This document shows, piece by piece, positions 1 through 64,000 of a DNA stretch of 64,000 nucleotides. The position numbers and the translations under genes are program-made. The stretch lies in NCBI RefSeq assembly GCF_006716425.1, contig NZ_VFOZ01000001.1:5704001-5768000 (forward strand), given 5' to 3'. The notes below the pieces were generated by a model that saw only the letters and a list, made by a program, of their open reading frames with translations, did not search any database and was not told where the DNA came from. Position 1 is the first letter of the stretch. Each line of letters begins with the position of its first letter. This DNA comes from Actinoallomurus bryophytorum. Its GTDB lineage: Bacteria; Actinomycetota; Actinomycetes; Streptosporangiales; Streptosporangiaceae.

Positions 1-248
1 GTGGTCAGGATAAGCACCTTCGGGGCGTTCTCGCCCGCGGTGACGAGGCGCGTGGCCGCCAGGCCGTCCATCACCGGCATCCGTACGTCCATCAGGACGA
101 CGTCGGGCCGCTGCTCGGCCGCCTTGGCGACCGCCTCCTCGCCGTTGACGGCCTCCCCGATCACGTGGATGTCGGGCTGGGCGTTCAGCAGGATGGAGAA
201 GCCGGACCGGACCATCCCCTGGTCGTCGGCGATGAGCACGCGGATCAT
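1..248 (-). CDS. NarL/LuxR-type response regulator, receiver domain (partial)
   Basis: Only the N-terminal 82 codons are in the window; the rest runs off the left edge. The protein starts MIRVLIADDQ, with the acidic pair D8-D9 of a CheY-like receiver, and carries the phospho-acceptor Asp in VVLMDVRMPVMDG near residue 53. The start codon overlaps the stop of the upstream histidine kinase by four bases (ATGA), so the two are translationally coupled and form a two-component system. The pairing with a HisKA_3-type kinase predicts a C-terminal LuxR helix-turn-helix, which cannot be seen here. Confidence 0.9.
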   Translation of the reverse strand, partial: MIRVLIADDQGMVRSGFSILLNAQPDIHVIGEAVNGEEAVAKAAEQRPDVVLMDVRMPVMDGLAATRLVTAGENAPKVLILT

Positions 249-1435
249 GTGGAGGCCTTCTCGTACGGGAGGACGGCGGTGACGGCGAAACCGCCGTCGG
301 GTTCGGGACCCGCGGACAGTTCGCCATCGAGCATGATCACACGCTCACGCATGCCGACGAGACCGTGGCCGCCACCGCTCATGCCGGCCGGAGGTGGTTC
401 GGTGCCGGGGCCGTTGACCACCCGCAGCCGCAGCTCGGCGGTGCCGTACGCGATGTCGACGGACACGGCGGCTCCCGGCGCGTGCTTCATCGCGTTGCTC
501 AGCGCCTCCTGGAGGATGCGGTGCGCCGACAGCGCCACGCCCTGTGGCAGCGCGGGCGCCTCGCCGGACACCGACACGTCGATCGTGAGACCGCCGCCGC
601 GCGCCGAGGCGAGCACCTCCTCCAGCCGCTCCAGGCCGGGCTGGGGTGCGGTCTGCGGCGAGTCGCCGGTGCGCAGGACGCCCAGGACACGGCGGAGCTC
701 GGTCAGTCCTTCCAGGGCGCTGGACCGGATGTCGGCGAAGCTCTCGGCCAGCTCGGGCGGGGGATCGGTCACCTTGTACGGCGCGGCCTCGGCCTGGATC
801 GCGATGACCGACATGTGATGGGCGACGACGTCGTGCAGCTCGCGTGCGATCCGCTGGCGTTCTTCCAGCACGGCCGTCTCGGCGTCGTGGCGGGCCTCCT
901 GGTCGGCGAGGGCCTGCCGGGTGGAGCGGCGGACGCGTACGAGGTGGCCCAGGAGGAGGGGGATCATCATGGGCAGCGCCACGGCGGCGCTCTGCTGGTC
1001 GAGCGCGGCGGCGCCGAAGACGGTCACCGCGGCCGCCGTGACCGTGACCCGGTTTCCGCCCCGGACGGCGACGGCGTACAGGCACAGGAGGTACACCGCG
1101 ACCGCACCGGGGATGTAGGGCCCCGAGATGTCGCGGTGCGGGGTGAAGATGAGCGCGCTGATCGTGATCGCCGCGACGGAGCACAGCCAGGCGGTGAGAG
1201 GGCGCCGGTCGCGCAGGACCAGCGGCGCCGCGGTCGTGACCGAGACCAGGAGGACCAGCACACCGGCGCCGTGGTGGCCGTGATGGCGGACCTCTGAGGT
1301 CAGGTAGGAATTGTCGGCCAGGAAGGCGACAAGAGTGATCAGCACGTCGAGGGCCGTCACCAGGTCGACCGGGCCGACGCGCAGGCGCGCCCGTATACGG
1401 CCAGGGGGCCGCCGGACGCTCAGGTCATCGGCCAT
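245..1435 (-). CDS. Sensor histidine kinase, HisKA_3/DesK-NarX type
   Basis: This is a 396-aa membrane sensor kinase. The N-terminal half (about residues 23-165) has several hydrophobic segments and no large extracellular domain. The dimerisation/phosphotransfer helix reads ERQRIARELHDVVAHHMSV with the phospho-accepting His at about residue 201. The C-terminal HATPase_c domain ends with the G-box GGGHGLVGMRERV near residue 365. The architecture is the common actinobacterial NarL-partner kinase. It overlaps the response regulator by 4 bp and presumably phosphorylates it. The signal is unknown, since the sensor part is only a bundle of membrane helices. Confidence 0.92.
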   Translation of the reverse strand: MADDLSVRRPPGRIRARLRVGPVDLVTALDVLITLVAFLADNSYLTSEVRHHGHHGAGVLVLLVSVTTAAPLVLRDRRPLTAWLCSVAAITISALIFTPHRDISGPYIPGAVAVYLLCLYAVAVRGGNRVTVTAAAVTVFGAAALDQQSAAVALPMMIPLLLGHLVRVRRSTRQALADQEARHDAETAVLEERQRIARELHDVVAHHMSVIAIQAEAAPYKVTDPPPELAESFADIRSSALEGLTELRRVLGVLRTGDSPQTAPQPGLERLEEVLASARGGGLTIDVSVSGEAPALPQGVALSAHRILQEALSNAMKHAPGAAVSVDIAYGTAELRLRVVNGPGTEPPPAGMSGGGHGLVGMRERVIMLDGELSAGPEPDGGFAVTAVLPYEKAST

Positions 1436-1540
1436 GGACCGAGCCTAGACGCGGCCTCCGACGCCGGCGTCCGCCGCTGGAGCGACCTTCGGAGTGATAC
1501 TCCGGTAGGGGGGCGGGGCCGGGACGTGTAGAAATGGGGC

Positions 1541-2563
1541 ATGGAGCCGGTCGAGGCACTCAAGCGCATCGCGTTCCTGCTGGAGCGGGCGGGCGAGGCG
1601 ACCTATCGCGTACGCGCGTTCCGCCGTGCCGCCGAGACGGCCGCCACGACCTCCGCGGACGACCTCGCGGCCCGCGCACGTGAGGGCACGCTGGAGGGCC
1701 TGCCCGGCGTCGGCAAGGTCACCGCGCTGGTGATCAAGGAGGCGCTCGACGGGGATACCCCGGTCTACCTGCGGCGGCTGGAGGCCACCGAGGGACGGCC
1801 GCTGGACGAGGCCACCGCCGCGCTGCGCGACGCGCTCCGCGGCGACCTGCACACGCACTCGGACTGGTCGGACGGCGGGTCGCCGATCGAGGAGATGGCG
1901 GCGGCGGCGATCGGGCTCGGCCACGACTACATCGCGCTCACCGACCACTCGCCCCGGCTGAAGGTGGCGAACGGCCTGTCGGCCGAGCGGCTGCGGTCGC
2001 AGCTGGATCTCGTCGCCGCGTTCAACAAGGAGCTGGCGCCGTTCCGGATCCTGACCGGCATCGAGTGCGACATCCTCGACGACGGCTCGCTCGACCAGGA
2101 TCCGGACCTGCTCGCCGAGCTCGACGTGGTCGTCGCCAGCGTGCACTCCAAGCTGCGCATGCCCTCGGCCGAGATGACCCCCCGCATGCTGGCCGCGATC
2201 GAGAACCCGCGCGTGAACGTCCTCGGCCACTGCACGGGCCGGATCGTCGCCTCCGGCGGGCGCCGCGGCGGCAAGCGGCCGGAGTCGGAGTTCGACGCCG
2301 AACAGATCTTCGCCGCCTGCGTACGGCACGACGTCGCGGTGGAGATCAACTCCCGGCCGGACCGGCAGGACCCGCCGAAGCGGCTGCTGCGCCCGGCGCT
2401 GGAGGCGGGCTGCCGGTTCGCGATCGACTCCGACGCGCACGCCCCCGGGCAGCTCGACTGGCAGCCGTTCGGCTGCGAGCGCGCCGCCCGGTGCGGCGTC
2501 GAGCCGGAGCGCGTCGTGAACACGATGAGCCTCGAAGACCTGCTCGCCTGGGCCGCCAAGTGA
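1541..2563 (+). CDS. PolX-like PHP-domain phosphoesterase
   Basis: A 340-aa protein with two parts. Residues 1-85 resemble the helix-hairpin-helix region of PolX polymerases (AFLLERAGEATYRVRAFRRA, then GLPGVGKVTALVIKEAL). Residues about 100-340 are a PHP metal-dependent phosphoesterase domain, with GDLHTHSDWSDGG, YIALTDHSP, TGIECDIL, VVASVHSKL, LGHCTGR, VEINSRPDR and DSDAHAPGQLD supplying the usual His/Asp/Glu ligands. The polymerase palm of full-length PolX is absent, so a DNA-repair nuclease or phosphatase is more likely than a polymerase. It stands alone, divergent from the two-component system. Confidence 0.88.
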   Translation: MEPVEALKRIAFLLERAGEATYRVRAFRRAAETAATTSADDLAARAREGTLEGLPGVGKVTALVIKEALDGDTPVYLRRLEATEGRPLDEATAALRDALRGDLHTHSDWSDGGSPIEEMAAAAIGLGHDYIALTDHSPRLKVANGLSAERLRSQLDLVAAFNKELAPFRILTGIECDILDDGSLDQDPDLLAELDVVVASVHSKLRMPSAEMTPRMLAAIENPRVNVLGHCTGRIVASGGRRGGKRPESEFDAEQIFAACVRHDVAVEINSRPDRQDPPKRLLRPALEAGCRFAIDSDAHAPGQLDWQPFGCERAARCGVEPERVVNTMSLEDLLAWAAK

Positions 2564-2705
2564 TGTCGCCGCAGGTGAACGCCCTCATCGCCCGGCCGGC
2601 GCCCTAGCCGGGGAACGCCGTCCGATCCGGTAGTGGCACGGATACACGCAGGCAACATGCCCGAAATGTCGGTAAGGCACCCTGTCCGGCAGGGAGGTGA
2701 GCGCG

Positions 2706-3329
2706 ATGACGCTGTTGCGCATACGAATCAAACTGCCGGACCGGCCGGGATCGCTCGGAACGGTCGCCCGCACTCTGGGCGCCGCCGGCGCCGACATCGT
2801 TCAGGTGGTGGTGCTGGAGCGCGCCGCCGGCCGCGCCGTCGACGACGTCACGGTCACCTGGCCGGACGGCGCCTCGCTCGACGTCCTGTGTGACGCGCTG
2901 TGCTCGGCCCGCGGCGTGGTGGTCGATGGTGTCTGGCGTACGAGTGAGGCGCCGGGGGTCTTCGCCGACGTCGAGGTCGTGGGCCAGATGGCCGCGAACC
3001 CGCCGAACGGGGTCGTCGCGCTGGTCGAGGCGGTACCCAAGATCTTCGGTGCCGACTGGGCGGCGATGCTGACGCCGGACGGCACGGTCGTGCACGCGAG
3101 CTGGCAGGCCCCCGACCCGGTGCCTCCACCGCCCCTTCCGCTCCCGTCCGGACGCGCCTTCACCGGCGACGACGGCGTGCGGTACGCCTGCGTGCCGGTC
3201 GGCGGCGCGACCCAGACGCTGCTGCTGGCGCGCGTGGCCGCCCCGCCGTTCCACCGGACCGAGATCGAACGGCTGATCCAGCTGGCGACCGCGGCCGAGG
3301 CCGTATTGGGCGTTTCCGCCGCGGCGTGA
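2706..3329 (+). CDS. ACT domain-containing protein
   Basis: A 207-aa cytoplasmic protein that begins with an ACT fold (TLLRIRIKLPDRPGSLGTVA, residues 2-70), the ligand-binding module of amino-acid regulatory proteins. The rest (about 80-205) looks like a GAF-type sensory fold and ends in a helix rich in Glu/Ala. I chose the ATG at 2706 because GGGAGG lies at the right distance; a GTG at 2697 overlaps that Shine-Dalgarno sequence. It is followed after 13 bp by the CDF transporter gene, so the two may be co-transcribed. The ligand is not known. Confidence 0.8.
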   Translation: MTLLRIRIKLPDRPGSLGTVARTLGAAGADIVQVVVLERAAGRAVDDVTVTWPDGASLDVLCDALCSARGVVVDGVWRTSEAPGVFADVEVVGQMAANPPNGVVALVEAVPKIFGADWAAMLTPDGTVVHASWQAPDPVPPPPLPLPSGRAFTGDDGVRYACVPVGGATQTLLLARVAAPPFHRTEIERLIQLATAAEAVLGVSAAA

Positions 3330-3342
3330 CACGCTATGGCGC

Positions 3343-4338
3343 GTGGCGAATGAACAAAGGGGTCGGCTGACCGTCCTGCTGGCGCTGGCCGCCAACCTGG
3401 GTATCGCCCTGGCCAAGACGTTCGCCGCCGTGATCACCGGCTCGGCGGCGATGGCCGCCGAGGCCGGGCACTCCTACGTGGACACGATCAACGAGGTGCT
3501 CCTGCTCACCGCGCTGCGGCGCAGCGAGCGCCCGGCCGACTCCCGGCACCCGTTCGGGCATGGGCCCGAACGCTACTTCTGGTCGCTGCTCGTCGCCGTC
3601 TGCATCTTCGGGATGGGCGCCCTGTTCGCGTTCCTGCAGGGCGTCGGCGCACTGCTGGGCAAGGGCGCCGAGGAGGCCAGCCCGCTCGTCGGCTACATCG
3701 TGCTGGCGGTCTCGGCCGTGCTGGAGGCCCTCTCGTGGAAACAGGCGTACAAGGAGACACGGGAGCACGCACGTGAGCGTGGCCAGGGCTTCCTGGACTT
3801 CCTCCGCACGACCGACGACCCGACCGCCAAGTCGGTGCTGTTCGAGGACTCGGCGGCGCTTCTCGGCATCGTGTTCGCGGCAGCCGGACTGGCCGCGCAC
3901 CAGCTGACCGGCTCCGCCTTCGGCGACGGCATCGCGTCGATACTCATCGGCCTCATGCTCACGCTCGTCGCCTTCCTGCTGGGCCGCACCAACCGGGAGC
4001 TGCTCATCGGCCGCCAGGCCCGCCCGGCGGTGCTCGACGGCATGCGCGACATGCTCGACGGTGCGCCCGAGGTGGAGATGGTCGTCGACCTCATGACGAT
4101 GAACGTCGGCACCGACCAGCTCCTCGTCTGCGCCCGGCTGGACTTCGACGACTCGCTGGGAGCGGCCGACGTCGAGCGTGCGTGCGCACGGCTGGACGGC
4201 GAGCTGCACGACAAGTACAACGAGGTCTACGAGGTGTTCCTCGAACCCGTTCCGCGCGACGACCCTGGCCTGCGCGAACGCGTCATGGCGCGGTACGGCC
4301 GGGCGGCCGACCACCACTACCGCCGCGAACGCGGTTAG
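3343..4338 (+). CDS. Cation diffusion facilitator family transporter
   Basis: A 331-aa membrane protein of the CDF family. Helix II carries the metal-site motif as AAEAGHSYVDTINEVLLL (the family usually has xxxDxxHS at this site), followed by SRHPFGHGPERYFWSLL, the signature loop of CDF proteins. Helix V carries the second metal motif SVLFEDSAALLG. The C-terminal cytoplasmic ferredoxin-like domain occupies residues about 230-320. CDF proteins export Zn, Co, Fe or Mn divalent ions in exchange for protons; the substrate is not evident. The GTG start directly follows the ACT gene. Confidence 0.9.
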   Translation: MANEQRGRLTVLLALAANLGIALAKTFAAVITGSAAMAAEAGHSYVDTINEVLLLTALRRSERPADSRHPFGHGPERYFWSLLVAVCIFGMGALFAFLQGVGALLGKGAEEASPLVGYIVLAVSAVLEALSWKQAYKETREHARERGQGFLDFLRTTDDPTAKSVLFEDSAALLGIVFAAAGLAAHQLTGSAFGDGIASILIGLMLTLVAFLLGRTNRELLIGRQARPAVLDGMRDMLDGAPEVEMVVDLMTMNVGTDQLLVCARLDFDDSLGAADVERACARLDGELHDKYNEVYEVFLEPVPRDDPGLRERVMARYGRAADHHYRRERG

Positions 4339-4382
4339 CGACTTAGGCGGCGAATGTCGGTATCGGGGCCTAACGTCGGGGC

Positions 4383-5087
4383 GTGAACCGTACCGACCGG
4401 CTCTACGCGATCGTCGAAGAACTCCGCGCGAGCGCCCCCGGTCGCCGCAGCGCCCGCGCGCTCGCCGGCCGTTTCGAGGTCAGCGTGCGCACGATCGAGC
4501 GGGACGTGAGCGCGCTCCAGCAGGCCGGTGTACCGATCTACGCCGACACCGGACGGGGCGGCGGCTACGCGCTCGACAAGACCCGCACACTACCCCCAAT
4601 GAACTTCACCCCGGCCGAGGCGGTCGCCGTCGGCATCGCGCTGGGCAGGTCCGGAGGGGCGCCCTTCGCGAAGTCCGCGCGTACGGCGCTCCTCAAGATC
4701 GTGGCCGCGATGTCCGCCGCCGACGGCGCCGAGGCGCGCAAGCTGGCCGAGCGGATCCACTTCCTCGTGCGCGAGGAGGAGGCCGAGCGGGCCTCCGTGC
4801 CGGCCGTCGTGGAGGAGGCCGTCGCGATGCGTCAGGTGCTGCGGCTGTCCTACGTCGACCGCAACGGGGCGGCGACCGAACGCGACGTCGAACCCGTCGC
4901 GTTCGTGTCCGGGTCTCGCGAGTGGTACCTCATCGGCTGGTGCCGGCTGCGCGAGGGACCACGGCTGTTCCGCGCCGACCGGATTCGGCGGGCGTCCCTG
5001 CTGGATGAGATCGCTCCGGCACGCGACTTCGGCGAGATGGCGCCGAAGGTCCCCGACCTCGTCGCGCACGCGCTCGAACTCGGTTGA
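4383..5087 (+). CDS. YafY/WYL-type transcriptional regulator
   Basis: A 234-aa DNA-binding regulator. An N-terminal winged helix (residues 1-60, with SVRTIERDVSALQQAGVPIY as recognition helix and wing) is followed by a WYL-type sensing domain. The diagnostic tail is EWYLIGWCRLREGPRLFRAD, where GSREWYLIGW supplies the WYL motif. WYL domains bind nucleic acid or small ligands and frequently control stress and defence genes. The next gene downstream in the same direction is a VOC protein 80 bp away, the common YafY-glyoxalase pairing in actinomycetes. The GTG start at 4383 has no clear ribosome binding site. Confidence 0.88.
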   Translation: MNRTDRLYAIVEELRASAPGRRSARALAGRFEVSVRTIERDVSALQQAGVPIYADTGRGGGYALDKTRTLPPMNFTPAEAVAVGIALGRSGGAPFAKSARTALLKIVAAMSAADGAEARKLAERIHFLVREEEAERASVPAVVEEAVAMRQVLRLSYVDRNGAATERDVEPVAFVSGSREWYLIGWCRLREGPRLFRADRIRRASLLDEIAPARDFGEMAPKVPDLVAHALELG

Positions 5088-5167
5088 TCTTCCGTGGAAA
5101 CACCGACATAGGGCTGTCGCCCGACGGCGGGATCGTGGGGGCGTTCCACACGAATCCGGAAGGGCGA

Positions 5168-5527
5168 ATGATGAACGACAACTCGGTGGGCTGGTTCGAG
5201 GTCGGGACGGACAGGCCGGAGGACGCCAGGAGCTTCTACGGGGAGCTGTTCGGCTGGACGTTCGCGAACGGCCCGAAGTACAGCGAGGTCACCACACCGG
5301 GCGTACCCCACCCGACCGGCGGCATCGCCGACACCGGCGGGGAGTTCCCCGCCTACGCGATCTTCTATGTCGTCGTGCGGGACGTCGCGGCCACCCTGGC
5401 CAGGGCCGAGTCGCTCGGAGGAAAGATCGTGACGCCGCCGGCCACATCACCGGACGGCTTGGTCTCCGCGCGGCTGGAGGACTCGACCGGCAGCCTCTTC
5501 GGCGTCTTCTCCCCGCCGGGGGCCTGA
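5168..5527 (+). CDS. VOC (glyoxalase/bleomycin resistance-like) protein
   Basis: A 119-aa protein of the vicinal oxygen chelate fold, with the two beta-alpha-beta-beta-beta modules compressed into one short chain: NSVGWFEVGTDRPEDARSFY then GELFGWTF at the start and LEDSTGSLFGVFSPP at the end. I start it at ATG 5168, preceded by a purine-rich GGAAGGG. Upstream in-frame extension to 5084 gives a sequence unlike the family. The substrate is unknown. It lies downstream of the WYL regulator and converges on the LAL regulator across a shared hairpin. Confidence 0.85.
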   Translation: MMNDNSVGWFEVGTDRPEDARSFYGELFGWTFANGPKYSEVTTPGVPHPTGGIADTGGEFPAYAIFYVVVRDVAATLARAESLGGKIVTPPATSPDGLVSARLEDSTGSLFGVFSPPGA

Positions 5528-5541
5528 TCATCGGCGCGTGG

Positions 5542-5567
5542 GTGGACGCGTCGCCGTGCGCGTCCAC
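5542..5567. terminator. Bidirectional hairpin between VOC and LAL genes
   Basis: A perfect 9-bp inverted repeat, GTGGACGCG then an 8-nt loop then CGCGTCCAC, sits exactly between two convergent stop codons, so it can terminate both transcripts. There is no clear T run, as is usual in high-GC actinomycetes. Confidence 0.6.
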
Positions 5568-8345
5568 TCAGCGGTCGAGTGCCGCCTTCAGCTGCTGCCT
5601 GGAGTCGATCTCCAGCTTGCGGTAGGCGCTGGTGAGATGGACCTCGACCGTGCGTTTGCTGACGAAGAGCGTCTGCGCGATCTCGCGGTTCGTGGCGCCG
5701 TCCGCGGCGAGGCGCGCGACGCGGAGCTCACTGGCGGTCAGGGCGTCCGGGCCGGTGAGGAGCTCGCGGCGGGGGCGGGCTCCGGTGGCGGCCAGTTCTT
5801 CGGTCGCGCGGGTGGCGAGCGGGCGGGCGCCGCAGCGGGCGGCGAGGTCCAGGCCGCCGCGCAGAAAGTGCTGCGCGTCGGTGCGGTGACCGGCCCTGCG
5901 CAGGGCGCCGCCGTAGTCGACCAGCGAGCGCGCGCGTACGAGCTCGGCCTGTGAGTCCTCCAGCACCGCGACGGACTCCTCCAGGTGCGCGAGGCCACGC
6001 GGGCCGCCCTCGATCAGGCCTACGGCGCGCTGGGCGATGCCGATCGCCCGCGCGGCGCCGAACCGCAGGGCGAGCTCCAGGTCCTCGGTCGCCAGCTCCA
6101 GTGCCGCCGCGGGTTCGCCGAGGGACAGGTGGGCCAGGGCGGCGTCCGATCGCCAGTCCGCGAAGTTGGGGTTGGTGTAACCCGGCACACGGAGCGCGTC
6201 GCCGCAGGTCCGCAGGTCGGCCAGTGCCTCGCGCGGGCGGTTCTGCCGTAACCGCAGCCTGCCGCGGGCCAGGTACACGAAGTGCGCGATGAGCGACCCG
6301 ACCTGGTCCTCGGCCTCGAGACCGCGCTCGGCCAGGATGGTCTGCGCCTCCGCGGTCGCGCCCTGCTCGACCAGCGCCTCGACGAGTACGGCCGCCGCCA
6401 GCGGGAGCTCACGCGCGTCGTCGACGACGTGCAGGGCGAGCGAGGCCCGGCCGTCGGCCTCGGCGTCGCGCAGGTGCCCGGCGTGGATCGCGGTACGCGA
6501 GCGGAGTATCGCGAGATAACGGAACTCCGCCGCGTCCCCACGGGCACGGGCGCCGTCGATGCCGCGGTCCAGCAGCGCGAAGGCGTCGGAGTGCCGGTCG
6601 GCGATCGCCAACGCGGTGGAGGCGAAGTTGACCAGCAACCACCCGTCACGCCGGGGAAGCGGGCCGTCCGTGGCCCGTGCGGCCAGCTCCGCCACGTCGG
6701 CCGCCGGACGGTCGCCCGTGGCGCACGCGCCGAAGGCCAGGCAGGACAGGATCATCCGGTCCGTCTCGGTACCACCGGTCGCCTGGGCGGCCAGCCGGTC
6801 CAACCTGCCGATCCACATCGCGGGGGGTTCCATCGCCGCGAAGTTGGCCATCGCGAGCGCGGCCTGCAGCCGCAGGGGAAGCTCCGAGTCGAGGTCCCCG
6901 ATCGTACGGCGGGCGCGCTCGAAGGTCTCCCTGGCCACGTCGTACCGGCCGGTCTGCACCATGAACACCCCGAGCTCCAGGGCCAGCTCGCCGCGTACGA
7001 GCGGCTCTTCGGAGAGGTCGAACGCGGTGCGCAACTCCTCGGCGGCCTCGGCCGGGCGGTTGACCATCCCCAGGACGCGGCCCAGATCGGCGTGGAGACG
7101 ACCACGCTCGGCCATCGCGGGCGGCTCGGCCAGGGCCCGGTCGAGCAGGACCGCGGCGGTCTCGGGCGCACCACGGGCGAGCGCGCCGTCGGCGGCGGTA
7201 CGCAGCGCGTCGACCACGAAGGGATCGGACTCGGGCTCGGCGACGAGCAGGTGCGGCGCGATGAGCTCCGCGGACGTGCCGTCCGCGGCGAGGATCAACG
7301 CCGCACGCTTGTGGTCCGTGGCGCGCTGCACCTCGCTCCCGTCGGCGTACACGGCGGTGCGTACGAGGGGGTGCACGAAGTCGATGGGGCGGGCCCCGGT
7401 GACGATCGACTCCCTTACTAACGCGTCGACGATCTCGGCGGCCTCGGCCCGCTCGACCTCCGCGAGCCGCGCCAGCCGCCGCAGCCCGTCGACCGGCCCG
7501 AGGACGGCCAGCGCGCGGGCGAGGCGTACGGCCCCGGGTCCCAGCCCGGCGAGGCGGGCGAGCACGGCACGGGAGATGGTCTGCGGGCTCAGGTCGGCCA
7601 CGCGTTCGGCCTCGGCCGCCACCGGCCGTACGCGGTCGCTCCGCAGGCTGGTGAGGACCTCGGCGAGCAGGAAGGGATTACCGCCGCTCGCGTGGGCGCA
7701 GGCCCGGCAGAAGGCGTCGTCGGCGGCGTCGGACATCCGCGAGCGTACGACGTGGCCCACGGCCTGCTCACTGAGCGGGCGCAGGCCGAGGACCTCGGGC
7801 TGGATCCCGCTGAGCGCGCGGGTGAGCCCGGAACCGGGCGTACGCGTGCGGCCGGACAGCAACAGGAGGACGGGCAGGTCCGCGACGCGCCGCGCCAGGT
7901 GGGACACGAATCGCAGCGACGCCTCGTCGGCCCAGTGCACGTCGTCGACGGAGAGCAGGAGGGGGCCGTGCTCGGCCAGGTTGGAACACACCCAGTAGAG
8001 CCCGTGGACCATGCTGCCCATGGCCTCCATGCCACCGCCCAGGCCGAACACCGGTGCGGCGAGCGCGGCGGCGCCGGTCAGCAGATCCGGCTCGCCGGGA
8101 CGCAGCGCGGGCTCGAACAGCTGCCGGACGATCGCGAACGGGAGGTCTTTTTCCAGCTCGCCGCCGACAGCCGTGAGAACGCGTACGTCACGGCCGGCCG
8201 CCGACGCGCCCGCCGCCTCCAGCAGCGCGGTCTTGCCGATGCCGGGTGCTCCCTCGACGAGCAGGACCGAACCCTGGCCGGCGCCCGCCCTGGTGAGAAG
8301 GTCGCCGATCCTGGCGATCTCGTGGTCGCGTTCGAACAGCGTCAT
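5568..8345 (-). CDS. LuxR family regulator with AAA/ATPase domain (LAL type)
   Basis: A 925-aa LAL regulator. The N-terminus reads MTLFERDHEIARIGDLL and is followed by Walker A VEGAPGIGKTALLE (about residues 31-44), Walker B LLLSVDDVHWADE, a long helical TPR/MalT-like middle, and a C-terminal LuxR HTH (LTASELRVARLAADGATN, then REIAQTLFVSKRTVEVHLTS). I begin it at the ATG at 8345 because the family starts just before the xxRxxE motif; a GTG at 8411 would add 22 residues unlike homologues. Such regulators activate nearby pathways. Here it is divergent from the 54-aa/Ig-like/209-aa gene group, its best candidate target. Confidence 0.93.
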   Translation of the reverse strand: MTLFERDHEIARIGDLLTRAGAGQGSVLLVEGAPGIGKTALLEAAGASAAGRDVRVLTAVGGELEKDLPFAIVRQLFEPALRPGEPDLLTGAAALAAPVFGLGGGMEAMGSMVHGLYWVCSNLAEHGPLLLSVDDVHWADEASLRFVSHLARRVADLPVLLLLSGRTRTPGSGLTRALSGIQPEVLGLRPLSEQAVGHVVRSRMSDAADDAFCRACAHASGGNPFLLAEVLTSLRSDRVRPVAAEAERVADLSPQTISRAVLARLAGLGPGAVRLARALAVLGPVDGLRRLARLAEVERAEAAEIVDALVRESIVTGARPIDFVHPLVRTAVYADGSEVQRATDHKRAALILAADGTSAELIAPHLLVAEPESDPFVVDALRTAADGALARGAPETAAVLLDRALAEPPAMAERGRLHADLGRVLGMVNRPAEAAEELRTAFDLSEEPLVRGELALELGVFMVQTGRYDVARETFERARRTIGDLDSELPLRLQAALAMANFAAMEPPAMWIGRLDRLAAQATGGTETDRMILSCLAFGACATGDRPAADVAELAARATDGPLPRRDGWLLVNFASTALAIADRHSDAFALLDRGIDGARARGDAAEFRYLAILRSRTAIHAGHLRDAEADGRASLALHVVDDARELPLAAAVLVEALVEQGATAEAQTILAERGLEAEDQVGSLIAHFVYLARGRLRLRQNRPREALADLRTCGDALRVPGYTNPNFADWRSDAALAHLSLGEPAAALELATEDLELALRFGAARAIGIAQRAVGLIEGGPRGLAHLEESVAVLEDSQAELVRARSLVDYGGALRRAGHRTDAQHFLRGGLDLAARCGARPLATRATEELAATGARPRRELLTGPDALTASELRVARLAADGATNREIAQTLFVSKRTVEVHLTSAYRKLEIDSRQQLKAALDR

Positions 8346-8449
8346 CGTCGCTTCCCTCGGTCGCCCACCGGCATGGTGGCCGGTCGGGGAAAACCTTTCG
8401 GTGGTCACCACAATGCGCGACGCACCTCGCCACGGCCACCATGCTTGCC

Positions 8450-8614
8450 ATGAGCATTGAGCCTGAGAACCGCACGCTGCGGGTGGAACTCGACCTGGTC
8501 GTCGGCGCGGAACCCATACGGGGGCGGATCCGCGACCACGTCGGCGTCGAGACGGCGTTCAGCGGCTGGCTCGAACTCATGCAGATCGTCGATCGGGTGC
8601 GATCGACGAGGTAG
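8450..8614 (+). CDS. Small protein, 54 aa, unknown function
   Basis: An open frame MSIEPENRTLRVELDLVVGA then EPIRGRIRDHVGVETAFSGW, ending LELMQIVDRVRSTR. Codon use has the high-GC third positions of a real gene. The pattern of a beta-rich start and a GWLEL helix resembles small conserved actinobacterial proteins often placed beside LuxR-type regulators (from memory, unverified). An in-frame ATG at 8441 is an alternative start. It is divergent from the LAL gene (105 bp apart) and only 16 bp from the next gene, so it probably leads an operon of three. Confidence 0.65.
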   Translation: MSIEPENRTLRVELDLVVGAEPIRGRIRDHVGVETAFSGWLELMQIVDRVRSTR

Positions 8615-8630
8615 ACGAGGGGGCTGCATC

Positions 8631-9497
8631 GTGTTCAGTTGTGGGGCGTTACGAACGGCCGTGTCAGTGGCGGTGGTCACCATCATCGCCTACTCGGCAT
8701 CCGCCGGGATGGCGTTCGGGGGCCGGGCCCTGGCGGCTCCGTCGCCGCCGGTGGACGGTCAGCCGTCCCCGTCCGCGTCGCCTCCGGAGGCGGGCACGAC
8801 GGAGCCGAGCTTCTCGGTGGACGCGAGCAGTGAGACGGGCCGGCCCGGTGACCTGGTGAAGGTGGCGTTCGCCGTCAACGACACGGGCTGGGCCATCGAC
8901 GGCTGTACGGCGCGGTTCGCCGATGACGCGCCCACGGTGTGCGGTTTCGACGCCGCCCTCGACGCGTCCGCCGATCTCACCGTTCCTCCGGGCGCCCTGC
9001 CCGGCTCGGTGCCGATCAACTGGACGATCTCGTATCACGCGCTCCCGAAGGAGAGCGGCGGATCCTCTCTGGGCACCCAGGGCAGCAGCTCGTTCGTGGT
9101 CCTGCCTCCGGTGTCCAAGGTGGTCTCGCCCAGCCCCGATGACCCGGCCGGCGGCGGAGGGCCCCTGGTGACGGAGCCGCCGGACGGCGTCGTGCCGGTC
9201 GAGCGGCCGCGGACCGTGCCGAGTTCGAACAACGGCTCACTGCCCATCGGCGTTCCGCTGGTGCTCGTCGTCCTCGCGGCCGGGGGCATCGCCGTCGCCC
9301 TCATCAGCGGGCGGAAGCGTGCCGGGTCTCTCGTCGCCGCCGGCCCGCCGCCCGGAGGGGACGAGGTGCGGGTCGTCCCTCATTTCGAGTCCGGAATCCG
9401 GGTGACGGTGAGAGAGGCGCACCGGAGCCTGACGAACGTCGTACGGCTCGAACCCCACAGCGGTGTCCCGATGGTGGACGTGGAGGAGCGGAAATGA
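8631..9497 (+). CDS. Membrane-anchored extracellular Ig-like protein, unknown function
   Basis: A 288-aa protein read from GTG 8631 (GAGGGGG Shine-Dalgarno upstream). It has an N-terminal signal segment (residues about 8-35, AFGGRALAAPS as cleavage region), a Pro/Ser linker, a beta-rich extracellular domain with two cysteines (GCTARFADDAPTVCGFDAAL), a second Pro-rich stalk, one transmembrane helix (LPIGVPLVLVVLAAGGIAVA) and a cytoplasmic tail of about 60 residues. This is a type I membrane topology with a sizeable tail, suggestive of surface sensing or scaffolding. Its stop codon overlaps the start of the next gene (ATGA), so the two products are made together. I do not recognise the family. 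Confidence 0.8.
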   Translation: MFSCGALRTAVSVAVVTIIAYSASAGMAFGGRALAAPSPPVDGQPSPSASPPEAGTTEPSFSVDASSETGRPGDLVKVAFAVNDTGWAIDGCTARFADDAPTVCGFDAALDASADLTVPPGALPGSVPINWTISYHALPKESGGSSLGTQGSSSFVVLPPVSKVVSPSPDDPAGGGGPLVTEPPDGVVPVERPRTVPSSNNGSLPIGVPLVLVVLAAGGIAVALISGRKRAGSLVAAGPPPGGDEVRVVPHFESGIRVTVREAHRSLTNVVRLEPHSGVPMVDVEERK

Positions 9498-10123
9498 CGG
9501 GCCACGCTTCGCCGATCACGGCATGCGGCATGATCTTCGGGGAGACGGAGAACGCCGTGGCCGCCCTGTCCCAGGCCATCTCGGCCGGACGGACCGGCGG
9601 GGCCGGTCACCCGGCGCTGCAGGGCCTGTCCTTGGCGACGCGCGACACGGCGATCCGGGAGGTCTCCACCATCGGTGCGGAGCTCCTCTCTCCCGACCTG
9701 GGCGGCCTGCTGGTGACGGGATGGCGAAAGTACGCGACCCTCGTCCAGGCGGCACGGCGAACGGCCGCCATGCCGGGCCGGGAAGAGATCGTGGACGTCA
9801 TCACCCACCGCATCGGCGTCGCGGCCCACCCCAGCGTCGAACTCCTCGTCAACGAGGTACGGGTGACGACGATCAATTTCGCCCTCATGCTCGAACTCGA
9901 GATCAGGGCTCTCACCGCGGTGATCAAGGCCGGACACGTCGTCGCCCTGGAGTCCGGGACCTGCGCGACGACGGCGAGCATCGCCGTCGAGGGAGTCACG
10001 GTCGCGATCCGCACGGCGGAGTTCGGCCTGCCGATGCTGATCCACGTCGGCGACGGCATCCCGCTGCTGCCCGCGCCGAACCCTCCTCGTACACCACTCC
10101 AGACGACCCGGCGGGGCCGGTAA
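9494..10123 (+). CDS. Uncharacterised 209-aa protein coupled to the membrane protein
   Basis: A soluble protein with no signal peptide. The first 120 residues are mainly helical (LSLATRDTAIREVSTIGAEL, VTGWRKYATLVQAARRT). The C-terminal part (about 120-195) is beta-rich (NEVRVTTINFALMLELEIRA and ASIAVEGVTVAIRTAEFGLP), ending in a basic tail. It overlaps the preceding gene by 4 bp, so its partner is almost certainly the membrane-anchored protein, whose cytoplasmic tail it could bind. No catalytic motif is visible and I cannot name a family. Confidence 0.75.
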   Translation: MTGHASPITACGMIFGETENAVAALSQAISAGRTGGAGHPALQGLSLATRDTAIREVSTIGAELLSPDLGGLLVTGWRKYATLVQAARRTAAMPGREEIVDVITHRIGVAAHPSVELLVNEVRVTTINFALMLELEIRALTAVIKAGHVVALESGTCATTASIAVEGVTVAIRTAEFGLPMLIHVGDGIPLLPAPNPPRTPLQTTRRGR

Positions 10124-10235
10124 GACCTTGCCTGGTCGGTGAACCTTGTGGCGCACTCAGGTGTCTGTCTGAGTGACAAAGGGAGCATTCGGGGACTTGT
10201 CCCTCCAATGCGACCGTCCCGCCATAAGGAGATCC

Positions 10236-11348
10236 ATGTCCGTCTCGTCGAAATGCGTCCTCGTATCCGGCGCCATCATTCTGCTTGGACTCGGGGGCCT
10301 GGTGTCCCCTGCCGCGGCGCAGGACACCGGCTGGCGTATCGCCTCCATCTCGCCGAGCTACACCGGGGGGGACGGTTTTTCGGAGATCGCGGCAACCGGC
10401 CCGGCCGACGCTTGGGCCGTCGGAACCGCCCCATGCTGCGCTACCGATGGCAGGAAGATCACTCACTGGGATGGCAACACCTGGCAGTCCGTCGACCTGC
10501 CAGCCGCTCCACAGGGCACGCTGGAACCGCAGCTGTCAACGGTCGGGGCATCCTCTTCGGAGAACGTCTGGGTGTTCGGCAACGGAGCCGACGGACCTGC
10601 CTTCGGGCACCACTGGAACGGCACGACCTGGCAGACCACGACCTTCTCCACAGACGCTCGTATCAGGAAGACCGCCGTCATCGCCCCTGAGGATGTGTGG
10701 GTGGCAGGACTGGAACGGACCGATACCGGTGACCGGCCGATCGTCGAGCACTATGACGGCGACCAGTGGACGGAGATCTCCCTGCCGAGCACGGTGCAGG
10801 ACGTCACCGCGATCAGCGCGGACGCGGCGAACGACGTCTGGGCGACCGGTGACGGTGATTCCGGCGTGCCCGTCACGCTGCACTGGGACGGCTCGGTGTG
10901 GCACAGCGTCGCCCTTCCGGAACCCTCCCTTGGCGATGGTGTCCAAGTGGCCGTGGGAGACATCCTCGCCGTGGGTCCCCACGAAGCGTGGGCGACCGGC
11001 TTCCTCACCGACATGGGCCTACAGCCCGGTCCCGTTCTGTGGCGCTGGAACGGAAAGCACTGGAGCCTGGTGCCGATCGACGCGCCTGATGATTCACTGA
11101 CCAGCCTCGCCTCGGATGGAGAACACGGTGTGTGGATGGTCTCCGCAGGCGTACGTCCCACCGCCGACCTGCTGCATTACTCGCACGGCAGCCTCACTCG
11201 CGAGCCCGCACCGGTCGAGCCCGACACCACCGCGGATGTCGATGGGATCGTCCTGATACCGGGAACTCACTCTCTGTGGGGCGCCGGCAGGCTGGTCCGC
11301 AACGGGCACTCGGCGGCGGCCGTCTACAGGTACGACCCCGAAGACTGA
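10236..11348 (+). CDS. Secreted propeller-like repeat protein
   Basis: A 370-aa exported protein. The start at ATG 10236 is set by AAGGAG five bases upstream and gives a clear signal peptide (MSVSSKCVLVSGAIILLGLG, cleavage near SPAAAQ). The mature part has at least five repeats of roughly 45-55 residues with the pattern (A/D)VWA.G then HWDG..W..V, for example ENVWVFGNG / HHWNGTTWQ, EDVWVAGLE / HYDGDQW, NDVWATGDG / HWDGSVWHS and HEAWATGFL / WRWNGKHWS. That is typical of a beta-propeller. No enzymatic residues stand out; binding or adhesion is the most that can be inferred. Confidence 0.8.
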   Translation: MSVSSKCVLVSGAIILLGLGGLVSPAAAQDTGWRIASISPSYTGGDGFSEIAATGPADAWAVGTAPCCATDGRKITHWDGNTWQSVDLPAAPQGTLEPQLSTVGASSSENVWVFGNGADGPAFGHHWNGTTWQTTTFSTDARIRKTAVIAPEDVWVAGLERTDTGDRPIVEHYDGDQWTEISLPSTVQDVTAISADAANDVWATGDGDSGVPVTLHWDGSVWHSVALPEPSLGDGVQVAVGDILAVGPHEAWATGFLTDMGLQPGPVLWRWNGKHWSLVPIDAPDDSLTSLASDGEHGVWMVSAGVRPTADLLHYSHGSLTREPAPVEPDTTADVDGIVLIPGTHSLWGAGRLVRNGHSAAAVYRYDPED

Positions 11349-11535
11349 GCCGGCCCCACCCGGCCCGCCGCGTGGGACACCCAGCGATGATCGCCGTCAC
11401 GGGGTTCCAGGTGACGGCGGGCCGGCGTGATCTCGGAGTGCGGACGTCTCCTTCGCCGACGAGCGATGCCGATGGCCTCGCGGCGCGATGCACGCCGAAG
11501 ATCGCTGTCTTCCCGGCGCGCCTAGGATCGGCGTC

Positions 11536-12033
11536 ATGAGCATGTCGCTGCCGCTTCGGGACCGGAAGGTCGACATCTTCCTCGCGGTGCTGTTCTCGGC
11601 CTTCACCGTGACGTCGCTGATCAGCGACCTGCTGCCGACGGTGGGCGTGGACTTCTCGCGGCCGTCCGGCAACTTCTTCGTCAACTCGAACTACTGGTAC
11701 GCCCACGACGCCGACCCGCTGTTCATGCACCCGCCGGACTGGATGCGGATCGTCACCGGGCTGTCGGCGTTCGTCTACATGCCGTTCTACGTGGTGCTCG
11801 TGTTCGCCCTGCTGACCGGGAAGAACTGGATCCAGCTGCCGGCGGTGGTGTACGCCACGATGATCGTCACGCTGACCGGCATCGTCGTGTTCGGCGTCGA
11901 GTTCTTCGGCGACCCGGCCACGCGCACCGGCAACCCGGGCAAGTTCCTCGCGTTCAACCTGCCCTACGTCCTGGTACCGCTCCTGCTACTGATCCGGATG
12001 CGCACGCCGCGGCCGTTCACCCGCCGCTTCTAG
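11536..12033 (+). CDS. EXPERA/TMEM97-like four-helix membrane protein
   Basis: A 165-aa membrane protein with four predicted helices (residues about 14-33, 72-92, 98-120 and 135-153). The arrangement, with PPDWMRIVTGLSAFVYMPFY, LLTGKNWIQLPAVVYATMIV and a terminal Leu-rich helix followed by a short basic tail, matches the EXPERA fold shared by emopamil-binding protein, TM6SF2 and TMEM97 (sigma-2 receptor). These are mostly eukaryotic sterol or lipid-related proteins; actinobacterial members are uncharacterised. The ATG at 11536 was chosen because the predicted protein then opens with a short polar tail and the first helix. It stands alone. Confidence 0.7.
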   Translation: MSMSLPLRDRKVDIFLAVLFSAFTVTSLISDLLPTVGVDFSRPSGNFFVNSNYWYAHDADPLFMHPPDWMRIVTGLSAFVYMPFYVVLVFALLTGKNWIQLPAVVYATMIVTLTGIVVFGVEFFGDPATRTGNPGKFLAFNLPYVLVPLLLLIRMRTPRPFTRRF

Positions 12034-12066
12034 GGAGGCCGTGGCCGCCTCGGCCGGCGACCAAGG

Positions 12067-12140
12067 GTGGGCACGGCCGGATCGAACCAGCGACTCCTCC
12101 GCTCCAGATCCGAGCGCCGCGTTAGGCCACCTGCCGACTC
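12067..12140 (-). pseudogene. Degenerate tRNA fragment (tRNA-Val-like 3' end)
   Basis: The minus strand carries AGTCGCTGGTTCGATCCGGC followed by CGTGCCCAC, a near copy of the T-arm and acceptor end of the tRNA-Val at 16119-16191. Over 34 bases there are two substitutions and one deletion. The T loop is one base short, the 5' acceptor strand does not pair, and the putative anticodon loop lacks U33, so it cannot be a working tRNA. Its orientation is the same as the intact gene, as expected for the distal attachment-site copy of an element that inserted at the tRNA 3' end. Confidence 0.6.
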
Positions 12141-12461
12141 GTGTCTGGACTTCAAGCGGTCCCATGAACGCCACGTGGAAGGGATCGGTAATGATCACTT
12201 TTCGCGGGATCAGCGAGAGCACTAATCAGTTTTGTGCGAATGCACGTGCAGATGCATGTTATGAATGTTGAGTGCTGAAGTCACCGGTTCCGCGCGTGCT
12301 CGCGAAAACGAGCTGTATGGACCATCGGTGCTGGTTGGGTGCGTTCACGCCATTCCGGGGCGATCCACCCAAAGTGGGTCTTGACCGAATCCGGTTCGTG
12401 AGTCGCGTGCCGGATTTCGGACGCTCTGTTTGCGACTTAACTGCCGACGCTGAAGGATTCC

Positions 12462-12551
12462 GTGGTGAAAGTTCCTTCAACAGTGGGAAAGGTATGGTTA
12501 GCTCTCGTCGTCGGCATGATCTTCGCTATGAACCACGTATGCGGCGGGTGA
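12462..12551 (+). CDS. Possible 29-aa hydrophobic peptide
   Basis: GTG-started frame behind GAAGGA at a workable distance. The peptide has one hydrophobic run (VWLALVVGMIFAM) and a late cysteine. It may be a true micropeptide or the surviving signal peptide of a broken secreted-protein gene, because the reading frame is lost immediately after it. Confidence 0.25.
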   Translation: MVKVPSTVGKVWLALVVGMIFAMNHVCGG

Positions 12552-13192
12552 AGATGACGCCGACGCCAGGCATGGCGGGGTCGATCTCGTGCACCGGGTG
12601 GAGGTCTCGCCGCGTTTCGAGGGTCTTTCTGGAGGCGCCCAACGATCAGCGGTCGCCGAACCTGACCATGAGTCTCGCCGTCCACTCGTAGCGGTGTGAA
12701 CCTGCCGGAGACGGCCCCTGGCCGGCGCCGGTGGTCAGGCGAAGGCCGGACGGTGAAGGGCCGGAGTTGCCTCCGGCCCTTCCCTGGAGCATCGACCCGC
12801 TTCCACCCGGGCCGAAGCATTGGTTCCCGATGCCCGCCCATAGCAAAAGCCGAAGCGAAGGGAACTCATCAAACGTCGTGAAGACGTCGCTGTATTACAT
12901 CGCAGCATCTTCACGAATGACGACTCCGCCAGACACTTATTTGCGATCTTGAACGTTTTTCATCACTGTTCATCACCGTGACACAGGCCAGAAATGACGC
13001 ATTGTGCACAGGTGGGACGCGAGGGCACGAGTTGCCAGAGTTTCGTAGCGTCTGCAGTGATCTTGCGGCATCATCTCCCGTGAAGGTGTCCCCCTGAAGA
13101 TCTTGCACTTCCACGCCAGGTCCAGGGGAATTCTTAACGAAGACCCGCTCATAGCAAGGCGATCTTGAACAACCGAACAAAGGTTACTCATC

Positions 13193-13441
13193 ATGAAAGA
13201 CAGGCCTTCTGTCGGGTTGCCCGACAAGGTCCCCGATCACCAGGACCCGCAGGATCCGCATAGGAACGCAGTGCTTCTGGCGACCCTCACGATGATCGTC
13301 GTCGTGTTCCTGACCCTCATCGGCCAAGGTTGCCCCCCACGCGAGGCGGTGACGGTCACCGTCGCCCTCGGCCTGGGTGGCGCGGAAGCGGCCAGGAGAC
13401 TGGCGAACGGCCGAGACGATGGACCAGAGGGCGGACGATGA
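13193..13441 (+). CDS. Small single-pass membrane protein, 82 aa
   Basis: Residues about 25-43 form one membrane helix (AVLLATLTMIVVVFLTLIG). It is preceded by an acidic, Pro/Asp-rich N-terminus and followed by a second mildly hydrophobic segment (AVTVTVALGLGGAEAARRLA). The stop overlaps the start of the following HTH gene (ATGA), so the pair is translationally coupled. No family is recognised. In this setting it may tether or partner the downstream DNA-binding protein. Confidence 0.65.
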   Translation: MKDRPSVGLPDKVPDHQDPQDPHRNAVLLATLTMIVVVFLTLIGQGCPPREAVTVTVALGLGGAEAARRLANGRDDGPEGGR

Positions 13442-14436
13442 ACACCCTCGACCATCCCGATGAGGCCGCGGAGGCAACGCCCGTGGCGAGCCTCGACCAG
13501 GATCAGCTTCGTCCTTTGATCCGCAAGGTCACCGAGGACCTCGCCGGATGGCGAGCCAAGCTGAGCCTCCTCCTCAACACGGCAGTCCAATACGAACTGG
13601 ACCGGGTCGGCGGAAACGACGGTCTCGACGTCATCGCGTCGGTAGCGTCCATGCGCCCCGCGGCTCTGTCGAGGTTGCTGGCCGGCGACTACCGGCCGAC
13701 TCCGAAGGTATGGGATCAGATCGAACGCATCCTCATGCTGTGTCAGGCCAGCCGGGGAGTCGAGCGGGTCACCGCGGCGAGGCTCTACTTCGGCCGGATC
13801 GTCGAGCTGCACGGGGAGAAGAGCCGGCTACTGAACCGGGGCGTCGAGCTGACCCGCCGCACGACCGAAGTCGGCCGGGCCGCGCCGGCGGGAAAGGCGA
13901 GATCCGTCGCCGGCCAGGAGGGCTCCAGCTCCTCGAGCAAGCCGATTACCGTCGACGTGGCGGAGAACAAGTCCGCGGTCGCCAAGACGGAGCCGAGCAC
14001 GGTGGAAGAGGACACTGCGGCGGAGCCTCTCCCCACGCCCGCGGCGATCCCGGATCTCCGCGGCTACGAACAGCGGCCGGATCCGCTGCTCGCGAAGACG
14101 CCCGCCAAGTTCGTGGACGCGATGCGCGCCTACAACGCCTGGGCGGGCAAGCTCAGCTACCGCGAGATGGAGCGCCGCTGCGAAAAGCAGATCTCCCACT
14201 CCACCTTCCGCAACATGCTGACCACCGACACCCTTCCCAAGCTGGCATCGCTGGAGATCTTCGTCAGGGTTCTCGGCGGTTCACCAGAGGATGTGCAGAC
14301 CTGGGCGACCGCGTGGCGACAGATCGCCATGGGCGATTTCAGCATGACCGGCCGTGAACGCAGAAAGCAGAAGGCGATGGACGAGGGCGAACCACTCCGG
14401 CTGGAAAGCGCCTCCTCCAGATCGTCCGGTCACTAG
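13438..14436 (+). CDS. HTH-domain protein with two DNA-binding-like modules
   Basis: A 332-aa cytoplasmic protein. The N-terminal module (residues about 20-125) is helical and holds an HTH-like segment (VASMRPAALSRLLAGDYRPT, then PKVWDQIERILMLC). A Ser/Thr/Glu-rich linker of about 70 residues follows. The C-terminal module (about 225-295) is an XRE-like HTH (LSYREMERRCEKQISHSTFR, then LPKLASLEIFVRVLGG), a type found at the start of many actinobacterial signalling ATPases. Here it stands at the end of the protein and no ATPase follows. It is coupled to the small membrane protein upstream. Confidence 0.72.
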   Translation: MNTLDHPDEAAEATPVASLDQDQLRPLIRKVTEDLAGWRAKLSLLLNTAVQYELDRVGGNDGLDVIASVASMRPAALSRLLAGDYRPTPKVWDQIERILMLCQASRGVERVTAARLYFGRIVELHGEKSRLLNRGVELTRRTTEVGRAAPAGKARSVAGQEGSSSSSKPITVDVAENKSAVAKTEPSTVEEDTAAEPLPTPAAIPDLRGYEQRPDPLLAKTPAKFVDAMRAYNAWAGKLSYREMERRCEKQISHSTFRNMLTTDTLPKLASLEIFVRVLGGSPEDVQTWATAWRQIAMGDFSMTGRERRKQKAMDEGEPLRLESASSRSSGH

Positions 14437-14482
14437 CCGCCGGACAGGTGGGGAGGGGCGGGAAGCGCGGGTCTCCAGCGTG

Positions 14483-14518
14483 GCCGGGGGTCGTGGGCGG
14501 CAGATCGCAACCCCCGGC
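14483..14518. terminator. Hairpin between convergent HTH and DHFR-like genes
   Basis: GCCGGGGGT and ACCCCCGGC pair perfectly around an 18-nt loop in the 100-bp gap between convergent stop codons. Confidence 0.5.
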
Positions 14519-14536
14519 GATGAACGCTCGCGGCGT

Positions 14537-15085
14537 TCAGCCGGAGGTCGGGTTGTAGGCGAGGACCGTGACGCCGGAGGTGAAAGTGGTGGTGTCGGCG
14601 AGCTTCATGCCGGTGACGCTTTCGGGGCGGAACAGCGGCTCGCCCTGGCCCTTAAGGACGGGGTAGATCCAGATCCGGTACTCGTCGAGCAGCCCGGCCG
14701 TGGCCAGCTGGTCGGTGAGGCGGCCGTTGCCCCAGATGAGGATGTCGCCGCCGTCCTGCTCCTTGAGCTTGGTGATCTCATTGATGAGGTCGTCGCCCGG
14801 GACGACGACAGTGGGGTTCCACGCGGCGGTGTCGACCGGTTGGGAGGCCACCACGTACTTCGCCATGGCGTTGACGTGGTCGGAGTAGGGGTTGCCGCCC
14901 ATGTTCGGCCAGGCCTGAGCCATGCCTTCGTAGGTGACGCGGCCCAGCAGCAGCGCGTCGCAGCCGGTGGTCAGGGCCAGGGCGTAGGCCATGGCGTCCT
15001 CGCTGTTGTAGCTCAGGGACCACTCGTGTGGGTTGTCGATGAAGCCGTCGACGGTGGTGGAGGTGGAGGCGATGATCTTTCGCAT
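14537..15085 (-). CDS. Dihydrofolate reductase-like / RibD C-terminal family reductase
   Basis: A 182-aa protein with the DHFR fold: MRKIIASTSTTVDGFIDNP at the start, GCDALLLGRVTYEGMAQAWP in the middle and GGDILIWGNGRLTDQLATAG as the NADPH-binding loop. It is closer to the RibD C-terminal (YwjB/YyaP) group of orphan actinobacterial reductases than to FolA, and the natural substrate is unknown. It is divergently transcribed from a MarR regulator, with repeated operator-like sequences in the shared promoter region, so it is the probable target of that regulator. Confidence 0.88.
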   Translation of the reverse strand: MRKIIASTSTTVDGFIDNPHEWSLSYNSEDAMAYALALTTGCDALLLGRVTYEGMAQAWPNMGGNPYSDHVNAMAKYVVASQPVDTAAWNPTVVVPGDDLINEITKLKEQDGGDILIWGNGRLTDQLATAGLLDEYRIWIYPVLKGQGEPLFRPESVTGMKLADTTTFTSGVTVLAYNPTSG

Positions 15086-15193
15086 GATGTCTCCCTGGGA
15101 GTGCGTGCGGCTAGGTGGGGGTGCGGGCCTCGGGCCGCTCGCCCGGTGGCGTCCCCGCCGGGTGTGGCGCGCTGATGCCGAGATGATTACACG

Positions 15194-15250
15194 TCAGATA
15201 GTACGGCGTCAAACTATGAGATGGAATTTGTATCTGACCTCGAACTATGA
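15194..15250. promoter_or_regulatory. Operator-like repeats between DHFR-like and marR genes
   Basis: The divergent intergenic region contains an inverted repeat TCAGATA (15194-15200) / TATCTGA (15231-15237), a nested ATAGT (15198) / ACTAT (15213-15217), and a direct repeat TCAAACTATGA (15209-15219) / TCGAACTATGA (15240-15250) with a 31-bp period, i.e. about three helical turns. The second copy overlaps the marR start region. It is AT-rich relative to the flanks. This fits autoregulation by the MarR dimer and joint control of the reductase. Confidence 0.6.
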
Positions 15251-15258
15251 TGAGGGGC

Positions 15259-15828
15259 ATGAGCGCCGCAGACACGCACGACGACACCCCCGCGTCCACC
15301 GAACCGGGCACGCGCGTGAGCGATCCGGCAGCCGCCCCGGACGCCGTGGACGCGGTTGTCGCCGCCTGGCAGCGGGAACGCCCGGACCTGGACCTCGCCG
15401 CGATCGCGGTGGTCGGCCGGCTGGGCCGCGTGAACCTGCTCCTCGGCCCCGCCCAGGAGCAGGTGTTCACCGAGTTCGGCCTGCAGCGCGGCGAGTTCGA
15501 CGTCCTGGCAGCGCTGCGCCGCTCAGGCGCCCCGTACGCCCTCAGCCCTTCACGCCTGTCCGACCTGCTGATGCTCTCCCGGGCAGGGATGACCAACCGG
15601 CTGGACCGGCTGGAGGCCGCCGGAATGGTCGAACGCTCCCTGGACCGCGCCGACCGGCGCAGCTTCCAGATCCGCCTCACCGAACAGGGCTACGCCACCG
15701 TCGACGCCGCGATGACGCGGCACACCGCGAACGTCACCGCCCTGCTGGCCGGCCTCACACCCCGGGAACTGACCGCCCTGGACACCCTGGCGCGCAAACT
15801 CCTGCACCACCTGACCACCCCCGCCTGA
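15259..15828 (+). CDS. MarR family transcriptional regulator
   Basis: A 189-aa regulator. Residues about 55-165 form the winged helix: LSPSRLSDLLMLSRAGMTNR is the recognition helix and VERSLDRADRRSFQIRLTEQ the DxR wing typical of MarR. The N-terminal 40 residues are a Pro/Asp-rich extension. ATG codons at 15247, 15250 and 15259 are all in frame; I prefer 15259 because GATGAGGGG lies before it, but an upstream or leaderless start is possible. It is divergent from the DHFR-like gene. Confidence 0.85.
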   Translation: MSAADTHDDTPASTEPGTRVSDPAAAPDAVDAVVAAWQRERPDLDLAAIAVVGRLGRVNLLLGPAQEQVFTEFGLQRGEFDVLAALRRSGAPYALSPSRLSDLLMLSRAGMTNRLDRLEAAGMVERSLDRADRRSFQIRLTEQGYATVDAAMTRHTANVTALLAGLTPRELTALDTLARKLLHHLTTPA

Positions 15829-16039
15829 TGTGTTCCAGCAACGGGTAAGAAAGAGAATTCCCAGGTCGGGCGGATGAGTGTCCGGGCCGCATGGGTGATC
15901 CGCGTATGCGCGCCGGAGCGACCGACCGGCGCATCGGCGTCTCGCGTGTGCTCAGGCGTGATGTGCCCTCGATGCGCCTTGGCCTGGTCGGCGCGAAGCA
16001 CGTGAAGGGGCACGCGAAGAGAAGAAAGCGACCCTCCGA

Positions 16040-16112
16040 CCCCAGCCCGCAGGGGGCCGTGGGGGCGGAGCCCCCACAGCGGGGGGTTCCGGGGGGGTCG
16101 TCCCCCGGGCGG
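16040..16112. terminator. GC-rich hairpins downstream of tRNA-Val
   Basis: Several strong stems follow the 3' end of the tRNA on its strand, among them GGGGGC/GCCCCC (about 16062-16076) and a GGGGG/CCCCC stem near 16091-16107. They probably end the tRNA transcript. Confidence 0.4.
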
Positions 16113-16118
16113 ACACGG

Positions 16119-16191
16119 TGGGCACAGCTGGATTCGAACCAGCGACTCCTGGTTTGTAAGACCAGTGCTCTAACCACTGAGCTATGCGCCC
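16119..16191 (-). tRNA. tRNA-Val (anticodon UAC)
   Basis: The 73-nt cloverleaf folds fully: acceptor GGGCGCA/TGTGCCC with one G-T pair, D-arm GCTC/GAGC, anticodon stem CTGGT/ACCAG with loop CTTACAA (U33 present, anticodon TAC), T-arm GCTGG/CCAGC with TTCGAAT loop, and discriminator A. The encoded sequence after the discriminator continues CC, then G, so the terminal CCA is not fully encoded. It decodes GUA, a rare codon in this genome type. Its 3' end is duplicated in degraded form at 12067-12140. Confidence 0.93.
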
Positions 16192-16280
16192 GTAGCCGGG
16201 AAGGTCCGGCGACCGGCAAAGACTACCGGGATCCGCGCCCCCCTCGCCAAACCGGCGCTGCGGGCCGAGGTCTCACCGCG

Positions 16281-16610
16281 TCACGTGGGCGCCCCCCGGC
16301 GGCGTAGGACGCGGCTCAGGGCCGCCTCGACCTCCTCCGACAGGCCCGGGGCGTCTGAGGCGACCAAGGCGTCCGTCGTGCGGTCGGCCGTTCGTACGTG
16401 GCCGCAGTCGCGGCACTCGATCTCGCCCAGCCGGCAGACCAGGCCTGCCGAGTGGCAGGCCGCGCACTGGTCCAGGTCGGCCCGCCAGTCGACGAGCGAC
16501 TGGCAGTTCGGGCAGACCAGGACCTGTCGTTCCTCGCGTACCCCGCGCTTCCACGGGCTCGCGCCGCGGATCGGGTCGGTCTGCCGGGCCCCGCAGCGAT
16601 AGCAGGGCAT
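16281..16610 (-). CDS. Zinc-ribbon protein with four CxxC motifs
   Basis: A 109-aa cytoplasmic protein. It has CYRCG at residues 3-7, VCPNCQ at about 32-37, CAACHSAG at about 48-55 and ECRDCGH at about 65-71, which makes two zinc ribbons, followed by a helical tail (LSEEVEAALSRVLRRRG). The function is unknown; zinc ribbons of this size usually bind nucleic acid or proteins. It lies 54 bp downstream of ahpE in the same direction and may share its transcript. Confidence 0.7.
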   Translation of the reverse strand: MPCYRCGARQTDPIRGASPWKRGVREERQVLVCPNCQSLVDWRADLDQCAACHSAGLVCRLGEIECRDCGHVRTADRTTDALVASDAPGLSEEVEAALSRVLRRRGAPT

Positions 16611-16664
16611 GGCCCCCTCCAGAGTGTCCGGGGCCGGGCTCGGTGAGAGCCCGGCCGCAGGAGA

Positions 16665-17126
16665 CTATGAGATTTCGGCGAGTGCCTTGCGGTACTCGTC
16701 GATGTCACGGGCGTCCGGGATGGCGTTCTCGACCTTCCAGCGGACCACGCCGTCCTTATCGATGATGTAGGTCCCGCGCTTGGCCAGACCCGCGTCCTCG
16801 TTGAAGATCCCGTAGGTCTGTGCCACCCCGCCGTGCGGCCAGAAGTCCGAGAGGAGAGGGAATTCGTAGCCCTCCTTCTCGCCGAAGGCGCGGTGGGTGA
16901 AGACCGAGTCGATGGAGACCGCCAGTACCTGCACGTCGTCACCACCGAGTGTGGGCAGTTCGTCGCGGATCGAGCAGAGCTCGCTGGTGCAGATGCCGCT
17001 GAACGCCAGCGGGTAGAAGACCAGGACCACGGTCTTCTTGCCCTTGAAGTCCGAAAGTTTCACCGGAGTGCCGTGCTGGTCCTTCAGCTCGAAGTCCGGT
17101 GCGGCGTCGCCAACCTCAATCGCCAT
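16665..17126 (-). CDS. ahpE: Peroxiredoxin, AhpE type
   Basis: A 153-aa thioredoxin-fold peroxidase. The active site is YPLAFSGICTSELCS, with the peroxidatic Cys at residue 46 and a second Cys at 51. The segment FPLLSDFWPHGGVAQTYGIF is characteristic of the actinobacterial AhpE group. It reduces hydrogen peroxide, organic peroxides and peroxynitrite. The M. tuberculosis AhpE works mainly through one Cys; the extra C51 here sits where it could form a disulfide with C46. In the order ahpE, DUF3052, aceE it follows a conserved actinobacterial arrangement. Confidence 0.95.
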   Translation of the reverse strand: MAIEVGDAAPDFELKDQHGTPVKLSDFKGKKTVVLVFYPLAFSGICTSELCSIRDELPTLGGDDVQVLAVSIDSVFTHRAFGEKEGYEFPLLSDFWPHGGVAQTYGIFNEDAGLAKRGTYIIDKDGVVRWKVENAIPDARDIDEYRKALAEIS

Positions 17127-17256
17127 GTTTCTCTACCTCTCAACGGATTTTCGGACGCAGACGTCAGTCTGCCATCCGGGGCCGAAGAGCCTGCCAGGAG
17201 ACTCCTCGCCGCGAGCGGCATCCGACGACATGACGATCTCCCCAGGGGGAAACCGG

Positions 17257-17679
17257 TCAGCGCCGTGACTTGGGTGTGACCAGTCGTGTTCCGGACCACT
17301 CGCGGGCCGCGCTGACGCTGCTCGTCTGCGACAGGCCGGCCGTCTGTGCGGCCTCGCCGATGTCGCTGGGCTCCACATGGCCGTCGCGCCCCGCCTTCGG
17401 CGTCAGCAGCCAGATGTGGCCACCGTCCGCCAACGTGGTGAGCGCGTCGGACAATGCGTCGAACAGATCACCGTCGTCGTCGCGCCACCACAGCAGCACG
17501 ACGTCGACCACGTCCTCGTAGTCCTCGTCGACCAGCTCGTTCTCTGAGACCGTCTCGATGGAGCTGCGCAGCTCCTCGTCGCAGTCGTCGTCGTAGCCGA
17601 TCTCCTGCACCACCTGGCGCGGCTTGATGCCGAGCCGTTCGGCCAGGCTGCTCTGCGCCTGACCCGCGGTCGCGCTCAC
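17257..17679 (-). CDS. DUF3052 family protein
   Basis: A 140-aa acidic protein, MSATAGQAQSSLAERLGIKP then GYDDDCDEELRSSIE, VVLLWWRDDDGDLFDALSDA and HIWLLTPKAGRDGHVEPSDI. The family is conserved in actinomycetes next to aceE and ahpE; its function is unknown. I start it at GTG 17679, which has GGGAGG seven bases upstream; an in-frame ATG further up (17727) adds a basic extension not expected in the family. The strongly acidic core suggests a protein or metal partner. Confidence 0.88.
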   Translation of the reverse strand: MSATAGQAQSSLAERLGIKPRQVVQEIGYDDDCDEELRSSIETVSENELVDEDYEDVVDVVLLWWRDDDGDLFDALSDALTTLADGGHIWLLTPKAGRDGHVEPSDIGEAAQTAGLSQTSSVSAAREWSGTRLVTPKSRR

Positions 17680-17829
17680 GAACGTCCTCCCTGTGTCGGG
17701 GCCGCGTTTTCGGGCCGCCATGATCATCGCCGGTCACCCGTGAGGTGCGGCATTGCCGGACAGTTCACACGGCGGACCGCCTCGTGCGCAAGTGTCTTGC
17801 CCGCATGGGAGCAAACCCGTCCACCTGTA

Positions 17830-18243
17830 TCAACCGCTGTCCATGAAGCTCAGCCGTACCTTGCGCACGACATTGTCCACGTTGAGGTCGACTACGGCCA
17901 CCGATTGCCACGTGCCCAGGGCCATCTTCCCCTCCACGACCGGAATGGTCGCGTGCGGTGGAACGATGGCCGGCATCACGTGTGACCTGCCGTGTCCGAG
18001 TGACCCGTGGGAATGTGTCCATCGGTCGTCTTTGGGAAGCAACGCGCGCATCGCGTCCAGTAGGTCGACTTCGCTGCCCGAACCGAGTTCGATCAGGGCG
18101 ATTCCCGCCGTCGCGTGCGGGACGAAGATGTTGAGGAGTCCGTCTCCGGCGCCGGCACGGCTCAGAAAGGTGTCACAGTCGCCGGTGATGTCGTGCACCG
18201 TCTCCCTACTACCAGTGGCCACACGGATCACTTCAGTTCGCAT
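17830..18243 (-). CDS. yjbQ: YjbQ family protein (UPF0047)
   Basis: A 137-aa protein of the YjbQ/UPF0047 family. It shows FVPHATAGIALIELGSGSEV, the glycine/histidine-rich HSHGSLGHGRSHVMPAIVPP and the C-terminal WQSVAVVDLNVDNVVRKVRL. Homologues form trimers with a conserved His/Asp/Cys site and can weakly replace thiamine phosphate synthase in E. coli; the physiological role is not settled. It is divergent from aceE (a thiamine-diphosphate enzyme), but I would not infer more from that. Confidence 0.9.
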   Translation of the reverse strand: MRTEVIRVATGSRETVHDITGDCDTFLSRAGAGDGLLNIFVPHATAGIALIELGSGSEVDLLDAMRALLPKDDRWTHSHGSLGHGRSHVMPAIVPPHATIPVVEGKMALGTWQSVAVVDLNVDNVVRKVRLSFMDSG

Positions 18244-18489
18244 GTGCCATATCTACCCGTCCATGTCGATCAGCGCGTGCGTTCGGCAAAGCTCGCCCCC
18301 GTCGTTTCACCTCCCGACGGCGGGTATCCCCTGAGTACGGACCTCCCACACGGTGCGACGCGCGCCAGGGCGGAGCTTGATCGCGACGGTTACCCGACGG
18401 TAGAGATGCGTTAATGCTCGTGACGTACGACGATGGTCCAGACAACGATCGATCCACCCCCGCACCTGGGTGAGCAAGAAGGGGAACCC

Positions 18490-21276
18490 GTGGCTTCCGG
18501 ACGCCAGCGCTTTTCGATCATCAGCGACGGCCTCCCCAGCCAGCTCCCGGACATCGACCCCGATGAGACCCGGGAGTGGCTGGAGTCGCTCGACACCGTC
18601 ATCAAGACCGAGGGCCGCACACGCGCGCGCTACCTGATGCTGCGGCTCCTGGAGCGCGCACGAGAGCAGCAGGTCGGCGTGCCGGGTCTGCGCAGCACCG
18701 ACTACATCAACACGATCCCGCCGGAGCGGGAGCCGTGGTTCCCCGGTGACGAGTACGTCGAGCGCCGCATCCGCGCGTACATCCGGTGGAACGCCGCGAT
18801 CATGGTGTCGAGGGCCAACCGTCCCGAGCTGTCGGTCGGCGGGCACATCGCGACGTACGCCTCGGCCGCGTCGCTGTACGAGGTGGGCTTCAACCACTTC
18901 TTCCGCGGCAAGGACCACGGCGAGTCCGGCGACCAGGTCTTCATCCAGGGTCACGCGGCGCCGGGCATCTACGCGCGCGCGTTCCTGGAGGGACGCCTGC
19001 CGCAGGAGAGCCTGGACGGGTTCCGGCAGGAGATCTCCCACCCGGGTGGAGGGCTGTCGTCCTACCCGCACCCGCGGCTGATGCCGGACTTCTGGGAGTT
19101 CCCCACGGTGTCCATGGGTCTCACCGCGATCAACTCGATCTACCAGGCCCGGTTCAACCGGTACCTCTACAACCGGAAGATCAAGGACACCTCGCGGTCG
19201 CACGTATGGGCGTTCCTCGGCGACGGCGAGATGGCCGAGCCGGAGTCGCTCGGCGCGATCGGCGTCGCCGCGCGTGAAGAGCTCGACAACCTGACCTTCG
19301 TCATCAACTGCAACCTGCAGCAGCTCGACGGTCCCGTACGCGGCAACGGCAAGATCATCCAGGAACTGGAGTCGTACTTCCGCGGCGCCGGCTGGAACGT
19401 CATCAAGGTGATCTGGGGCCGCGACTGGGACCCGCTGCTCGCCCAGGACGTCGACGGCGTGCTCGTCAACAAGATGAACACCACGCCGGACGGCCAGTTC
19501 CAGACGTACTCCGTCGAGACCGGGGAGTACATCCGCGAGAACTTCTTCGGCGGCGACCCGCGGCTGCGAAAGATCGTCGAGCACATGTCGGGCGACGACA
19601 TCCGCAAGCTGTCGCGCGGCGGCCACGACTACCGCAAGGTGTACGCCGCGTTCAAGGCCGCCCGCGAGCACGTCGGCCAGCCGACCGTCATCCTCACCCA
19701 CACGATCAAGGGCTGGACGCTCGGGCCGGACTTCGAGGCGCGCAACGCGACGCACCAGATGAAAAAGCTCACCAAGGCCGAGCTCAAGGAGTTCCGCGAC
19801 CGGCTCTACCTGGAGATCCCCGACTCGGCGCTGGAGGCGGACCTGCCGCCCTACTACCACCCGGGTGAGGACTCCGACGAGATCCAGTACATGCGCGAGC
19901 GGCGCATGGCGCTCGGCGGCTACCTGCCGAAGCGGCACAACCGCTCCAAGGCGCTCAAACTGCCCGGTGACCCGGTGTACGCCGAGCTGAAGAAGGGCTC
20001 GGGCAAGCAGAACGTCGCCACGACGATGGCGTTCGTACGGCTGCTCAAGGACCTGATCAAGAACGAGGACATCGGCGCGCGCTTCGTGCCGATCGCACCG
20101 GACGAATACCGCACGTTCGGCATGGACTCGCTCTTCCCGTCGGCGAAGATCTACTCCCCGCACGGCCAGACGTACGAGGCGGTCGACCGCAAGCTGCTGC
20201 TGTCCTACAAGGAGTCCGAGCAGGGCCAGATGCTGCACGAGGGCATCAGCGAGGCCGGCGCGGTGGGCTCGGCGATCGCGGCGGGCACGTCGTACGCCAC
20301 GCACGGCGAGCACATGATCCCGATCTACATCTTCTACTCGATGTTCGGGTTCCAGCGGACCGGCGACAGCATCTGGGCGATGGGCGACCAGATGAGCCGC
20401 GGCTTCCTCCTGGGCGCCACGGCGGGCCGTACGACGCTGACCGGCGAGGGCCTGCAGCACAACGACGGCCACTCGCCGCTGCTCGCGTCGACCAACCCGG
20501 CGTGCGTCTACTACGACCCGGCCTGGGCGTTCGAGCTGACGTACATCATCCAGGACGCGATGCGGCGCATGTACGGCTCGAGCGAGGAGCACCCGCAGGG
20601 CGAGGACGTCTTCTACTACCTGACGCTCTACAACGAGCCGTACCAGCAGCCCGCCGAGCCCGCGAACCTCGACGTGGACGGCCTGCTCAAGGGGCTCTAC
20701 CGCTACGCCGAGGCGCCCGAGGTGCGGGGTGAGGCGCCGGGCGCGCAGATCCTCGCCTCCGGGGTCGGGATCCGCTGGGCGCTGGAGGCGCAGCGGATGC
20801 TGGCCGAGGAGTGGGGTGTCGCCGCCGACGTGTGGTCGGCGACGTCCTGGAACGAACTGCGCCGCGAGGCCGTCAACTGCGACGAGTGGAACCTCCTGCA
20901 CCCCGAGGCCGAGCAGCGCGTACCGCACGTGACCACGGCGCTCGACGGTCAGCCGGGCCCGGTCGTGGCGGTGAGCGACTTCATGCGCGCGGTGCCGGAC
21001 CAGATCGCGCGGTGGGTGCCGGGCGACTACTCCTCGCTCGGTACGGACGGGTTCGGTTTCTCCGACACCCGGGCCGCCGCCCGCCGGTTCTTCCACGTGG
21101 ACGCCGCCTCGATCACCCTCGCGGTGCTGACGCGGCTGGCCCGCAACGGTGAGGTCAAGCCGGAGACGCTGCAGCAGGCCATCGAGCGTTACCAGCTCGG
21201 CGAGGGCGCGGAGGTCGTGGTCGGCGCGGACAGGACCCCGCCGGAGACGACGACCGACACGATGTCGACCGGCTGA
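18490..21276 (+). CDS. aceE: Pyruvate dehydrogenase E1, homodimeric type
   Basis: A 928-aa thiamine-diphosphate enzyme that decarboxylates pyruvate and acetylates the lipoyl domain of E2. Key features are [20 protein letters not shown] near residue 155, the ThDP/Mg motif [14 protein letters not shown] about residues 244-257 ending in [14 protein letters not shown], and [12 protein letters not shown] with the histidines of the second domain. I begin at GTG 18490 behind AAGGGGA because homologues start about MASG..; an ATG at 18433 is in frame but lacks a ribosome binding site. The E2 and E3 genes are not adjacent, as usual in actinomycetes. Confidence 0.96.
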
Positions 21277-21290
21277 GCCGGAGCTTCACC

Positions 21291-21319
21291 GCGGGGGCGT
21301 CCCATCGGGGCGCCCCCGC
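21291..21319 (+). terminator. aceE terminator hairpin
   Basis: GCGGGGGCG and CGCCCCCGC form a perfect 9-bp stem with an 11-nt loop and a short TTTC tail, 15 bases after the aceE stop. Confidence 0.8.
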
Positions 21320-21608
21320 TTTCATGCCCGGACCGGGCGCGATCGCCGGCGAGTCCTTCCTCGCGGAGGCCGTCGCGCGGCGCGTCCTCGAAGGCGCCCA
21401 CGTGAACACATTCCGGCCGCGACGTTTCGGATTCATGGACTTCGCGGGGCGCCGTCCGTGGCCGGGCCGTTCGGGGCTGCGGCCGTGCCGACGCTCCACT
21501 AGTCTCCGGAACATCACCCTCGACCTCCCCACATGAGTACCGGCGGCGTGGCCGCACTGGTGACCTTCCCCTCCTCGCCCCACGGGACTGACGAAACCGG
21601 CCTTCACC
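21320..21608. other. Intergenic region between aceE and the GT-C gene
   Basis: A short frame at 21324-21536 (+) has no homology-like features or ribosome binding site. I see no gene here. Promoter elements for the downstream membrane protein should lie within it but are not recognisable. Confidence 0.4.
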
Positions 21609-23264
21609 ATGAGTCTGCAACGTCGAACGCCGCCTGCCGGCCGACCGGACGAGGGGACGTCCCGACCCGGGTTCGCCGGCCGGCCGGACACCGTCCCGGC
21701 ATCGGACACCGGGCGCGTGTCCCGGTGGGGGAGCCGGCTGTGGGGCGCACGTGCCCGGATCGTTCCGGTGGCGCTCGCGCTCGGCTGTCTGGCGATCGTC
21801 GGGACGCATCTGTCCATGCCGTACCCCTCCGACCAGCTGAACTACATGAACGCCGCGGCGCGGTTCCCCTCACCGCTGACCAGCTCGCACGAGATGCAGC
21901 AGCTGACGCGGTTCGGCCTGCTCATCCCGGTCCGGCTGGCGATCATGGTTTTCGGGTACTCCCAGGCGGCCTACTACGTCGTGCCGCTGCTCGGCACGCT
22001 GGCGCTGATGCTCGGCACGTACGCGGTGGGCACGCTGCTCTTCTCTCGTACGGTCGGTGTCGCCGCGGCCGTCACGGTGATCGCGGCGACACCGGTGTTC
22101 GAGGACTCGTCCCAGCTGCTGCCCGACATACTGGCCACCGGACTGTTCACCCTCGCGCTGGCCATGGCGCTGGCCGTCCGCCGGGGCACGCTGCCGGCCC
22201 GCGGATGGGTGCCGGCGGTTCTCGGCCTCGTACTCGGCTGGTCCTACCTCGTCCGTGAGTTCATCGTGTTCCTCTGGCCGCTGATCCCGGTGATCGTCTA
22301 CCGCAGGGTCAGGTGGACCGGGCTGGTCCGGCTCGTGGTGCCGGTCGTGGCGCTCGTGCTGGCGGAGACGCTGCTGTGCTGGGCCCTTTACGGCGACCCG
22401 CTGGCACGCGTCAAGGCGATCACCGGCCAGGGCCAGGGCTACTCGCCACCCGAGATCGCCGGGACGTTCCGCGACCTGCCCCGGCATGAGTACCTGCTGC
22501 GGCTGCCGACCACGCTGAACGACTACCGGGACGGCGCCTGGCTGATCCTGCTGCTCGGCCTGACCCTCCTGGGCGGCGTGGTACGACCGCGCCGGTTCGC
22601 CGTTCCGGCGGCGTGGTTCGCCCTGCTGTGGGTTCCGCTGACCCTGCTGGGAGGCGTTCTCGACCCGAGCAGGCCCCGGCTGCGGCTCCAGCTCATCCGC
22701 TACTGGTTCCCGCTCTTTCCCGCGTTCGTGATCGGCGGCCTCGGCGCGATCTGGCTGGCCGCGAGCGTGCTGAGCGAGCGGGCCGGCGCCCGCTCCGCGA
22801 ACGACCGGGTCCGGCGCGCGACCACGCTCGTGGTTCCCGCGACCGCGGTGCTGCTCACGGCCGTGTTGACGGGGACGACCGCGGCGCGTGGCTGGTGGGC
22901 GGACCCGATGACCCGGGCGACCCAGCTGGAGTCGCTGCGATCGTGGCTGGCGGGGCACGACACCGGTTCGCCGGTCGTGTGGGCCGACCAGCGGACCGAC
23001 GGCCTGCTGCGTGTCTACCAGGACGGCCCGTTCGGGGGCCGGGCCTGGCACGGCACGATACTCACCGCCACTCCCGGCGGTGCCGTTCCCGCGCCCGGGG
23101 ACCTGGTGGTGTTCTTCGACGCGGAGCGGGGGCGGATCTGCGGCATCTGCCGTCAGTACGCGCGCCTGAACTGGGGGAACCCGCCGCTTCCCCGGCCGGG
23201 GTGGCGGCAGGTGTACGCCACCCGCGACGGCGTGGTCCGCCTGTACGCGGTCGGCCAGGGCTGA
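21609..23264 (+). CDS. GT-C fold (GT39/ArnT-like) membrane glycosyltransferase
   Basis: A 551-aa membrane protein with about 11 hydrophobic segments. After a 45-residue Pro/Arg-rich cytoplasmic start comes the first helix and then the loop THLSMPYPSDQLNYMNAA, where the Asp (about residue 79) is at the place of the catalytic acidic residue in the first periplasmic loop of GT-C enzymes. Such enzymes move sugars from polyprenyl-phosphate donors onto proteins or glycans. The short C-terminal extracytoplasmic domain has a C-G-I-C pair (about 525-528). Family placement is good, substrate unknown. No neighbours suggest a pathway. Confidence 0.72.
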   Translation: MSLQRRTPPAGRPDEGTSRPGFAGRPDTVPASDTGRVSRWGSRLWGARARIVPVALALGCLAIVGTHLSMPYPSDQLNYMNAAARFPSPLTSSHEMQQLTRFGLLIPVRLAIMVFGYSQAAYYVVPLLGTLALMLGTYAVGTLLFSRTVGVAAAVTVIAATPVFEDSSQLLPDILATGLFTLALAMALAVRRGTLPARGWVPAVLGLVLGWSYLVREFIVFLWPLIPVIVYRRVRWTGLVRLVVPVVALVLAETLLCWALYGDPLARVKAITGQGQGYSPPEIAGTFRDLPRHEYLLRLPTTLNDYRDGAWLILLLGLTLLGGVVRPRRFAVPAAWFALLWVPLTLLGGVLDPSRPRLRLQLIRYWFPLFPAFVIGGLGAIWLAASVLSERAGARSANDRVRRATTLVVPATAVLLTAVLTGTTAARGWWADPMTRATQLESLRSWLAGHDTGSPVVWADQRTDGLLRVYQDGPFGGRAWHGTILTATPGGAVPAPGDLVVFFDAERGRICGICRQYARLNWGNPPLPRPGWRQVYATRDGVVRLYAVGQG

Positions 23265-23298
23265 TCCGTCGCCGAGCAGCCGTTCAGCCGAGCGCGGA

Positions 23299-25107
23299 TC
23301 ACGGTCGGTCCAGATAGGCGCGGGCCTGGAGGGTGAACAGCTGCGCGTACGCCCCGCCGGCGCGCAGGAGGGTCTCGTGGTCGCCCATCTCCGCGACGCG
23401 GCCCTGGTCCAGGACGACGATCAGATCGGCCATCCGCACCGTCGAGAAACGGTGGGAGATCAGCAGGGTGACGCCGCCGGACTCACGGCCGGCCCGTGAC
23501 AGCTGTGCGAAGCGGGAGAACAGCCGCGCCTCCGCCATGGCGTCCAGGCTCGCGGTCGGCTCGTCCAGGACCGTCAGCAACGGGTCCGGCCGCATCAGGC
23601 CACGGGCCAGGGCCAGGCGCTGCCACTGCCCGCCGGAGAGTTCGTGGCCGCCCGTGAACCACCGGCCGAGCGGCGTCGACAGGCCGTCCGGCAGGCGTTC
23701 GACGACCCGGGTGGCGCCGCCTCTGGACACCGCCGCGCCGACCGCCTCCTCGTCGCCGATCCTGGGCAGGTCACCGATGCCCACGACCTCGCCGGCGGTC
23801 AGGCTCGGCCGCAGGAAATCCTGGAACACCGCGGTCGTACGCTCGCGCCAGCGGTCGGCCGAGACGGTGGACAGGTCGGTCCCGTCGATCAGGATCCGGC
23901 CCTCGTCGGGCACGTACATGCGGGTCAGCAGCTTGACCAGGGTCGTCTTTCCCGCGCCGTTCTCGCCCACGACGGCGACGGTCGAGCCCGCCGGCAGGTC
24001 CAGGTCGACGCCGTGCAGCACCGGCTCGTCGCGGCCGGGGTAGGTGAAGCTCACCGACTCCAGGCGGATGCCGGTACCGAGCCGCTCGGGCGCCGCGCCG
24101 GCCGCCTCGGGCCGGGACCCGGCGACGTACCGCTCCAGCCAGAGCAGCCGCCGCGCCGTGCGTACCGCCGTGGCGAGCGAGCCGGCCGTGTCCGACGCGC
24201 TGGAGACCTGGACCTGCGCGCGGCGCATCAGGCTCACCGCCATGACCACCTGGCCGGGTGAGGTGTGCCCGTGCACCGCTCGCAGCACCAGGACGAGGAT
24301 CACGACGACGAATCCGGCGGAGTAGCAGATCCACCCCAGCCCCTCCCACACCGCGCTGCGCAGCGCGCTGCGGACCGAGCGCGCGCGCACCCGCTCGGCG
24401 ATGGCGGCGTGCCGCGCGGCGAGCGTGCCGGTCAGGCCGTACGTGCGCAGCTCCTTGGCGGTGTCGGCGGTCGTCGCCAGGGTGAAGAGCTGGTCGGCCA
24501 GGCGCCGGTCGGCGGCCAGCTCGTCACCGGACGCTTGCTGGATGCGGCTCGCCCGCCGGTCGGCCAGCATCGGGACCAGGCCGATGAGCGGGACGACCAT
24601 GACGGGCGGGTACACGGTCGCCAGCAGGACGATGATCGCTCCGCTGCGGATCACCACCTGCCAGCCGCCGAGCAGCTGCCGTACCGCGCCCGCGAGCGTA
24701 CGCCGGCCCTCGCGCAGCTGGTCGATCTCGCTCAGCAGGTCGGGGCGCTCGAGGTGTTCGAGGCCGGGAACCGCGTTGACGAGGTACGCGATGCGCTGCA
24801 CGAGAAAGGCGCTGACGCGGTCGGTCAGCACGGAGTTGCGGCCCGCCGACATCGTGGACAGGGTCCAGGCGATCGTGAACAGCACCGCGACGACGCAGGC
24901 GCCGACGACGACGCGCGCCTCGTCGTGGGCCAGCGCGCCGTCCACCATGAAGTGGAACCCGAGCGGGAACGTCGCCGACGCGAACGACGCCACCGTGGTC
25001 GCGGCGAACGCCCACACGAGCATGCCGGGCGCCGCATGCCAGGCGGGCCCGACCAGGATGCGGACGACGTTGCCGCGCCGCCACGGCGCCGCCGGTGTGC
25101 CGCTCAT
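23299..25107 (-). CDS. ABC transporter, fused permease-ATPase (second subunit)
   Basis: A 602-aa half transporter of the exporter type. Residues about 20-310 hold six membrane helices; the nucleotide-binding domain follows, with Walker A VGENGAGKTTLVKL, signature LSGGQWQRLALARG, Walker B LLTVLDEPTASLD and the H-loop LLISHRFSTVRMA. Its start overlaps the stop of the first ABC gene (ATGA), so the two probably form a heterodimeric exporter. The operon begins with a MarR regulator, a classic drug or lipid export arrangement. Confidence 0.92.
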   Translation of the reverse strand: MSGTPAAPWRRGNVVRILVGPAWHAAPGMLVWAFAATTVASFASATFPLGFHFMVDGALAHDEARVVVGACVVAVLFTIAWTLSTMSAGRNSVLTDRVSAFLVQRIAYLVNAVPGLEHLERPDLLSEIDQLREGRRTLAGAVRQLLGGWQVVIRSGAIIVLLATVYPPVMVVPLIGLVPMLADRRASRIQQASGDELAADRRLADQLFTLATTADTAKELRTYGLTGTLAARHAAIAERVRARSVRSALRSAVWEGLGWICYSAGFVVVILVLVLRAVHGHTSPGQVVMAVSLMRRAQVQVSSASDTAGSLATAVRTARRLLWLERYVAGSRPEAAGAAPERLGTGIRLESVSFTYPGRDEPVLHGVDLDLPAGSTVAVVGENGAGKTTLVKLLTRMYVPDEGRILIDGTDLSTVSADRWRERTTAVFQDFLRPSLTAGEVVGIGDLPRIGDEEAVGAAVSRGGATRVVERLPDGLSTPLGRWFTGGHELSGGQWQRLALARGLMRPDPLLTVLDEPTASLDAMAEARLFSRFAQLSRAGRESGGVTLLISHRFSTVRMADLIVVLDQGRVAEMGDHETLLRAGGAYAQLFTLQARAYLDRP

Positions 25108-26915
25108 CGGCGTTCCTCCTTCGGGCCGAACCTGGAGACCTGGAGCTCGAACATCTCCGCGTACGTGCCGCCGGCCCGCACCAGCTCCTCGTGGTCGCCG
25201 AGCTCGGTGACGCGCCCGCCGTCGAGCACCGCGATCCGGTCGGCGCGCCGTACGGTGGAGAACCGGTGTGAGATCACCACACTCGTCACGCCGCCGGTGA
25301 TCTCGAGGAAGCGGTCGTAGAACCTCGCCTCGGCTCGTACGTCGAGCTGCGCGGTGGGCTCGTCGAGCACGAGGATCCGTGCGCCGCGCTCGACCGCGTA
25401 CAGCGCGCGGGCCAGTGCGACGCGTTGCCACTGGCCGCCGGACAGGTCCTGCCCGCCCTCGTACTGCGCGGACAGCACCGTCTCCCACCCGTCCCGCAGC
25501 CCCGCCATCAGGTCGGCCGCGCCGGCCCTGCGCGCGACGCGCATGAGGGTCTCCTGGTCCACGGGTTCGCCGAGGAGGTCGAGTGCGACGTTCTCGCGGG
25601 CCGTCAGGGGGAAGCGCGTGAAGTCCTGGTAGACCACGGCCACCTGCCGCTGCCATGCGCGCGCCGGGAGGTCCGCGAGGGGCACGCCGTCGACGAGGAT
25701 CCGTCCCGCGGTCGGGTCGCGCAGCCGGGCGAGCAGGGTGACGAGTGTCGTCTTGCCCGCGCCGTTCACACCGACGACCGCGGTCGACCGGCCGGCCTCG
25801 AGGACGAGGTCGAGGCCGCCGAGCACGTCGTGGCCGGTGCCCGGGTAGCGGAACGAGACGGCCTCGAACGTGATGTCGCCCCGCGGCGGCTCCGCCACGG
25901 GGGCGTCGCCAGTGGCCGGCTCGGCGGTCGGCTCGGCGGTGAGCGCGTCGAGGTCCGGCACCGAGGACAGCATGCTCTCCAGCGCGAAGTCGGTCGCGTT
26001 CACGCTGCCGGCCTGCATGCTCGCGGGCAGCATCGTCAGCATGACGACCAGCGCGCCGAGCGTGATCGTGTGGTGGTACGCCGCCCAGCCGAGGGTCGCG
26101 GTGCTCGTCGCGTACGCCGCCAGGACAGCCGCGCTGAGCAGCGCGATCCTGCGGTTCAGCCGCTCGATCTCGGTCCAGGAGGGGCGCATCGCCTCGGCGT
26201 ACAGGCTCCGGTGGTTGCCGACGAGCCAGTCGCCGAGGCCGAAGACGCGCACCTCCTTGGCGGGGGCCGGCCGCCAGGCGAGGCCGCCGAAGTACCAGCT
26301 GCGCCGCAACGCCTCCGTCGCACGCCGGAACGTGCCGACTCGGGACCGTACGAGCTCCCTGAGCGGCCGCCGCAGCACCAGCCACATCGCCAGGACGCCG
26401 AGCCCCAGCCACCAGTGGAACGTGGCCAGCACCGCGCACGCCAGGACGCCGGAGAGGCGGTCGCCGGCCCGGCCGATCAGCGTCATCGCTGCGCCGGAGG
26501 GTTCGTGGTTCAACAGCTCGCCCTGGGCCGAGGACAGCCGGTCGAGTACGGCGGGGTCCTCCAGGTGGGCGATCCCGGCGGGGGCCGACACCGCCTCGAC
26601 CAGCCGTCGCCGCGACACGACGGACATCCGCCCCTGCACCATGGCGTTCAGGGCGTCCTCCGCAGGCCCGCGGAGCAGCGAGACCGCGTACAGGGCGCCG
26701 GCGACGACGAGCTGCAGGAGCATCCGGTGCCCGGCGGGGGAGCCGAGTCCCGGGGCCAGTGCCGCCGGGATGTCGCCGACGGTCCGGCCCATCGCGATGA
26801 GGACGAGGTTGGGGAGCAGGGCCTCGACGATCATGAAGACCAGGGCGGCGGCCAGCAGGCCGGGGGCGGCCGAGGCCAGCATGCGGATCACGCGGTAGCG
26901 CGGCGACGACCTCAC
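25104..26915 (-). CDS. ABC transporter, fused permease-ATPase (first subunit)
   Basis: A 603-aa half transporter: membrane domain about residues 10-320, then an ATPase domain with Walker A VGVNGAGKTTLVTL, signature LSGGQWQRVALARA, Walker B ILVLDEPTAQLD and VVISHRFSTVRRA. After the Walker B Asp there is Glu in both subunits, so both nucleotide sites may be catalytic. The GTG start lies inside the end of the marR gene. It is probably the partner of the next gene in a heterodimeric exporter controlled by the MarR protein. Confidence 0.92.
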   Translation of the reverse strand: MRSSPRYRVIRMLASAAPGLLAAALVFMIVEALLPNLVLIAMGRTVGDIPAALAPGLGSPAGHRMLLQLVVAGALYAVSLLRGPAEDALNAMVQGRMSVVSRRRLVEAVSAPAGIAHLEDPAVLDRLSSAQGELLNHEPSGAAMTLIGRAGDRLSGVLACAVLATFHWWLGLGVLAMWLVLRRPLRELVRSRVGTFRRATEALRRSWYFGGLAWRPAPAKEVRVFGLGDWLVGNHRSLYAEAMRPSWTEIERLNRRIALLSAAVLAAYATSTATLGWAAYHHTITLGALVVMLTMLPASMQAGSVNATDFALESMLSSVPDLDALTAEPTAEPATGDAPVAEPPRGDITFEAVSFRYPGTGHDVLGGLDLVLEAGRSTAVVGVNGAGKTTLVTLLARLRDPTAGRILVDGVPLADLPARAWQRQVAVVYQDFTRFPLTARENVALDLLGEPVDQETLMRVARRAGAADLMAGLRDGWETVLSAQYEGGQDLSGGQWQRVALARALYAVERGARILVLDEPTAQLDVRAEARFYDRFLEITGGVTSVVISHRFSTVRRADRIAVLDGGRVTELGDHEELVRAGGTYAEMFELQVSRFGPKEERR

Positions 26916-27358
26916 GGCTCGTCCCCGCCGATGTCGTCCCAGGTGGCCAGCTCCGACATGAGCGTCCCGGCCAGCCGCAGGACCTCGCGCTCGGTCGGCG
27001 ACAGCGTCTCCATGGCGCGGGACAGCCAGACGGCGCGCGACCGCATGTCGTCATAAAGGCGGTTGCCGCCCCGCTCGGTGAGGCGGATCAGCACCTGGCG
27101 CCGGTCCGCGTCGGTCGAGCCGCGCTCGATCCAGCCGCGTTCCTCCAGCCGGGCGAGCGTACGCGTGAGCGTCTGCGGCTTGGCGCGCTGGAGGGCGGCG
27201 AGACGGCCGGCCGTCATCGCGCCCTCGCGGTCCAGGTGGCTCAGCGCGCTGATCATGGAAAGCGTCGTGCCGTCGCGCGGCCGCTCGGCCCGCATCCGCT
27301 GGGCGAGGCCGGTCGCGCCTTCGAACGCCCTGACGGCCGCCTCGGGAAGGTCGTCCAT
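26912..27358 (-). CDS. MarR family regulator of the ABC exporter operon
   Basis: A 148-aa winged-helix repressor: MTAGRLAALQRAKPQTLTRT as recognition helix and ERGSTDADRRQVLIRLTERG as the D-x-R wing. It is the first gene of an operon with two ABC half-transporters, overlapping the first by 4 bp. MarR-ABC-ABC operons usually respond to the exported compound, by ligand release of the repressor from its own promoter. The 5' end is followed by about 190 bp of AT-richer intergenic DNA. Confidence 0.9.
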   Translation of the reverse strand: MDDLPEAAVRAFEGATGLAQRMRAERPRDGTTLSMISALSHLDREGAMTAGRLAALQRAKPQTLTRTLARLEERGWIERGSTDADRRQVLIRLTERGGNRLYDDMRSRAVWLSRAMETLSPTEREVLRLAGTLMSELATWDDIGGDEP

Positions 27359-27553
27359 GGCGAGGAAGATTAGTAAGCCGTAGCGAAGGATTCCACCCTG
27401 TTTTTCGGCCTATGAGCGTGTTATCCGTACGCACAGGCGTACATGTGCGCGCGTAGGGGTCACAGGACGCCGCCCGTCAGGAGGGATGGCGGGTCGACGC
27501 GGTCGCCGTGCGTTCGGCCCCCGCCCGGCGACCGGGCGGGGGTCCGACGGATC

Positions 27554-27910
27554 TCAGGCCCGCACGCCGGCCATGCTCCGGCACGCCTCGGCGCACGTCC
27601 GGCAGATCCCGGCGCAGCGCTTCATCACCGGGTCGCTGTTCATCGTCATGCACGCCTCGGCGCACATCTCGGCCACGCGCGCGCAGATGGCGGCGATCTC
27701 GACCGCGTGCGGCGACTGGCGCATCACCATGTCCGCGCACGTACGCGCGACGTCGACGCAGTCCATCAGCGGGCCCATCATCGCCATGTCCGCGTACTGG
27801 TTGCCCTGCTGCAGGCAGTGCGTGATCGTCTGCTCGCAACAGCCATAGCTCTCGATGCAGGCGTCGATGGTCTTCTGCATATCCGCGTTGATCTTTCCGC
27901 CGTAGTTCAC
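27554..27910 (-). CDS. Four-helix bundle copper-binding protein (Csp-like)
   Basis: A 118-aa all-helical protein with 13 cysteines in pairs and near-pairs spaced for one face of each helix (YGCCEQTITHC, DCVDVARTC, ICARVAEMCAEAC, RCAGICRTCAEAC). This is the pattern of the DUF326/copper storage protein family, in which the Cys residues line the core of a four-helix bundle and hold many Cu(I) ions. I begin at GTG 27910, which has GGAGGA three bases upstream. No Tat or Sec signal is present, so it is a cytosolic form. An inverted repeat at 28022-28039 may be its operator. Confidence 0.85.
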   Translation of the reverse strand: MNYGGKINADMQKTIDACIESYGCCEQTITHCLQQGNQYADMAMMGPLMDCVDVARTCADMVMRQSPHAVEIAAICARVAEMCAEACMTMNSDPVMKRCAGICRTCAEACRSMAGVRA

Positions 27911-28021
27911 GGTTCCTCCTCCGGACGTGGCCCCGCCTACTCCGCGGGCCGGGATCAATGACCCTTCACGTGGGCATATTCCCCCGACCGTCCGTCCGAG
28001 TTGCAACCAGTCGCCGCTTTT

Positions 28022-28039
28022 ATAATGGTCGCCCATTAT
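28022..28039. promoter_or_regulatory. Perfect palindrome upstream of the copper protein
   Basis: ATAATGG-TCGC-CCATTAT is a perfect inverted repeat, overlapping a TATAAT at 28021-28026 (as read on the plus strand). It lies 112 bp before the copper-protein start. This is a plausible repressor or metal-sensor site. The link to the copper gene is by position only. Confidence 0.5.
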
Positions 28040-28489
28040 TTTGCGCTGACGTGCTGTACGGCCGTTCCGTCGCCCGTGGACACACAGGCCAATAATGTAT
28101 TAATAGGTGATTAGCGACATTGCGGGCTAGGGCGGACATCGACCCCGGCCAAAGTGTGGGCGGCTTAGGTCGCCGACGGGGTAACTCTGCTCCCTTGGGG
28201 AGGGCGGCCGGGATGCCGGTACGAGCAGCGAAAGGACCGCCCGATATCCGGTATGTCGGACAGGCCGAAAGTGGCCGCCCGGAAAAACCGGTCATTCGTT
28301 GCCAGGTTGCGCGGCGCGCCCCACACGTGTTGTGAATTTGTGTAAAGGCCGGAAGCCTTCCGTTCCCGCGGGTCATGGGGTTGTGTCGGGGCGTACGGAT
28401 CGCCGCGGGTCGCACCGGGACATCCTCCCCGAGCCTCCTCCGCTCGCAATAGCCCCGGCTCGCGGTCGTCCGGCCACAAGTGGGGGAGC

Positions 28490-28522
28490 GAGAGGCCCGG
28501 CACTCCGGCTGCCGGGCCTCTC
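28490..28522. terminator. Orphan strong hairpin
   Basis: GAGAGGCCCGGCA and TGCCGGGCCTCTC form a perfect 13-bp stem with a 7-nt loop. No gene stops upstream on the plus strand for more than 4 kb, so it may end an unannotated RNA or be a leader attenuator for the gene at 28638. Confidence 0.5.
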
Positions 28523-28637
28523 TGGCGGGTGTCCCGGATTAAGGCCCGCGAGCCTTGTGGTTGTGGACTCCGATCGCGCCTCGAACCAGATACGGTCTTT
28601 GGGCTGACAGTCCAGATCATCCCGATACCAGAGGGGG

Positions 28638-30380
28638 ATGAGCGTGCCCGGCCCGACGGACGAGAACGCACCCGCATCCGGCTCCGCCGTACCTCCCAGC
28701 GACGACGGCGGCGACTCCGCGCCGGAACGGGATGACGCACGCCCGCCGGGACACGTCATTCCCGCGCAGGCCGAGGCTCCGTCCGCAGAGGCCGAACCCC
28801 CCGGCATCCCGGATCCTGAGGTCCCGGGCCCTGACGGCCGGGACGCGGAGAGCGGCACCGAGACCGACGGCGAGGCCGGCGACACGGCGCCGCCGCCCGG
28901 CCCGGACGCCGGAGCCCCCCGGCAGGAGGATGACGCACCCGAGAACGCGCCGGACGCGCGTGAGCCCGCCCACGACCCGCACGACGCCGTACAGGACCCG
29001 CCCGATGCCGTGCAGGAGCCGTACGACGCCGAGCGAGACCCGTACGACGCCGAGCGGGTCCGCGAGACGCGCCCCTGTGCGTACTGCGGGCGGGCGGTCC
29101 CGCAGCCGGGCGACTCGTCGCCGCCGGTGCGGTACTGCGCGGACAACGACGGCGCCTGCGCGCACGCGGCGGCCGAACGGCGACGGCGCGATCAGGACAC
29201 GCCGGGCCTGGCCGGCCAGGTGGCGCGGACCTGGGACATGGTCGAGCGGCTCGAAGACGTCGCCGAGCTCCTGGCGATCTCGCTGACGGGCGGGCTGAGC
29301 GTGGCCGGCGTCGAGCGCAGGCTCGCCGAGGCACGTGCCGAGGCCGCCGCCGGGCTCGCCCTCGCGCACCGGGAGCGCGAGGCGGCCCGGCAGGAGTCCG
29401 AGCAGGCCCTCGCCACGCTCGGCGCCGTACGCGACCGGGCACTGCGGGCCGAGGCCGAGATCACCGAGCTGACGGCGCAGCTGGAGTCGGCCCGCACCGA
29501 ACGCGACACGGCGCGTGACATCGGCGACCAGGCCACACGGACCGCCGAGGCCGCCAACACCGCGACCACCGCCGTACGAGACGAGCGGGACCGGTTGATG
29601 GGCCGGGTCGCCGAGCTCACCTCGACGCTGGACACCGCACGCGACCAGATCATCGCCCAGCGCGAGGAGCTCGCCGACGCCAAGGAGGCGCACAAGCGGT
29701 CGATGGCCCTGGAGGAGACGCGCGCGAAGCTGAGATCCACCGAGTCCGAGCTCGACAAGATGCGGACGACCGCGGAGATCGCGCAGAAGGCCCGGGCCGC
29801 GGCCGAGCAGGCGTGTGCCGAGGCCGACCGGCAGGCGCTGGAGGCGCGGTCCCACGCCGATGAGGTGAACGGCCAGCTCGACGAGGCGGTCGCCGAACGC
29901 GACTCCTTGTCGGCCGACCTCAAGTCGTGCCGCTCGGAGCTCGAGGCGGCCGCGCCGCGCCTGGCGGCCGGTGAACAGCTCGTCGCCGAGCTGGAGGCGT
30001 CCCGCCACGAGCTCGAAGAGCAGCAGTCGAACCTCCTCCAGCAGCAACTGCGCTCACGCGAGCACTCCCAGATGGTCGACCAGCTCCGCGGCGCGCTGGC
30101 CACCATGATCGCCGAACGCGACACCGCGCGTGCCGAGGCCGACGAGGTCAAGGCCCAGCTCGACCAGCTCATCAACGCCAGCCCCCAGGGGGCCCGGCAC
30201 GCGCGTCCGCCGGAGTTCGGCGCGCCGGCCGCGGAGGGGACCGAGGGCCTCCCACCGGCCGGCCCGTTCCCGCCCCCCGGTTCGTTCCCGAGCTCCCCAC
30301 CGGGCCACGACTTCGGCGGCGTGACCGGCCCGCCCGAGTCGTTCCGCCGCCACCGCTTCCTTCCGCCCAAGGACGAGTGA
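28638..30380 (+). CDS. Long coiled-coil protein with acidic N-terminus and CxxC motif
   Basis: A 580-aa protein in three parts. Residues 1-145 are disordered, rich in Pro/Asp/Glu with DPYDAER repeats. Residues about 148-180 hold CAYCGRAV and, further on, YCADNDGAC, which could bind one zinc. Residues about 190-515 are a continuous heptad-rich coiled coil (LAEARAEAAAGLALAHRERE and similar), and the last 65 residues are Pro/Gly-rich with a basic end. It resembles KfrA- or DivIVA-like filament proteins only in composition. GAGGGGG precedes two possible starts, ATG 28638 and GTG 28644; the second has better spacing. Confidence 0.75.
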   Translation: MSVPGPTDENAPASGSAVPPSDDGGDSAPERDDARPPGHVIPAQAEAPSAEAEPPGIPDPEVPGPDGRDAESGTETDGEAGDTAPPPGPDAGAPRQEDDAPENAPDAREPAHDPHDAVQDPPDAVQEPYDAERDPYDAERVRETRPCAYCGRAVPQPGDSSPPVRYCADNDGACAHAAAERRRRDQDTPGLAGQVARTWDMVERLEDVAELLAISLTGGLSVAGVERRLAEARAEAAAGLALAHREREAARQESEQALATLGAVRDRALRAEAEITELTAQLESARTERDTARDIGDQATRTAEAANTATTAVRDERDRLMGRVAELTSTLDTARDQIIAQREELADAKEAHKRSMALEETRAKLRSTESELDKMRTTAEIAQKARAAAEQACAEADRQALEARSHADEVNGQLDEAVAERDSLSADLKSCRSELEAAAPRLAAGEQLVAELEASRHELEEQQSNLLQQQLRSREHSQMVDQLRGALATMIAERDTARAEADEVKAQLDQLINASPQGARHARPPEFGAPAAEGTEGLPPAGPFPPPGSFPSSPPGHDFGGVTGPPESFRRHRFLPPKDE

Positions 30381-30413
30381 CCCGCCGGGAGACCGTACGG
30401 GAAGGGCGGCCCG

Positions 30414-31718
30414 TCAGGGGGAACGAAGGCGGTTCGCGGTGACCCTGGCGAGCACGGCCGGGGAGAACAACGAGGCCGGCGGTGACGAGAGCGCGATGAC
30501 CTCGAGCAGGCTCGCGCAGACGCGTGGGTTCACGTTGGCCGTGGCGACGACGCGGTCGACATAGGAGTTGATCAGCCGGGTGCGCAGCCGCGTCGGGGCC
30601 GCCTCCGTCTCCCGGTAGCGGAGGTCCTCTCCCGTCGCGATGAGCCACGCTCCCGAGGCGCTGCGCGCGACCCGTCGCTGGAACCGGCGTTCGAGGCCGT
30701 CCGGCTCGTCCCGCAGGCAGCGGTCCAGCTCCAGCGCGGAGATCGCGGCGACGCTCATGCCCTGTCCGTAGATCGGGTTGAAGGCGCACGCCGCGTCGCC
30801 CATGACGACGAAGCCGCGCGGCCACGCGGGCAGGCGCTCGTAGTGCCGCCGGTGGTTCGCGGTACGGCGGAAGCCGCAGATCGGGCTCAGCGGCTCCGCG
30901 TCGCGGATGGTCTCGTACAGCACTGGGTCCCGCAGCCCCTTGGCGAACTCCAGGAAGGCGTCCTCTCCCGTCGGGCCGTAGTCGCCGCCGGCCCCGGACA
31001 GGCTGCAGATCCAGCGTCCGCCCTCCTGGGGGAACAGGCCGCCCGTACGGCGGGTCGCCGGAGGGTCCGCCTGCAGGTAGAGCGCCTTCCAGCCGGGATC
31101 GAAGCCGGGCGGGATGGCGTAGTAGCGGCTCGCGTACCCCAGGAGCGGGTCCACCAGCGTCTCCGGTGGCGCCGGATAGCCGAGAGTGCCCAGCCACGCC
31201 GGTGCCCGCGATCCCCGGCCGGTGGCGTCCACGACCAGGTCGGCCGCCATCGCCTCGCCCGAACGGAGCGCGACTCCGGCCACGTCGGCGCCCCGTGGCA
31301 GGAGACCGGTCACCTCGTTGCCCTCCAGCACGTCCAGCGACGGGGAGGCGGCCAGCCGCGCACGTACGGCCCAGTCCAGCAGAGGGCGGCTGAACGTCAG
31401 CAGCCGTGCGAGGTCGAAACGCGTGCGCCAGCCGGCGGACGTCAGCCACAGCGCGTCGGCCGGCACCTTGAGCTCCACCGCTCCGGCGTGGATGAGGGTC
31501 TCCTCCAGGCCCGGGAAGAGGTCCTCCATGAGCTCCATGCCCCGGGTCCAGAGCACGTGCAGGTGCCGGGACTGGGGGATGCCCGGACGGAACGCCGCAC
31601 CGGCCGGGAACCGGTCGCGCTCGACCAGCGTCACGCGGTCGAAGTGGTCGAGGAGCACGCGGACGGCGAGGAGCCCGGCCAGGCTGCCGCCGATGACGAC
31701 GGCGTGGTCGCGGTTCAT
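30414..31718 (-). CDS. FAD-dependent oxidoreductase/monooxygenase
   Basis: A 434-aa flavoprotein. The N-terminal dinucleotide-binding motif is VVIGGSLAGLLAV (a GxGxxG variant), and VERDRF follows with the ribose-binding Glu. Later DATGRGSRAPAWLG and FVVMGDAACAFNPIYGQGMS are the second FAD-contact motif of the PHBH/halogenase-like oxidoreductases. The start at ATG 31718 has GGAGG seven bases upstream. It is divergent from a heme-oxygenase-like diiron oxidase gene across 127 bp, and the two may form a small tailoring pathway. No KWWxI halogenase motif is visible, so hydroxylation is more likely than halogenation. Confidence 0.85.
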   Translation of the reverse strand: MNRDHAVVIGGSLAGLLAVRVLLDHFDRVTLVERDRFPAGAAFRPGIPQSRHLHVLWTRGMELMEDLFPGLEETLIHAGAVELKVPADALWLTSAGWRTRFDLARLLTFSRPLLDWAVRARLAASPSLDVLEGNEVTGLLPRGADVAGVALRSGEAMAADLVVDATGRGSRAPAWLGTLGYPAPPETLVDPLLGYASRYYAIPPGFDPGWKALYLQADPPATRRTGGLFPQEGGRWICSLSGAGGDYGPTGEDAFLEFAKGLRDPVLYETIRDAEPLSPICGFRRTANHRRHYERLPAWPRGFVVMGDAACAFNPIYGQGMSVAAISALELDRCLRDEPDGLERRFQRRVARSASGAWLIATGEDLRYRETEAAPTRLRTRLINSYVDRVVATANVNPRVCASLLEVIALSSPPASLFSPAVLARVTANRLRSP

Positions 31719-31845
31719 GTACGGCCTCCCGGGTGCGACGGGGGCGGACAAAAGCTCCACGATGGCGTGCCCTTATATGAAACAGGCATATTGACCTGCT
31801 GTGAAGGGCGCGGATACTGGGAAAACCCGAGCGAGGAGTCGCGAG

Positions 31846-32610
31846 ATGACTACTGACAGCGGTCCCGTCAATCGACCCCCTTCCCGTACGCAACATCATC
31901 GGACGGTCAAAAGCGAACTAACCGAAACTCCGCATCCAGCATGGGCCCTGACCATGGTGGATGCTCTACGGCCCGATTGGTCCGCGGTACTCGAGGCGCC
32001 ACTGTTCGCCGCGACCACCGAGCGAGACTTCCCGGAAAAGGCCTGGCGGCGGATGCTGCTGGAGTTCTTCTGCGTCGTCGAGGCGTTCCCGAAGTACATG
32101 GGCGTCTATCTGGCGAAGACCACATTCGGCCAGACGCCCGGCGACTATCTCGCCCGCGACTGGCTGATCGGCAATATCCGTACCGAGGCCCTGCACGCCC
32201 AGTGGTACGCCGACTGGGCCGCCGCCCACGGCATCGGCTACGACGAGCTCGTCTCCCACCGGCCGGGCCCCGAGGTGGGCGCGCTGTACGAGTACCTGTG
32301 GTCGGTCTGCTACCGCGGCACGCTCGCCGAGGCGTTCGGCGCGGTCAACTACGCGATCGAGGGCACGACGGGGGAGTGGACCCAGCTCGTCCTTCCGGCC
32401 TTCCGCAAGCTGTATCCCGACGATACGAGGGCGTTGCTCTGGCTCACCGAGCACGCCGAGTACGACGACGCCCACCCCCGCGAGGCCTTCGAGCTCATCA
32501 AGATCACCGTTGGAGGCGAGGACGAGCGGAAGAAGGTCGAGTCGGCGGCGCGCCGATCGCTCGAACTCTTCCGGCGCGGGATCGACGCGTGTTTAGACGA
32601 CATTGGGTAA
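31846..32610 (+). CDS. Heme-oxygenase-like diiron oxidase (TenA/PqqC fold)
   Basis: A 254-aa all-helical protein of the TenA/PqqC/heme-oxygenase fold. It carries a full set of metal ligands in the order known from HDO enzymes such as UndA and CADD: E79 (VVEAF), E114 and H117 (EALH), E172 (YAIEG), then H203, D207 and H210 (HAEYDDAHP). TenA thiaminases instead use a Cys, which is not at the expected place. HDOs use O2 to cleave or oxidise fatty acids, amino acids or aromatic amines. The ATG at 31846 has GAGGAG before it. The neighbour on the other strand is a FAD monooxygenase. Confidence 0.72.
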   Translation: MTTDSGPVNRPPSRTQHHRTVKSELTETPHPAWALTMVDALRPDWSAVLEAPLFAATTERDFPEKAWRRMLLEFFCVVEAFPKYMGVYLAKTTFGQTPGDYLARDWLIGNIRTEALHAQWYADWAAAHGIGYDELVSHRPGPEVGALYEYLWSVCYRGTLAEAFGAVNYAIEGTTGEWTQLVLPAFRKLYPDDTRALLWLTEHAEYDDAHPREAFELIKITVGGEDERKKVESAARRSLELFRRGIDACLDDIG

Positions 32611-32828
32611 TGCGACGATGAATTCTCGATCAAATCAGGGGGGCTTTACTCGAATTTTCCTCTGATAATGGAATAGAACGTCCCCATCATGCGGTGATAT
32701 GCCGCATGTGTACTTTCCTGCTGCCTGTCAAAGACTCGCCGTCTTTGGCATCCTCGCCGCTCAGCGTGGGTATCTCATGGTCGATCACGCTTTGCGACTA
32801 ACGATCCGAGCCGCAGGAAGGGTTGCGA

Positions 32829-34034
32829 ATGCACGTCACTGCCAGTGGTCTGAGAGTGGTCGTCGCGACCACCACCGGCGCCGCGATGGTCATTTGCGCG
32901 GGATGCGGTGGCGGTGGCAGTTCATCAGCGGGAGACAGCGCCGGCCGGAAAGGAAACGCCGCGGCGGCGCGGGTGCTGATCAGCCCCGCCAACGGCACTG
33001 CCGGCGTACGGCCCGATGATCCGGTCATCGTCCGCTCCTCGGGAGGGCGTCTCGCGGACGTCGTCCTGGACAGCGGCGGCAGGCGGGTCTCGGGGGAGTT
33101 CAATCCGGACCACACGCAGTGGCAGTCGAAGTGGACCCTCCAGCCGGGCGCCAAGATCAGCGTGCGGGCCAGTGCGCTGAACGCCGACGGCCGGCCGGCC
33201 ACGGCGGTGAGCAGTTTCGACACCGAGAAGCCCGCCGGCACGTTCAAGGCCGCACAGGACGAGATCCTCGAGAGCCGCAAAGGCGAGACGTACGGCGTCG
33301 GCCTGCCCCTGATCCTCAACTTCGACCAGCCCGTACGCGACCGCGCCGCGGTCGAGAAGTCACTGCAGGTGATCGCCGAAAAGCCGGTTCTGGGCGCGTG
33401 GCACTGGTTCGACGACAAGCAGGTGATCTACCGGGCGAAGGACTACTGGCCCGCGCATCAGAAGATCACGCTGATCGCCCACCTGGGCGGGGTGAAGGGC
33501 GGCAAGGGCGTGTACGGCGCCAAGGACCTCGTCCGCACCTACAAGATCGGCGCCGCGCAGATCTCCTACCTCAACATCGCCAGCCACCAGATGCGGGTCG
33601 AGTGGGACGGCAAGACGGTCCGCCACGTCCCCATCAGCGCGGGTATGGGCGGCAGCGCGGAGTACACCACGACCAGCGGCATCCACCTCAACATGGAAAA
33701 GGACGAGGACGTCGTCATGACCTCGCCCGGCCGCGGCCCCGGTGACGCCGGCTACTACAGCGAGCTCATCCACTACGCGGTCCGCGTCTCGGGTGCCGGG
33801 GAGTACCTCCACCAGACGCCCGGCGACGAGGGATGCCTCGGGAACAGCAACTGCAGCCATGGCTGCATCCGCCAGTCCGCCACGGACGCGATCTGGTACT
33901 ACAAGCACTCCCAGCCCGGTGACCCGACGGACATCACCGGCACCGACCGCCAGGTCGAGCCCGACAACGGCTGGTCCTTCTACCAGATGTCCTGGAACAA
34001 GTGGCTGAAGGGCAGCGCGCTCCACCATCGTTGA
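32829..34034 (+). CDS. L,D-transpeptidase lipoprotein
   Basis: A 401-aa exported peptidoglycan cross-linking enzyme. The signal ends in a lipobox VICAGC near residue 26, giving a lipid-anchored protein. Two Ig-like domains (about 50-250) precede the YkuD catalytic domain, whose active site is SHGCIR with His344 and Cys346. Usually this motif reads SHGC(V/I)R, so it is intact. It makes 3-3 cross-links between diaminopimelate residues. I use ATG 32829 behind AGGAAGG; a TTG six bases upstream is less likely. Confidence 0.93.
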   Translation: MHVTASGLRVVVATTTGAAMVICAGCGGGGSSSAGDSAGRKGNAAAARVLISPANGTAGVRPDDPVIVRSSGGRLADVVLDSGGRRVSGEFNPDHTQWQSKWTLQPGAKISVRASALNADGRPATAVSSFDTEKPAGTFKAAQDEILESRKGETYGVGLPLILNFDQPVRDRAAVEKSLQVIAEKPVLGAWHWFDDKQVIYRAKDYWPAHQKITLIAHLGGVKGGKGVYGAKDLVRTYKIGAAQISYLNIASHQMRVEWDGKTVRHVPISAGMGGSAEYTTTSGIHLNMEKDEDVVMTSPGRGPGDAGYYSELIHYAVRVSGAGEYLHQTPGDEGCLGNSNCSHGCIRQSATDAIWYYKHSQPGDPTDITGTDRQVEPDNGWSFYQMSWNKWLKGSALHHR

Positions 34035-34085
34035 CCGGCGGAAATGCCCAAGAAGTCAGCCAATGGACACTGTCCGTGAAGCAGG

Positions 34086-35492
34086 ATGTTCCACAGCGAG
34101 GGCAGCCTTTCGGGTGTGAAGACCGCCGTGCGCGTGGGTGCCACCACCACCGTGATCCTGCTGACCTGTGTCTCCGCCGCCGCGGGTTCGGTGAGGAGGC
34201 CCCAGACCGCCGCACATCCCGCCGTACTGGGCGCGGCGTTCGTCCCGCCCAAGCCCTGCCATGGCCATGCCGCCGCCGACTTCAACGGCGACGGCAGCGG
34301 CGACCACGCGGTCGGCGCCCCGTACGCCACCGTCTCCGGTCGCTTCCGCGCGGGCACCGTGGCCGTCGGCTACGGCGGGCACGTGACCTGGCTGACGATG
34401 CCGGCCGCCGAACGCGACGCCGGCTTCGGCGCCACGCTGGCCACCGGCGACTTCAACGGCGACCACTGCGCCGACCTGGCCGTGGGCGCCCCGGACCACG
34501 GGTCGCCGCGGCCGGGTGCGGACGGCACCGGGGCGGTGTACCTGTACTACGGCTCGCCGGACGGCCTGCGCCCCGGCCCGGTCCTCGGCGTGCGCGACCT
34601 CGGCCGCAAGCCGGGAACGGACCGGTTCGGCGCCGCCCTGGAGGTCGGCGACCTGGACGGAGACGGTCGCGACGACCTCGTCGTCGGCGCGCCCGGACTG
34701 ACCGGAGGCGGCGGCGTCGGCGTGTTCGGTCACGGGCGGCGCGACGGGCGGCTCATCACCCAGCGCACCTCGTGGGTGGGCCAGAAGACGAGCCAGACCG
34801 ACGGATTCGGGTCGGCCCTGGCGATCGGGAACTTCGACGGCGGCCGCCATCGGGAGCTCGCCGTGGGCGCGCCCGGCGACGGCGACGAGGCGTCGGGCGC
34901 GGTCACCGTGCTCGACCCCGCCGCCCGCCGGTCCCGCCGCGTCACGCAGGACAGCCCGGGGGTGCGCGGAGTCCCGGAACGCTACGACAAGTTCGGCGCG
35001 GCGGTCGCCGCCGCCGACATCGACCACGACGGCACCGACGAGCTCGCGATCGGCGTCCCCGGCGAGGACCAGACCAAGATCCCGGAGAACTTCGCGGCCG
35101 GCGCCGTGCACGTGCTGCACGCCTCCGGCCGCGACGACGTGTGGACGCTGAGCAAGGCCGGCGACTACGACCGGTTCGGCACCACCCTGGCCGCCGCCGA
35201 CCTCGACGGCAACGGCACCACCGACCTGGTCGCGAGCGCGACGGGCAGGGGAGCCGTGCAGGTGCTGACCGGCCACCGGGGAAGCGGCCTGCGCCGCGGC
35301 TCCCTGATCACCTCACCGGCCGGCCGGACATCCCAGTTCGGCTGGACGCTCACGATCCGCGGCCGTGACCTGTACGTCGGCGCCCCGGGAGCCCGCGGCT
35401 TCGGCGGCACGGTCTACCGCGTGCACGGCAAGAGCCGCACGCCGATCCAGAACGGTTCCACCGGCGAACTGCTCGGCTACGCCGTCGTGTGA
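34086..35492 (+). CDS. Secreted FG-GAP repeat (integrin-like propeller) protein
   Basis: A 468-aa exported protein. After a signal segment (VRVGATTTVILLTCVSAAAG) there are about seven FG-GAP repeats with calcium-binding loops such as DFNGDGSGDHAVGAP, DFNGDHCADLAVGAP, DLDGDGRDDLVVGAPG, NFDGGRHRELAVGAP, DIDHDGTDELAIGVP and DLDGNGTTDLVASATG. They should form a seven-bladed beta-propeller as in alpha-integrins. It may start at ATG 34086 or at GTG 34116; the latter gives a more typical signal peptide but has a weaker Shine-Dalgarno sequence. No enzyme domain is attached, so surface binding is the likely role. Confidence 0.85.
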   Translation: MFHSEGSLSGVKTAVRVGATTTVILLTCVSAAAGSVRRPQTAAHPAVLGAAFVPPKPCHGHAAADFNGDGSGDHAVGAPYATVSGRFRAGTVAVGYGGHVTWLTMPAAERDAGFGATLATGDFNGDHCADLAVGAPDHGSPRPGADGTGAVYLYYGSPDGLRPGPVLGVRDLGRKPGTDRFGAALEVGDLDGDGRDDLVVGAPGLTGGGGVGVFGHGRRDGRLITQRTSWVGQKTSQTDGFGSALAIGNFDGGRHRELAVGAPGDGDEASGAVTVLDPAARRSRRVTQDSPGVRGVPERYDKFGAAVAAADIDHDGTDELAIGVPGEDQTKIPENFAAGAVHVLHASGRDDVWTLSKAGDYDRFGTTLAAADLDGNGTTDLVASATGRGAVQVLTGHRGSGLRRGSLITSPAGRTSQFGWTLTIRGRDLYVGAPGARGFGGTVYRVHGKSRTPIQNGSTGELLGYAVV

Positions 35493-35550
35493 CCCGCCCT
35501 GGCCGCCGCCGCCGGCCGGTGACCATGAAGATCACCATCGACGACCGCGT

Positions 35551-35706
35551 CCGCCGATCTCGGCTCGTCTCGCCTCGGCCATCGCCGAGATGGGCATGGT
35601 CGCGATGCGCACCGCGCTGCGTCTGGCCGCCGGCGAGAAGATCGAGTTCCGCCACATCGAGCTCGCCACCGAGCTGGTCGTGCGCGAGTCGAGCCTGGTC
35701 GCCTGA
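35551..35706 (+). pseudogene. C-terminal remnant of a LacI-family regulator
   Basis: The 51 codons before the TGA read PPISARLASAIAEMGMVAMR, then TALRLAAGEKIEFRHIELAT and ELVVRESS. The same order (PPLTTVRQPIESMGRAAVTM, later EPELVVRGST) closes the LacI regulator at 41167. No start codon, DNA-binding domain or sugar-binding core lies upstream in any frame; the FG-GAP gene ends just before it. It is a relic of a decayed or excised regulator gene. Confidence 0.65.
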
Positions 35707-35738
35707 TCACGAACGGCGACCCCGTACCGGCCCCCGGG

Positions 35739-37319
35739 TCAGCGGGGGCCGGCGGCGACGGCGGCCTGTTGCTGCCGGGGCGTCGCGGCCTTCGACCGGG
35801 CGAGGCCGTGGGCACCGTCCGGCACGGTGAAGCTCGCCGCGATCGTACTCGGGGCGTTCCGCTTCGAGACGTAGGGCATCGTGTGGAAGTCGGCCCGCAG
35901 TTCCCCCGTCGTCAACCGGCACACGACGAATCCCCGGCGCTGGTCGACGTACTTGATGTGCGGGTTCTCCGCCAGTTCCACCGCGCGTCCGGCCGCGTCG
36001 TCGTACCCGTCGCCGTCGCTCGTGATCGACGTGGTGACCAGCTCGACCCCCACGCGCCGTGAGTCCGGGTCGTCGAAGTTCGCGAGCAGGTCGCTGGCGT
36101 AGTGGGCGTGGATGTCGCCGGTGAGCACGACCGGGTTACGGGCGCCGGACGCGGCGACGTCGCCGAGCACCCGGTCGCGTTCGGCCGCGTAGCCGTCCCA
36201 CGTGTCGACCAGCAGTTCCTTGCCCGGGCCCAGGTGATAGTCGTGCTGCGCCATGAAGATCTGCTGGGCGAGCACGTTCCAGCGCGCGCCCGAGGAACGG
36301 AGTCCCGAGGCCAGCCAGCGACGCTGCTCGGGCCCGGTCAGCACGCGCCGTGAGTCGAGACGCTCGTCGCAGTCCATCCGTACCCCGTCGTCGCACGGCT
36401 GGTCGGAGCGTACCTGGCGGGTGTCGAGCACGTGGAACGTCGCCAGCGAGCCCCACGAGAGCCGCCGGTACAGCTGGATCCGCGTCCCGCGCGGCATCGA
36501 CGCGCGGCGCAGCGGCATGTGCTCGTAGTACGCCCGGTACCCGGCGGCCTTGCGTTCGGCGAACCCCGGCGCGCCCGAGGTGCCCGGATGGGAGCCCGCC
36601 CAGTTGTTCTCGACCTCGTGGTCGTCGTTGACCGGGATCCACGGCGCGAGCGCGTGCAGCGCCCGCAGGTCCGCGTCGGTCTTGTACTGCGCGTGCCGCC
36701 GCCGGTAGTCGGTCAGCGTCTGGCACCGGCCCTCGGTGTGCGGGCGGACGACCATGCCGTCGGCCGCCTTGTACCCGCCCGGCGCGTACTCGTAGATGTA
36801 GTCGCCCAGGTGCAGCACCACGTCGGGCTGCTGCTCGGCGAGCCTGCGGTAGCCGGTGAAGTAGCCCTGCTCGTAGTTGGAGCAGGACACGGTCGCGAAC
36901 ATCAGGTCGGGTGCGGTGCCCGGCGCGGGCGCCGTACGTGTACGGCCCACCGGCGAGACGTACCCGGCCATGCGGAACCGGTAGAAGTACTCCCGGCCCG
37001 GCTGCAGTCCGGCCGCCTCGACGTGGACGCTGTGCGCCCATGACCGGCGCGCGGTGACCGTGCCCGACCGCACGACGCTCTTGAACCTCTCGTCGTCGGC
37101 GAGCTGCCACTCGACGTCGGCGTCGCGGGCGGACATGCCGCCGTGCCCGTCTTCGGCGAGCGGGTTCGGGGCGAGGCGGGTCCACAGGACGACGCCATCG
37201 GGGGTCGGGTCGCCCGACGCGACACCTAGGGAGAACGGATCGCCCGGGCGCCGGGAGAGGCGGGGGGCCACGGCCAGCCCGGCCGCTCCGATCAGCAGGT
37301 TCCGGCGTGTGAGTTGCAC
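35739..37319 (-). CDS. phoD: PhoD-family alkaline phosphatase/phosphodiesterase
   Basis: A 526-aa protein with a Tat signal (MQLTRRNLLIGAAGLAVAP, twin Arg at residues 5-6). An N-terminal Ig-like PhoD domain (VASGDPTPDGVVLWTRLAPN) is followed by the metallophosphatase: ATVSCSNYEQGYFTGYRRLA carries the metal-binding Cys of PhoD, HLGDYIYEYA the Asp, NDDHEVENN the Asn-Asp-His and LTGDIHAHYA the last His ligands. PhoD enzymes use Fe(III) and Ca(II) to release phosphate from mono- and diesters outside the cell. Usually Pho-regulated, but no clear PHO box is seen. It is convergent with the LacI remnant. Confidence 0.94.
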   Translation of the reverse strand: MQLTRRNLLIGAAGLAVAPRLSRRPGDPFSLGVASGDPTPDGVVLWTRLAPNPLAEDGHGGMSARDADVEWQLADDERFKSVVRSGTVTARRSWAHSVHVEAAGLQPGREYFYRFRMAGYVSPVGRTRTAPAPGTAPDLMFATVSCSNYEQGYFTGYRRLAEQQPDVVLHLGDYIYEYAPGGYKAADGMVVRPHTEGRCQTLTDYRRRHAQYKTDADLRALHALAPWIPVNDDHEVENNWAGSHPGTSGAPGFAERKAAGYRAYYEHMPLRRASMPRGTRIQLYRRLSWGSLATFHVLDTRQVRSDQPCDDGVRMDCDERLDSRRVLTGPEQRRWLASGLRSSGARWNVLAQQIFMAQHDYHLGPGKELLVDTWDGYAAERDRVLGDVAASGARNPVVLTGDIHAHYASDLLANFDDPDSRRVGVELVTTSITSDGDGYDDAAGRAVELAENPHIKYVDQRRGFVVCRLTTGELRADFHTMPYVSKRNAPSTIAASFTVPDGAHGLARSKAATPRQQQAAVAAGPR

Positions 37320-37609
37320 GCCTCTAGTTCAGGTGCCGCTTCTGCCCGTCACGGGACGTGACGCTGACGTGCCGGACAACATCGTGTGGCGGCCTCATGA
37401 CTGCGTTCTGGCATGTCCCAGACTCTACGAGTTAGAGAGATTTTTGCAATAGTCCGTTCGTTTATTGCGCTAATTCGTCCGTCGTCCTACTGTGTGCTCA
37501 GCCCAACGCCGTCGGCAAGGCGGCCAGACCCCACCCCCCGCCGGGGTTCGTTGTCAGCGCGTCCCTGATCACGCGATGACTCCGGCTCTTCGCCAAGAAG
37601 GGTTAAGCG
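37320..37609. promoter_or_regulatory. Regulatory region of the GH87-like gene
   Basis: Divergent promoter region between phoD and the glucanase gene. It contains TTGCAATA (37445-37452) and TTATTGC about 11 bases later, an imperfect inverted repeat (GCAATA/TATTGC), similar in core to the TGCAAGC/GCTTGCA repeat before the LacI gene. It is a candidate LacI-family operator. Confidence 0.4.
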
Positions 37610-39970
37610 ATGGTCACGTCAGGACATCCACCCACCGCACCGTCGAGACTCAAGGCCATGGCACTCGCCGTCACGGCCGCGCTCGCACTCGTCGCGAGCG
37701 TCCTCGCCATCCCGGCCCTGTCGTCGTCGACGGCCTCCGCCGCGACCGCTACGGACACGCCCTGGTCCTTCTCCGGACGCGGCGCGACGGTGCCGTTCGC
37801 CGAGGTCGAGGCGGAGAGCGCGGCCACCAACGGCACGGTCATCGGCCCGGACCGCGTCTACACCCACCTGCCGTCGGAGGCCTCCGGCCGCCAGGCGGTC
37901 ACGCTCAACGGGTCGGGCAAGTACGTGGAGTTCACCGTCCCGAAGGCCGCCAACGCGATGTCGGTGCGCTACAGCGTGCCCGACGGCTCGAACGGGACCG
38001 GGCTGACCACGCCCGTGGACCTGGTCGTGAACGGCACCAAGCTGAAGGACCTGTCCCTCACCTCGAAGTACTCCTGGTACTACGGCGGCTATCCGTTCAG
38101 CAACAACCCCGGCGACGGGAGCCCGCACCACTTCTACGACGAGACCCGCACGATGTTCGGCTCGACGCTGGCGCAGGGCACCAAGGTCCGCATCCAGACC
38201 TCCGGCGCCACGACGGCCGCGGTGACCGTGGACCTGGCCGACTTCGAGAACGTCGCGGCGCCGATCGGGCAGCCGTCCGGCTCGCTCTCGGTGGACTCCT
38301 ACGGAGCCGCCAAGAACAGCGCGACCGACTCCACGGCCGCGTTCCAGGCCGCCGTCGACGCGGGCAAGGCCCAGGGCAAGGTCGTCTACATCCCGCAGGG
38401 CACGTACACGCTGTACGGCCACGTGATCGTGGACGGAGTCACGCTCGCCGGCGCCGGCCCGTGGTACAGCGTGCTCACCGGCCGTGACCCGAACAACCGC
38501 AGCCGCGCCGCCGGCATCTACGGCAAGTACGTCGCCGACGGCGGCCCGAGCCAGAACGTCACCCTCAAGGACTTCGCCATCATCGGCGAGATCACCGAGC
38601 GGGTCGACGCCGACCAGGTCAACGGCCTGGGCGGGGCGATGAGCAACTCCACCGTCGATGACCTGTGGATCCAGCACACCAAGGTCGGTGCCTGGATGGA
38701 CGGCCCGATGGACCACTTCACGATCAAGAACAGCCGGATCCTGGACCAGACCGCCGACGGCGTGAACTTCCACATCGGCGTGACCAACTCGACGGTGACC
38801 AACACCTTCGTACGGGGCGTCGGCGACGACGGCCTGGCGAGCTGGCCCGAGAACAAGCCCAACGTGAACGACTCGTTCACGCACAACACCGTGGTGGCGC
38901 CGGTCCTGGCGAACAACATCGTCACCTACGGCGGCCGTGACTTCACCATCTCCGACAACGTCGTCTCCGACACGGTCACCAACGGCGGCGGCATCCACGT
39001 CGCCAACCGCTACCCGGGCGTCAACTCCGGCAGCGGCACGGCCGTCGCGGGGACCATCACGGTGGCCCGCAACTCCCTGCTGCGCGCGGGCAACTCCGAC
39101 TACAACTGGCAGTTCGGTGTCGGCGCGATCTGGTTCGACGGGCTCAACGAGGCGATCAACGCGACGGTGAACGTCACCGACACCGACATCATCGACAGCT
39201 CCTACGAGGCGATCCAGTTCATCGAGGGCGGCGCCACGCACACGGTGAACTTCAACAACGTCAACGTCGCCGGCACCGGGACGTACATGATCCAGGCCCA
39301 GTCCGGGGCGACCGCGACGTTCAACAACGTCAAGGCGTCCTACATCGGCGCGGGCGTCGACATCCACAACTGCGTCGGCACGGGGTTCGCCCCGACGTAC
39401 GGCAGCGGCAACAGCGGCTGGACCCTCGGCTCGACCACCTGCACCGGCCAGTGGCCCGCCCCCAACTACATCTACCCGGGCGGGACCGGCGGCGGCACCC
39501 CGCCGCCCACCGACCCGCCGACGGACCCGCCGCCCACCTGCACCCCGGGGAGCGGCAACATGGCGCAGGGCAAGACGGCGACCGCGACCAGCCACACGCA
39601 GAATTACGTCGAGTCCAACGCGGTCGATGGTGACGCGAACAGCTACTGGGAGAGCGCCAACAACGCCTTCCCGCAGCGCATCACGGTCGACCTGTGCGCC
39701 AAGACCAACGTCGGCAGGGTCGTGCTGAAGCTGCCGCCTGCGACCGCGTGGGCCACGCGTACGCAGACCCTCTCGGTGCTGGGCTCCACGGACGGCTCCA
39801 CCTTCACCACCCTCGCCGGTTCGCGCGGGGTCACCTTCAACCCCTCCAGCGGCAACACCGCCACGGTCTCCTTCACCCCGGCGAGCACTCGCTACGTGCG
39901 TGTCGAGATCACCGGCAACACGGGCTGGCCGGCCGGTCAGCTTTCCGAGTTCGAGGTGTACGCCTCGTAA
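37610..39970 (+). CDS. Secreted GH87-like alpha-1,3-glucanase (mycodextranase type)
   Basis: A 786-aa exported hydrolase. A signal peptide (LAVTAALALVASVLAIPAL) is followed by a CBM6/35-like domain (about residues 58-220), a right-handed beta-helix catalytic domain (about 225-620), a Pro/Thr linker and a discoidin (F5/8 C) domain (about 645-786). In the helix, ADGVNFHIG carries D383 and GVGDDGLASW carries D406 and D407. This D-x22-DD spacing equals that of the catalytic triad reported for GH87 alpha-1,3-glucanase. It would cleave alpha-1,3-glucan (mutan, fungal wall) to oligosaccharides. ATG 37610 has AAGGG at good spacing. Neighbours are a LacI regulator and a sugar importer. Confidence 0.8.
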   Translation: MVTSGHPPTAPSRLKAMALAVTAALALVASVLAIPALSSSTASAATATDTPWSFSGRGATVPFAEVEAESAATNGTVIGPDRVYTHLPSEASGRQAVTLNGSGKYVEFTVPKAANAMSVRYSVPDGSNGTGLTTPVDLVVNGTKLKDLSLTSKYSWYYGGYPFSNNPGDGSPHHFYDETRTMFGSTLAQGTKVRIQTSGATTAAVTVDLADFENVAAPIGQPSGSLSVDSYGAAKNSATDSTAAFQAAVDAGKAQGKVVYIPQGTYTLYGHVIVDGVTLAGAGPWYSVLTGRDPNNRSRAAGIYGKYVADGGPSQNVTLKDFAIIGEITERVDADQVNGLGGAMSNSTVDDLWIQHTKVGAWMDGPMDHFTIKNSRILDQTADGVNFHIGVTNSTVTNTFVRGVGDDGLASWPENKPNVNDSFTHNTVVAPVLANNIVTYGGRDFTISDNVVSDTVTNGGGIHVANRYPGVNSGSGTAVAGTITVARNSLLRAGNSDYNWQFGVGAIWFDGLNEAINATVNVTDTDIIDSSYEAIQFIEGGATHTVNFNNVNVAGTGTYMIQAQSGATATFNNVKASYIGAGVDIHNCVGTGFAPTYGSGNSGWTLGSTTCTGQWPAPNYIYPGGTGGGTPPPTDPPTDPPPTCTPGSGNMAQGKTATATSHTQNYVESNAVDGDANSYWESANNAFPQRITVDLCAKTNVGRVVLKLPPATAWATRTQTLSVLGSTDGSTFTTLAGSRGVTFNPSSGNTATVSFTPASTRYVRVEITGNTGWPAGQLSEFEVYAS

Positions 39971-40032
39971 CCCCCGACCGCGCCCGGAGGAGGACTGGAC
40001 GCATCCTCCTCCGGGCGTCCAGTCCCTCGTGG

Positions 40033-40067
40033 ACGCAAGGCTTTCAGGAACGCTGAGAGCCTTGCGT
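40033..40067 (+). terminator. Terminator hairpin of the GH87-like gene
   Basis: ACGCAAGGCTTTCAG and CTGAGAGCCTTGCGT form a 15-bp stem with one T-G pair and a 5-nt loop (GAACG), 63 bases after the stop. Confidence 0.75.
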
Positions 40068-40085
40068 TCCGGGAGCCGAAAGCCA

Positions 40086-40121
40086 TGCAAGCGAATTGCG
40101 TTGAACGGCCGTATGCTTGCA
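40086..40121. promoter_or_regulatory. LacI operator candidate at the regulator start
   Basis: TGCAAGC (40086-40092) and GCTTGCA (40115-40121) are exact inverted repeats immediately before the GTG at 40124. TGCAAGC/GCTTGCA half-sites are common for actinomycete LacI-family sugar regulators, so autorepression is likely. Confidence 0.55.
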
Positions 40122-40123
40122 AC

Positions 40124-41167
40124 GTGACACGTGTACCGGGGGAAGTGACCAAGACGCGCCGGTTGGCCGAGGTGGCGAAGAAGGTCGGGGTCAGCGAGGC
40201 GACCGTCAGCCGGGTCCTCAACGGAAAGCCCGGCGTCTCCGACGCGACACGTGCGGCGGTGCTCACCGCCCTCGACGTCCTCGGCTACGAGCGGCCCACC
40301 CAGCTCCGCGGCGAGCGCGCGCGGCTCGTGGGCCTGGTCCTGCCCGAGCTCGGCAATCCGATCTTCCCGGCACTGGCCGAAGTGATCGGGGGAGCGCTGG
40401 CCCAGCAGGGCTTCACGCCCGTCCTGTGCACCCGCACCGCCGGCGGCCTCTCGGAGGCCGACTACATCGAGATGCTGATCGACCAGCAGGTCTCGGGAGT
40501 GGTGTTCGCGGGCGGCCACTACGCGGAGGTCAACTCGCCCCACGAGCACTACCACCGCCTGTTCGACCTGCGCCTGCCGGTCGTGCTCGTCAACGCGGCC
40601 GTCGACGAGCTCACCTTCCCGCGCGTGTCCACCGACGACATGGTCGCGGTGGACCAGGCCTTCGGCCATCTGCTCTCGCTCGGTCACGAGCGCATCGGCC
40701 TCGTGCTCGGCCCGGAGGACCACATGCCGTCGCGACGCAAGCTCGCGGCGTTCACCGCGGCGTCGAAGGCGGCAGGGTTCGAGCTGGACGACAACGCCGT
40801 GGAGCACGCGCTCTTCTCGCTCGAGGGCGGCCAGGCGGTCACCCGGCGTCTCGTCGCCAACGGTTTCACCGGGATCATCTGCGCGAGCGACCCGCAGGCC
40901 CTCGGCGCGATCCGCGCCGTACGCCGGGCGGGTCTCACGGTGCCGGGTGACGTCTCCGTGGTCGGCTTCGACGACTCGGCGTTCATCAACTGCACCGACC
41001 CGCCGCTGACGACGGTGCGCCAGCCGATCGAGTCGATGGGCCGGGCCGCGGTGACGATGCTCGTCAACCAGATCGACCGGACCGCCTTCACGGCGGAGGA
41101 GCTTCTCTACGAGCCGGAGCTCGTCGTGCGAGGGTCCACCGCCCCCGCGCGGCTCCTCACGGCCTGA
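40124..41167 (+). CDS. LacI family regulator of the glucan locus
   Basis: A 347-aa repressor. The DNA-binding domain is RLAEVAKKVGVSEATVSRVL followed by the hinge VLNGKPGVSDATRAAVLTAL; the periplasmic-binding-protein-like core spans residues about 65-345, with VVGFDDSAFINCTDPPLTTV as the dimer/ligand signature. I prefer GTG 40124 (leaderless or weak ribosome binding site); ATG 40085 and GTG 40145 are alternatives. It lies between the GH87-like gene and the sugar importer, and probably controls both, releasing on a glucan oligosaccharide. Confidence 0.92.
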   Translation: MTRVPGEVTKTRRLAEVAKKVGVSEATVSRVLNGKPGVSDATRAAVLTALDVLGYERPTQLRGERARLVGLVLPELGNPIFPALAEVIGGALAQQGFTPVLCTRTAGGLSEADYIEMLIDQQVSGVVFAGGHYAEVNSPHEHYHRLFDLRLPVVLVNAAVDELTFPRVSTDDMVAVDQAFGHLLSLGHERIGLVLGPEDHMPSRRKLAAFTAASKAAGFELDDNAVEHALFSLEGGQAVTRRLVANGFTGIICASDPQALGAIRAVRRAGLTVPGDVSVVGFDDSAFINCTDPPLTTVRQPIESMGRAAVTMLVNQIDRTAFTAEELLYEPELVVRGSTAPARLLTA

Positions 41168-41550
41168 CTCGCGGCGCGCCCGCCGGGCGGGAGAGCCACG
41201 TCCGGATCCGGACGACCACAGGATCACGATCCTGTCACGACGCATGCCCTCGGACGGTTCCCGCGACCCTTCGTCGCCGGGCGAATGTGTCCCAGGTCAC
41301 TAAATAACCGCAGGTAAGAGGATTCGACGGCCCGGCGGACCGGCGCTCTGCACACCTCGCTCGGCTATCTGTCCAGTTTTTTCATCGATATGACTGCCTC
41401 TTGCTCCAGACTGCTCATCTCTGTATGTTCCTGGCAACCGGGTGCACGAAGCGCGTTCGTCGTCCGTACGTGACACGTCAGGACGCCGGCCGTGTGCGGG
41501 GGTCCGGCCGGATGGTCTTCGTGGTGCCAATCCAGGAGGGGAAGTCTTTG
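41168..41550. other. Intergenic region upstream of the sugar importer
   Basis: This 383-bp region has no gene. It should contain the importer promoter; AT-rich stretches occur at 41290-41320 and 41370-41430. No exact copy of the TGCAAGC operator half-site is present. Confidence 0.4.
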
Positions 41551-42933
41551 ATGAAAGCCCGTCATCTCGCGGTCCTGGTGGCCGGAGTCACCGCACTGGC
41601 CAATGTCGCCGCGTGTGGCACCAGCAGCAGTAACGACAACGACAAGGGTTCGAAGGCGGCGAACATCGCCCCGCTCGATCCGAACACCAAAGTGTCGATC
41701 ACCGTGGGCTGTCAGCCGCCGAAGAGCTCGAAGGTGCTGCGCACCGAGTGGAACAACGACGTGACCGCGTTCCAGCAGCTGCACCCGAACATCACGATCG
41801 TGAGCAAGGACGCGTTCCCTTGCGAGGACCCGAAGACGTTCACGGCCAAGCTGGCCGGTGGCCAGATGGAGAACGTCTACTACGTCTACCTCACGGACGC
41901 CAAGAACATCATCGCCAACGGCCAGGCCGCCGACATCACCAAGTACGTCTCCGGGGTCAAGAACTACGGCAGCCTCCAGCCGCAGCTGCTGAACGTCTTC
42001 AAGGGCGGCGGCAAGCTCTACGGTCTGCCCAAGACCAACTACTCCATGGGCCTGCTCTACAACCGCAAGCTGTTCCAGCAGGCCGGGCTCAACCCCGACC
42101 AGCCGCCCACGACGTGGGCCGAGGTCCAGGCGGACGCCAAGAAGATCTCCGCGCTCGGCAACGGCATCGTCGGCTACGCCGACTACAGCGCCGGCAACCA
42201 GGGTGGCTGGCACTTCACCGCCGAGATGTACTCCCAGGGCGGCGACATCGTGACGCCGGACGGCAAGAAGGCGGCCTTCAACAGCCCGCAGGGCCACGCC
42301 GTGCTGCAGAACCTCCAGCAGATGCGCTGGACCGACAACAGCATGGGCGCCAAGCAGCTGCTGCAGATCGCCGACGTCCAGCCGATGATGGCCTCCGGCA
42401 AGCTCGGCATGTACCTGTCCGCGCCGGACAACATCCCCACCATCAAGGACCAGTTCCAGGGCAAGTTCGAGGACTACGGCCTGGCGCCGATGCCGAACGG
42501 TCAGGGCACCCTGATCGGTGGCGACGGCTACATGTTCAACCCCAAGTCCAGCCCGGACCAGATCAAGGCCGGCATCCTCTGGCTGGAGTTCGAGAACCTC
42601 ACCCCGGGCAAGGGCCAGTTCGACTGGGCGCAGAAGAAGATCGACAAGCAGCCGGTCGGGCTGCCGCAGCCGAACATCTTCACCGGAGCCCCGGCCGCCG
42701 AGGAGCTCCAGATCCGCAAGCAGAACTCCAACCTGCCGGTGGACAACTACAAGGCCTTCGCCGACGGTGACCCCAAGGTGAAGTACCGCCTCGAGCCGCC
42801 GCAGGCCCAGCAGATCTACGCGGTCCTGGACGGCGTGGTCTCCTCGGTGCTCACCAACAGGAACGCCGACGTCAACAGCCTGCTCTCCAAGGCCGAGACC
42901 AAGGTCAACGGCATCCTCGCGAACGCCGAGTAA
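41551..42933 (+). CDS. Sugar ABC transporter substrate-binding lipoprotein
   Basis: A 460-aa family 1 solute-binding protein. The signal peptide ends in the lipobox ANVAAC with the lipidated Cys at residue 22, then a Ser/Asp/Gly linker. The mature part has the two-lobe fold typical of oligosaccharide binders, with GLPKTNYSMGLLYNRKLFQQ, NQGGWHFTAEMYSQGG and MPNGQGTLIGGDGY contributing the sugar site. The ATG at 41551 has GGAGGGG upstream. A strong hairpin follows, which may raise its mRNA over that of the permeases. Probable cargo is alpha-glucan oligosaccharide. Confidence 0.93.
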   Translation: MKARHLAVLVAGVTALANVAACGTSSSNDNDKGSKAANIAPLDPNTKVSITVGCQPPKSSKVLRTEWNNDVTAFQQLHPNITIVSKDAFPCEDPKTFTAKLAGGQMENVYYVYLTDAKNIIANGQAADITKYVSGVKNYGSLQPQLLNVFKGGGKLYGLPKTNYSMGLLYNRKLFQQAGLNPDQPPTTWAEVQADAKKISALGNGIVGYADYSAGNQGGWHFTAEMYSQGGDIVTPDGKKAAFNSPQGHAVLQNLQQMRWTDNSMGAKQLLQIADVQPMMASGKLGMYLSAPDNIPTIKDQFQGKFEDYGLAPMPNGQGTLIGGDGYMFNPKSSPDQIKAGILWLEFENLTPGKGQFDWAQKKIDKQPVGLPQPNIFTGAPAAEELQIRKQNSNLPVDNYKAFADGDPKVKYRLEPPQAQQIYAVLDGVVSSVLTNRNADVNSLLSKAETKVNGILANAE

Positions 42934-42937
42934 TACC

Positions 42938-42977
42938 GCGGCGGGGGCCGGTCACCGTGCGCACCGGCCCCCGCCGC
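42938..42977 (+). terminator. Intercistronic hairpin after the binding-protein gene
   Basis: GCGGCGGGGGCCGGT and ACCGGCCCCCGCCGC make a perfect 15-bp stem with a 10-nt loop between the binding protein and the first permease. It probably attenuates read-through or protects upstream mRNA, as in maltose operons. Confidence 0.75.
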
Positions 42978-43031
42978 TCCATGCTGAACCCCGGTACGGG
43001 GCCAGGTGAGAACGGAGGCGGACGGCGAATC

Positions 43032-43967
43032 ATGGACATCTCGCTCTCGAGAAGGACGCGGTGGGGACCACGCCCCCGCCGCGGACGCGGCGTGCAGCGG
43101 AACCTGACCGCGTACGGGTTCCTGTGCGCCGCCCTCGTGTGCTTCGCGGTCTTCTCCTGGTACCCGATCGTCCGCGAGGTCATCCTCAGCTTCCAGAAGA
43201 CCAACTTCGTCGGCGACACCAAATGGGTGGGCCTGAAGAACTTCCACCGGGTCATCGAGGACCCGTCGTTCAGCGCCGCGTGGAAGAACACCGCGATCTT
43301 CACGCTGCTTGCGCTCATCTGCGGCTACGCCGTGCCGTTCGTGACGGCGCTGCTGCTGAACGAGCTACGGCACGCGCGCGGCTACCTGAGGTTCGTGGTC
43401 TACCTGCCGGTGATGCTGCCGCCGGCGGTGTCGGTGCTGCTCTTCAAGTGGTTCTACAACCCCGGGCCGGGCCTGTTCAACGAGATCCTGAGGTTCGTGC
43501 ACCTGCCGACTCTGGCCTGGCTGGACTCCGGCAAGACGGCGCTGATCTCCCTGGTCATCGTCGCGACCTGGACGAACATGGGCAGCGGAACCCTCATCTA
43601 CCTGGCCGCGCTGCAGACGGTGCCGGCCGAGCTGTACGAGGCCGCGGAGCTGGACGGGGCCGGGCTCCTCCGGCGGATCCGGCACATCACGATCCCGCAG
43701 ACCAAGCTGATCCTGCTGGTCATGCTCCTGCTGCAGATCATCGCGACGATGCAAGTCTTCATCGAACCGTTCCTGCTCACCGGAGGCGGTCCGGACAACG
43801 CGACGGTGAGCGTCGTCTACCTCATGTACCAGTACGCCTTCAACTTCAACAACTTCGGCAGCGGTGGGGCGCTCGGCCTCATGCTGATGCTCGTTCTCGT
43901 CATCTTCTCCGCCGTCTACCTGCGGCTTTCCCGTGATGACCGCGACGGCCGGGCCGCCAGGGTCTGA
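43032..43967 (+). CDS. Sugar ABC transporter permease (MalF/UgpA type)
   Basis: A 311-aa inner-membrane protein with six helices. The cytoplasmic EAA motif that docks the ATPase reads LYEAAELDGAGLLRRIRHIT then IPQ. A 30-residue Arg-rich tail precedes the first helix. ATG 43032 was chosen; an upstream GTG at 42957 lies in the hairpin. It pairs with the next gene to form the channel of a carbohydrate importer. No ATP-binding subunit gene is in the cluster, so a shared MsiK-like ATPase encoded elsewhere is expected. Confidence 0.93.
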   Translation: MDISLSRRTRWGPRPRRGRGVQRNLTAYGFLCAALVCFAVFSWYPIVREVILSFQKTNFVGDTKWVGLKNFHRVIEDPSFSAAWKNTAIFTLLALICGYAVPFVTALLLNELRHARGYLRFVVYLPVMLPPAVSVLLFKWFYNPGPGLFNEILRFVHLPTLAWLDSGKTALISLVIVATWTNMGSGTLIYLAALQTVPAELYEAAELDGAGLLRRIRHITIPQTKLILLVMLLLQIIATMQVFIEPFLLTGGGPDNATVSVVYLMYQYAFNFNNFGSGGALGLMLMLVLVIFSAVYLRLSRDDRDGRAARV

Positions 43968-43981
43968 GGTTAGGAGCTTCG

Positions 43982-44941
43982 ATGTCGAACGTCCTGGACC
44001 GCCCGGTCCGTACGGCCCCCGCCCCCGCACCCCCGCGACGGGTCAGAAGATCACGGCGTACGGAGCCGGCACAGCGCACGCTGGTGTCGCCGCACAGCCT
44101 GCGGTCGCGGCGTGGCCGGATCATCTACTGGACCGTGCTGACCTTCACCGTCCTGGTGTTCACGCTGGTCTTCGTCTTCCCGCTGTACTGGATGGTCACG
44201 GGGGCGATGAAGTCCTCCAGTGAGCTCGTACGGCTGCCGCCCACGATCTTCCCCAAGGATCCGCATCCGGAGGTGTACAAGAAGGCCTGGAGCCAGATGG
44301 ACCTGGGCCGCTACATGTTCAACACGTTCATCTACGCCCTGGGAGCCTGGCTCCTTCAGCTCGCGGTCGACGTGTCGGCCGCCTTCGCGCTGTCCAAGCT
44401 GCGGCCGATGTTCGGCAAGCTCGTCCTCGGCGGCATGCTGCTCACCCTCATGATCCCCCCGACCGTCCTGCTGCTCCCCGCCTACCTCACCGTGCGGGAC
44501 ATCCCGATCCTGCACCTCAACCTGCTGAACACGCCCTGGGCGATCTGGCTGCCGGCCGCCGCCAACGGGTTCAACATCTTCCTGCTCAAACGATTCTTCG
44601 ACTCCATCCCGTCGGAGCTGCTCGAAGCGGCGGCCATCGACGGGGCCTCGGCACCACGCATGCTGTGGTCGATCATCCTGCCGGTCTCCCGGCCGATTCT
44701 CGGTGTCGTGTCGATCTTCGCGGTGGTCAACGTGTGGAAGGACTTCGTCTGGCCGCTGCTGGTGATGCCCGACACCAACAAGATGCCGGTGAGCGTGGCG
44801 ATCTCCCAGCTCTCCCAGCAGATGCCGCAGAACGTACTCATAGCCGCGCTGGTGATCGCGAGCCTTCCGGCGATAGCGGTCTTCTTCATCTTCCAGCGCA
44901 ACATCATGGCCGGCCTCACGGCCGGTGGCCTCAAGGGCTGA
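43982..44941 (+). CDS. Sugar ABC transporter permease (MalG/UgpE type)
   Basis: A 319-aa six-helix permease. The EAA loop reads LLEAAAIDGASAPRMLWSII then LPVSRP. The C-terminal part (LTAGGLKG) matches the family ending. An Arg/Pro-rich cytoplasmic start of about 45 residues is longer than usual. It begins 15 bp after the first permease, with AGG-type ribosome binding site, in the same operon. Confidence 0.94.
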   Translation: MSNVLDRPVRTAPAPAPPRRVRRSRRTEPAQRTLVSPHSLRSRRGRIIYWTVLTFTVLVFTLVFVFPLYWMVTGAMKSSSELVRLPPTIFPKDPHPEVYKKAWSQMDLGRYMFNTFIYALGAWLLQLAVDVSAAFALSKLRPMFGKLVLGGMLLTLMIPPTVLLLPAYLTVRDIPILHLNLLNTPWAIWLPAAANGFNIFLLKRFFDSIPSELLEAAAIDGASAPRMLWSIILPVSRPILGVVSIFAVVNVWKDFVWPLLVMPDTNKMPVSVAISQLSQQMPQNVLIAALVIASLPAIAVFFIFQRNIMAGLTAGGLKG

Positions 44942-45023
44942 TCCGCCCTAGCGGGCCCGAGTGCGTCCCTCGGCGAGCCGCGGATCGACCACGAACACTT
45001 CGCCAGAGAAGGAGTAGTCCAGC

Positions 45024-46574
45024 ATGCCTGAAACGTGGTGGCGGGGAGCCGCGATCTACCAGGTCTATCTGCGGAGCTTCGCCGACGGTAACGGTGACGG
45101 CCTCGGCGACCTGGCCGGACTGCGCAGTCGTCTGGCCTATCTGTCGGCTCTCGGGATCGACGCCATCTGGCTCAACCCCTGGTATCCCTCGCCGATGTCG
45201 GACGGAGGGTACGACGTCGCGGACTACCGGAACATCGAACCCATCTTCGGCACGCTCGCCGAGGCGGAGAAGCTGATCCAGGAGGCCCACGACCTCAACA
45301 TCAAGATCATCATCGACGTCGTGCCGAACCACTCCTCGGACCAGAACGCGTGGTTCCAGGAGGCGCTCGCGGCCGGTCCCGGCTCGGAGGCCCGGGAGCG
45401 GTTCTGGTTCCGGCCCGGCAAGGACGGGGGGCCGCCGAACGACTGGCAGTCCATCTTCGGCGGCCCCGCCTGGACGCAGGTCCCGGATGGTGAGTGGTAT
45501 CTCCACCTGTTCGCACCCGAGCAGCCCGACTTCAACTGGAACAGCGACGCCGTACGCGAGGAGTTCCTCGACGTCCTGCGGTTCTGGTACGACCGGGGCG
45601 TGGACGGCATCCGGATCGACTCGGCGGCCGTGCTCATCAAGGACCCGGACGCCGAACCGGACGGGCTCGACCCGTACACCGACCGCGACGCCGTCCACGA
45701 CGTCTACCGCGAGTGGCGCCGCGTGTCCGACACGTACTCCGGCCGCTTCCTGATCGGCGAGGTCTGGCTGCCGGACCAGGAGAGGTTCGCCCGGTACCTG
45801 AGGCCGGACGAGCTGCACACGGCGTTCAACTTCGACTTCCTTTCCTGCCCCTGGGAACCCTCCGCGCTGCGCCGGGTGATCGACACCACGCTCGCCACCC
45901 ACGAGCCGATCGGGGCACCGCCCACGTGGGTGCTGTCCAACCACGACGTCACCCGGCCCGTCACGAGGTACGGGCGGGCGGACACCTCCTTCACCCACGA
46001 CGACCGCAAGCACGGGATGCCCTCGGACCGCGAACTCGGCATCCGGCGGGCGCGGGCGGCGGCCCTGCTCGCCATGGCGCTGCCCGGCGGCGTGTACGTC
46101 TACCAGGGCGAGGAGCTCGGCCTGCCGGAGGTCGAGGACATCCCGGACGCGCTGCTGCAGGACCCGATCTGGGCCAGGTCGGGCCACACCGACCGGGGCC
46201 GCGACGGCTGCCGGGTGCCGGTGCCGTGGTCCGGCGACGCGCCGCCCTACGGATACGGCGGCGACCCCTGGCTGCCGCAGCCTCCGGACTGGCAGGAGCT
46301 CACCGTCGAGGCGGAGGAACACGACGCGTCCTCGATGCTCAACCTGTACCGCACGGCCCTGCGGATCCGCCGCGACCGGCTCGGCGACGGCACGATCACC
46401 TGGGTCCCGCTCGGCGACGAGGTGCTCGCCTTCGCCCGCGAATCGGGCCTGACGTGCGTGGTCAACCTCGGCCAGGAGCCGGTACGCCTGCCGGATCACC
46501 AGCAGATCTGCCTGGCCAGCGGCCCGGTCGACGGTGGCCTGCTGCCCTCCGACACCGCGGTCTGGCTGATCTGA
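45024..46574 (+). CDS. GH13 alpha-glucosidase
   Basis: A 516-aa cytoplasmic alpha-glucosidase/oligo-1,6-glucosidase (GH13_30-like). The conserved regions are present: DVVPNHSSDQ (region I), GIRIDSAAV with nucleophile D199 (region II), FLIGEVW with acid/base E246 (region III) and VLSNHDVTRP with D308 (region IV). No signal peptide. It starts 82 bp after the permease with GAAGGAG upstream and is likely co-transcribed. It would finish the breakdown of imported alpha-glucosides such as nigero-oligosaccharides or maltose. Confidence 0.94.
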   Translation: MPETWWRGAAIYQVYLRSFADGNGDGLGDLAGLRSRLAYLSALGIDAIWLNPWYPSPMSDGGYDVADYRNIEPIFGTLAEAEKLIQEAHDLNIKIIIDVVPNHSSDQNAWFQEALAAGPGSEARERFWFRPGKDGGPPNDWQSIFGGPAWTQVPDGEWYLHLFAPEQPDFNWNSDAVREEFLDVLRFWYDRGVDGIRIDSAAVLIKDPDAEPDGLDPYTDRDAVHDVYREWRRVSDTYSGRFLIGEVWLPDQERFARYLRPDELHTAFNFDFLSCPWEPSALRRVIDTTLATHEPIGAPPTWVLSNHDVTRPVTRYGRADTSFTHDDRKHGMPSDRELGIRRARAAALLAMALPGGVYVYQGEELGLPEVEDIPDALLQDPIWARSGHTDRGRDGCRVPVPWSGDAPPYGYGGDPWLPQPPDWQELTVEAEEHDASSMLNLYRTALRIRRDRLGDGTITWVPLGDEVLAFARESGLTCVVNLGQEPVRLPDHQQICLASGPVDGGLLPSDTAVWLI

Positions 46575-46581
46575 GGACACG

Positions 46582-46613
46582 GGCGCCTGCCGGCATCCCC
46601 GCCGGCAGGCGCC
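46582..46613. terminator. Bidirectional terminator between GH13 and sigma factor genes
   Basis: GGCGCCTGCCGGC and GCCGGCAGGCGCC form a perfect 13-bp stem with 6-nt loop ATCCCC exactly between convergent stop codons. Confidence 0.85.
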
Positions 46614-46615
46614 GG

Positions 46616-47638
46616 TCAACGTAGGGGGCGCAACGCGCGCGGCAGGCCGAACCTCGGGAGCAGCCCGTTGTCCAGGAACCGCGTGAGCGCGCAGATCCGC
46701 TCACCGGACAGCGTGAGAACGATCAGTCCGTGGGCGTGCGCGATCGGCGTCCCCGGGTCGAGCACGTACGCGCCGAACGCGGGCTGACCGTTGGCCCGCG
46801 TGGGCACCAGGCGGTACCGGCGGCCCTCCCGCAGCGCGACCGTCGACAGGAAGTGGCCCGTCGCCGCGAGCCCCTGGTACTCCAGCGGCAGCGGCGGCAT
46901 GGTCAGCCACACGTCGTCGGTGAGCAGGGCGAGGATCGCGTCGACGTCACCGCTCTCGAAGGCCAGGGAGAAATCCTCGACGATCTTCCGCTCGCGCGCC
47001 GTGTCCGGCAGCGGCGCGTGGTCGCGGTCGGCCGCGGGCAGGCGGGTCGCGAGCGTCGCGCGCGCCCGGTACAGCGCGCTCGCGACGGAGCTCTCACTGC
47101 CCTCCAGCATGCCGGCGACCTCGGCCGCACGGAAGCCGAGCACGTCCCGCAGGACCAGCACCGCCCGCTGCCGCGGCGGCAGGTGCTGCAGGGCGGCGAG
47201 GAACGCCAGGGAGACCGACTCCCTGCTCTCGTAGCGCGCCTCCGGGCCCGGCGACCCGTCCGGCAGGTCCTCGATCAAGGCGTCCGGGTAGGGCTCGAGC
47301 CAGCTGGGGTCACCGCGGCGTGTGGGCTCGGGCAAGGAGACCTCCGGAGAGATCGCCGGTCGTTCGCCGGACCGGCGGGCGCCGTCGCGCAGGGCGTTCA
47401 GGCAGCGGTTGGTCGCGATCCGGTACAACCAGGAGCGCAGCGACGATCGCCCCTCGAATCCTCCGAGCCCGCGCCAGGCGGCCAGGAGGGTCTCCTGAAG
47501 CAGGTCCTCGGCGTCCTGGACCGAGCCCAGGATGCGGTAGCAGTGCATCTGGATCTCACGCCGGTACGGCTCGGTGAGCTCACGGAACGCCCGCCCGTCG
47601 CCGGCCCGCGCCCGCTCGAGTGCGTCCTCGCCCGGCAT
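46616..47638 (-). CDS. ECF sigma factor with SnoaL-like C-terminal domain
   Basis: A 340-aa RNA polymerase sigma factor. Region 2 is YRILGSVQDAEDLLQETLLA (with WRGLGGFEGRSSLRSWLYRI), region 4 is LQHLPPRQRAVLVLRDVLGF and EVAGMLEGSESSVASALYRA. An extra SnoaL/NTF2-like domain follows from about residue 215 to the end (IVEDFSLAFESGDVDAILAL). Sigma factors of this build have the C-terminal domain in place of an anti-sigma factor, so activity is likely set by that domain. ATG 47638 was chosen. It is downstream of the kinase gene in the same orientation. Confidence 0.92.
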   Translation of the reverse strand: MPGEDALERARAGDGRAFRELTEPYRREIQMHCYRILGSVQDAEDLLQETLLAAWRGLGGFEGRSSLRSWLYRIATNRCLNALRDGARRSGERPAISPEVSLPEPTRRGDPSWLEPYPDALIEDLPDGSPGPEARYESRESVSLAFLAALQHLPPRQRAVLVLRDVLGFRAAEVAGMLEGSESSVASALYRARATLATRLPAADRDHAPLPDTARERKIVEDFSLAFESGDVDAILALLTDDVWLTMPPLPLEYQGLAATGHFLSTVALREGRRYRLVPTRANGQPAFGAYVLDPGTPIAHAHGLIVLTLSGERICALTRFLDNGLLPRFGLPRALRPLR

Positions 47639-47721
47639 CGTCTCGCCTTCGCAGTCGGATCTCACATCCGTACAGACACCGCGCGTACGCGAAAGTGTTC
47701 GCCGGTGGGGACCTGAGGACG

Positions 47722-49809
47722 CTATCCGGCGGCGAGCTGGTCCTGGGTCTGCCAGGACGTCTGGATCCCGGCGCCCGAGCCTTTGCACCGGCCGACGTTG
47801 ACCGTGACCTGGTCCTGCGTACGGGTGGTCTTGGCGCCGTAGCGGGTCTTCGGGCCGTTGTCGAAGCTCTGCGTGCCGCCGTTCCGCGAGGTCAGGGTGG
47901 TGCTCACGTACACCGCGCCAGGGCCCTTGACGTGGCCACGGAGCTGGAGGCAGACGTCCCAGCCGTCCTTCGGCGCCGTGTCCCCGAGGACGACGCTGCC
48001 GGTGTAGGCGCCGCGGCAGACCGACGTCTTGAGGAGTACGGAGCCGGCGCCGGCCACGCTGTACGCGCGCTGGTAGTCGCGGCAGCCCTTGGCGGGGGGC
48101 TTCGCGTGCTTCTTGGGCGGCTTGGGGGCGCCCGACCGGATGCCGTTCAGCTGCGGGCCGTGGGTCACGGACGGCGACGGAGTGGGCGGCGGAGGCGTCG
48201 TGGGGGCGGTCGCCGCATGCGCCTGCGGCGCCGCTCTGGCGGCGTCGCCGCTGTCGGGCCAGAGGGGGACGGCCACGACGGCGCCGACGACGATGACGGC
48301 GGCACCCGCCAGGATCGCCCAGCCGAGCCGCCGCCTGCCGGCGGGGGCGGCGACGGAGGTGGCCGCGGGCGTGAGAACGGACCCGCTGGGTGACCGCTCG
48401 GCCCGCGGTGCCTGGCGGCCCGCGCCGTCGGCCGCCGGCCGGTCGGCGGAGGGGCCGCTCCCCGGGGTGGAGGGGCGGCCTCCTGCGGAGCCGGGGCCGC
48501 CCGTGGTGGCGGACGAGCCGCTCCCCGCGGCGCGTACGACTCCGCCTCGGGCCGCCGGCCGAGAGGGCCGGTCGCGTACGTCCTGATCCTGGGGACCGGG
48601 GTTCAGCCCGGCCGGTGGCGTCGCCGGGGCGGGCTGTCGCGTCGCCGCCGGCGCACCGGCGGGCCCGGCGGGCCCGGCGGGCCCGGCGGGCCCGGCCACC
48701 GTCTGTGCGGAAGGGCCGCCTTCGGCCGTCGCGACCCAGGGCCGGCCGGCCGGTTCGTGCCTGGTCGCCGACCCGCCCGTGCCGGGGGCGGGAGGCCGCG
48801 CCCCGTGCGGCATGGCGGCGGCCGTGTCGTGGGAGGCGTCGCCTCCGGCGGGGGTGTGCACCACCCAGGGTCCGTCCGGCGCAGGCTCGCCGGCCTCACC
48901 GCCGTGCGCCGTCACGGCGGCCGGCGGCGTTTCGGCGGCGCCGGAGGCAGCGTCGGCCGGGGACGCGCCGAACGCCGGGGGAGGCATCAGGGCCTCCGTG
49001 GCCTCGTGGCCCAGCAGGCTCGCCTGGGCCTGCTGCGCGGTCGGCCGCTGGGCGGGGTCCTTGGACAGGCACGCCGTCACGACCGAGCGCAGGGGCTCCG
49101 GCAGCGCCGACACGTCCGGCTCGGCGTGCATGATGCGTTCCATCACGGCGTGCACGGACTCGTTGCCGAACGGCGGGCGGCCGGTGCCGGCGAACACGAT
49201 CGTCGATCCCCAGGCGAACATGTCGGCGGGCGGGCCGACCTCGCGGCTGGAGACCTGTTCCGGCGACATGTACGCCGGCGTACCGACCGTGTTGGTGTCC
49301 TCGAGGCGCACGGCGCCCAGGGCGCGGGCGATGCCGAAGTCGATGACCCGTGGCCCGTCCGGGCCCACCAGGACGTTGTGCGGGGTGAAGTCGCGGTGGA
49401 CGATGCCCGCCTTGTGGATCGCGGCGAGCGCGGTCAGCGTGCCGATCGCCAGACGTTCGAGCGCGCCGCCCGTACGCGGGCCGTCGGCGCTGATGTGGGA
49501 CCGGAGGGAGCGCCCCTCGACGTACTCGCTGACGATGTAGGGATGGTCGCCGGCGACGTCGGCGTCCAGCACCTGCGCCGTACAGAAGCGCGCCACCTTC
49601 TTGGCGGCGGCCAGCTCGCGTATGAACCGCTCGCGCGCACCGCGGTTCTCGGCCATCCGTGCGTGCAGCAGCTTGATCGCCACGTGCTCGCCCGAGGGGT
49701 CGCGGCCGAGGTAGACGACCCCCTGGCTGCCCTCGCCGAGTCGCCGGAGGAGCCGGTTGCCGCCGAGCTCGGCCGGGTCACCCGGTAGCAGCGGATGGCC
49801 GTCGGGCAT
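47722..49809 (-). CDS. Membrane Ser/Thr protein kinase with extracellular domain
   Basis: A 695-aa Hanks-type kinase. The kinase domain (about residues 17-270) has GEGSQG, Lys46, catalytic HRDFTPHNVL (Asp140) and DFG (Asp157). HRDFTPHN replaces the common HRDLKPxN, including loss of the Lys. A long Pro/Ala/Gly-rich linker with a run of GPA triplets leads to a transmembrane helix (LGWAILAGAAVIVVGAVVAV) near residue 520, then an extracellular domain (about 575-695) with four Cys and no PASTA repeat. GGAGG precedes ATG 49809. The outer domain presumably senses a signal. Confidence 0.9.
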   Translation of the reverse strand: MPDGHPLLPGDPAELGGNRLLRRLGEGSQGVVYLGRDPSGEHVAIKLLHARMAENRGARERFIRELAAAKKVARFCTAQVLDADVAGDHPYIVSEYVEGRSLRSHISADGPRTGGALERLAIGTLTALAAIHKAGIVHRDFTPHNVLVGPDGPRVIDFGIARALGAVRLEDTNTVGTPAYMSPEQVSSREVGPPADMFAWGSTIVFAGTGRPPFGNESVHAVMERIMHAEPDVSALPEPLRSVVTACLSKDPAQRPTAQQAQASLLGHEATEALMPPPAFGASPADAASGAAETPPAAVTAHGGEAGEPAPDGPWVVHTPAGGDASHDTAAAMPHGARPPAPGTGGSATRHEPAGRPWVATAEGGPSAQTVAGPAGPAGPAGPAGAPAATRQPAPATPPAGLNPGPQDQDVRDRPSRPAARGGVVRAAGSGSSATTGGPGSAGGRPSTPGSGPSADRPAADGAGRQAPRAERSPSGSVLTPAATSVAAPAGRRRLGWAILAGAAVIVVGAVVAVPLWPDSGDAARAAPQAHAATAPTTPPPPTPSPSVTHGPQLNGIRSGAPKPPKKHAKPPAKGCRDYQRAYSVAGAGSVLLKTSVCRGAYTGSVVLGDTAPKDGWDVCLQLRGHVKGPGAVYVSTTLTSRNGGTQSFDNGPKTRYGAKTTRTQDQVTVNVGRCKGSGAGIQTSWQTQDQLAAG

Positions 49810-49920
49810 GCGCGTGTCCTCCCGGTCAAACCGACGTTCACAAGACGTCAAACGATAGCGCCGGTTTCGCCACCGGATACCGTCATCGACCGGGCCGGGG
49901 ACCTACGTCCCGCTCTTCGC

Positions 49921-50721
49921 TCAGCTGGTCGCGCGCCCGACCGCGTACTGGAAGAGGTTCTCCTGCTGGATGGACCCGTCCGGCCGCTGCTGGTTGCCGA
50001 AGGTGGCCACGAAGACCTCGTGTGCCGCCTCGTGCCCGATGACCTCGATCGCACGCGCCACGTTCGGTGAGGACGTCATCGACTTCCACGCGGCGTCGAG
50101 CGAGGCGAAGTCGTACCTGCGGATGACCTCGGCGAAGGCGTACACGTCGAGTCCGGCCTCCACCATCACCTCGCGCAGGCGGGCCAGGTCGCGTACCGGC
50201 TGGGAGCTCGGCGAGCCGGGGGGCACCAGACCGCGTACGGCGTTGAGGAAGGCGCTCGCCTCGCGGCCGGACCAGTTGTGCCACAGGCCGATCGCCACCG
50301 ACCCGCCGGGCCGGGTGACGCGGGCCAGCTCGCCCACGGCCACCGCCGGAGGCTCCACGTACTGGATGGCGTCGAAGGCGATCACCTGGTCGAAGCAGCC
50401 GCGGTCGTAGGGCAGCTCGGCGGCGTCCGCCACGCGCAGCTCGGCGTCCGGCAGGCGTTCGCGGGCGACTTTCAGGAGTTCGACCGACGCGTCCAGGCCC
50501 GTGACCTCGGCACCGTTCTGGGCCGCGAGCGCCAGCGCCGCACCGGTACCGCAGCCGACGTGCAGCAAGCGGGTCCCCGGTCGAGGATCGAGCGCGCCGA
50601 TCGAGGCGATGTAGAGCGGGCGGAGCTGTGTCTCGCAGACGTCGGCGAAGGCAGCGCCGTTCTGCGGATGGACCTGCACGGGACCCACCATCGCGTCCTC
50701 CGGATCATCGTCGGTTGACAC
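49921..50721 (-). CDS. SAM-dependent methyltransferase
   Basis: A 266-aa class I methyltransferase (UbiE/Methyltransf_11 type). Motif I is LLHVGCGTGAALALAA near residue 52-67, motif II AEVTGLDAS, and post I ELRVADAAELPYDRGCFDQV. The C-terminal third is helical and probably forms the acceptor site. It lies divergent from the second LAL regulator with a 77-bp AT-rich gap, which suggests the regulator acts on it. The substrate is not evident. Confidence 0.88.
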   Translation of the reverse strand: MSTDDDPEDAMVGPVQVHPQNGAAFADVCETQLRPLYIASIGALDPRPGTRLLHVGCGTGAALALAAQNGAEVTGLDASVELLKVARERLPDAELRVADAAELPYDRGCFDQVIAFDAIQYVEPPAVAVGELARVTRPGGSVAIGLWHNWSGREASAFLNAVRGLVPPGSPSSQPVRDLARLREVMVEAGLDVYAFAEVIRRYDFASLDAAWKSMTSSPNVARAIEVIGHEAAHEVFVATFGNQQRPDGSIQQENLFQYAVGRATS

Positions 50722-50798
50722 ATGATCAGGTCGCGCCCCCGATCACGGCATCCGCATATTTACTTATTTACTGACTTTGTTGGCTTGTTGGGACATAC

Positions 50799-53669
50799 GT
50801 GATCCATACTCCGTGTGTGGCCCGGCGAGTTTCGTGCCCAACCCTTATAGGCCGGACTGCGGAGCTGGCCAGGCTGGATGCCGCCCTGGCGCAGGCGCGG
50901 TCCGGCTCTTCCGTGCTGCTCTTCGCCTCCGGCGACGCGGGCATCGGCAAGTCCCGGCTGGTGGAGACGTTCGCCGCCCGTGCCAGGGAGCACGACGCGA
51001 TCGTCTTCTCCGGATCCTGCCTTGACCTGGCCGAAGGCGCCGCCCCGTACGCTCCGTTCGTCGCCGCGCTGCGGCCGCTGGCCGACGAGCTCAGCGGTGA
51101 CGAGCTCGCCCACGTCCTCGGCGAGGCACGGCACGAGCTCGGCGCCCTCCTGCCCGAGCTGTGCGGACGGCCGCCGAGCCGTAAGGACCGTACCGAGCGC
51201 GGCCGGCTGTACGAGCTGGCCCTCGGGCTGTTCCGGCGCATGGCCGCGCTGCACCCCGCCGTGCTGATCCTGGAGGACCTGCACTGGATCGACCCCGCCT
51301 CGGCCGACCTGCTCGCGATGCTCGGCGGCAACCTCCGCCGCGCCGGCCTGGTGATCGTCGGGACGTACCGCAGCGATGAGGTGTCGCGTGACCATCCGCT
51401 GCACGGCACGGTGCTGGAGCTGGAGCGCTCCGGCCGCGCGGAACGCATCGAGCTGGGCGGTCTGAACGTGGACGAGGTGACCGCCCAGGTCACCGGCATC
51501 CTCGGCACCGAGCCGGCGACTCGTCAGACCCGGTCACTGTTCGACCGGTCGGAGGGCAACCCGTTCTTCGTCGAGGAGCTCCTGGCGGCGGGGCCGACGA
51601 GCAGCACGCTCACCGCCAGCCTGCGGGACGTGCTGCTGACCCGTGTCGAACGGCTCAGTCCCGAGACCGGCCGCGTGCTGCGCGCCGTGGCGACGATCGG
51701 CCGCGGCGGTGACGAGAGCCTGATCGCCACGGTGACCGGCCTGAACCCGGACGAGCTGGAGTTCGCGCTGAAGGAGGCGGTCGCGCACCGGCTGCTCGTC
51801 GTCACCGGCGACGGCTACGACGTACGCCACGCGCTCCTGCGGGAGGCGCTCGACGCGGACCTGCTGCCGGGCCAGCGGAACCGGCTGCACCTGGCGGTCG
51901 CCGAGGCGCTGGAAAGCCAGAACGTCCCGGCCGAGTCGGCCCGCCACTGGTACGCCGCCGGAGACCGGCCGCGCGCGCTCGCCGGATTCGTGGCGGCCGC
52001 GGGCGCCGCCTCGGCGACCAACGCCTGGGCCGTCGCGCTCGCCCACTACGAGCGGGCGCTGCGGCTGTGGCCGGATGTGGCCGACGCGGAGGCGCGCTGC
52101 GGGGTCGACCACGCCGAGCTCCTGCGACGCGCCGCCGAGGTGGCGATGGCCGAGGGGGAGGCGGACCGCGCCATCGAGCTGACCCAGAGGGCGATGGCCG
52201 AGGTGGACCCGGGCACCGCGCCGCTGCGCGCGGCGGGACTGCGGATCCTCATGGGCCGGATCCAGTGGGTGGCCGGCGACGTGGCGGCCGCGTGCGCCTC
52301 CTACGACGATGCGGTCGCGCTGCTGCCGGCCGAGGCGTCGACCCGCGAGCGCGCCCAGGTACGTGCCCTGCAGGGGCACGCCTTCATGCTGCAGAGCCGC
52401 TACACCGATGCCGTCGACTGCTGCCGGGAGGCCATCGCCGTCGCGGTCGCCGTGGGCGCGCGTGACCTCGAAGGGCATGCCCGCAACACGCTCGGGGTCG
52501 GCCTCACGATGATCGGCGAGACCGACGAAGGCCTAGCCGAACTCGCCAGCGCGCTGCGGATCGCCAAGTCGCGCGAGGACAGCTGGGAGCTGGGCCGCAC
52601 CTACGTCAACTTCTCCGACGCGCTGCTGTGGACCGGCCGCTGGGCGGAGGCCGCGGAGATCGGCATGGAGGGCGTGCACGTCTGCCGCGGCCTCGGCTAC
52701 GGGCGCACGACCTGCATGTGTGCGGCCGGCAACACTCTCGCGGCGCTGCTGCGCCTCGGCCGATGGCCGGACGCGGACCGGCTCGTCGACGAGGTGAACG
52801 ACATCGACGCGCCTCCGGGCCAGCGCTGGGGGGTCACCCTGGCCATGGCCGAGCTGGACCTGCGCCGGGGCCGCCTGGAGGGAGCGCGAGGACACCTGGA
52901 GACCGTGGCGGGCGCGGCCATGCGCTCGGACGGCAAGGAGCTGGTCAGCTCGTACCGCGCCTGCGCGGCCTGGCTGGCGGTCTCCGAAGGCGACTACGAA
53001 GCGTCGCGCGAGCACGTACGTGTCGGCCTGTCGCTGATCCGCGGCAGTGAGTACACCCGCATCGGCCCTCAGCTGTGCTCGATCGGCCTGTGCGCCGAGG
53101 CGGCGCTGAACGGCGATCCCGAGGAGCTCCTCAAGGAGTGCCGGGAGTTCCTGAGCGGCCTGGCGGGATCGCCCGAGCCCGAGGCGTACGGCCTGCACGC
53201 CGAGGCCGAGGCGACGCGGCTCGCGGCCCCGAACCCCAGCGCCTGGCAGGCCGCCATCACCGCGTGGGAGGGGCTCGGGGAGCCGTATCACGTCGCGTAC
53301 TGCCGGTTCCGCGCCGCCGAGGCCCTCCTCGCGGTGAAGGGCTCACGCGCCGAGGCGCTGACCCTGCTGCGCTCGGCCCACGAGACGGTCGTGCGGCTGG
53401 GCGCGGTCAGCCTGCTGAACAAGATCGAGGCTCTGTCCCGCCGCGGCCGCCTGGAGCTCGTACGGTCCAGGGACACGATGCCGGGCCTGACCGCGCGGGA
53501 GGGGGAGATCCTCGCCCTGCTGAGCGACGGGCGCACGAACCGGCAGATCGCCGAGGCGCTGTTCATCAGCGAGCGCACGGTCGGCGTGCACGTGTCGCGG
53601 ATCCTGCACAAGCTCGGCGTCCCCAACCGCGGCGCCGCGGCGCATCTTTTCAGGGACTTCTCGCTCTAG
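50799..53669 (+). CDS. LuxR family regulator with AAA/ATPase domain (LAL type)
   Basis: A 956-aa LAL regulator. Walker A is ASGDAGIGKSRLVE near residue 46, Walker B AVLILEDLHWIDPASADLLA, the middle holds TPR-like repeats (residues about 390-850) and the C-terminus a LuxR HTH (LTAREGEILALLSDGRTNRQ, then IAEALFISERTVGVHVSRIL). The start is uncertain: GTG 50799 (no ribosome binding site, possibly leaderless) or GTG 50817. Divergent from the methyltransferase. It is the second LAL gene of the window and belongs to the other main subgroup (CyaA/AfsR-like ATPase with PTLIGR opening). Confidence 0.92.
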   Translation: MIHTPCVARRVSCPTLIGRTAELARLDAALAQARSGSSVLLFASGDAGIGKSRLVETFAARAREHDAIVFSGSCLDLAEGAAPYAPFVAALRPLADELSGDELAHVLGEARHELGALLPELCGRPPSRKDRTERGRLYELALGLFRRMAALHPAVLILEDLHWIDPASADLLAMLGGNLRRAGLVIVGTYRSDEVSRDHPLHGTVLELERSGRAERIELGGLNVDEVTAQVTGILGTEPATRQTRSLFDRSEGNPFFVEELLAAGPTSSTLTASLRDVLLTRVERLSPETGRVLRAVATIGRGGDESLIATVTGLNPDELEFALKEAVAHRLLVVTGDGYDVRHALLREALDADLLPGQRNRLHLAVAEALESQNVPAESARHWYAAGDRPRALAGFVAAAGAASATNAWAVALAHYERALRLWPDVADAEARCGVDHAELLRRAAEVAMAEGEADRAIELTQRAMAEVDPGTAPLRAAGLRILMGRIQWVAGDVAAACASYDDAVALLPAEASTRERAQVRALQGHAFMLQSRYTDAVDCCREAIAVAVAVGARDLEGHARNTLGVGLTMIGETDEGLAELASALRIAKSREDSWELGRTYVNFSDALLWTGRWAEAAEIGMEGVHVCRGLGYGRTTCMCAAGNTLAALLRLGRWPDADRLVDEVNDIDAPPGQRWGVTLAMAELDLRRGRLEGARGHLETVAGAAMRSDGKELVSSYRACAAWLAVSEGDYEASREHVRVGLSLIRGSEYTRIGPQLCSIGLCAEAALNGDPEELLKECREFLSGLAGSPEPEAYGLHAEAEATRLAAPNPSAWQAAITAWEGLGEPYHVAYCRFRAAEALLAVKGSRAEALTLLRSAHETVVRLGAVSLLNKIEALSRRGRLELVRSRDTMPGLTAREGEILALLSDGRTNRQIAEALFISERTVGVHVSRILHKLGVPNRGAAAHLFRDFSL

Positions 53670-54125
53670 GTTCTGCCTCATAGTCATGCTGGTTGCCGTG
53701 TGGCGCCGCTTGGGCGCCGCCTGGGTCGCGCTTGGGTCGCGCCCCGCGGGGTTATCCACAGAACCCCGCTCTACTTCCGCCCGCGGCTGTTGCCGCTGGA
53801 CAATGAGAGTGGGATGGCACCCCCGGGCGGGTGGGCTCCAGGTGGGTGGGCTCCAGGTGGGTGGGCTCCAGGTGGGTGGGCTCCAGGTGGGTGGGCTCCA
53901 GGTGGGTGGGCTCCAGGTGGGTGGGCTCCAGGTGGGTGGGCTCCAGGTGGGTGGGCAACAGATGGGTGGCCCAGGTGGGTGGCCCAGGCGGTTGGGACCC
54001 AGGCGGTTGGGACCCAGGCGGTTGGGACCCAGGCGGGTGGGCTCAGACGGGTGGGCTCCAGGCCGAGGACTTGAGACAGGACCTTAGGGCCTGGCTCGAG
54101 TCCGCTGTCGATTGCGCTGCTCATC
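53670..54125. other. Non-coding region carrying tandem repeats
   Basis: 456 bp between the LAL gene and the tetR gene. Most is taken up by two 15-bp tandem arrays. No convincing full gene; 53670-53820 holds no recognisable feature. Confidence 0.6.
53825..54058 (+). repeat. 15-bp tandem repeats encoding GGWAP / GGWDP pentapeptides
   Basis: GGTGGGTGGGCTCCA is repeated about nine times without change (about 53826-53955), then after a degenerate stretch GGCGGTTGGGACCCA occurs three times (about 53986-54030). In one frame the first array reads (GGWAP)8; the second array reads (GGWDP)3 but only in another frame, so a frameshift separates them. An ATG at 53814 opens the first frame. It looks like the low-complexity N-terminal region of a membrane or surface protein whose body has been lost. 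Confidence 0.75.
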
Positions 54126-54728
54126 TCAGACGCCTGACCCGGTGGCGTTCCAGCCGTGTTCCAGGAGGTCGAAGGCGCTCTCGACGGCCGTGCGGGGATC
54201 GCCGCTCGTACGGGCGAGGGCGGTGGTCTCCAGGACGAAGTGGGCCAGTGCCCCACAGACGGGATCCTCTGGCGGAGCGCCGCTCGCCTCGGTGATGGCC
54301 TCGGTGAGCGCGCCCTCGTGCCGCATCCACATGCGGTGGGCGTACTCGCTCAATGCCGGGGTCGAGCGGATGAGCTCGAGGAACCGCGCCATCTCCGCAT
54401 CCTGGGAGATGTCCGCTCTGGCCAGCACGTAGTCCCTGAGCGCGGCCAGGATCGACTGTTTCTCAGGCCGCTTCTGGACGGCGTCGCGCAGGCTGGCCTC
54501 CCGGTCGGTGTCCATGTCGAAGACGAGTGCCTCCTTGCTGGGGAAGTGCTTGAAGAGCGTGGCGGTCGAGACGTCGGCGGCGTCGGCGATCTCGCGGATC
54601 CCCACGTCGTCGTAGCCGCGCTCCAGGAACAGGCGCAGTGCCGCGTCGGCGATGGCCTTGCGTGTCGCCGCCTTCTTGCGCTCACGGCGTCCCTGTGGCT
54701 GCGGTTCCCGGATCTGTGTCGCTCCCAT
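54126..54728 (-). CDS. TetR family regulator of the MFS exporter
   Basis: A 200-aa repressor: the N-terminal HTH is IADAALRLFLERGYDDVGIR followed by EIADAADVSTATLFKHFPSK, the C-terminal domain (about 80-195) binds the ligand. It is divergent from an EmrB/QacA-type exporter. Candidate operators are in the gap, including a perfect palindrome 42 bp before its start. Drug-responsive control of the exporter is the standard model for such pairs. Confidence 0.93.
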   Translation of the reverse strand: MGATQIREPQPQGRRERKKAATRKAIADAALRLFLERGYDDVGIREIADAADVSTATLFKHFPSKEALVFDMDTDREASLRDAVQKRPEKQSILAALRDYVLARADISQDAEMARFLELIRSTPALSEYAHRMWMRHEGALTEAITEASGAPPEDPVCGALAHFVLETTALARTSGDPRTAVESAFDLLEHGWNATGSGV

Positions 54729-54763
54729 GCCCGCACCCTACTCCCGAAATGCGAGTCACGTAA

Positions 54764-54786
54764 AAAAGTAAAGTTGTTGCACTTTT
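54764..54786. promoter_or_regulatory. TetR operator candidate
   Basis: Two nested inverted repeats, AAAAGT (54764-54769) / ACTTTT (54781-54786) and AAAGT (54770-54774) / ACTTT (54781-54785), in an AT-rich island between tetR and the exporter gene. Confidence 0.6.
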
Positions 54787-54887
54787 GGAGCTGTTGTGGT
54801 TCTGTGACGTGGTCGGCCGCTTGCTCCTGCCGGCCGCCGGCCTTCCCACTTCCCTTTCACCACACCTCCCTGAGGGAGTGATTCGCC

Positions 54888-56435
54888 ATGTCCGCGTCCC
54901 CCGCCGCCCCCGCGACAGCCTCTGCCGGCACGCCCAGGAACGTTCGCTGGGTGCTGTTCGGCGTCATGCTCGCGATGCTGCTGTCGATGCTCGACAACAT
55001 GGTCGTCGGCACCGCGATGCCCACGATCGTCGGCGATCTCGGCGGTCTGGAGCACATCTCCTGGGTGGTGATCGCCTACACCATGGTCACCGCCGTGACC
55101 ACGCCGATCTGGGGCAAGTTCGGCGACCTGTTCGGCCGCAAACCCATGTACCTGGTCTCGATCGCCGTGTTCATCGCCGGCTCCGCGATCTGCGGCGCCG
55201 CCCAGTCCATGTCCGAGCTGATCGCCTTCCGCGCGCTGCAGGGCATCGGCGCGGGCGGTATCGGCGCGGGCGCCTTCGCCCTCATCGCCGCTCTCGTGCC
55301 GCCGCGCGAACGCGGCAGGTACCAGGGCATGACCGCCTCCGTCATGGCGATCGGCACCATCGGCGGCCCGCTGCTCGGCGGCTTCATCACCGGGCACTGG
55401 GGCTGGCGCTGGGCCTTCTTCATCAACCTGCCGCTCGGCCTGCTCGCCCTGGTGTGGCTGGGGCGGATGCTGCACGTGCCCGCCCGGCGCATCAGGGCAA
55501 GGATCGACTGGCCGGGCATCGCCCTGCTGACCGCCGCGATCGGCGCGATCGTGCTGGCCGCGACCTGGGCGGGCACCACCTACGCGTGGGGCTCCTGGCA
55601 GATCCTCATCCTGGGCACCGTCACCGTGCTCGGGCTCGCCCTGTTCGTCCTCGCGGAACGGCGGGCCGCGGAACCCGTGCTGCCGCTGACGATCTTCACC
55701 GGCCACCGCAACTTCCCGCTGGCCACCATCCTGCTCCTGGCCGCCGGAGTGGCCGTGTTCGGTACCGGCCTCTACCTGCCGCTGTTCCAGCAGACCGTCC
55801 AGGACGCCTCGGCCGCCAACTCCGGCCTTCTGCTGCTGCCCCTGATGATCCCCGTCGTGATCGTCTCCACCATCGCGGGCAAGGTCATGTCCGCCACCGG
55901 TAGGTACAAGGTCTTCCCGGTCCTGGGCGCCGGCTTCCTCACCGTCGGCCTCGGACTGCTCGCGACCATGGGGACCGGCACGTCCCGCGTCCTGACCTGC
56001 ACATACATGGTCCTCGTGGGCACCGGGCTCGGTCTCACCCAGCAGATGGCCGGCACCATCGCCCAGAACAGTGTCGACATGCGCGACATGGGCGCCGCCA
56101 TGAGCTCGGTCACCCTCTTCCGTACCCTGGGCGGTTCCCTCGGCGTCGCGGTCTTCGGCTCCCTGTTCACCCGCGCCGTCCACAGCCACCTGCCCGGCGA
56201 CGGCACCGAGACCGACGCGCACACACTGGCTCACCTGCCCGCCGGGGCCAAGGATGCCTACCTGAACGCGGTCACCAGCGGTACCCACCAGATCTTCCTC
56301 ACCGGGGCGATCCTGTGCGCGGCCGCGTTCGTCGCGGCGCTGTGCGTCATCGAGACTCCACTCCGCAAGGCAGGCCCACCGGCCGGCACCGACAAGACCC
56401 CGGTGACGGCCAGGACACCGGCGGCAACCCCCTGA
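54888..56435 (+). CDS. MFS multidrug exporter, DHA2 (14-TM) family
   Basis: A 515-aa exporter with about 14 helices. The conserved motifs are MLDNMVVGTAMPTIVGDLGG in helix 1, WGKFGDLFGRKPMYL (motif A) and IGGPLLGGFITGHWGWRWAF (motif C). It expels drugs or dyes in exchange for protons. GAGGGAG lies before the ATG. It is divergent from its TetR regulator. Confidence 0.94.
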   Translation: MSASPAAPATASAGTPRNVRWVLFGVMLAMLLSMLDNMVVGTAMPTIVGDLGGLEHISWVVIAYTMVTAVTTPIWGKFGDLFGRKPMYLVSIAVFIAGSAICGAAQSMSELIAFRALQGIGAGGIGAGAFALIAALVPPRERGRYQGMTASVMAIGTIGGPLLGGFITGHWGWRWAFFINLPLGLLALVWLGRMLHVPARRIRARIDWPGIALLTAAIGAIVLAATWAGTTYAWGSWQILILGTVTVLGLALFVLAERRAAEPVLPLTIFTGHRNFPLATILLLAAGVAVFGTGLYLPLFQQTVQDASAANSGLLLLPLMIPVVIVSTIAGKVMSATGRYKVFPVLGAGFLTVGLGLLATMGTGTSRVLTCTYMVLVGTGLGLTQQMAGTIAQNSVDMRDMGAAMSSVTLFRTLGGSLGVAVFGSLFTRAVHSHLPGDGTETDAHTLAHLPAGAKDAYLNAVTSGTHQIFLTGAILCAAAFVAALCVIETPLRKAGPPAGTDKTPVTARTPAATP

Positions 56436-56539
56436 TCCGCTGCCGTACCTCGTCGGCCGCCACCACATCCGCCATGTCCCGTGCCGGGCCGCGCCGACAG
56501 CCGCGCACCCGCCGCCGTCCCCGTACAGCCCACCAGAAA

Positions 56540-56986
56540 TCACGTTTCCGGACGGTCGAGGTACGGCGCGGTGCGGTCACCATTTCGGCGGCCCAGGAGC
56601 GGAACGAGTACGGCGGCGACGACCAGGTGCATCGACGCCAGCGTGGCCTTGGCGCCGTCGGATGCATCGACGTAGAGCACGGGCACGAACGACACAAGCA
56701 TCACGATGACGGCCGATCCGGTCCAGAGGGCCGGAGCCCGGCCGGTCAGCCGATCCAGCCCCGCTCGCGTCGCCGAGGCGAGCAGGGAGACGACGAGCGT
56801 TACGCCGGCGACGAGAGGCAGGCCGACGGCCTGGGCCGGGCGTCCGCCGCCGGGACCGACGTGAAGTTCCACGCCCAGACCGCGGGCGGCAGCCCACAGC
56901 AGGGCCGTGGCCAGGACGGCACCGCCGACCGCGCAGGCGTGGCGGCGGAGGCCCGGGGCGGCCGAGCGGGTGAGGGTGGTGGTCAT
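56540..56986 (-). CDS. DUF6069-like four-helix membrane protein
   Basis: A 148-aa protein with four hydrophobic helices (about residues 16-33, 47-65, 80-100 and 112-130; the last with ATLASMHLVVAAVLVPLLGR). The Asp-Ala-Ser segment in VLYVDASDGAKATLASMHLV is typical of the DUF6069 group. The function is unknown. It starts 13 bp after the MDR oxidoreductase gene stop in the same direction, so it shares that operon. Confidence 0.7.
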   Translation of the reverse strand: MTTTLTRSAAPGLRRHACAVGGAVLATALLWAAARGLGVELHVGPGGGRPAQAVGLPLVAGVTLVVSLLASATRAGLDRLTGRAPALWTGSAVIVMLVSFVPVLYVDASDGAKATLASMHLVVAAVLVPLLGRRNGDRTAPYLDRPET

Positions 56987-56999
56987 CAGAGTGCTCTTT

Positions 57000-57974
57000 T
57001 CAGGGGATGAGGATGGTCTTGCCGCTTGTGCGGCCGGCTTCGGCGTCGCGGTGCAGTGCCGGGAGCTCGGTGAGCGGGCGGGCCGCCGTGATGTCCACAC
57101 GCACCGTGCCGCTGTCGATGAGGGTGATGAGTTCGGCGAGTTGGGCCGGGTCGTTGCGGACGATGAAGTGCGTGGCCGTCACGCCGGTTCCGGCCCGGGG
57201 TTTCACCGGGATGGTGATCGAGACGAGCGAACCGCCGGGGCGGACGGCACGGCACAGCGCTTCCGCGGCCTCGGGCGGTATCGGGACGAGGTTGAACACC
57301 AGATCCACCGGGCGGTCCAGCACCCGGTGCGGTGAGAGCCGCGTGTAGTCGATGATCTGCTCGGCGCCGTACGCGCGGACCCGTTCGGCGCTGCGGGGGC
57401 CGGCGGTGGCGATGACGTGCGCGCCGGCATGGCGGGCCAGCTGGACGGCGAACATGCCGACGCCGCCGCCCGCGCCGTTGACGAGGACGCGGGTGCCCGG
57501 TCCGATGCGGGCGTGTTCGAACAGTCCCTGCCAGGCGGTGAGTCCGGCGACCGGGATCGCCGCCGCATGGTCGAGCGGGAGCCGGAGAGGAGCACGCACC
57601 AGCGTGGCGGCGGGGGCGGTGAGGTATTCGGCCGCCGCGCCGCCTTCGTCGAGACGGCCGACGACGTGGTCGCCGATCGTGAACCGTCCGACACCGGCTC
57701 CGGTCCGGACGACCGTCCCGGCGGCTTCGGAGCCGAGAGTGAACGGCAGGTCCTGCGGGATGACGTCCTGCATCACGCCGGCCCGGAACCCGGCGTCCGA
57801 GGGGTTGAACCCGGCGGCGGCCACACGCACCAGCACCTCGCCCGGTCCAGGGTCCGGACGGGGTACCTGCTCATAGCGGATCACGTCGGGCCCGCCGAAG
57901 CGGTGCACGCGCGCCGCCATCATCGTCGCGCCCTGGCCCTTGGCGCGCCGGCCCGAAACGGGTTCTGTCGTCAT
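57000..57974 (-). CDS. MDR-family NADP-dependent oxidoreductase (quinone oxidoreductase-like)
   Basis: A 324-aa zinc-free medium-chain dehydrogenase: MAARVHRFGGPDVIRYEQVP opens the GroES-like domain, TLGSEAAGTVVRTGAGVG follows, and VLVNGAGGGVGMFAVQLARH is the NADP-binding AxxGxxG motif. It reduces quinones or enones with NADPH. I begin at ATG 57974 (AGGA upstream); ATG 57923 is an alternative. It is divergent from an AraC regulator that probably controls it, and followed by the DUF6069-like gene. Confidence 0.9.
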   Translation of the reverse strand: MTTEPVSGRRAKGQGATMMAARVHRFGGPDVIRYEQVPRPDPGPGEVLVRVAAAGFNPSDAGFRAGVMQDVIPQDLPFTLGSEAAGTVVRTGAGVGRFTIGDHVVGRLDEGGAAAEYLTAPAATLVRAPLRLPLDHAAAIPVAGLTAWQGLFEHARIGPGTRVLVNGAGGGVGMFAVQLARHAGAHVIATAGPRSAERVRAYGAEQIIDYTRLSPHRVLDRPVDLVFNLVPIPPEAAEALCRAVRPGGSLVSITIPVKPRAGTGVTATHFIVRNDPAQLAELITLIDSGTVRVDITAARPLTELPALHRDAEAGRTSGKTILIP

Positions 57975-58145
57975 GAGTCGTCCTATCCGAAGCGGCACCA
58001 GGCCGCGGCCCCGCACGGGGTGCGGATGCTTGCTGATCTTGGAGTGGTTCGACCGTACGGCCAGCGCCCAAGACGGCCAATGCGCGTTCATCTCGGATTC
58101 TTAAGCGAGCGTCTTCCCGATGAGAACCATCGCTAAGATCTGGGG

Positions 58146-59120
58146 ATGGATGTGCTGAGCGATGTGATCGCCGTGATGCGCACCGGTGAGCCGCGGTCGG
58201 CCCTGGTCGAATGGTCGGCGCCCTGGGGGCAGCTGTTCCGTACGGTGCCGGGAGCGGCGGGATTCCAGATCGTCCTGCGCGGCCCCTGCTGGTTCATCCC
58301 CGAAGACGGTGACCCCTTCCCGCTGGCCGTCGGCGACGTGGTGTTCCTCCCGCACGCGAGCCGGCACGGCCTGGCCGACGCTCCGTCCACGCCCTTGGCC
58401 GAACACGCCTGTGATCCGCAGGAGGACGTCAGGTTCGAACGCAGATATGCCGCCGCACCGGCCGGCCGGGCGCAGGCCGGGTCCCTGTCCTCGGTGACGC
58501 TGTGCGGGGCGTACCAACTCGACGCTGCCCGCGTTCACCCGCTGCTGAACGATCTGCCTGCGCTGCTGCACCTGCCCGCTCAGCTCGGGCGGCATCCCCG
58601 GCTGCGCGCCGCGGTCGATCTGCTCGGCGCGGAACTCGAGGAACCCCAGCCGGGCACCGGTGCTCTCGTGCCCGCTCTGCTGGACACGCTGTTGCTCTAC
58701 ATCCTGCGGGCGTGGCTAGCCGACCAACCGGTGGGCGGCGGGGCCACCGGATGGGCGGCGGCGCTCGCCGACCCGGCCATCAGCACCGCCCTGGAGGCGA
58801 TCCACCGCGATCCTGCGCGTCCCTGGAGCGTCGCCGGCCTGGGCGCACACGCGGGACTGTCGCGAGCCGCCTTCTCCCGTCGTTTCACGGCGCTCGTGGG
58901 GCGGCCACCGTTGGCGTACCTGACCTGGTGGCGGTTGACGACCGCGATGCGGCTGCTGCGCGACTCCGACGCTCCGCTGAGCGTCGTGGCAGAGAAGGTG
59001 GGATACGGCTCGGAGTTCGCCTTCGCCAACGCGTTCAAACGCGAGTTCGGCCTCGCGCCTGGACGCTACCGGCGCGACAGCCGTTCTTCCGACCGGCCGA
59101 ACCCGGCCGACTCCCCTTGA
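58146..59120 (+). CDS. AraC family regulator with cupin N-terminus
   Basis: A 324-aa regulator. Residues about 1-175 are a cupin ligand domain (AraC_binding_2/cupin_6: QIVLRGPCWFIPEDGDPFPL, GDVVFLPHASRHGLADAP) and about 210-310 the double HTH (WSVAGLGAHAGLSRAAFSRR, LTTAMRLLRDSDAPLSVVAE, GYGSEFAFANAFKREFGLAP). AraC proteins of this type activate neighbouring oxidoreductase genes; the MDR gene is divergent by 171 bp. Confidence 0.93.
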   Translation: MDVLSDVIAVMRTGEPRSALVEWSAPWGQLFRTVPGAAGFQIVLRGPCWFIPEDGDPFPLAVGDVVFLPHASRHGLADAPSTPLAEHACDPQEDVRFERRYAAAPAGRAQAGSLSSVTLCGAYQLDAARVHPLLNDLPALLHLPAQLGRHPRLRAAVDLLGAELEEPQPGTGALVPALLDTLLLYILRAWLADQPVGGGATGWAAALADPAISTALEAIHRDPARPWSVAGLGAHAGLSRAAFSRRFTALVGRPPLAYLTWWRLTTAMRLLRDSDAPLSVVAEKVGYGSEFAFANAFKREFGLAPGRYRRDSRSSDRPNPADSP

Positions 59121-59195
59121 CGGAGAAGGGGCAAAAGCGCGTGAGCACCCTTTCCGCGGGACAGCCCCGAGCTTCCCTGCGACTTCACCGGTGGC

Positions 59196-59564
59196 TCACA
59201 GCTTCGGAGTGAACGTGGCGCCGTTCAGCGCGCCGTCGACCAGCTCGATGGCCTCGCCGATCGCCACCAGCCGTGTCCCCTCCCGGCGGTAGATGTCCAG
59301 CACCGCCTCGACGCCGTGCGGCGGGACGGTGCCGGCCAGCTCGGTGCGTGCGGTGCGGAACCCCAGCCGGGCCGCCTCGACGGCGGCGGACACGTGCTGC
59401 CGCGCCATCCGCGACAGCGCCGCGGGATAACGGCGCAGCACGCCGTACCGGCGGTATTCGGGTGGCACGAGCTCGAACAGCCAGGCCACCGCGGTGTCCT
59501 CGAACCTCTCGGTCCCCGGCGGATGCACCCCGGTGGGCCAGCCGGGCGGAACGTAGGCGCTCAC
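59196..59564 (-). CDS. Conserved actinobacterial protein, unknown function
   Basis: A 122-aa soluble protein, MSAYVPPGWPTGVHPPGTER, then FEDTAVAWLFELVPPEYRRY with a helical body (LSRMARQHVSAAVEAARLGF). The form PPxWPxGVxPPGxxxFExxAVxWLLD is common in actinomycetes beside core genes and has no known role. Genome-like codon use and a short spacing to the next gene upstream support it. Confidence 0.75.
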   Translation of the reverse strand: MSAYVPPGWPTGVHPPGTERFEDTAVAWLFELVPPEYRRYGVLRRYPAALSRMARQHVSAAVEAARLGFRTARTELAGTVPPHGVEAVLDIYRREGTRLVAIGEAIELVDGALNGATFTPKL

Positions 59565-59624
59565 GCCCTCAGGCTACGACCTATGCGAACATATGTTCGA
59601 GGGGGGTGCTAGGACTGTAACGTC

Positions 59625-59978
59625 TCAGTCGCGCTCTTCGGGCTCGTCGCCGGACTCACGGCGCCTGTTGATCCTGATGGTGCCGGACTCCAGGTCGTCG
59701 CGGCCGGGACCGGCCTCGGTGTGGAGCTCGTGGCGGCGTGACTTCTCCGCCTCCTGCTCCTCGAGCTGAATCTGCTTTCCGGCACCGCCGAACGCCGCCT
59801 GCAGGTCCGCGAACATGCCCGGCCCGAAACCCGCGCCCGAGTCGGAGTCGCCGCGGATCGCCGACATCAGCCCGCCGCCGCCGGTACCCTCCTTCGGCCA
59901 GTCGATCACTTCTGGCGTGGGAGGCGCGGCTGCGCGCTTGCGCGGGCGCTTGCGGCGCCGCCGAAACGGTGATCTCAC
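59625..59978 (-). CDS. Small basic/acidic protein, unknown function
   Basis: A 117-aa protein. The first 20 residues are strongly basic (RSPFRRRRKRPRKRAA), followed by a flexible Gly-rich region (EGTGGGGLMSAIRGDSDSGA), a short helix (PGMFADLQAAFGGAGKQIQL) and a charged end with SGTIRINRRRESGDE. It resembles the small DUF6191-type proteins of actinomycetes, but I am not sure. It is divergent from the Nif3 gene. Confidence 0.65.
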   Translation of the reverse strand: MRSPFRRRRKRPRKRAAAPPTPEVIDWPKEGTGGGGLMSAIRGDSDSGAGFGPGMFADLQAAFGGAGKQIQLEEQEAEKSRRHELHTEAGPGRDDLESGTIRINRRRESGDEPEERD

Positions 59979-60076
59979 GCATCCTCCAACGTTCGGCCGA
60001 CCCTCAGGATTCCTTACGGAGACCCGCCCAGATGGTATGCGCCCCCGCGGTGATCTCGAACGGTAACCTGCGGTGC

Positions 60077-60892
60077 GTGTCCCTCATACTGGCCGACGTC
60101 GTCGGGATCTTCGAAGACCGTTACGATCCGGCCTGGGCGCAGGAGTGGGACGCCGTCGGGTTGGTGTGCGGTGACCCGGAGGCGCAGGTCCGGCGGGTGC
60201 TGTTCGCCGTCGACCCGGTCACCGAGGTCGTCGGCGAGGCGCTCGACTGGGGCGCCGACCTGATCGTCACCCATCATCCTCTGCTGCTCCGCCCCGTACA
60301 CGGCGTACCCGCCACCACGCACAAGGGACGCCTCGTGCACCGGCTCATCACCGGCGGGACGGCGCTGTTCACCGCCCACACCAACGCCGACGTCGCCGAC
60401 CCGGGTGTGTCCGACGCGCTCGCGCGCGCCGTGGGCCTGGACGGGCCGCTTCGGCCGCTGAGTCCCTCACCCGACGATCCCCGGCGCGGTCTGGGGCGTG
60501 TCGGGGAGCTGCCCGCGCCGCTGAGCCTGCGGGAGTTCGCGGACGGCGCCGCCAAGGGCCTGCCCGCCACCACGGCCGGCCTGCGGGTCGCGGGCGATCC
60601 GGACGCGCCGGTGCGTACGGTCGCGGTCTGCGGAGGCGCGGGCGACTCTCTGCTCGGAGCCGCGCGTGCCGCGGGAGCCGACGTCTACCTCACCGCCGAC
60701 CTGCGTCACCATCCCGCCTCGGAGTTTCGTGAGGCGGGGGCCACGGCACTGATCGACGCCGCACACTGGGCGACCGAATGGCCGTGGCTTCGCGACGCGG
60801 CGAAGTTGTTGGGGGAGACTAACGTAGAGACCCGGATCTCCTCCGCCGTAACCGACGCGTGGACCTTTCGATCCTTTGAAGGAAGTACGTGA
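60077..60892 (+). CDS. Nif3-like dinuclear metal centre protein
   Basis: A 271-aa member of the Nif3/YbgI (DUF34) family. Its metal ligands show in DLIVTHHPLLLRPV, FTAHTNADVADPGVSDALAR and ALIDAAHWATEWP. The family forms hexameric rings and is linked to GTP cyclohydrolase I type 2-like annotations without proof; the role is unknown. GTG 60077 was chosen (protein then opens VSLILADVVGIFEDRYDPAW); ATG 60032 is possible. It overlaps the following zinc-ribbon gene by 4 bp (GTGA). Confidence 0.9.
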   Translation: MSLILADVVGIFEDRYDPAWAQEWDAVGLVCGDPEAQVRRVLFAVDPVTEVVGEALDWGADLIVTHHPLLLRPVHGVPATTHKGRLVHRLITGGTALFTAHTNADVADPGVSDALARAVGLDGPLRPLSPSPDDPRRGLGRVGELPAPLSLREFADGAAKGLPATTAGLRVAGDPDAPVRTVAVCGGAGDSLLGAARAAGADVYLTADLRHHPASEFREAGATALIDAAHWATEWPWLRDAAKLLGETNVETRISSAVTDAWTFRSFEGST

Positions 60893-61632
60893 AAGCAGCA
60901 TCTGAAGCCCAGTTGCGCCTCCTCGACCTCCAGGAGCTCGACACCGCTCTCGACCGGCTGGAGCACCGCAAGCGCACCCTGCCCGAGCTCGCGGAGATCC
61001 AGCACGCCGAGGAGCGTCTCGGTAAGTTCAGCGACGCGTTCGTCGCGGCGCAGACGGAGATCAGCGACATCGACCGGGAGCAGAAGAAGGCCGAGCAGGA
61101 CGTCGACCAGGTCCGTGCCCGCGCCGACCGCGACCAGAAGCGGCTCGACTCCGGTCAGGTGTCCTCGGCACGCGACCTGGAGAACCTCCAGTCCGAGATC
61201 GTGTCGTTGCAGCGCCGCCAGTCCGACCTCGAGGAGATCGTCCTGGAGGTCATGGAGCGGCGCGAGGAGGCCGAGACGCGGCTGCGCGACGTCGAGTCCG
61301 ACCGGGAGACCAGCGAGAAGACGCTGACCGAGCTGAGCGCCCGCCGCGACGCCGCGTACAGCGAGATCGACGGCGAGGCCGAGCTGACGCGGACGGCGCG
61401 TGCCGGGGTCGCCACCGACATTCCCGATGACCTCATGAAGCTCTACGACAAGCTGCGCGACCAGCACCGGGGCGTCGCCGCCACGGCCCTGCTGCGCGGC
61501 CAGTGCCAGGGCTGTCACCTCCAGCTCAACACGGTCGAGCTGAACGCCATCCGCGCCGCCGCCGCGGATGAGGTGATCCGCTGTGAGGAGTGCCGCCGGA
61601 TCCTCGTCCGTACCAAGGAATCCGGCCTGTGA
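60889..61632 (+). CDS. Coiled-coil zinc-ribbon protein (C4-type)
   Basis: A 247-aa protein. Residues about 10-165 are a long helical hairpin (LGKFSDAFVAAQTEISDIDR and similar); the C-terminus holds a C4 zinc ribbon CQGCHLQL and CEECRRIL. It is equivalent to Rv2229c of M. tuberculosis and to CT398/CdsZ-like proteins, proposed to handle nucleic acid or to be adaptors. It is in a conserved three-gene operon with Nif3 and RNase H, overlapping both neighbours. Confidence 0.92.
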   Translation: MKAASEAQLRLLDLQELDTALDRLEHRKRTLPELAEIQHAEERLGKFSDAFVAAQTEISDIDREQKKAEQDVDQVRARADRDQKRLDSGQVSSARDLENLQSEIVSLQRRQSDLEEIVLEVMERREEAETRLRDVESDRETSEKTLTELSARRDAAYSEIDGEAELTRTARAGVATDIPDDLMKLYDKLRDQHRGVAATALLRGQCQGCHLQLNTVELNAIRAAAADEVIRCEECRRILVRTKESGL

Positions 61633-62750
61633 GACTGATCGTCGAGGCGGACGGCGGCTCCCGGGGCAATCCGGGACCCGCCGGCTACGGCGCCGTCGTA
61701 CGCGACGCGGTCTCCGGCGAGGTCCTGGCCGAGGCCGCCGAGTCGCTGGGCGTGACCACCAACAACGTCGCCGAGTACCGCGGCCTGATCGCGGCCCTCA
61801 CGAAGGCGGCCGAGATCGCCCAGGACGCCGACGTCGAGGCGCGGATGGACTCCAAGCTCGTCGTGGAGCAGATGTCCGGGCGCTGGCGCATCAAGCACCC
61901 GGACATGAAGCCCCTGGCCCTGGAGGCACGCGACCTCGCGTCCCGTTTCTCCTCGGTCCGCTACACCTGGATCCCGCGCGAACGCAACAAGCACGCCGAC
62001 CGCCTCGCCAACGAGGCGATGGACGCGGCGGCGAAGGGGCGTACGTGGGATCCGTCGTCCTCTTCTGCCTCTTCTGCCGCCTCGGCCGACGACGAGGAGC
62101 CTGCCCCGGCGCCCTCCACAGGCTGGGCCGCGCCGACCGGCGTACCGACGACCACGCTGCTGCTGCGGCACGGCGAGACCCCGCTGTCCGCGGAGAAGCG
62201 CTTCGCCGGCATCGGAGAGATCCCGCTGACCGACGTGGGCGTCATGCAGGCACGCGCGGCCGCCAAGGCCCTGACCGGCCGCTCCATCGACGCGATCGTG
62301 ACCTCCCCGCTCAGCCGCACCCGGCAGACCGCCCAGGAGGTCGCGGACGTTCTCTCCCTGCCGGTCCGCACCGAGGACGGCCTGCGCGAGACGGACTTCG
62401 GCGACTGGGAGGGCTACTCGTTCGCCGAGGTCCGCGACCGCTGGCCGGGCGAACTCGACGCCTGGCTGGCCGACCCGTCGGTCGCCCCACCCCACGGCGA
62501 GAGCTTCACGGCCGTAGCCCGCCGCGTACAGACCGCACGCGACAAGCTCCTCGTACGCTTCCGGCAGCAGACGATCCTGGTCGTGTCACACGTGACCCCG
62601 ATCAAGATGCTCGTACGCTCCGCGCTGGACGCCCCACCGTCCTCGCTGTACCGCATGTACCTCGAGGTGTCGTCCCTGTCGGAGATCGACTGGTACGCCG
62701 ACGGCCCCGCGGTCCTGAAGCTCTTCAACGACACGCACCACCTCGCCTGA
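61629..62750 (+). CDS. Bifunctional RNase H / acid phosphatase
   Basis: A 373-aa fusion. Residues 1-135 are an RNase HI domain (EADGGSRGNPGPAGYGAVVR, TNNVAEYRGLIAAL with the Glu, MDSKLVVEQMSGRW and RNKHADRLANEAM supplying the catalytic Asp/Glu set). A Ser/Ala linker leads to a histidine phosphatase domain (about 165-373) with LLLRHGETPLS and VVSHVTPIK. The homologue is Rv2228c, in which the phosphatase part acts as alpha-ribazole phosphatase. GTG 61629 overlaps the stop of the previous gene. Confidence 0.95.
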   Translation: MRLIVEADGGSRGNPGPAGYGAVVRDAVSGEVLAEAAESLGVTTNNVAEYRGLIAALTKAAEIAQDADVEARMDSKLVVEQMSGRWRIKHPDMKPLALEARDLASRFSSVRYTWIPRERNKHADRLANEAMDAAAKGRTWDPSSSSASSAASADDEEPAPAPSTGWAAPTGVPTTTLLLRHGETPLSAEKRFAGIGEIPLTDVGVMQARAAAKALTGRSIDAIVTSPLSRTRQTAQEVADVLSLPVRTEDGLRETDFGDWEGYSFAEVRDRWPGELDAWLADPSVAPPHGESFTAVARRVQTARDKLLVRFRQQTILVVSHVTPIKMLVRSALDAPPSSLYRMYLEVSSLSEIDWYADGPAVLKLFNDTHHLA

Positions 62751-62781
62751 TCTTCGGTGGTCGCGCGGGGTGACCGCAGGG

Positions 62782-62787
62782 TAAAAT
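62782..62787 (+). promoter_or_regulatory. -10 element of rnpB
   Basis: TAAAAT lies 10 bp before the expected 5' end of RNase P RNA; the only AT-rich hexamer in the region. No clear -35 is seen. Confidence 0.5.
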
Positions 62788-62796
62788 GATCGATTG

Positions 62797-63196
62797 GTGG
62801 ACGAGTCGGCCGGGCGGCCGCGGCGGGGGTTCTTCGGAGCCCCCGACGAGGAAGGTCCGGGCTCCACAAGGCAGGGTGGTCGGTAATGCCGACCCGGAGT
62901 GATCCGCGGGACAGTGCCACAGAAATCAGACCGCCCCTGCTCATCGCAGGGGTAAGGGTGAAACGGTGGTGTAAGAGACCACCAGCGCCCCAGGTGACTG
63001 GGGTGGCTAGGTAAACCCCACCCGGAGCAAGGTCAAGAAGGGCCCGCCCAGCGGACCCGCGCAGACGCTTGAGGGCAGCCTGCCCGAGCCTGCGGGTAGA
63101 CCGCTCGAGGCTGCCGGCAACGGTAGCCCTAGATGGATGGCCGCCCCTCCGCTTACGCGGAGCGACAAAACCCGGCCTACAGGCCGACTCGTCCAC
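62797..63196 (+). ncRNA. rnpB: RNase P RNA, class A
   Basis: The catalytic RNA that removes tRNA 5' leaders. Its ends pair exactly: GTGGACGAGTCGGCC (62797-62811) with GGCCGACTCGTCCAC (63182-63196), the P1 helix. Inside are the conserved GAGGAAGGTCCGGGCTCC-like P3-P4 segment, the ACAGTGCCACAGAAA-type CR region, GGTAAGGGTGAAACGGTG, and AGATGGATGGCCGCCC near the 3' end. Its position after the RNase H gene is common in actinomycetes. Confidence 0.93.
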
Positions 63197-63846
63197 TGTG
63201 CCGGCCTGGGGGGTGACCCCCGGAACCCCCAATGTGGGGGGCTCCGCCCCCCACGCCCCCGCGGGCTGAGGTCCGTGGGGACTTTCCAGGGCATATCGAG
63301 GGCACATTGAGTGTGGCCTTGAACGCGTTGTCCAGGGCGTCACGGGCACGACCGGACGCTTCGGGGACCCGGTGGCCGTACAGGTCGACGCTCGTGGTGA
63401 TCGAGGCCGCCGCAACAAGGTGCCGCCTTATGTACGGCACAGCACGTCGTCGGGGACAGGCGTAGCCGCTCGACGTGATCGGTGATGGCCAGGACGAAGG
63501 TCGGCAACGACACATCACGGGCTGAGGACGAGGTCGAAGGCTCCATCCTGATGAATCGCTCGTCGAGTCCTCAATGCGCTACCTGACGGTCGCACTGCGG
63601 TGCGCCAGCACGACGGCGTCCACGTCCTCCTGGACGTCAGGAGCGCCACCGCTGTGCAATCTCAGATGATTGCTGATGTTTTGGCATCGGATGATGCTTG
63701 ACGCCGGTCCTAGCTCTCGTCGTCGAAGAGTCCTCGTGCCGGGGGCGCTCGATCTCTTTGATCGCGGTCTCAGGGGGCGTGGCCATCGACACCAGGTTCC
63801 GGGCGATGGCGGCAGATGATCTAGCACAGCCGAGGAGCTTCCGGGC
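63197..63846. other. Region downstream of rnpB, no intact gene
   Basis: It opens with GC-rich hairpins (GGGGTGACCCCC and GGGGGGCTCCGCCCCCC, about 63208-63265), which should terminate rnpB. An integrase fragment follows on the minus strand (63264-63430). From 63430 to 63846 I see no gene. Confidence 0.55.
63264..63430 (-). pseudogene. C-terminal remnant of a tyrosine integrase
   Basis: The minus strand reads ASITTSVDLYGHRVPEASGR followed by ARDALDNAFKATL, which matches the end of phage integrases (ASITTTLDxYGHLxPE), including the catalytic Tyr in DLYGH. Upstream there is no matching catalytic core, only an unrelated frame, so just the tail survives. It is a sign of a former integrated element beside rnpB. 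Confidence 0.7.
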
Positions 63847-64000
63847 GTGACCACCGAACAAGACCAGCCGGCCGACTCCAGGTACGAACTCCTGAAGCAA
63901 CTCGGTGAGCAGGAGCGGCAGATGACCCGGCAGCTCCATGACCTCCGCGCCGAGTTCGCGCACCTCGTCACCCGGCTGCTGCCGATGCACAGCCCGCGGA
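63847..64000 (+). CDS. Small coiled-coil protein (partial, cut by right edge)
   Basis: GTG start with GAGGAG nine bases upstream. The 51 codons present read VTTEQDQPADSRYELLKQLG, then a helix with a heptad pattern (LGEQERQMTRQLHDLRAEFA). No domain can be named, and the rest lies outside the window. Confidence 0.6.
   Translation, partial: MTTEQDQPADSRYELLKQLGEQERQMTRQLHDLRAEFAHLVTRLLPMHSPR

Follow-up and report, generated by a model that had tools for sequence, protein, structure and literature searches.

Alpha-1,3-glucan, a sugar polymer, occurs in the walls of many fungi and in dental plaque. Among described systems for its use, a gene cluster of Lachnoclostridium phytofermentans encodes a GH65 nigerose phosphorylase, a GH31_u1 alpha-1,3-glucosidase, an ABC transporter and LacI-type regulators, with a GH87 gene nearby, as outlined in the available text of PMC9061262. 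Prevotella melaninogenica has a GH87-GH97-GH99 locus, which resembles the locus studied here in being built on GH87 but, in the part of the report at hand (PMC13421300), pairs the enzyme with a TonB-dependent transporter and a surface sugar-binding protein and has no ABC importer. Streptomyces thermodiastaticus HF3-3 has a GH87 alpha-1,3-glucanase, Agl-ST, whose structure is solved (PDB 7C7D). Here we analyzed a stretch of 64,000 nucleotides from Actinoallomurus bryophytorum (hereafter, the window), in which a GH87 gene is followed by genes for a LacI regulator, a solute-binding protein (SBP), two permeases and a GH13 enzyme. Taken as a whole, we consider it highly probable that they belong to an alpha-1,3-glucan utilisation regulon, with a secreted GH87, an importer and a cytosolic GH13 under LacI control.

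Genes of the locus and the identity of the GH87 enzyme

The six genes, which the earlier note had placed on one strand, indeed all lie on the forward strand (Table 1). The same note had deduced GH87 from the spacing of three aspartates, and the comparisons bear this out. Both Pfam domains of the catalytic unit scored above the cut-off of 27 (CatAgl_D1, 169 bits, 1e-49; CatAgl_D2, 71 bits), the protein matched PDB 7c7d at 9e-123 and also 5zru and 6k0m, and D383, D406 and D407 align with the catalytic Asp residues of solved GH87 enzymes. The catalytic residues of Agl-FH1 are D1045, D1068 and D1069, with roles as given in the accessible part of PMC10696023. A beta-helix outside GH87 had been set beforehand as the result that would speak against this assignment; both Pfam and the PDB comparison placed the protein within the family. 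As for pectate lyases and other beta-helix families, a rhamnogalacturonase/epimerase match (56 bits) scored below CatAgl_D1 and CatAgl_D2, and this candidate was rejected. Of the accessory domains first proposed, the C-terminal discoidin (F5/8-type) module stands, but the "CBM-like" N-terminal domain is CatAgl_D1, a portion of the catalytic unit.

Table 1 Features of the locus, numbered from the first letter of the window
Feature	Position	Strand	Basis
Direct-repeat element TTTTTGCA-N16-TTGC, 5' of GH87	37441..37468	+	Pattern search of genome and window
Likely sigma-70-type promoter of GH87 (TTGCGC, 17 bp, TACTGT)	37465..37493	+	By eye
Secreted GH87 alpha-1,3-glucanase, 786 aa	37610..39970	+	Pfam, PDB matches, residues
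GH87 domains: signal peptide, CatAgl_D1 (61-215), beta-helix CatAgl_D2 (254-565), F5/8-type binding module (657-781)			Signal peptide by eye
Hairpin 3' of GH87, possible transcript end	39985..40013	+	Folding of 39985-40035, z -3.1
17-bp inverted repeat just 5' of lacI, outer GCAAG/CTTGC	40031..40069	+	Folding of 40030-40085, z -5.5
Regulator of the LacI family, likely a local repressor	40085..41167	+	Pfam LacI HTH and Peripla_BP_3
Direct-repeat element TTTTTTCA-N16-TTGC, 5' of SBP operon	41377..41404	+	Second of three genome matches
Likely promoter of transport operon (TTGCTC, 17 bp, TATGTT)	41401..41429	+	Boxes by eye
Solute-binding lipoprotein (SBP), sugar ABC importer	41551..42933	+	Pfam SBP_bac_1 5e-25
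Strong hairpin separating SBP and permease genes	42938..42977	+	Folding of 42930-42990, z -4.5
ABC permease 1	42957..43967	+	Pfam BPD_transp_1 5e-18
ABC permease 2	43982..44941	+	Pfam BPD_transp_1 1e-15
GH13 alpha-glucosidase	45024..46574	+	Pfam Alpha-amylase 5e-96
Hairpin 3' of GH13, probable operon end	46576..46617	+	Folding of 46574-46620, z -6.1

Judging from its relatives, the GH87 enzyme probably hydrolyzes alpha-1,3-glucan in an endo fashion. Its best solved match, Agl-ST, is moderate (415 bits) and was found in a comparison set that holds no mycodextranase sequence. This moderate score is what one would also see if the target were nigeran, an alternating alpha-1,3/1,4-glucan, with the window enzyme acting as a mycodextranase and the importer taking up nigerosyl-glucose and its dimer. 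GH87 includes mycodextranases beside alpha-1,3-glucanases (PMC13421300, in the text available), and those of actinomycetes form a cluster, according to the accessible part of PMC10696023. We nevertheless regard nigeran as an unlikely target: the best solved match, within that same comparison set, is an alpha-1,3-glucanase, and the GH87 encoded beside the operon in Streptomyces seoulensis is 83% identical to Agl-ST (481/581 residues).

The importer genes show the CUT1-type layout of a binding lipoprotein and two BPD_transp_1 permeases. The SBP reading frame is open from 41401 and encodes a lipobox (VAAC, by eye), and the solved relatives of the protein are distant and of varied specificity. Given the hairpin behind the SBP gene, permease 1 may in fact begin at the ATG at 43032. 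The GH13 protein, which carries no visible signal peptide, has the Asp-Glu-Asp triad (nucleophile D199, E246 and D308, from motifs) with Ser200 after the nucleophile; its best solved match is PDB 8YIE. The lack of an ATPase gene that the earlier note had pointed out is real, with none found in the operon by Pfam. Elsewhere in the genome there are five OB_MalK matches, four of them above the cut-off, and two of their five 16-kb surroundings (L246 and L250) held no match to the window permeases, a weak test given the distant queries. The ATPase of the importer may be such a MalK-type protein encoded elsewhere, some of which have no detected permease neighbour.

Linkage of importer and GH87 across genomes

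The five-gene core (LacI, SBP, two permeases and GH13) was complete at 114 of 126 sampled loci. A GH87 gene lay at most 11 kb from the SBP gene at 76 of the 126 order-sampled loci and not at the remaining 50, and likewise at 60 of 74 named loci, nine of which repeat order loci. These neighbourhoods recur with several orientations and GH87 subtypes, and the association between the GH87 and SBP genes is far above chance. The SBP was present in 95 of 98 GH87-bearing genomes versus 28 of 151 other genomes, counts that are not independent because the genomes are related. Along with the promoter element described below, these results sustain the earlier proposal that the importer and GH13 are tied to GH87.

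Among the 28 SBP-bearing genomes with no initial GH87 match, 26 still had none by Pfam profile. GH71 was considered as a substitute and rejected, as it occurred in just 5 of the 28; the Pfam searches for GH87 and GH71 matched none of 14 named control genomes. Since GH87-less genomes carry the SBP and few of them have GH71, the importer may have a further use, in scavengers or for another sugar. At loci without GH87, no other recurrent catabolic partner gene was seen in the clusters. Of seven recurrent neighbours listed, one resembled 2-isopropylmalate synthase by eye and one a sugar dehydrogenase.

The genome of A. bryophytorum itself encodes three GH87 enzymes, two of them outside the window locus (Pfam profile search). 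Such a number would suit an organism that uses GH87 to lyse fungal walls, whose alpha-1,3-glucan is digested by a GH87 enzyme (PMC10696023, as far as its available text goes), with the transport operon co-regulated just to recover the debris. That GH87 is linked to importer and glucosidase genes speaks for feeding as the first role, and we hold attack as the main purpose to be improbable, while the two roles are mutually compatible.

A common promoter element and the GH13 group

The window GH87 and the transport operon are preceded by a common direct-repeat element, whose TTGC in the GH87 copy coincides with the first letters of the probable -35 box. In the window, TTTTTGCA-N14-18-TTGC has a single match. 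Across the 9.47-Mb genome, TTTTTKCA-N16-TTGC has three matches (reversed control, 0), found 5' of the window GH87, the SBP operon and a second GH87 gene about 954 kb away (C1:4784502); as the pattern was drawn from two of the three, the independent test consists of the third match and of its relatives at two further loci (L254 and L255). Across 249 genomes, the pattern matched 85 times, 54 of them 5' of an SBP gene and 5 of them 5' of GH87, with 24 matches for the reversed control. The looser TTGC-N16-20-TTGC occurred in 108 of 127 SBP upstream regions versus 38 of 858 control regions, and (C/T)TGTATGTT in 49 of the 127. The strict form preceded just 13 of 94 GH87 genes and 2 of 116 LacI genes. 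The element also lies 5' of GH87 orthologues at two loci (L034 and L035), where the hairpin 3' of GH87 recurs as well (by eye), and is absent from the searched regions upstream of GH87 at three others (L257, L258 and L263). The classical AACGTT-core LacI operator has no match in 37001-46700. The TTGC element is the putative binding site of the window LacI protein.

The earlier note had called the locus self-contained. This description does not hold: two further GH87 genes lie elsewhere, one of them behind the common element, and the operon lacks an ATPase gene. Because the element occurs at three sites, one of them distant, we speak of a regulon rather than a self-contained locus.

The residue after the GH13 nucleophile was read from an alignment of 200 sequences, none dropped. 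Of 194 operon-linked sequences, 186 have Ser, 5 Val and 1 Cys, with 2 gaps; the six unlinked ones have Ser and Val three times each. Ser200 is a group marker of the operon-linked GH13 enzymes and no proof of alpha-1,3 specificity.

The order LacI-SBP-permease-permease-GH13 is also that of the Streptomyces maltose operon. It is very unlikely that the importer and GH13 form a system for maltose or for alpha-glucosides in general, with GH87 as a neighbour whose products are also accepted: this layout, the alpha-glucosidases among the GH13 relatives and the 26 GH87-less genomes fit such a system, but maltose/trehalose-binding proteins match the SBP of another SBP-permease-GH13 operon in the same genome (L163) at 1e-75 and 2e-59 and the window SBP only at 1e-6 and 6e-6, three GH13 paralogues in this genome have Val where the window group has Ser, and the operon shares its element with two GH87 promoters.

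Proposed regulon and comparison with described systems

In the regulon that we propose, GH87 would be secreted, hold the polymer via its C-terminal module and cut alpha-1,3-glucan (fungal wall glucan or mutan) down to nigerose and short nigero-oligosaccharides. Once captured by the lipoprotein, these products would be imported by the two permeases, powered by the ATPase encoded elsewhere, and the cytosolic GH13 alpha-glucosidase would convert them to glucose. The LacI protein would repress at least three promoters, those of the window GH87, the transport operon and the second GH87, by way of the TTGC direct repeat that overlies the -35 box; an imported oligosaccharide would release the protein.

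On balance, we lean towards an undescribed, actinomycete-wide regulon, in which LacI acting on TTGC repeats would control one or more GH87 genes and a dedicated nigero-oligosaccharide importer, and the Ser-marked GH13 would be an alpha-1,3-glucosidase, the counterpart of the Firmicute GH31_u1 and GH65 nigerose phosphorylase. If so, this conserved pair of importer and glucosidase, with its tie to GH87, would define the route by which actinomycetes of the soil feed on alpha-1,3-glucan, the gene set would provide a sequence marker for this ability and a GH13 group named for alpha-1,3 specificity, and the promoter element would point to further co-regulated mutanases. Although the individual parts are ordinary, they are found together in numerous soil actinomycetes and share one DNA control signal, which makes the function of the set readily testable. 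That such a system is not textbook knowledge in actinomycetes, as first suggested, is fair among the literature matches listed, yet actinomycete genomes commonly carry this arrangement.

With Agl-ST, the window GH87 shares the catalytic unit (D1 and beta-helix D2) and the Asp residues, but it is a more distant subtype (415 bits versus 1031 for the S. seoulensis GH87) and lies 5' of lacI under a likely promoter of its own. The CebEFG/MsiK cellobiose importer of Streptomyces scabies, as presented in the accessible part of PMC4890002, likewise combines an SBP and two permeases in one operon with a local repressor and an ATPase, MsiK, encoded elsewhere; it differs in handling beta-1,4-gluco-oligosaccharides with other enzyme families. 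The L. phytofermentans cluster is alike in having a GH87 that is putatively extracellular, uptake of the ABC type, cleavage inside the cell and LacI regulators, but belongs to a Firmicute and relies on GH65 and GH31 for the internal step where the proposed regulon would use GH13; the available text of PMC9061262 mentions no common promoter element. Since this Firmicute cluster with an ABC transporter, LacI genes and a nearby GH87 is already known, we regard the arrangement in the window as a variation on a described system.

The GH87 gene and its neighbours

All six genes reported earlier lie on a single strand in the window, which covers C1:5704001-5768000 of the 9.47 Mb genome. The 786-aa protein was proposed in the earlier note to be a GH87 enzyme, and Pfam bore this out: it matched both domains that make up the catalytic unit of GH87 alpha-1,3-glucanases, CatAgl_D1 (1e-49) and CatAgl_D2 (1e-19), with F5/8-type C modules at the C-terminus. 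D383, D406 and D407, previously suggested as catalytic aspartates from their spacing, align with the Asp residues of Agl-FH1 to which a catalytic role has been assigned (PMC10696023). The enzyme may have mycodextranase activity, the other activity in GH87, which acts on nigeran; its nearest solved relatives by sequence are the GH87 alpha-1,3-glucanases 7C7D (9e-123), 5ZRU and 6K0M, the first being Agl-ST from Streptomyces thermodiastaticus HF3-3 (PMC11475409, PMC10696023).

Downstream of GH87, Pfam identified a five-gene core: a LacI regulator, an SBP_bac_1 solute-binding lipoprotein (SBP), two BPD_transp_1 permeases and a GH13 alpha-glucosidase (triad D199, E246, D308). Since folding placed hairpins 3' of GH87, of the SBP gene and of GH13, GH87 probably forms a unit alone, and the transport genes with GH13 a second. 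The inverted repeat upstream of lacI could be a terminator, an operator or a leader structure; its left arm is also present in another locus (L034), where the examined slice ends. The genes flanking the locus are ordinary neighbours.

Features of the window and related loci of the same genome (window coordinates unless a contig or locus is named)
Feature	Position	Remark
FG-GAP repeat protein	34086-35492	Pfam
PhoD-like phosphatase	35739-37319	Pfam
Element before GH87	37441-37468	16-bp spacing
Inverted repeat	40031-40069	17 bp; ends 15 bp 5' of lacI start
Tandem pair of inverted repeats	41199-41234	directly 3' of lacI; perfect 7-bp arms each (CGTCCGGATCCGGACG, CAGGATCACGATCCTG)
Element before SBP gene	41377-41404	16-bp spacing; left half TTTTTTCA
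Sigma-70-family factor	46616-47788	Pfam; weak SnoaL-like match
Second GH87	G000:C1:4784502 to about 4787402 (L160, L001)	unlinked to window operon
Third GH87	G000:C3:13296 onwards (L161)	different contig; ~5 kb from another SBP-permease set (29-33% identity)
LacI paralogue, then directly GH13	L245:7711-10462	49% and 55% identical

Conservation of the operon and its linkage to GH87

Across an order-wide sample of 249 genomes, 98 had a GH87 match (E 1e-40) and 123 an SBP match (1e-80). Both were found in 95 genomes, GH87 only in 3, SBP only in 28 and neither in 123 (Fisher 1e-38, with genomes treated as independent despite their relatedness). Window proteins were then placed by tblastn on 126 loci, representing every SBP match of the sample except the window's own, some of which end at contig ends. 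The complete same-strand core was recovered in 114 of these loci, and in 76 the SBP gene had a GH87 gene no more than 11 kb away, either divergent or on the same strand and of high, middle or low similarity. In all five Planotetraspora loci, the operon is flanked by GH87 on both sides. No single substitute catabolic gene was seen in the 50 loci without GH87 within 11 kb.

A search of named genomes yielded 74 SBP loci, nine of them already in the order set (eight of these with GH87). All five core proteins were matched in 69 and GH87 was found within 11 kb in 60; Streptomyces, Catellatospora, Asanoa, Labedaea and Actinacidiphila are among the genera in which it adjoins the SBP gene. Immediately 3' of GH13 in Streptomyces seoulensis is a gene for a GH87 protein that shares 481 of 581 residues (83%) with Agl-ST; the operon is thereby linked to one named alpha-1,3-glucanase and not just to the GH87 family at large. 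A diverged version of the locus (L162; SBP 32%, permeases 45-49%, GH13 60%, adjoining GH87 38%) belongs to one of the three GH87 genomes scored as lacking SBP. The core operon also appeared on a metagenome-bin contig labelled Candidatus Melainabacteria (L193), probably a binning error.

Among the 28 SBP-only genomes, the Pfam profile likewise found no GH87 in 26, and five carry GH71; in 28 further genomes with neither a GH87 nor an SBP match, the profile found none. The importer can thus occur without a known mutanase, which can reflect scavenging, loss or another substrate.

A shared promoter element

Many SBP upstream regions have in common the pattern TTTTTGCA...TTGC...TGTATGTT. A direct TTGC repeat spaced 16-20 bp was present upstream of 108 of 127 SBP, 33 of 94 GH87 and 58 of 116 LacI genes, classes that overlap because divergently oriented GH87 and LacI genes have a common upstream region, and upstream of 38 of 858 control ORFs from these loci. 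With the stricter TTTTGC-N14-20-(A/C)TTGC, the counts were 61/127, 13/94, 2/116 and 4/858, respectively. Over the 249 genomes, TTTTTGCA-N15-17-TTGC matched 85 times: 54 directly 5' of an SBP gene, 5 before GH87 and 26 elsewhere. The reversed pattern matched 24 times (summed by eye), placing the matches elsewhere at about chance level; four of these were inspected and had no GH87 nearby.

The pattern TTTTTKCA-N16-TTGC, derived from the two window copies, matches only one other site in the genome, and its reverse matches none. This third match, about 954 kb from the window copies, precedes the second GH87 gene (nearest to Agl-FH1; 6k0m, 6e-127), 119 bp 5' of the likely ATG and again with TTGC at a possible -35 position. 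The element is kept in the orthologous promoters of Actinomadura sp. DC4 (L255, with TTTTTGCG) and Actinoallomurus iriomotensis (L254). A related TTGC repeat in the opposite sense lies upstream of the third GH87 and its DC4 counterpart (L256), and no such repeat was found before three other GH87 genes (L257 of DC4; L258 and L263 of G201). We infer that the LacI protein binds the element, which may resemble the CTTGCAG repeats of Streptomyces MalR.

Sugar specificity, energisation and known systems

The residue directly after the GH13 nucleophile, presumably a specificity site in GH13, was compared in 194 operon-linked proteins: it is Ser in 186, Val in five, Cys in one and a gap in two. PDB 8YIE and three paralogues of the same genome, two from L163 and one from L245, have Val at this position; here, Ser serves only as a marker of the window GH13 group. 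L163 is another SBP-permease operon, with an SBP that has matches to maltose- and trehalose-binding proteins, which leaves the window operon free for a different sugar. No transport gene match lies between the LacI paralogue and GH13 of L245.

As noted earlier, the operon lacks an ATPase gene; none was found there. The genome holds five MalK-type OB matches, four above the cut-off. Two of the five 16-kb surroundings (L246 and L250) had no window-permease match, a weak test because the permease queries are distant, and a LacI gene adjoins the match in L246. Either ATPase could be an MsiK-like shared subunit; in S. scabies, the MsiK gene is located apart from the operon it serves (PMC4890002).

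All the comparative evidence points to a genuine and conserved regulon for alpha-1,3-glucan utilisation, a reading that is directly testable. Its parts are ordinary. Among the matches listed, mostly open-access literature, titles and abstract openings held no description of the actinomycete operon, and we found none of this combination in actinomycetes. Streptomyces isolates grow on mutan, in a study whose main text does not use the word "transporter" (PMC11475409). Other authors stated that, to their knowledge, no experimentally characterised GH87-containing PUL existed (PMC13421300), and a Lachnoclostridium cluster has been described in which GH65, GH31_u1, ABC and LacI genes have a putative GH87 close by (PMC9061262).
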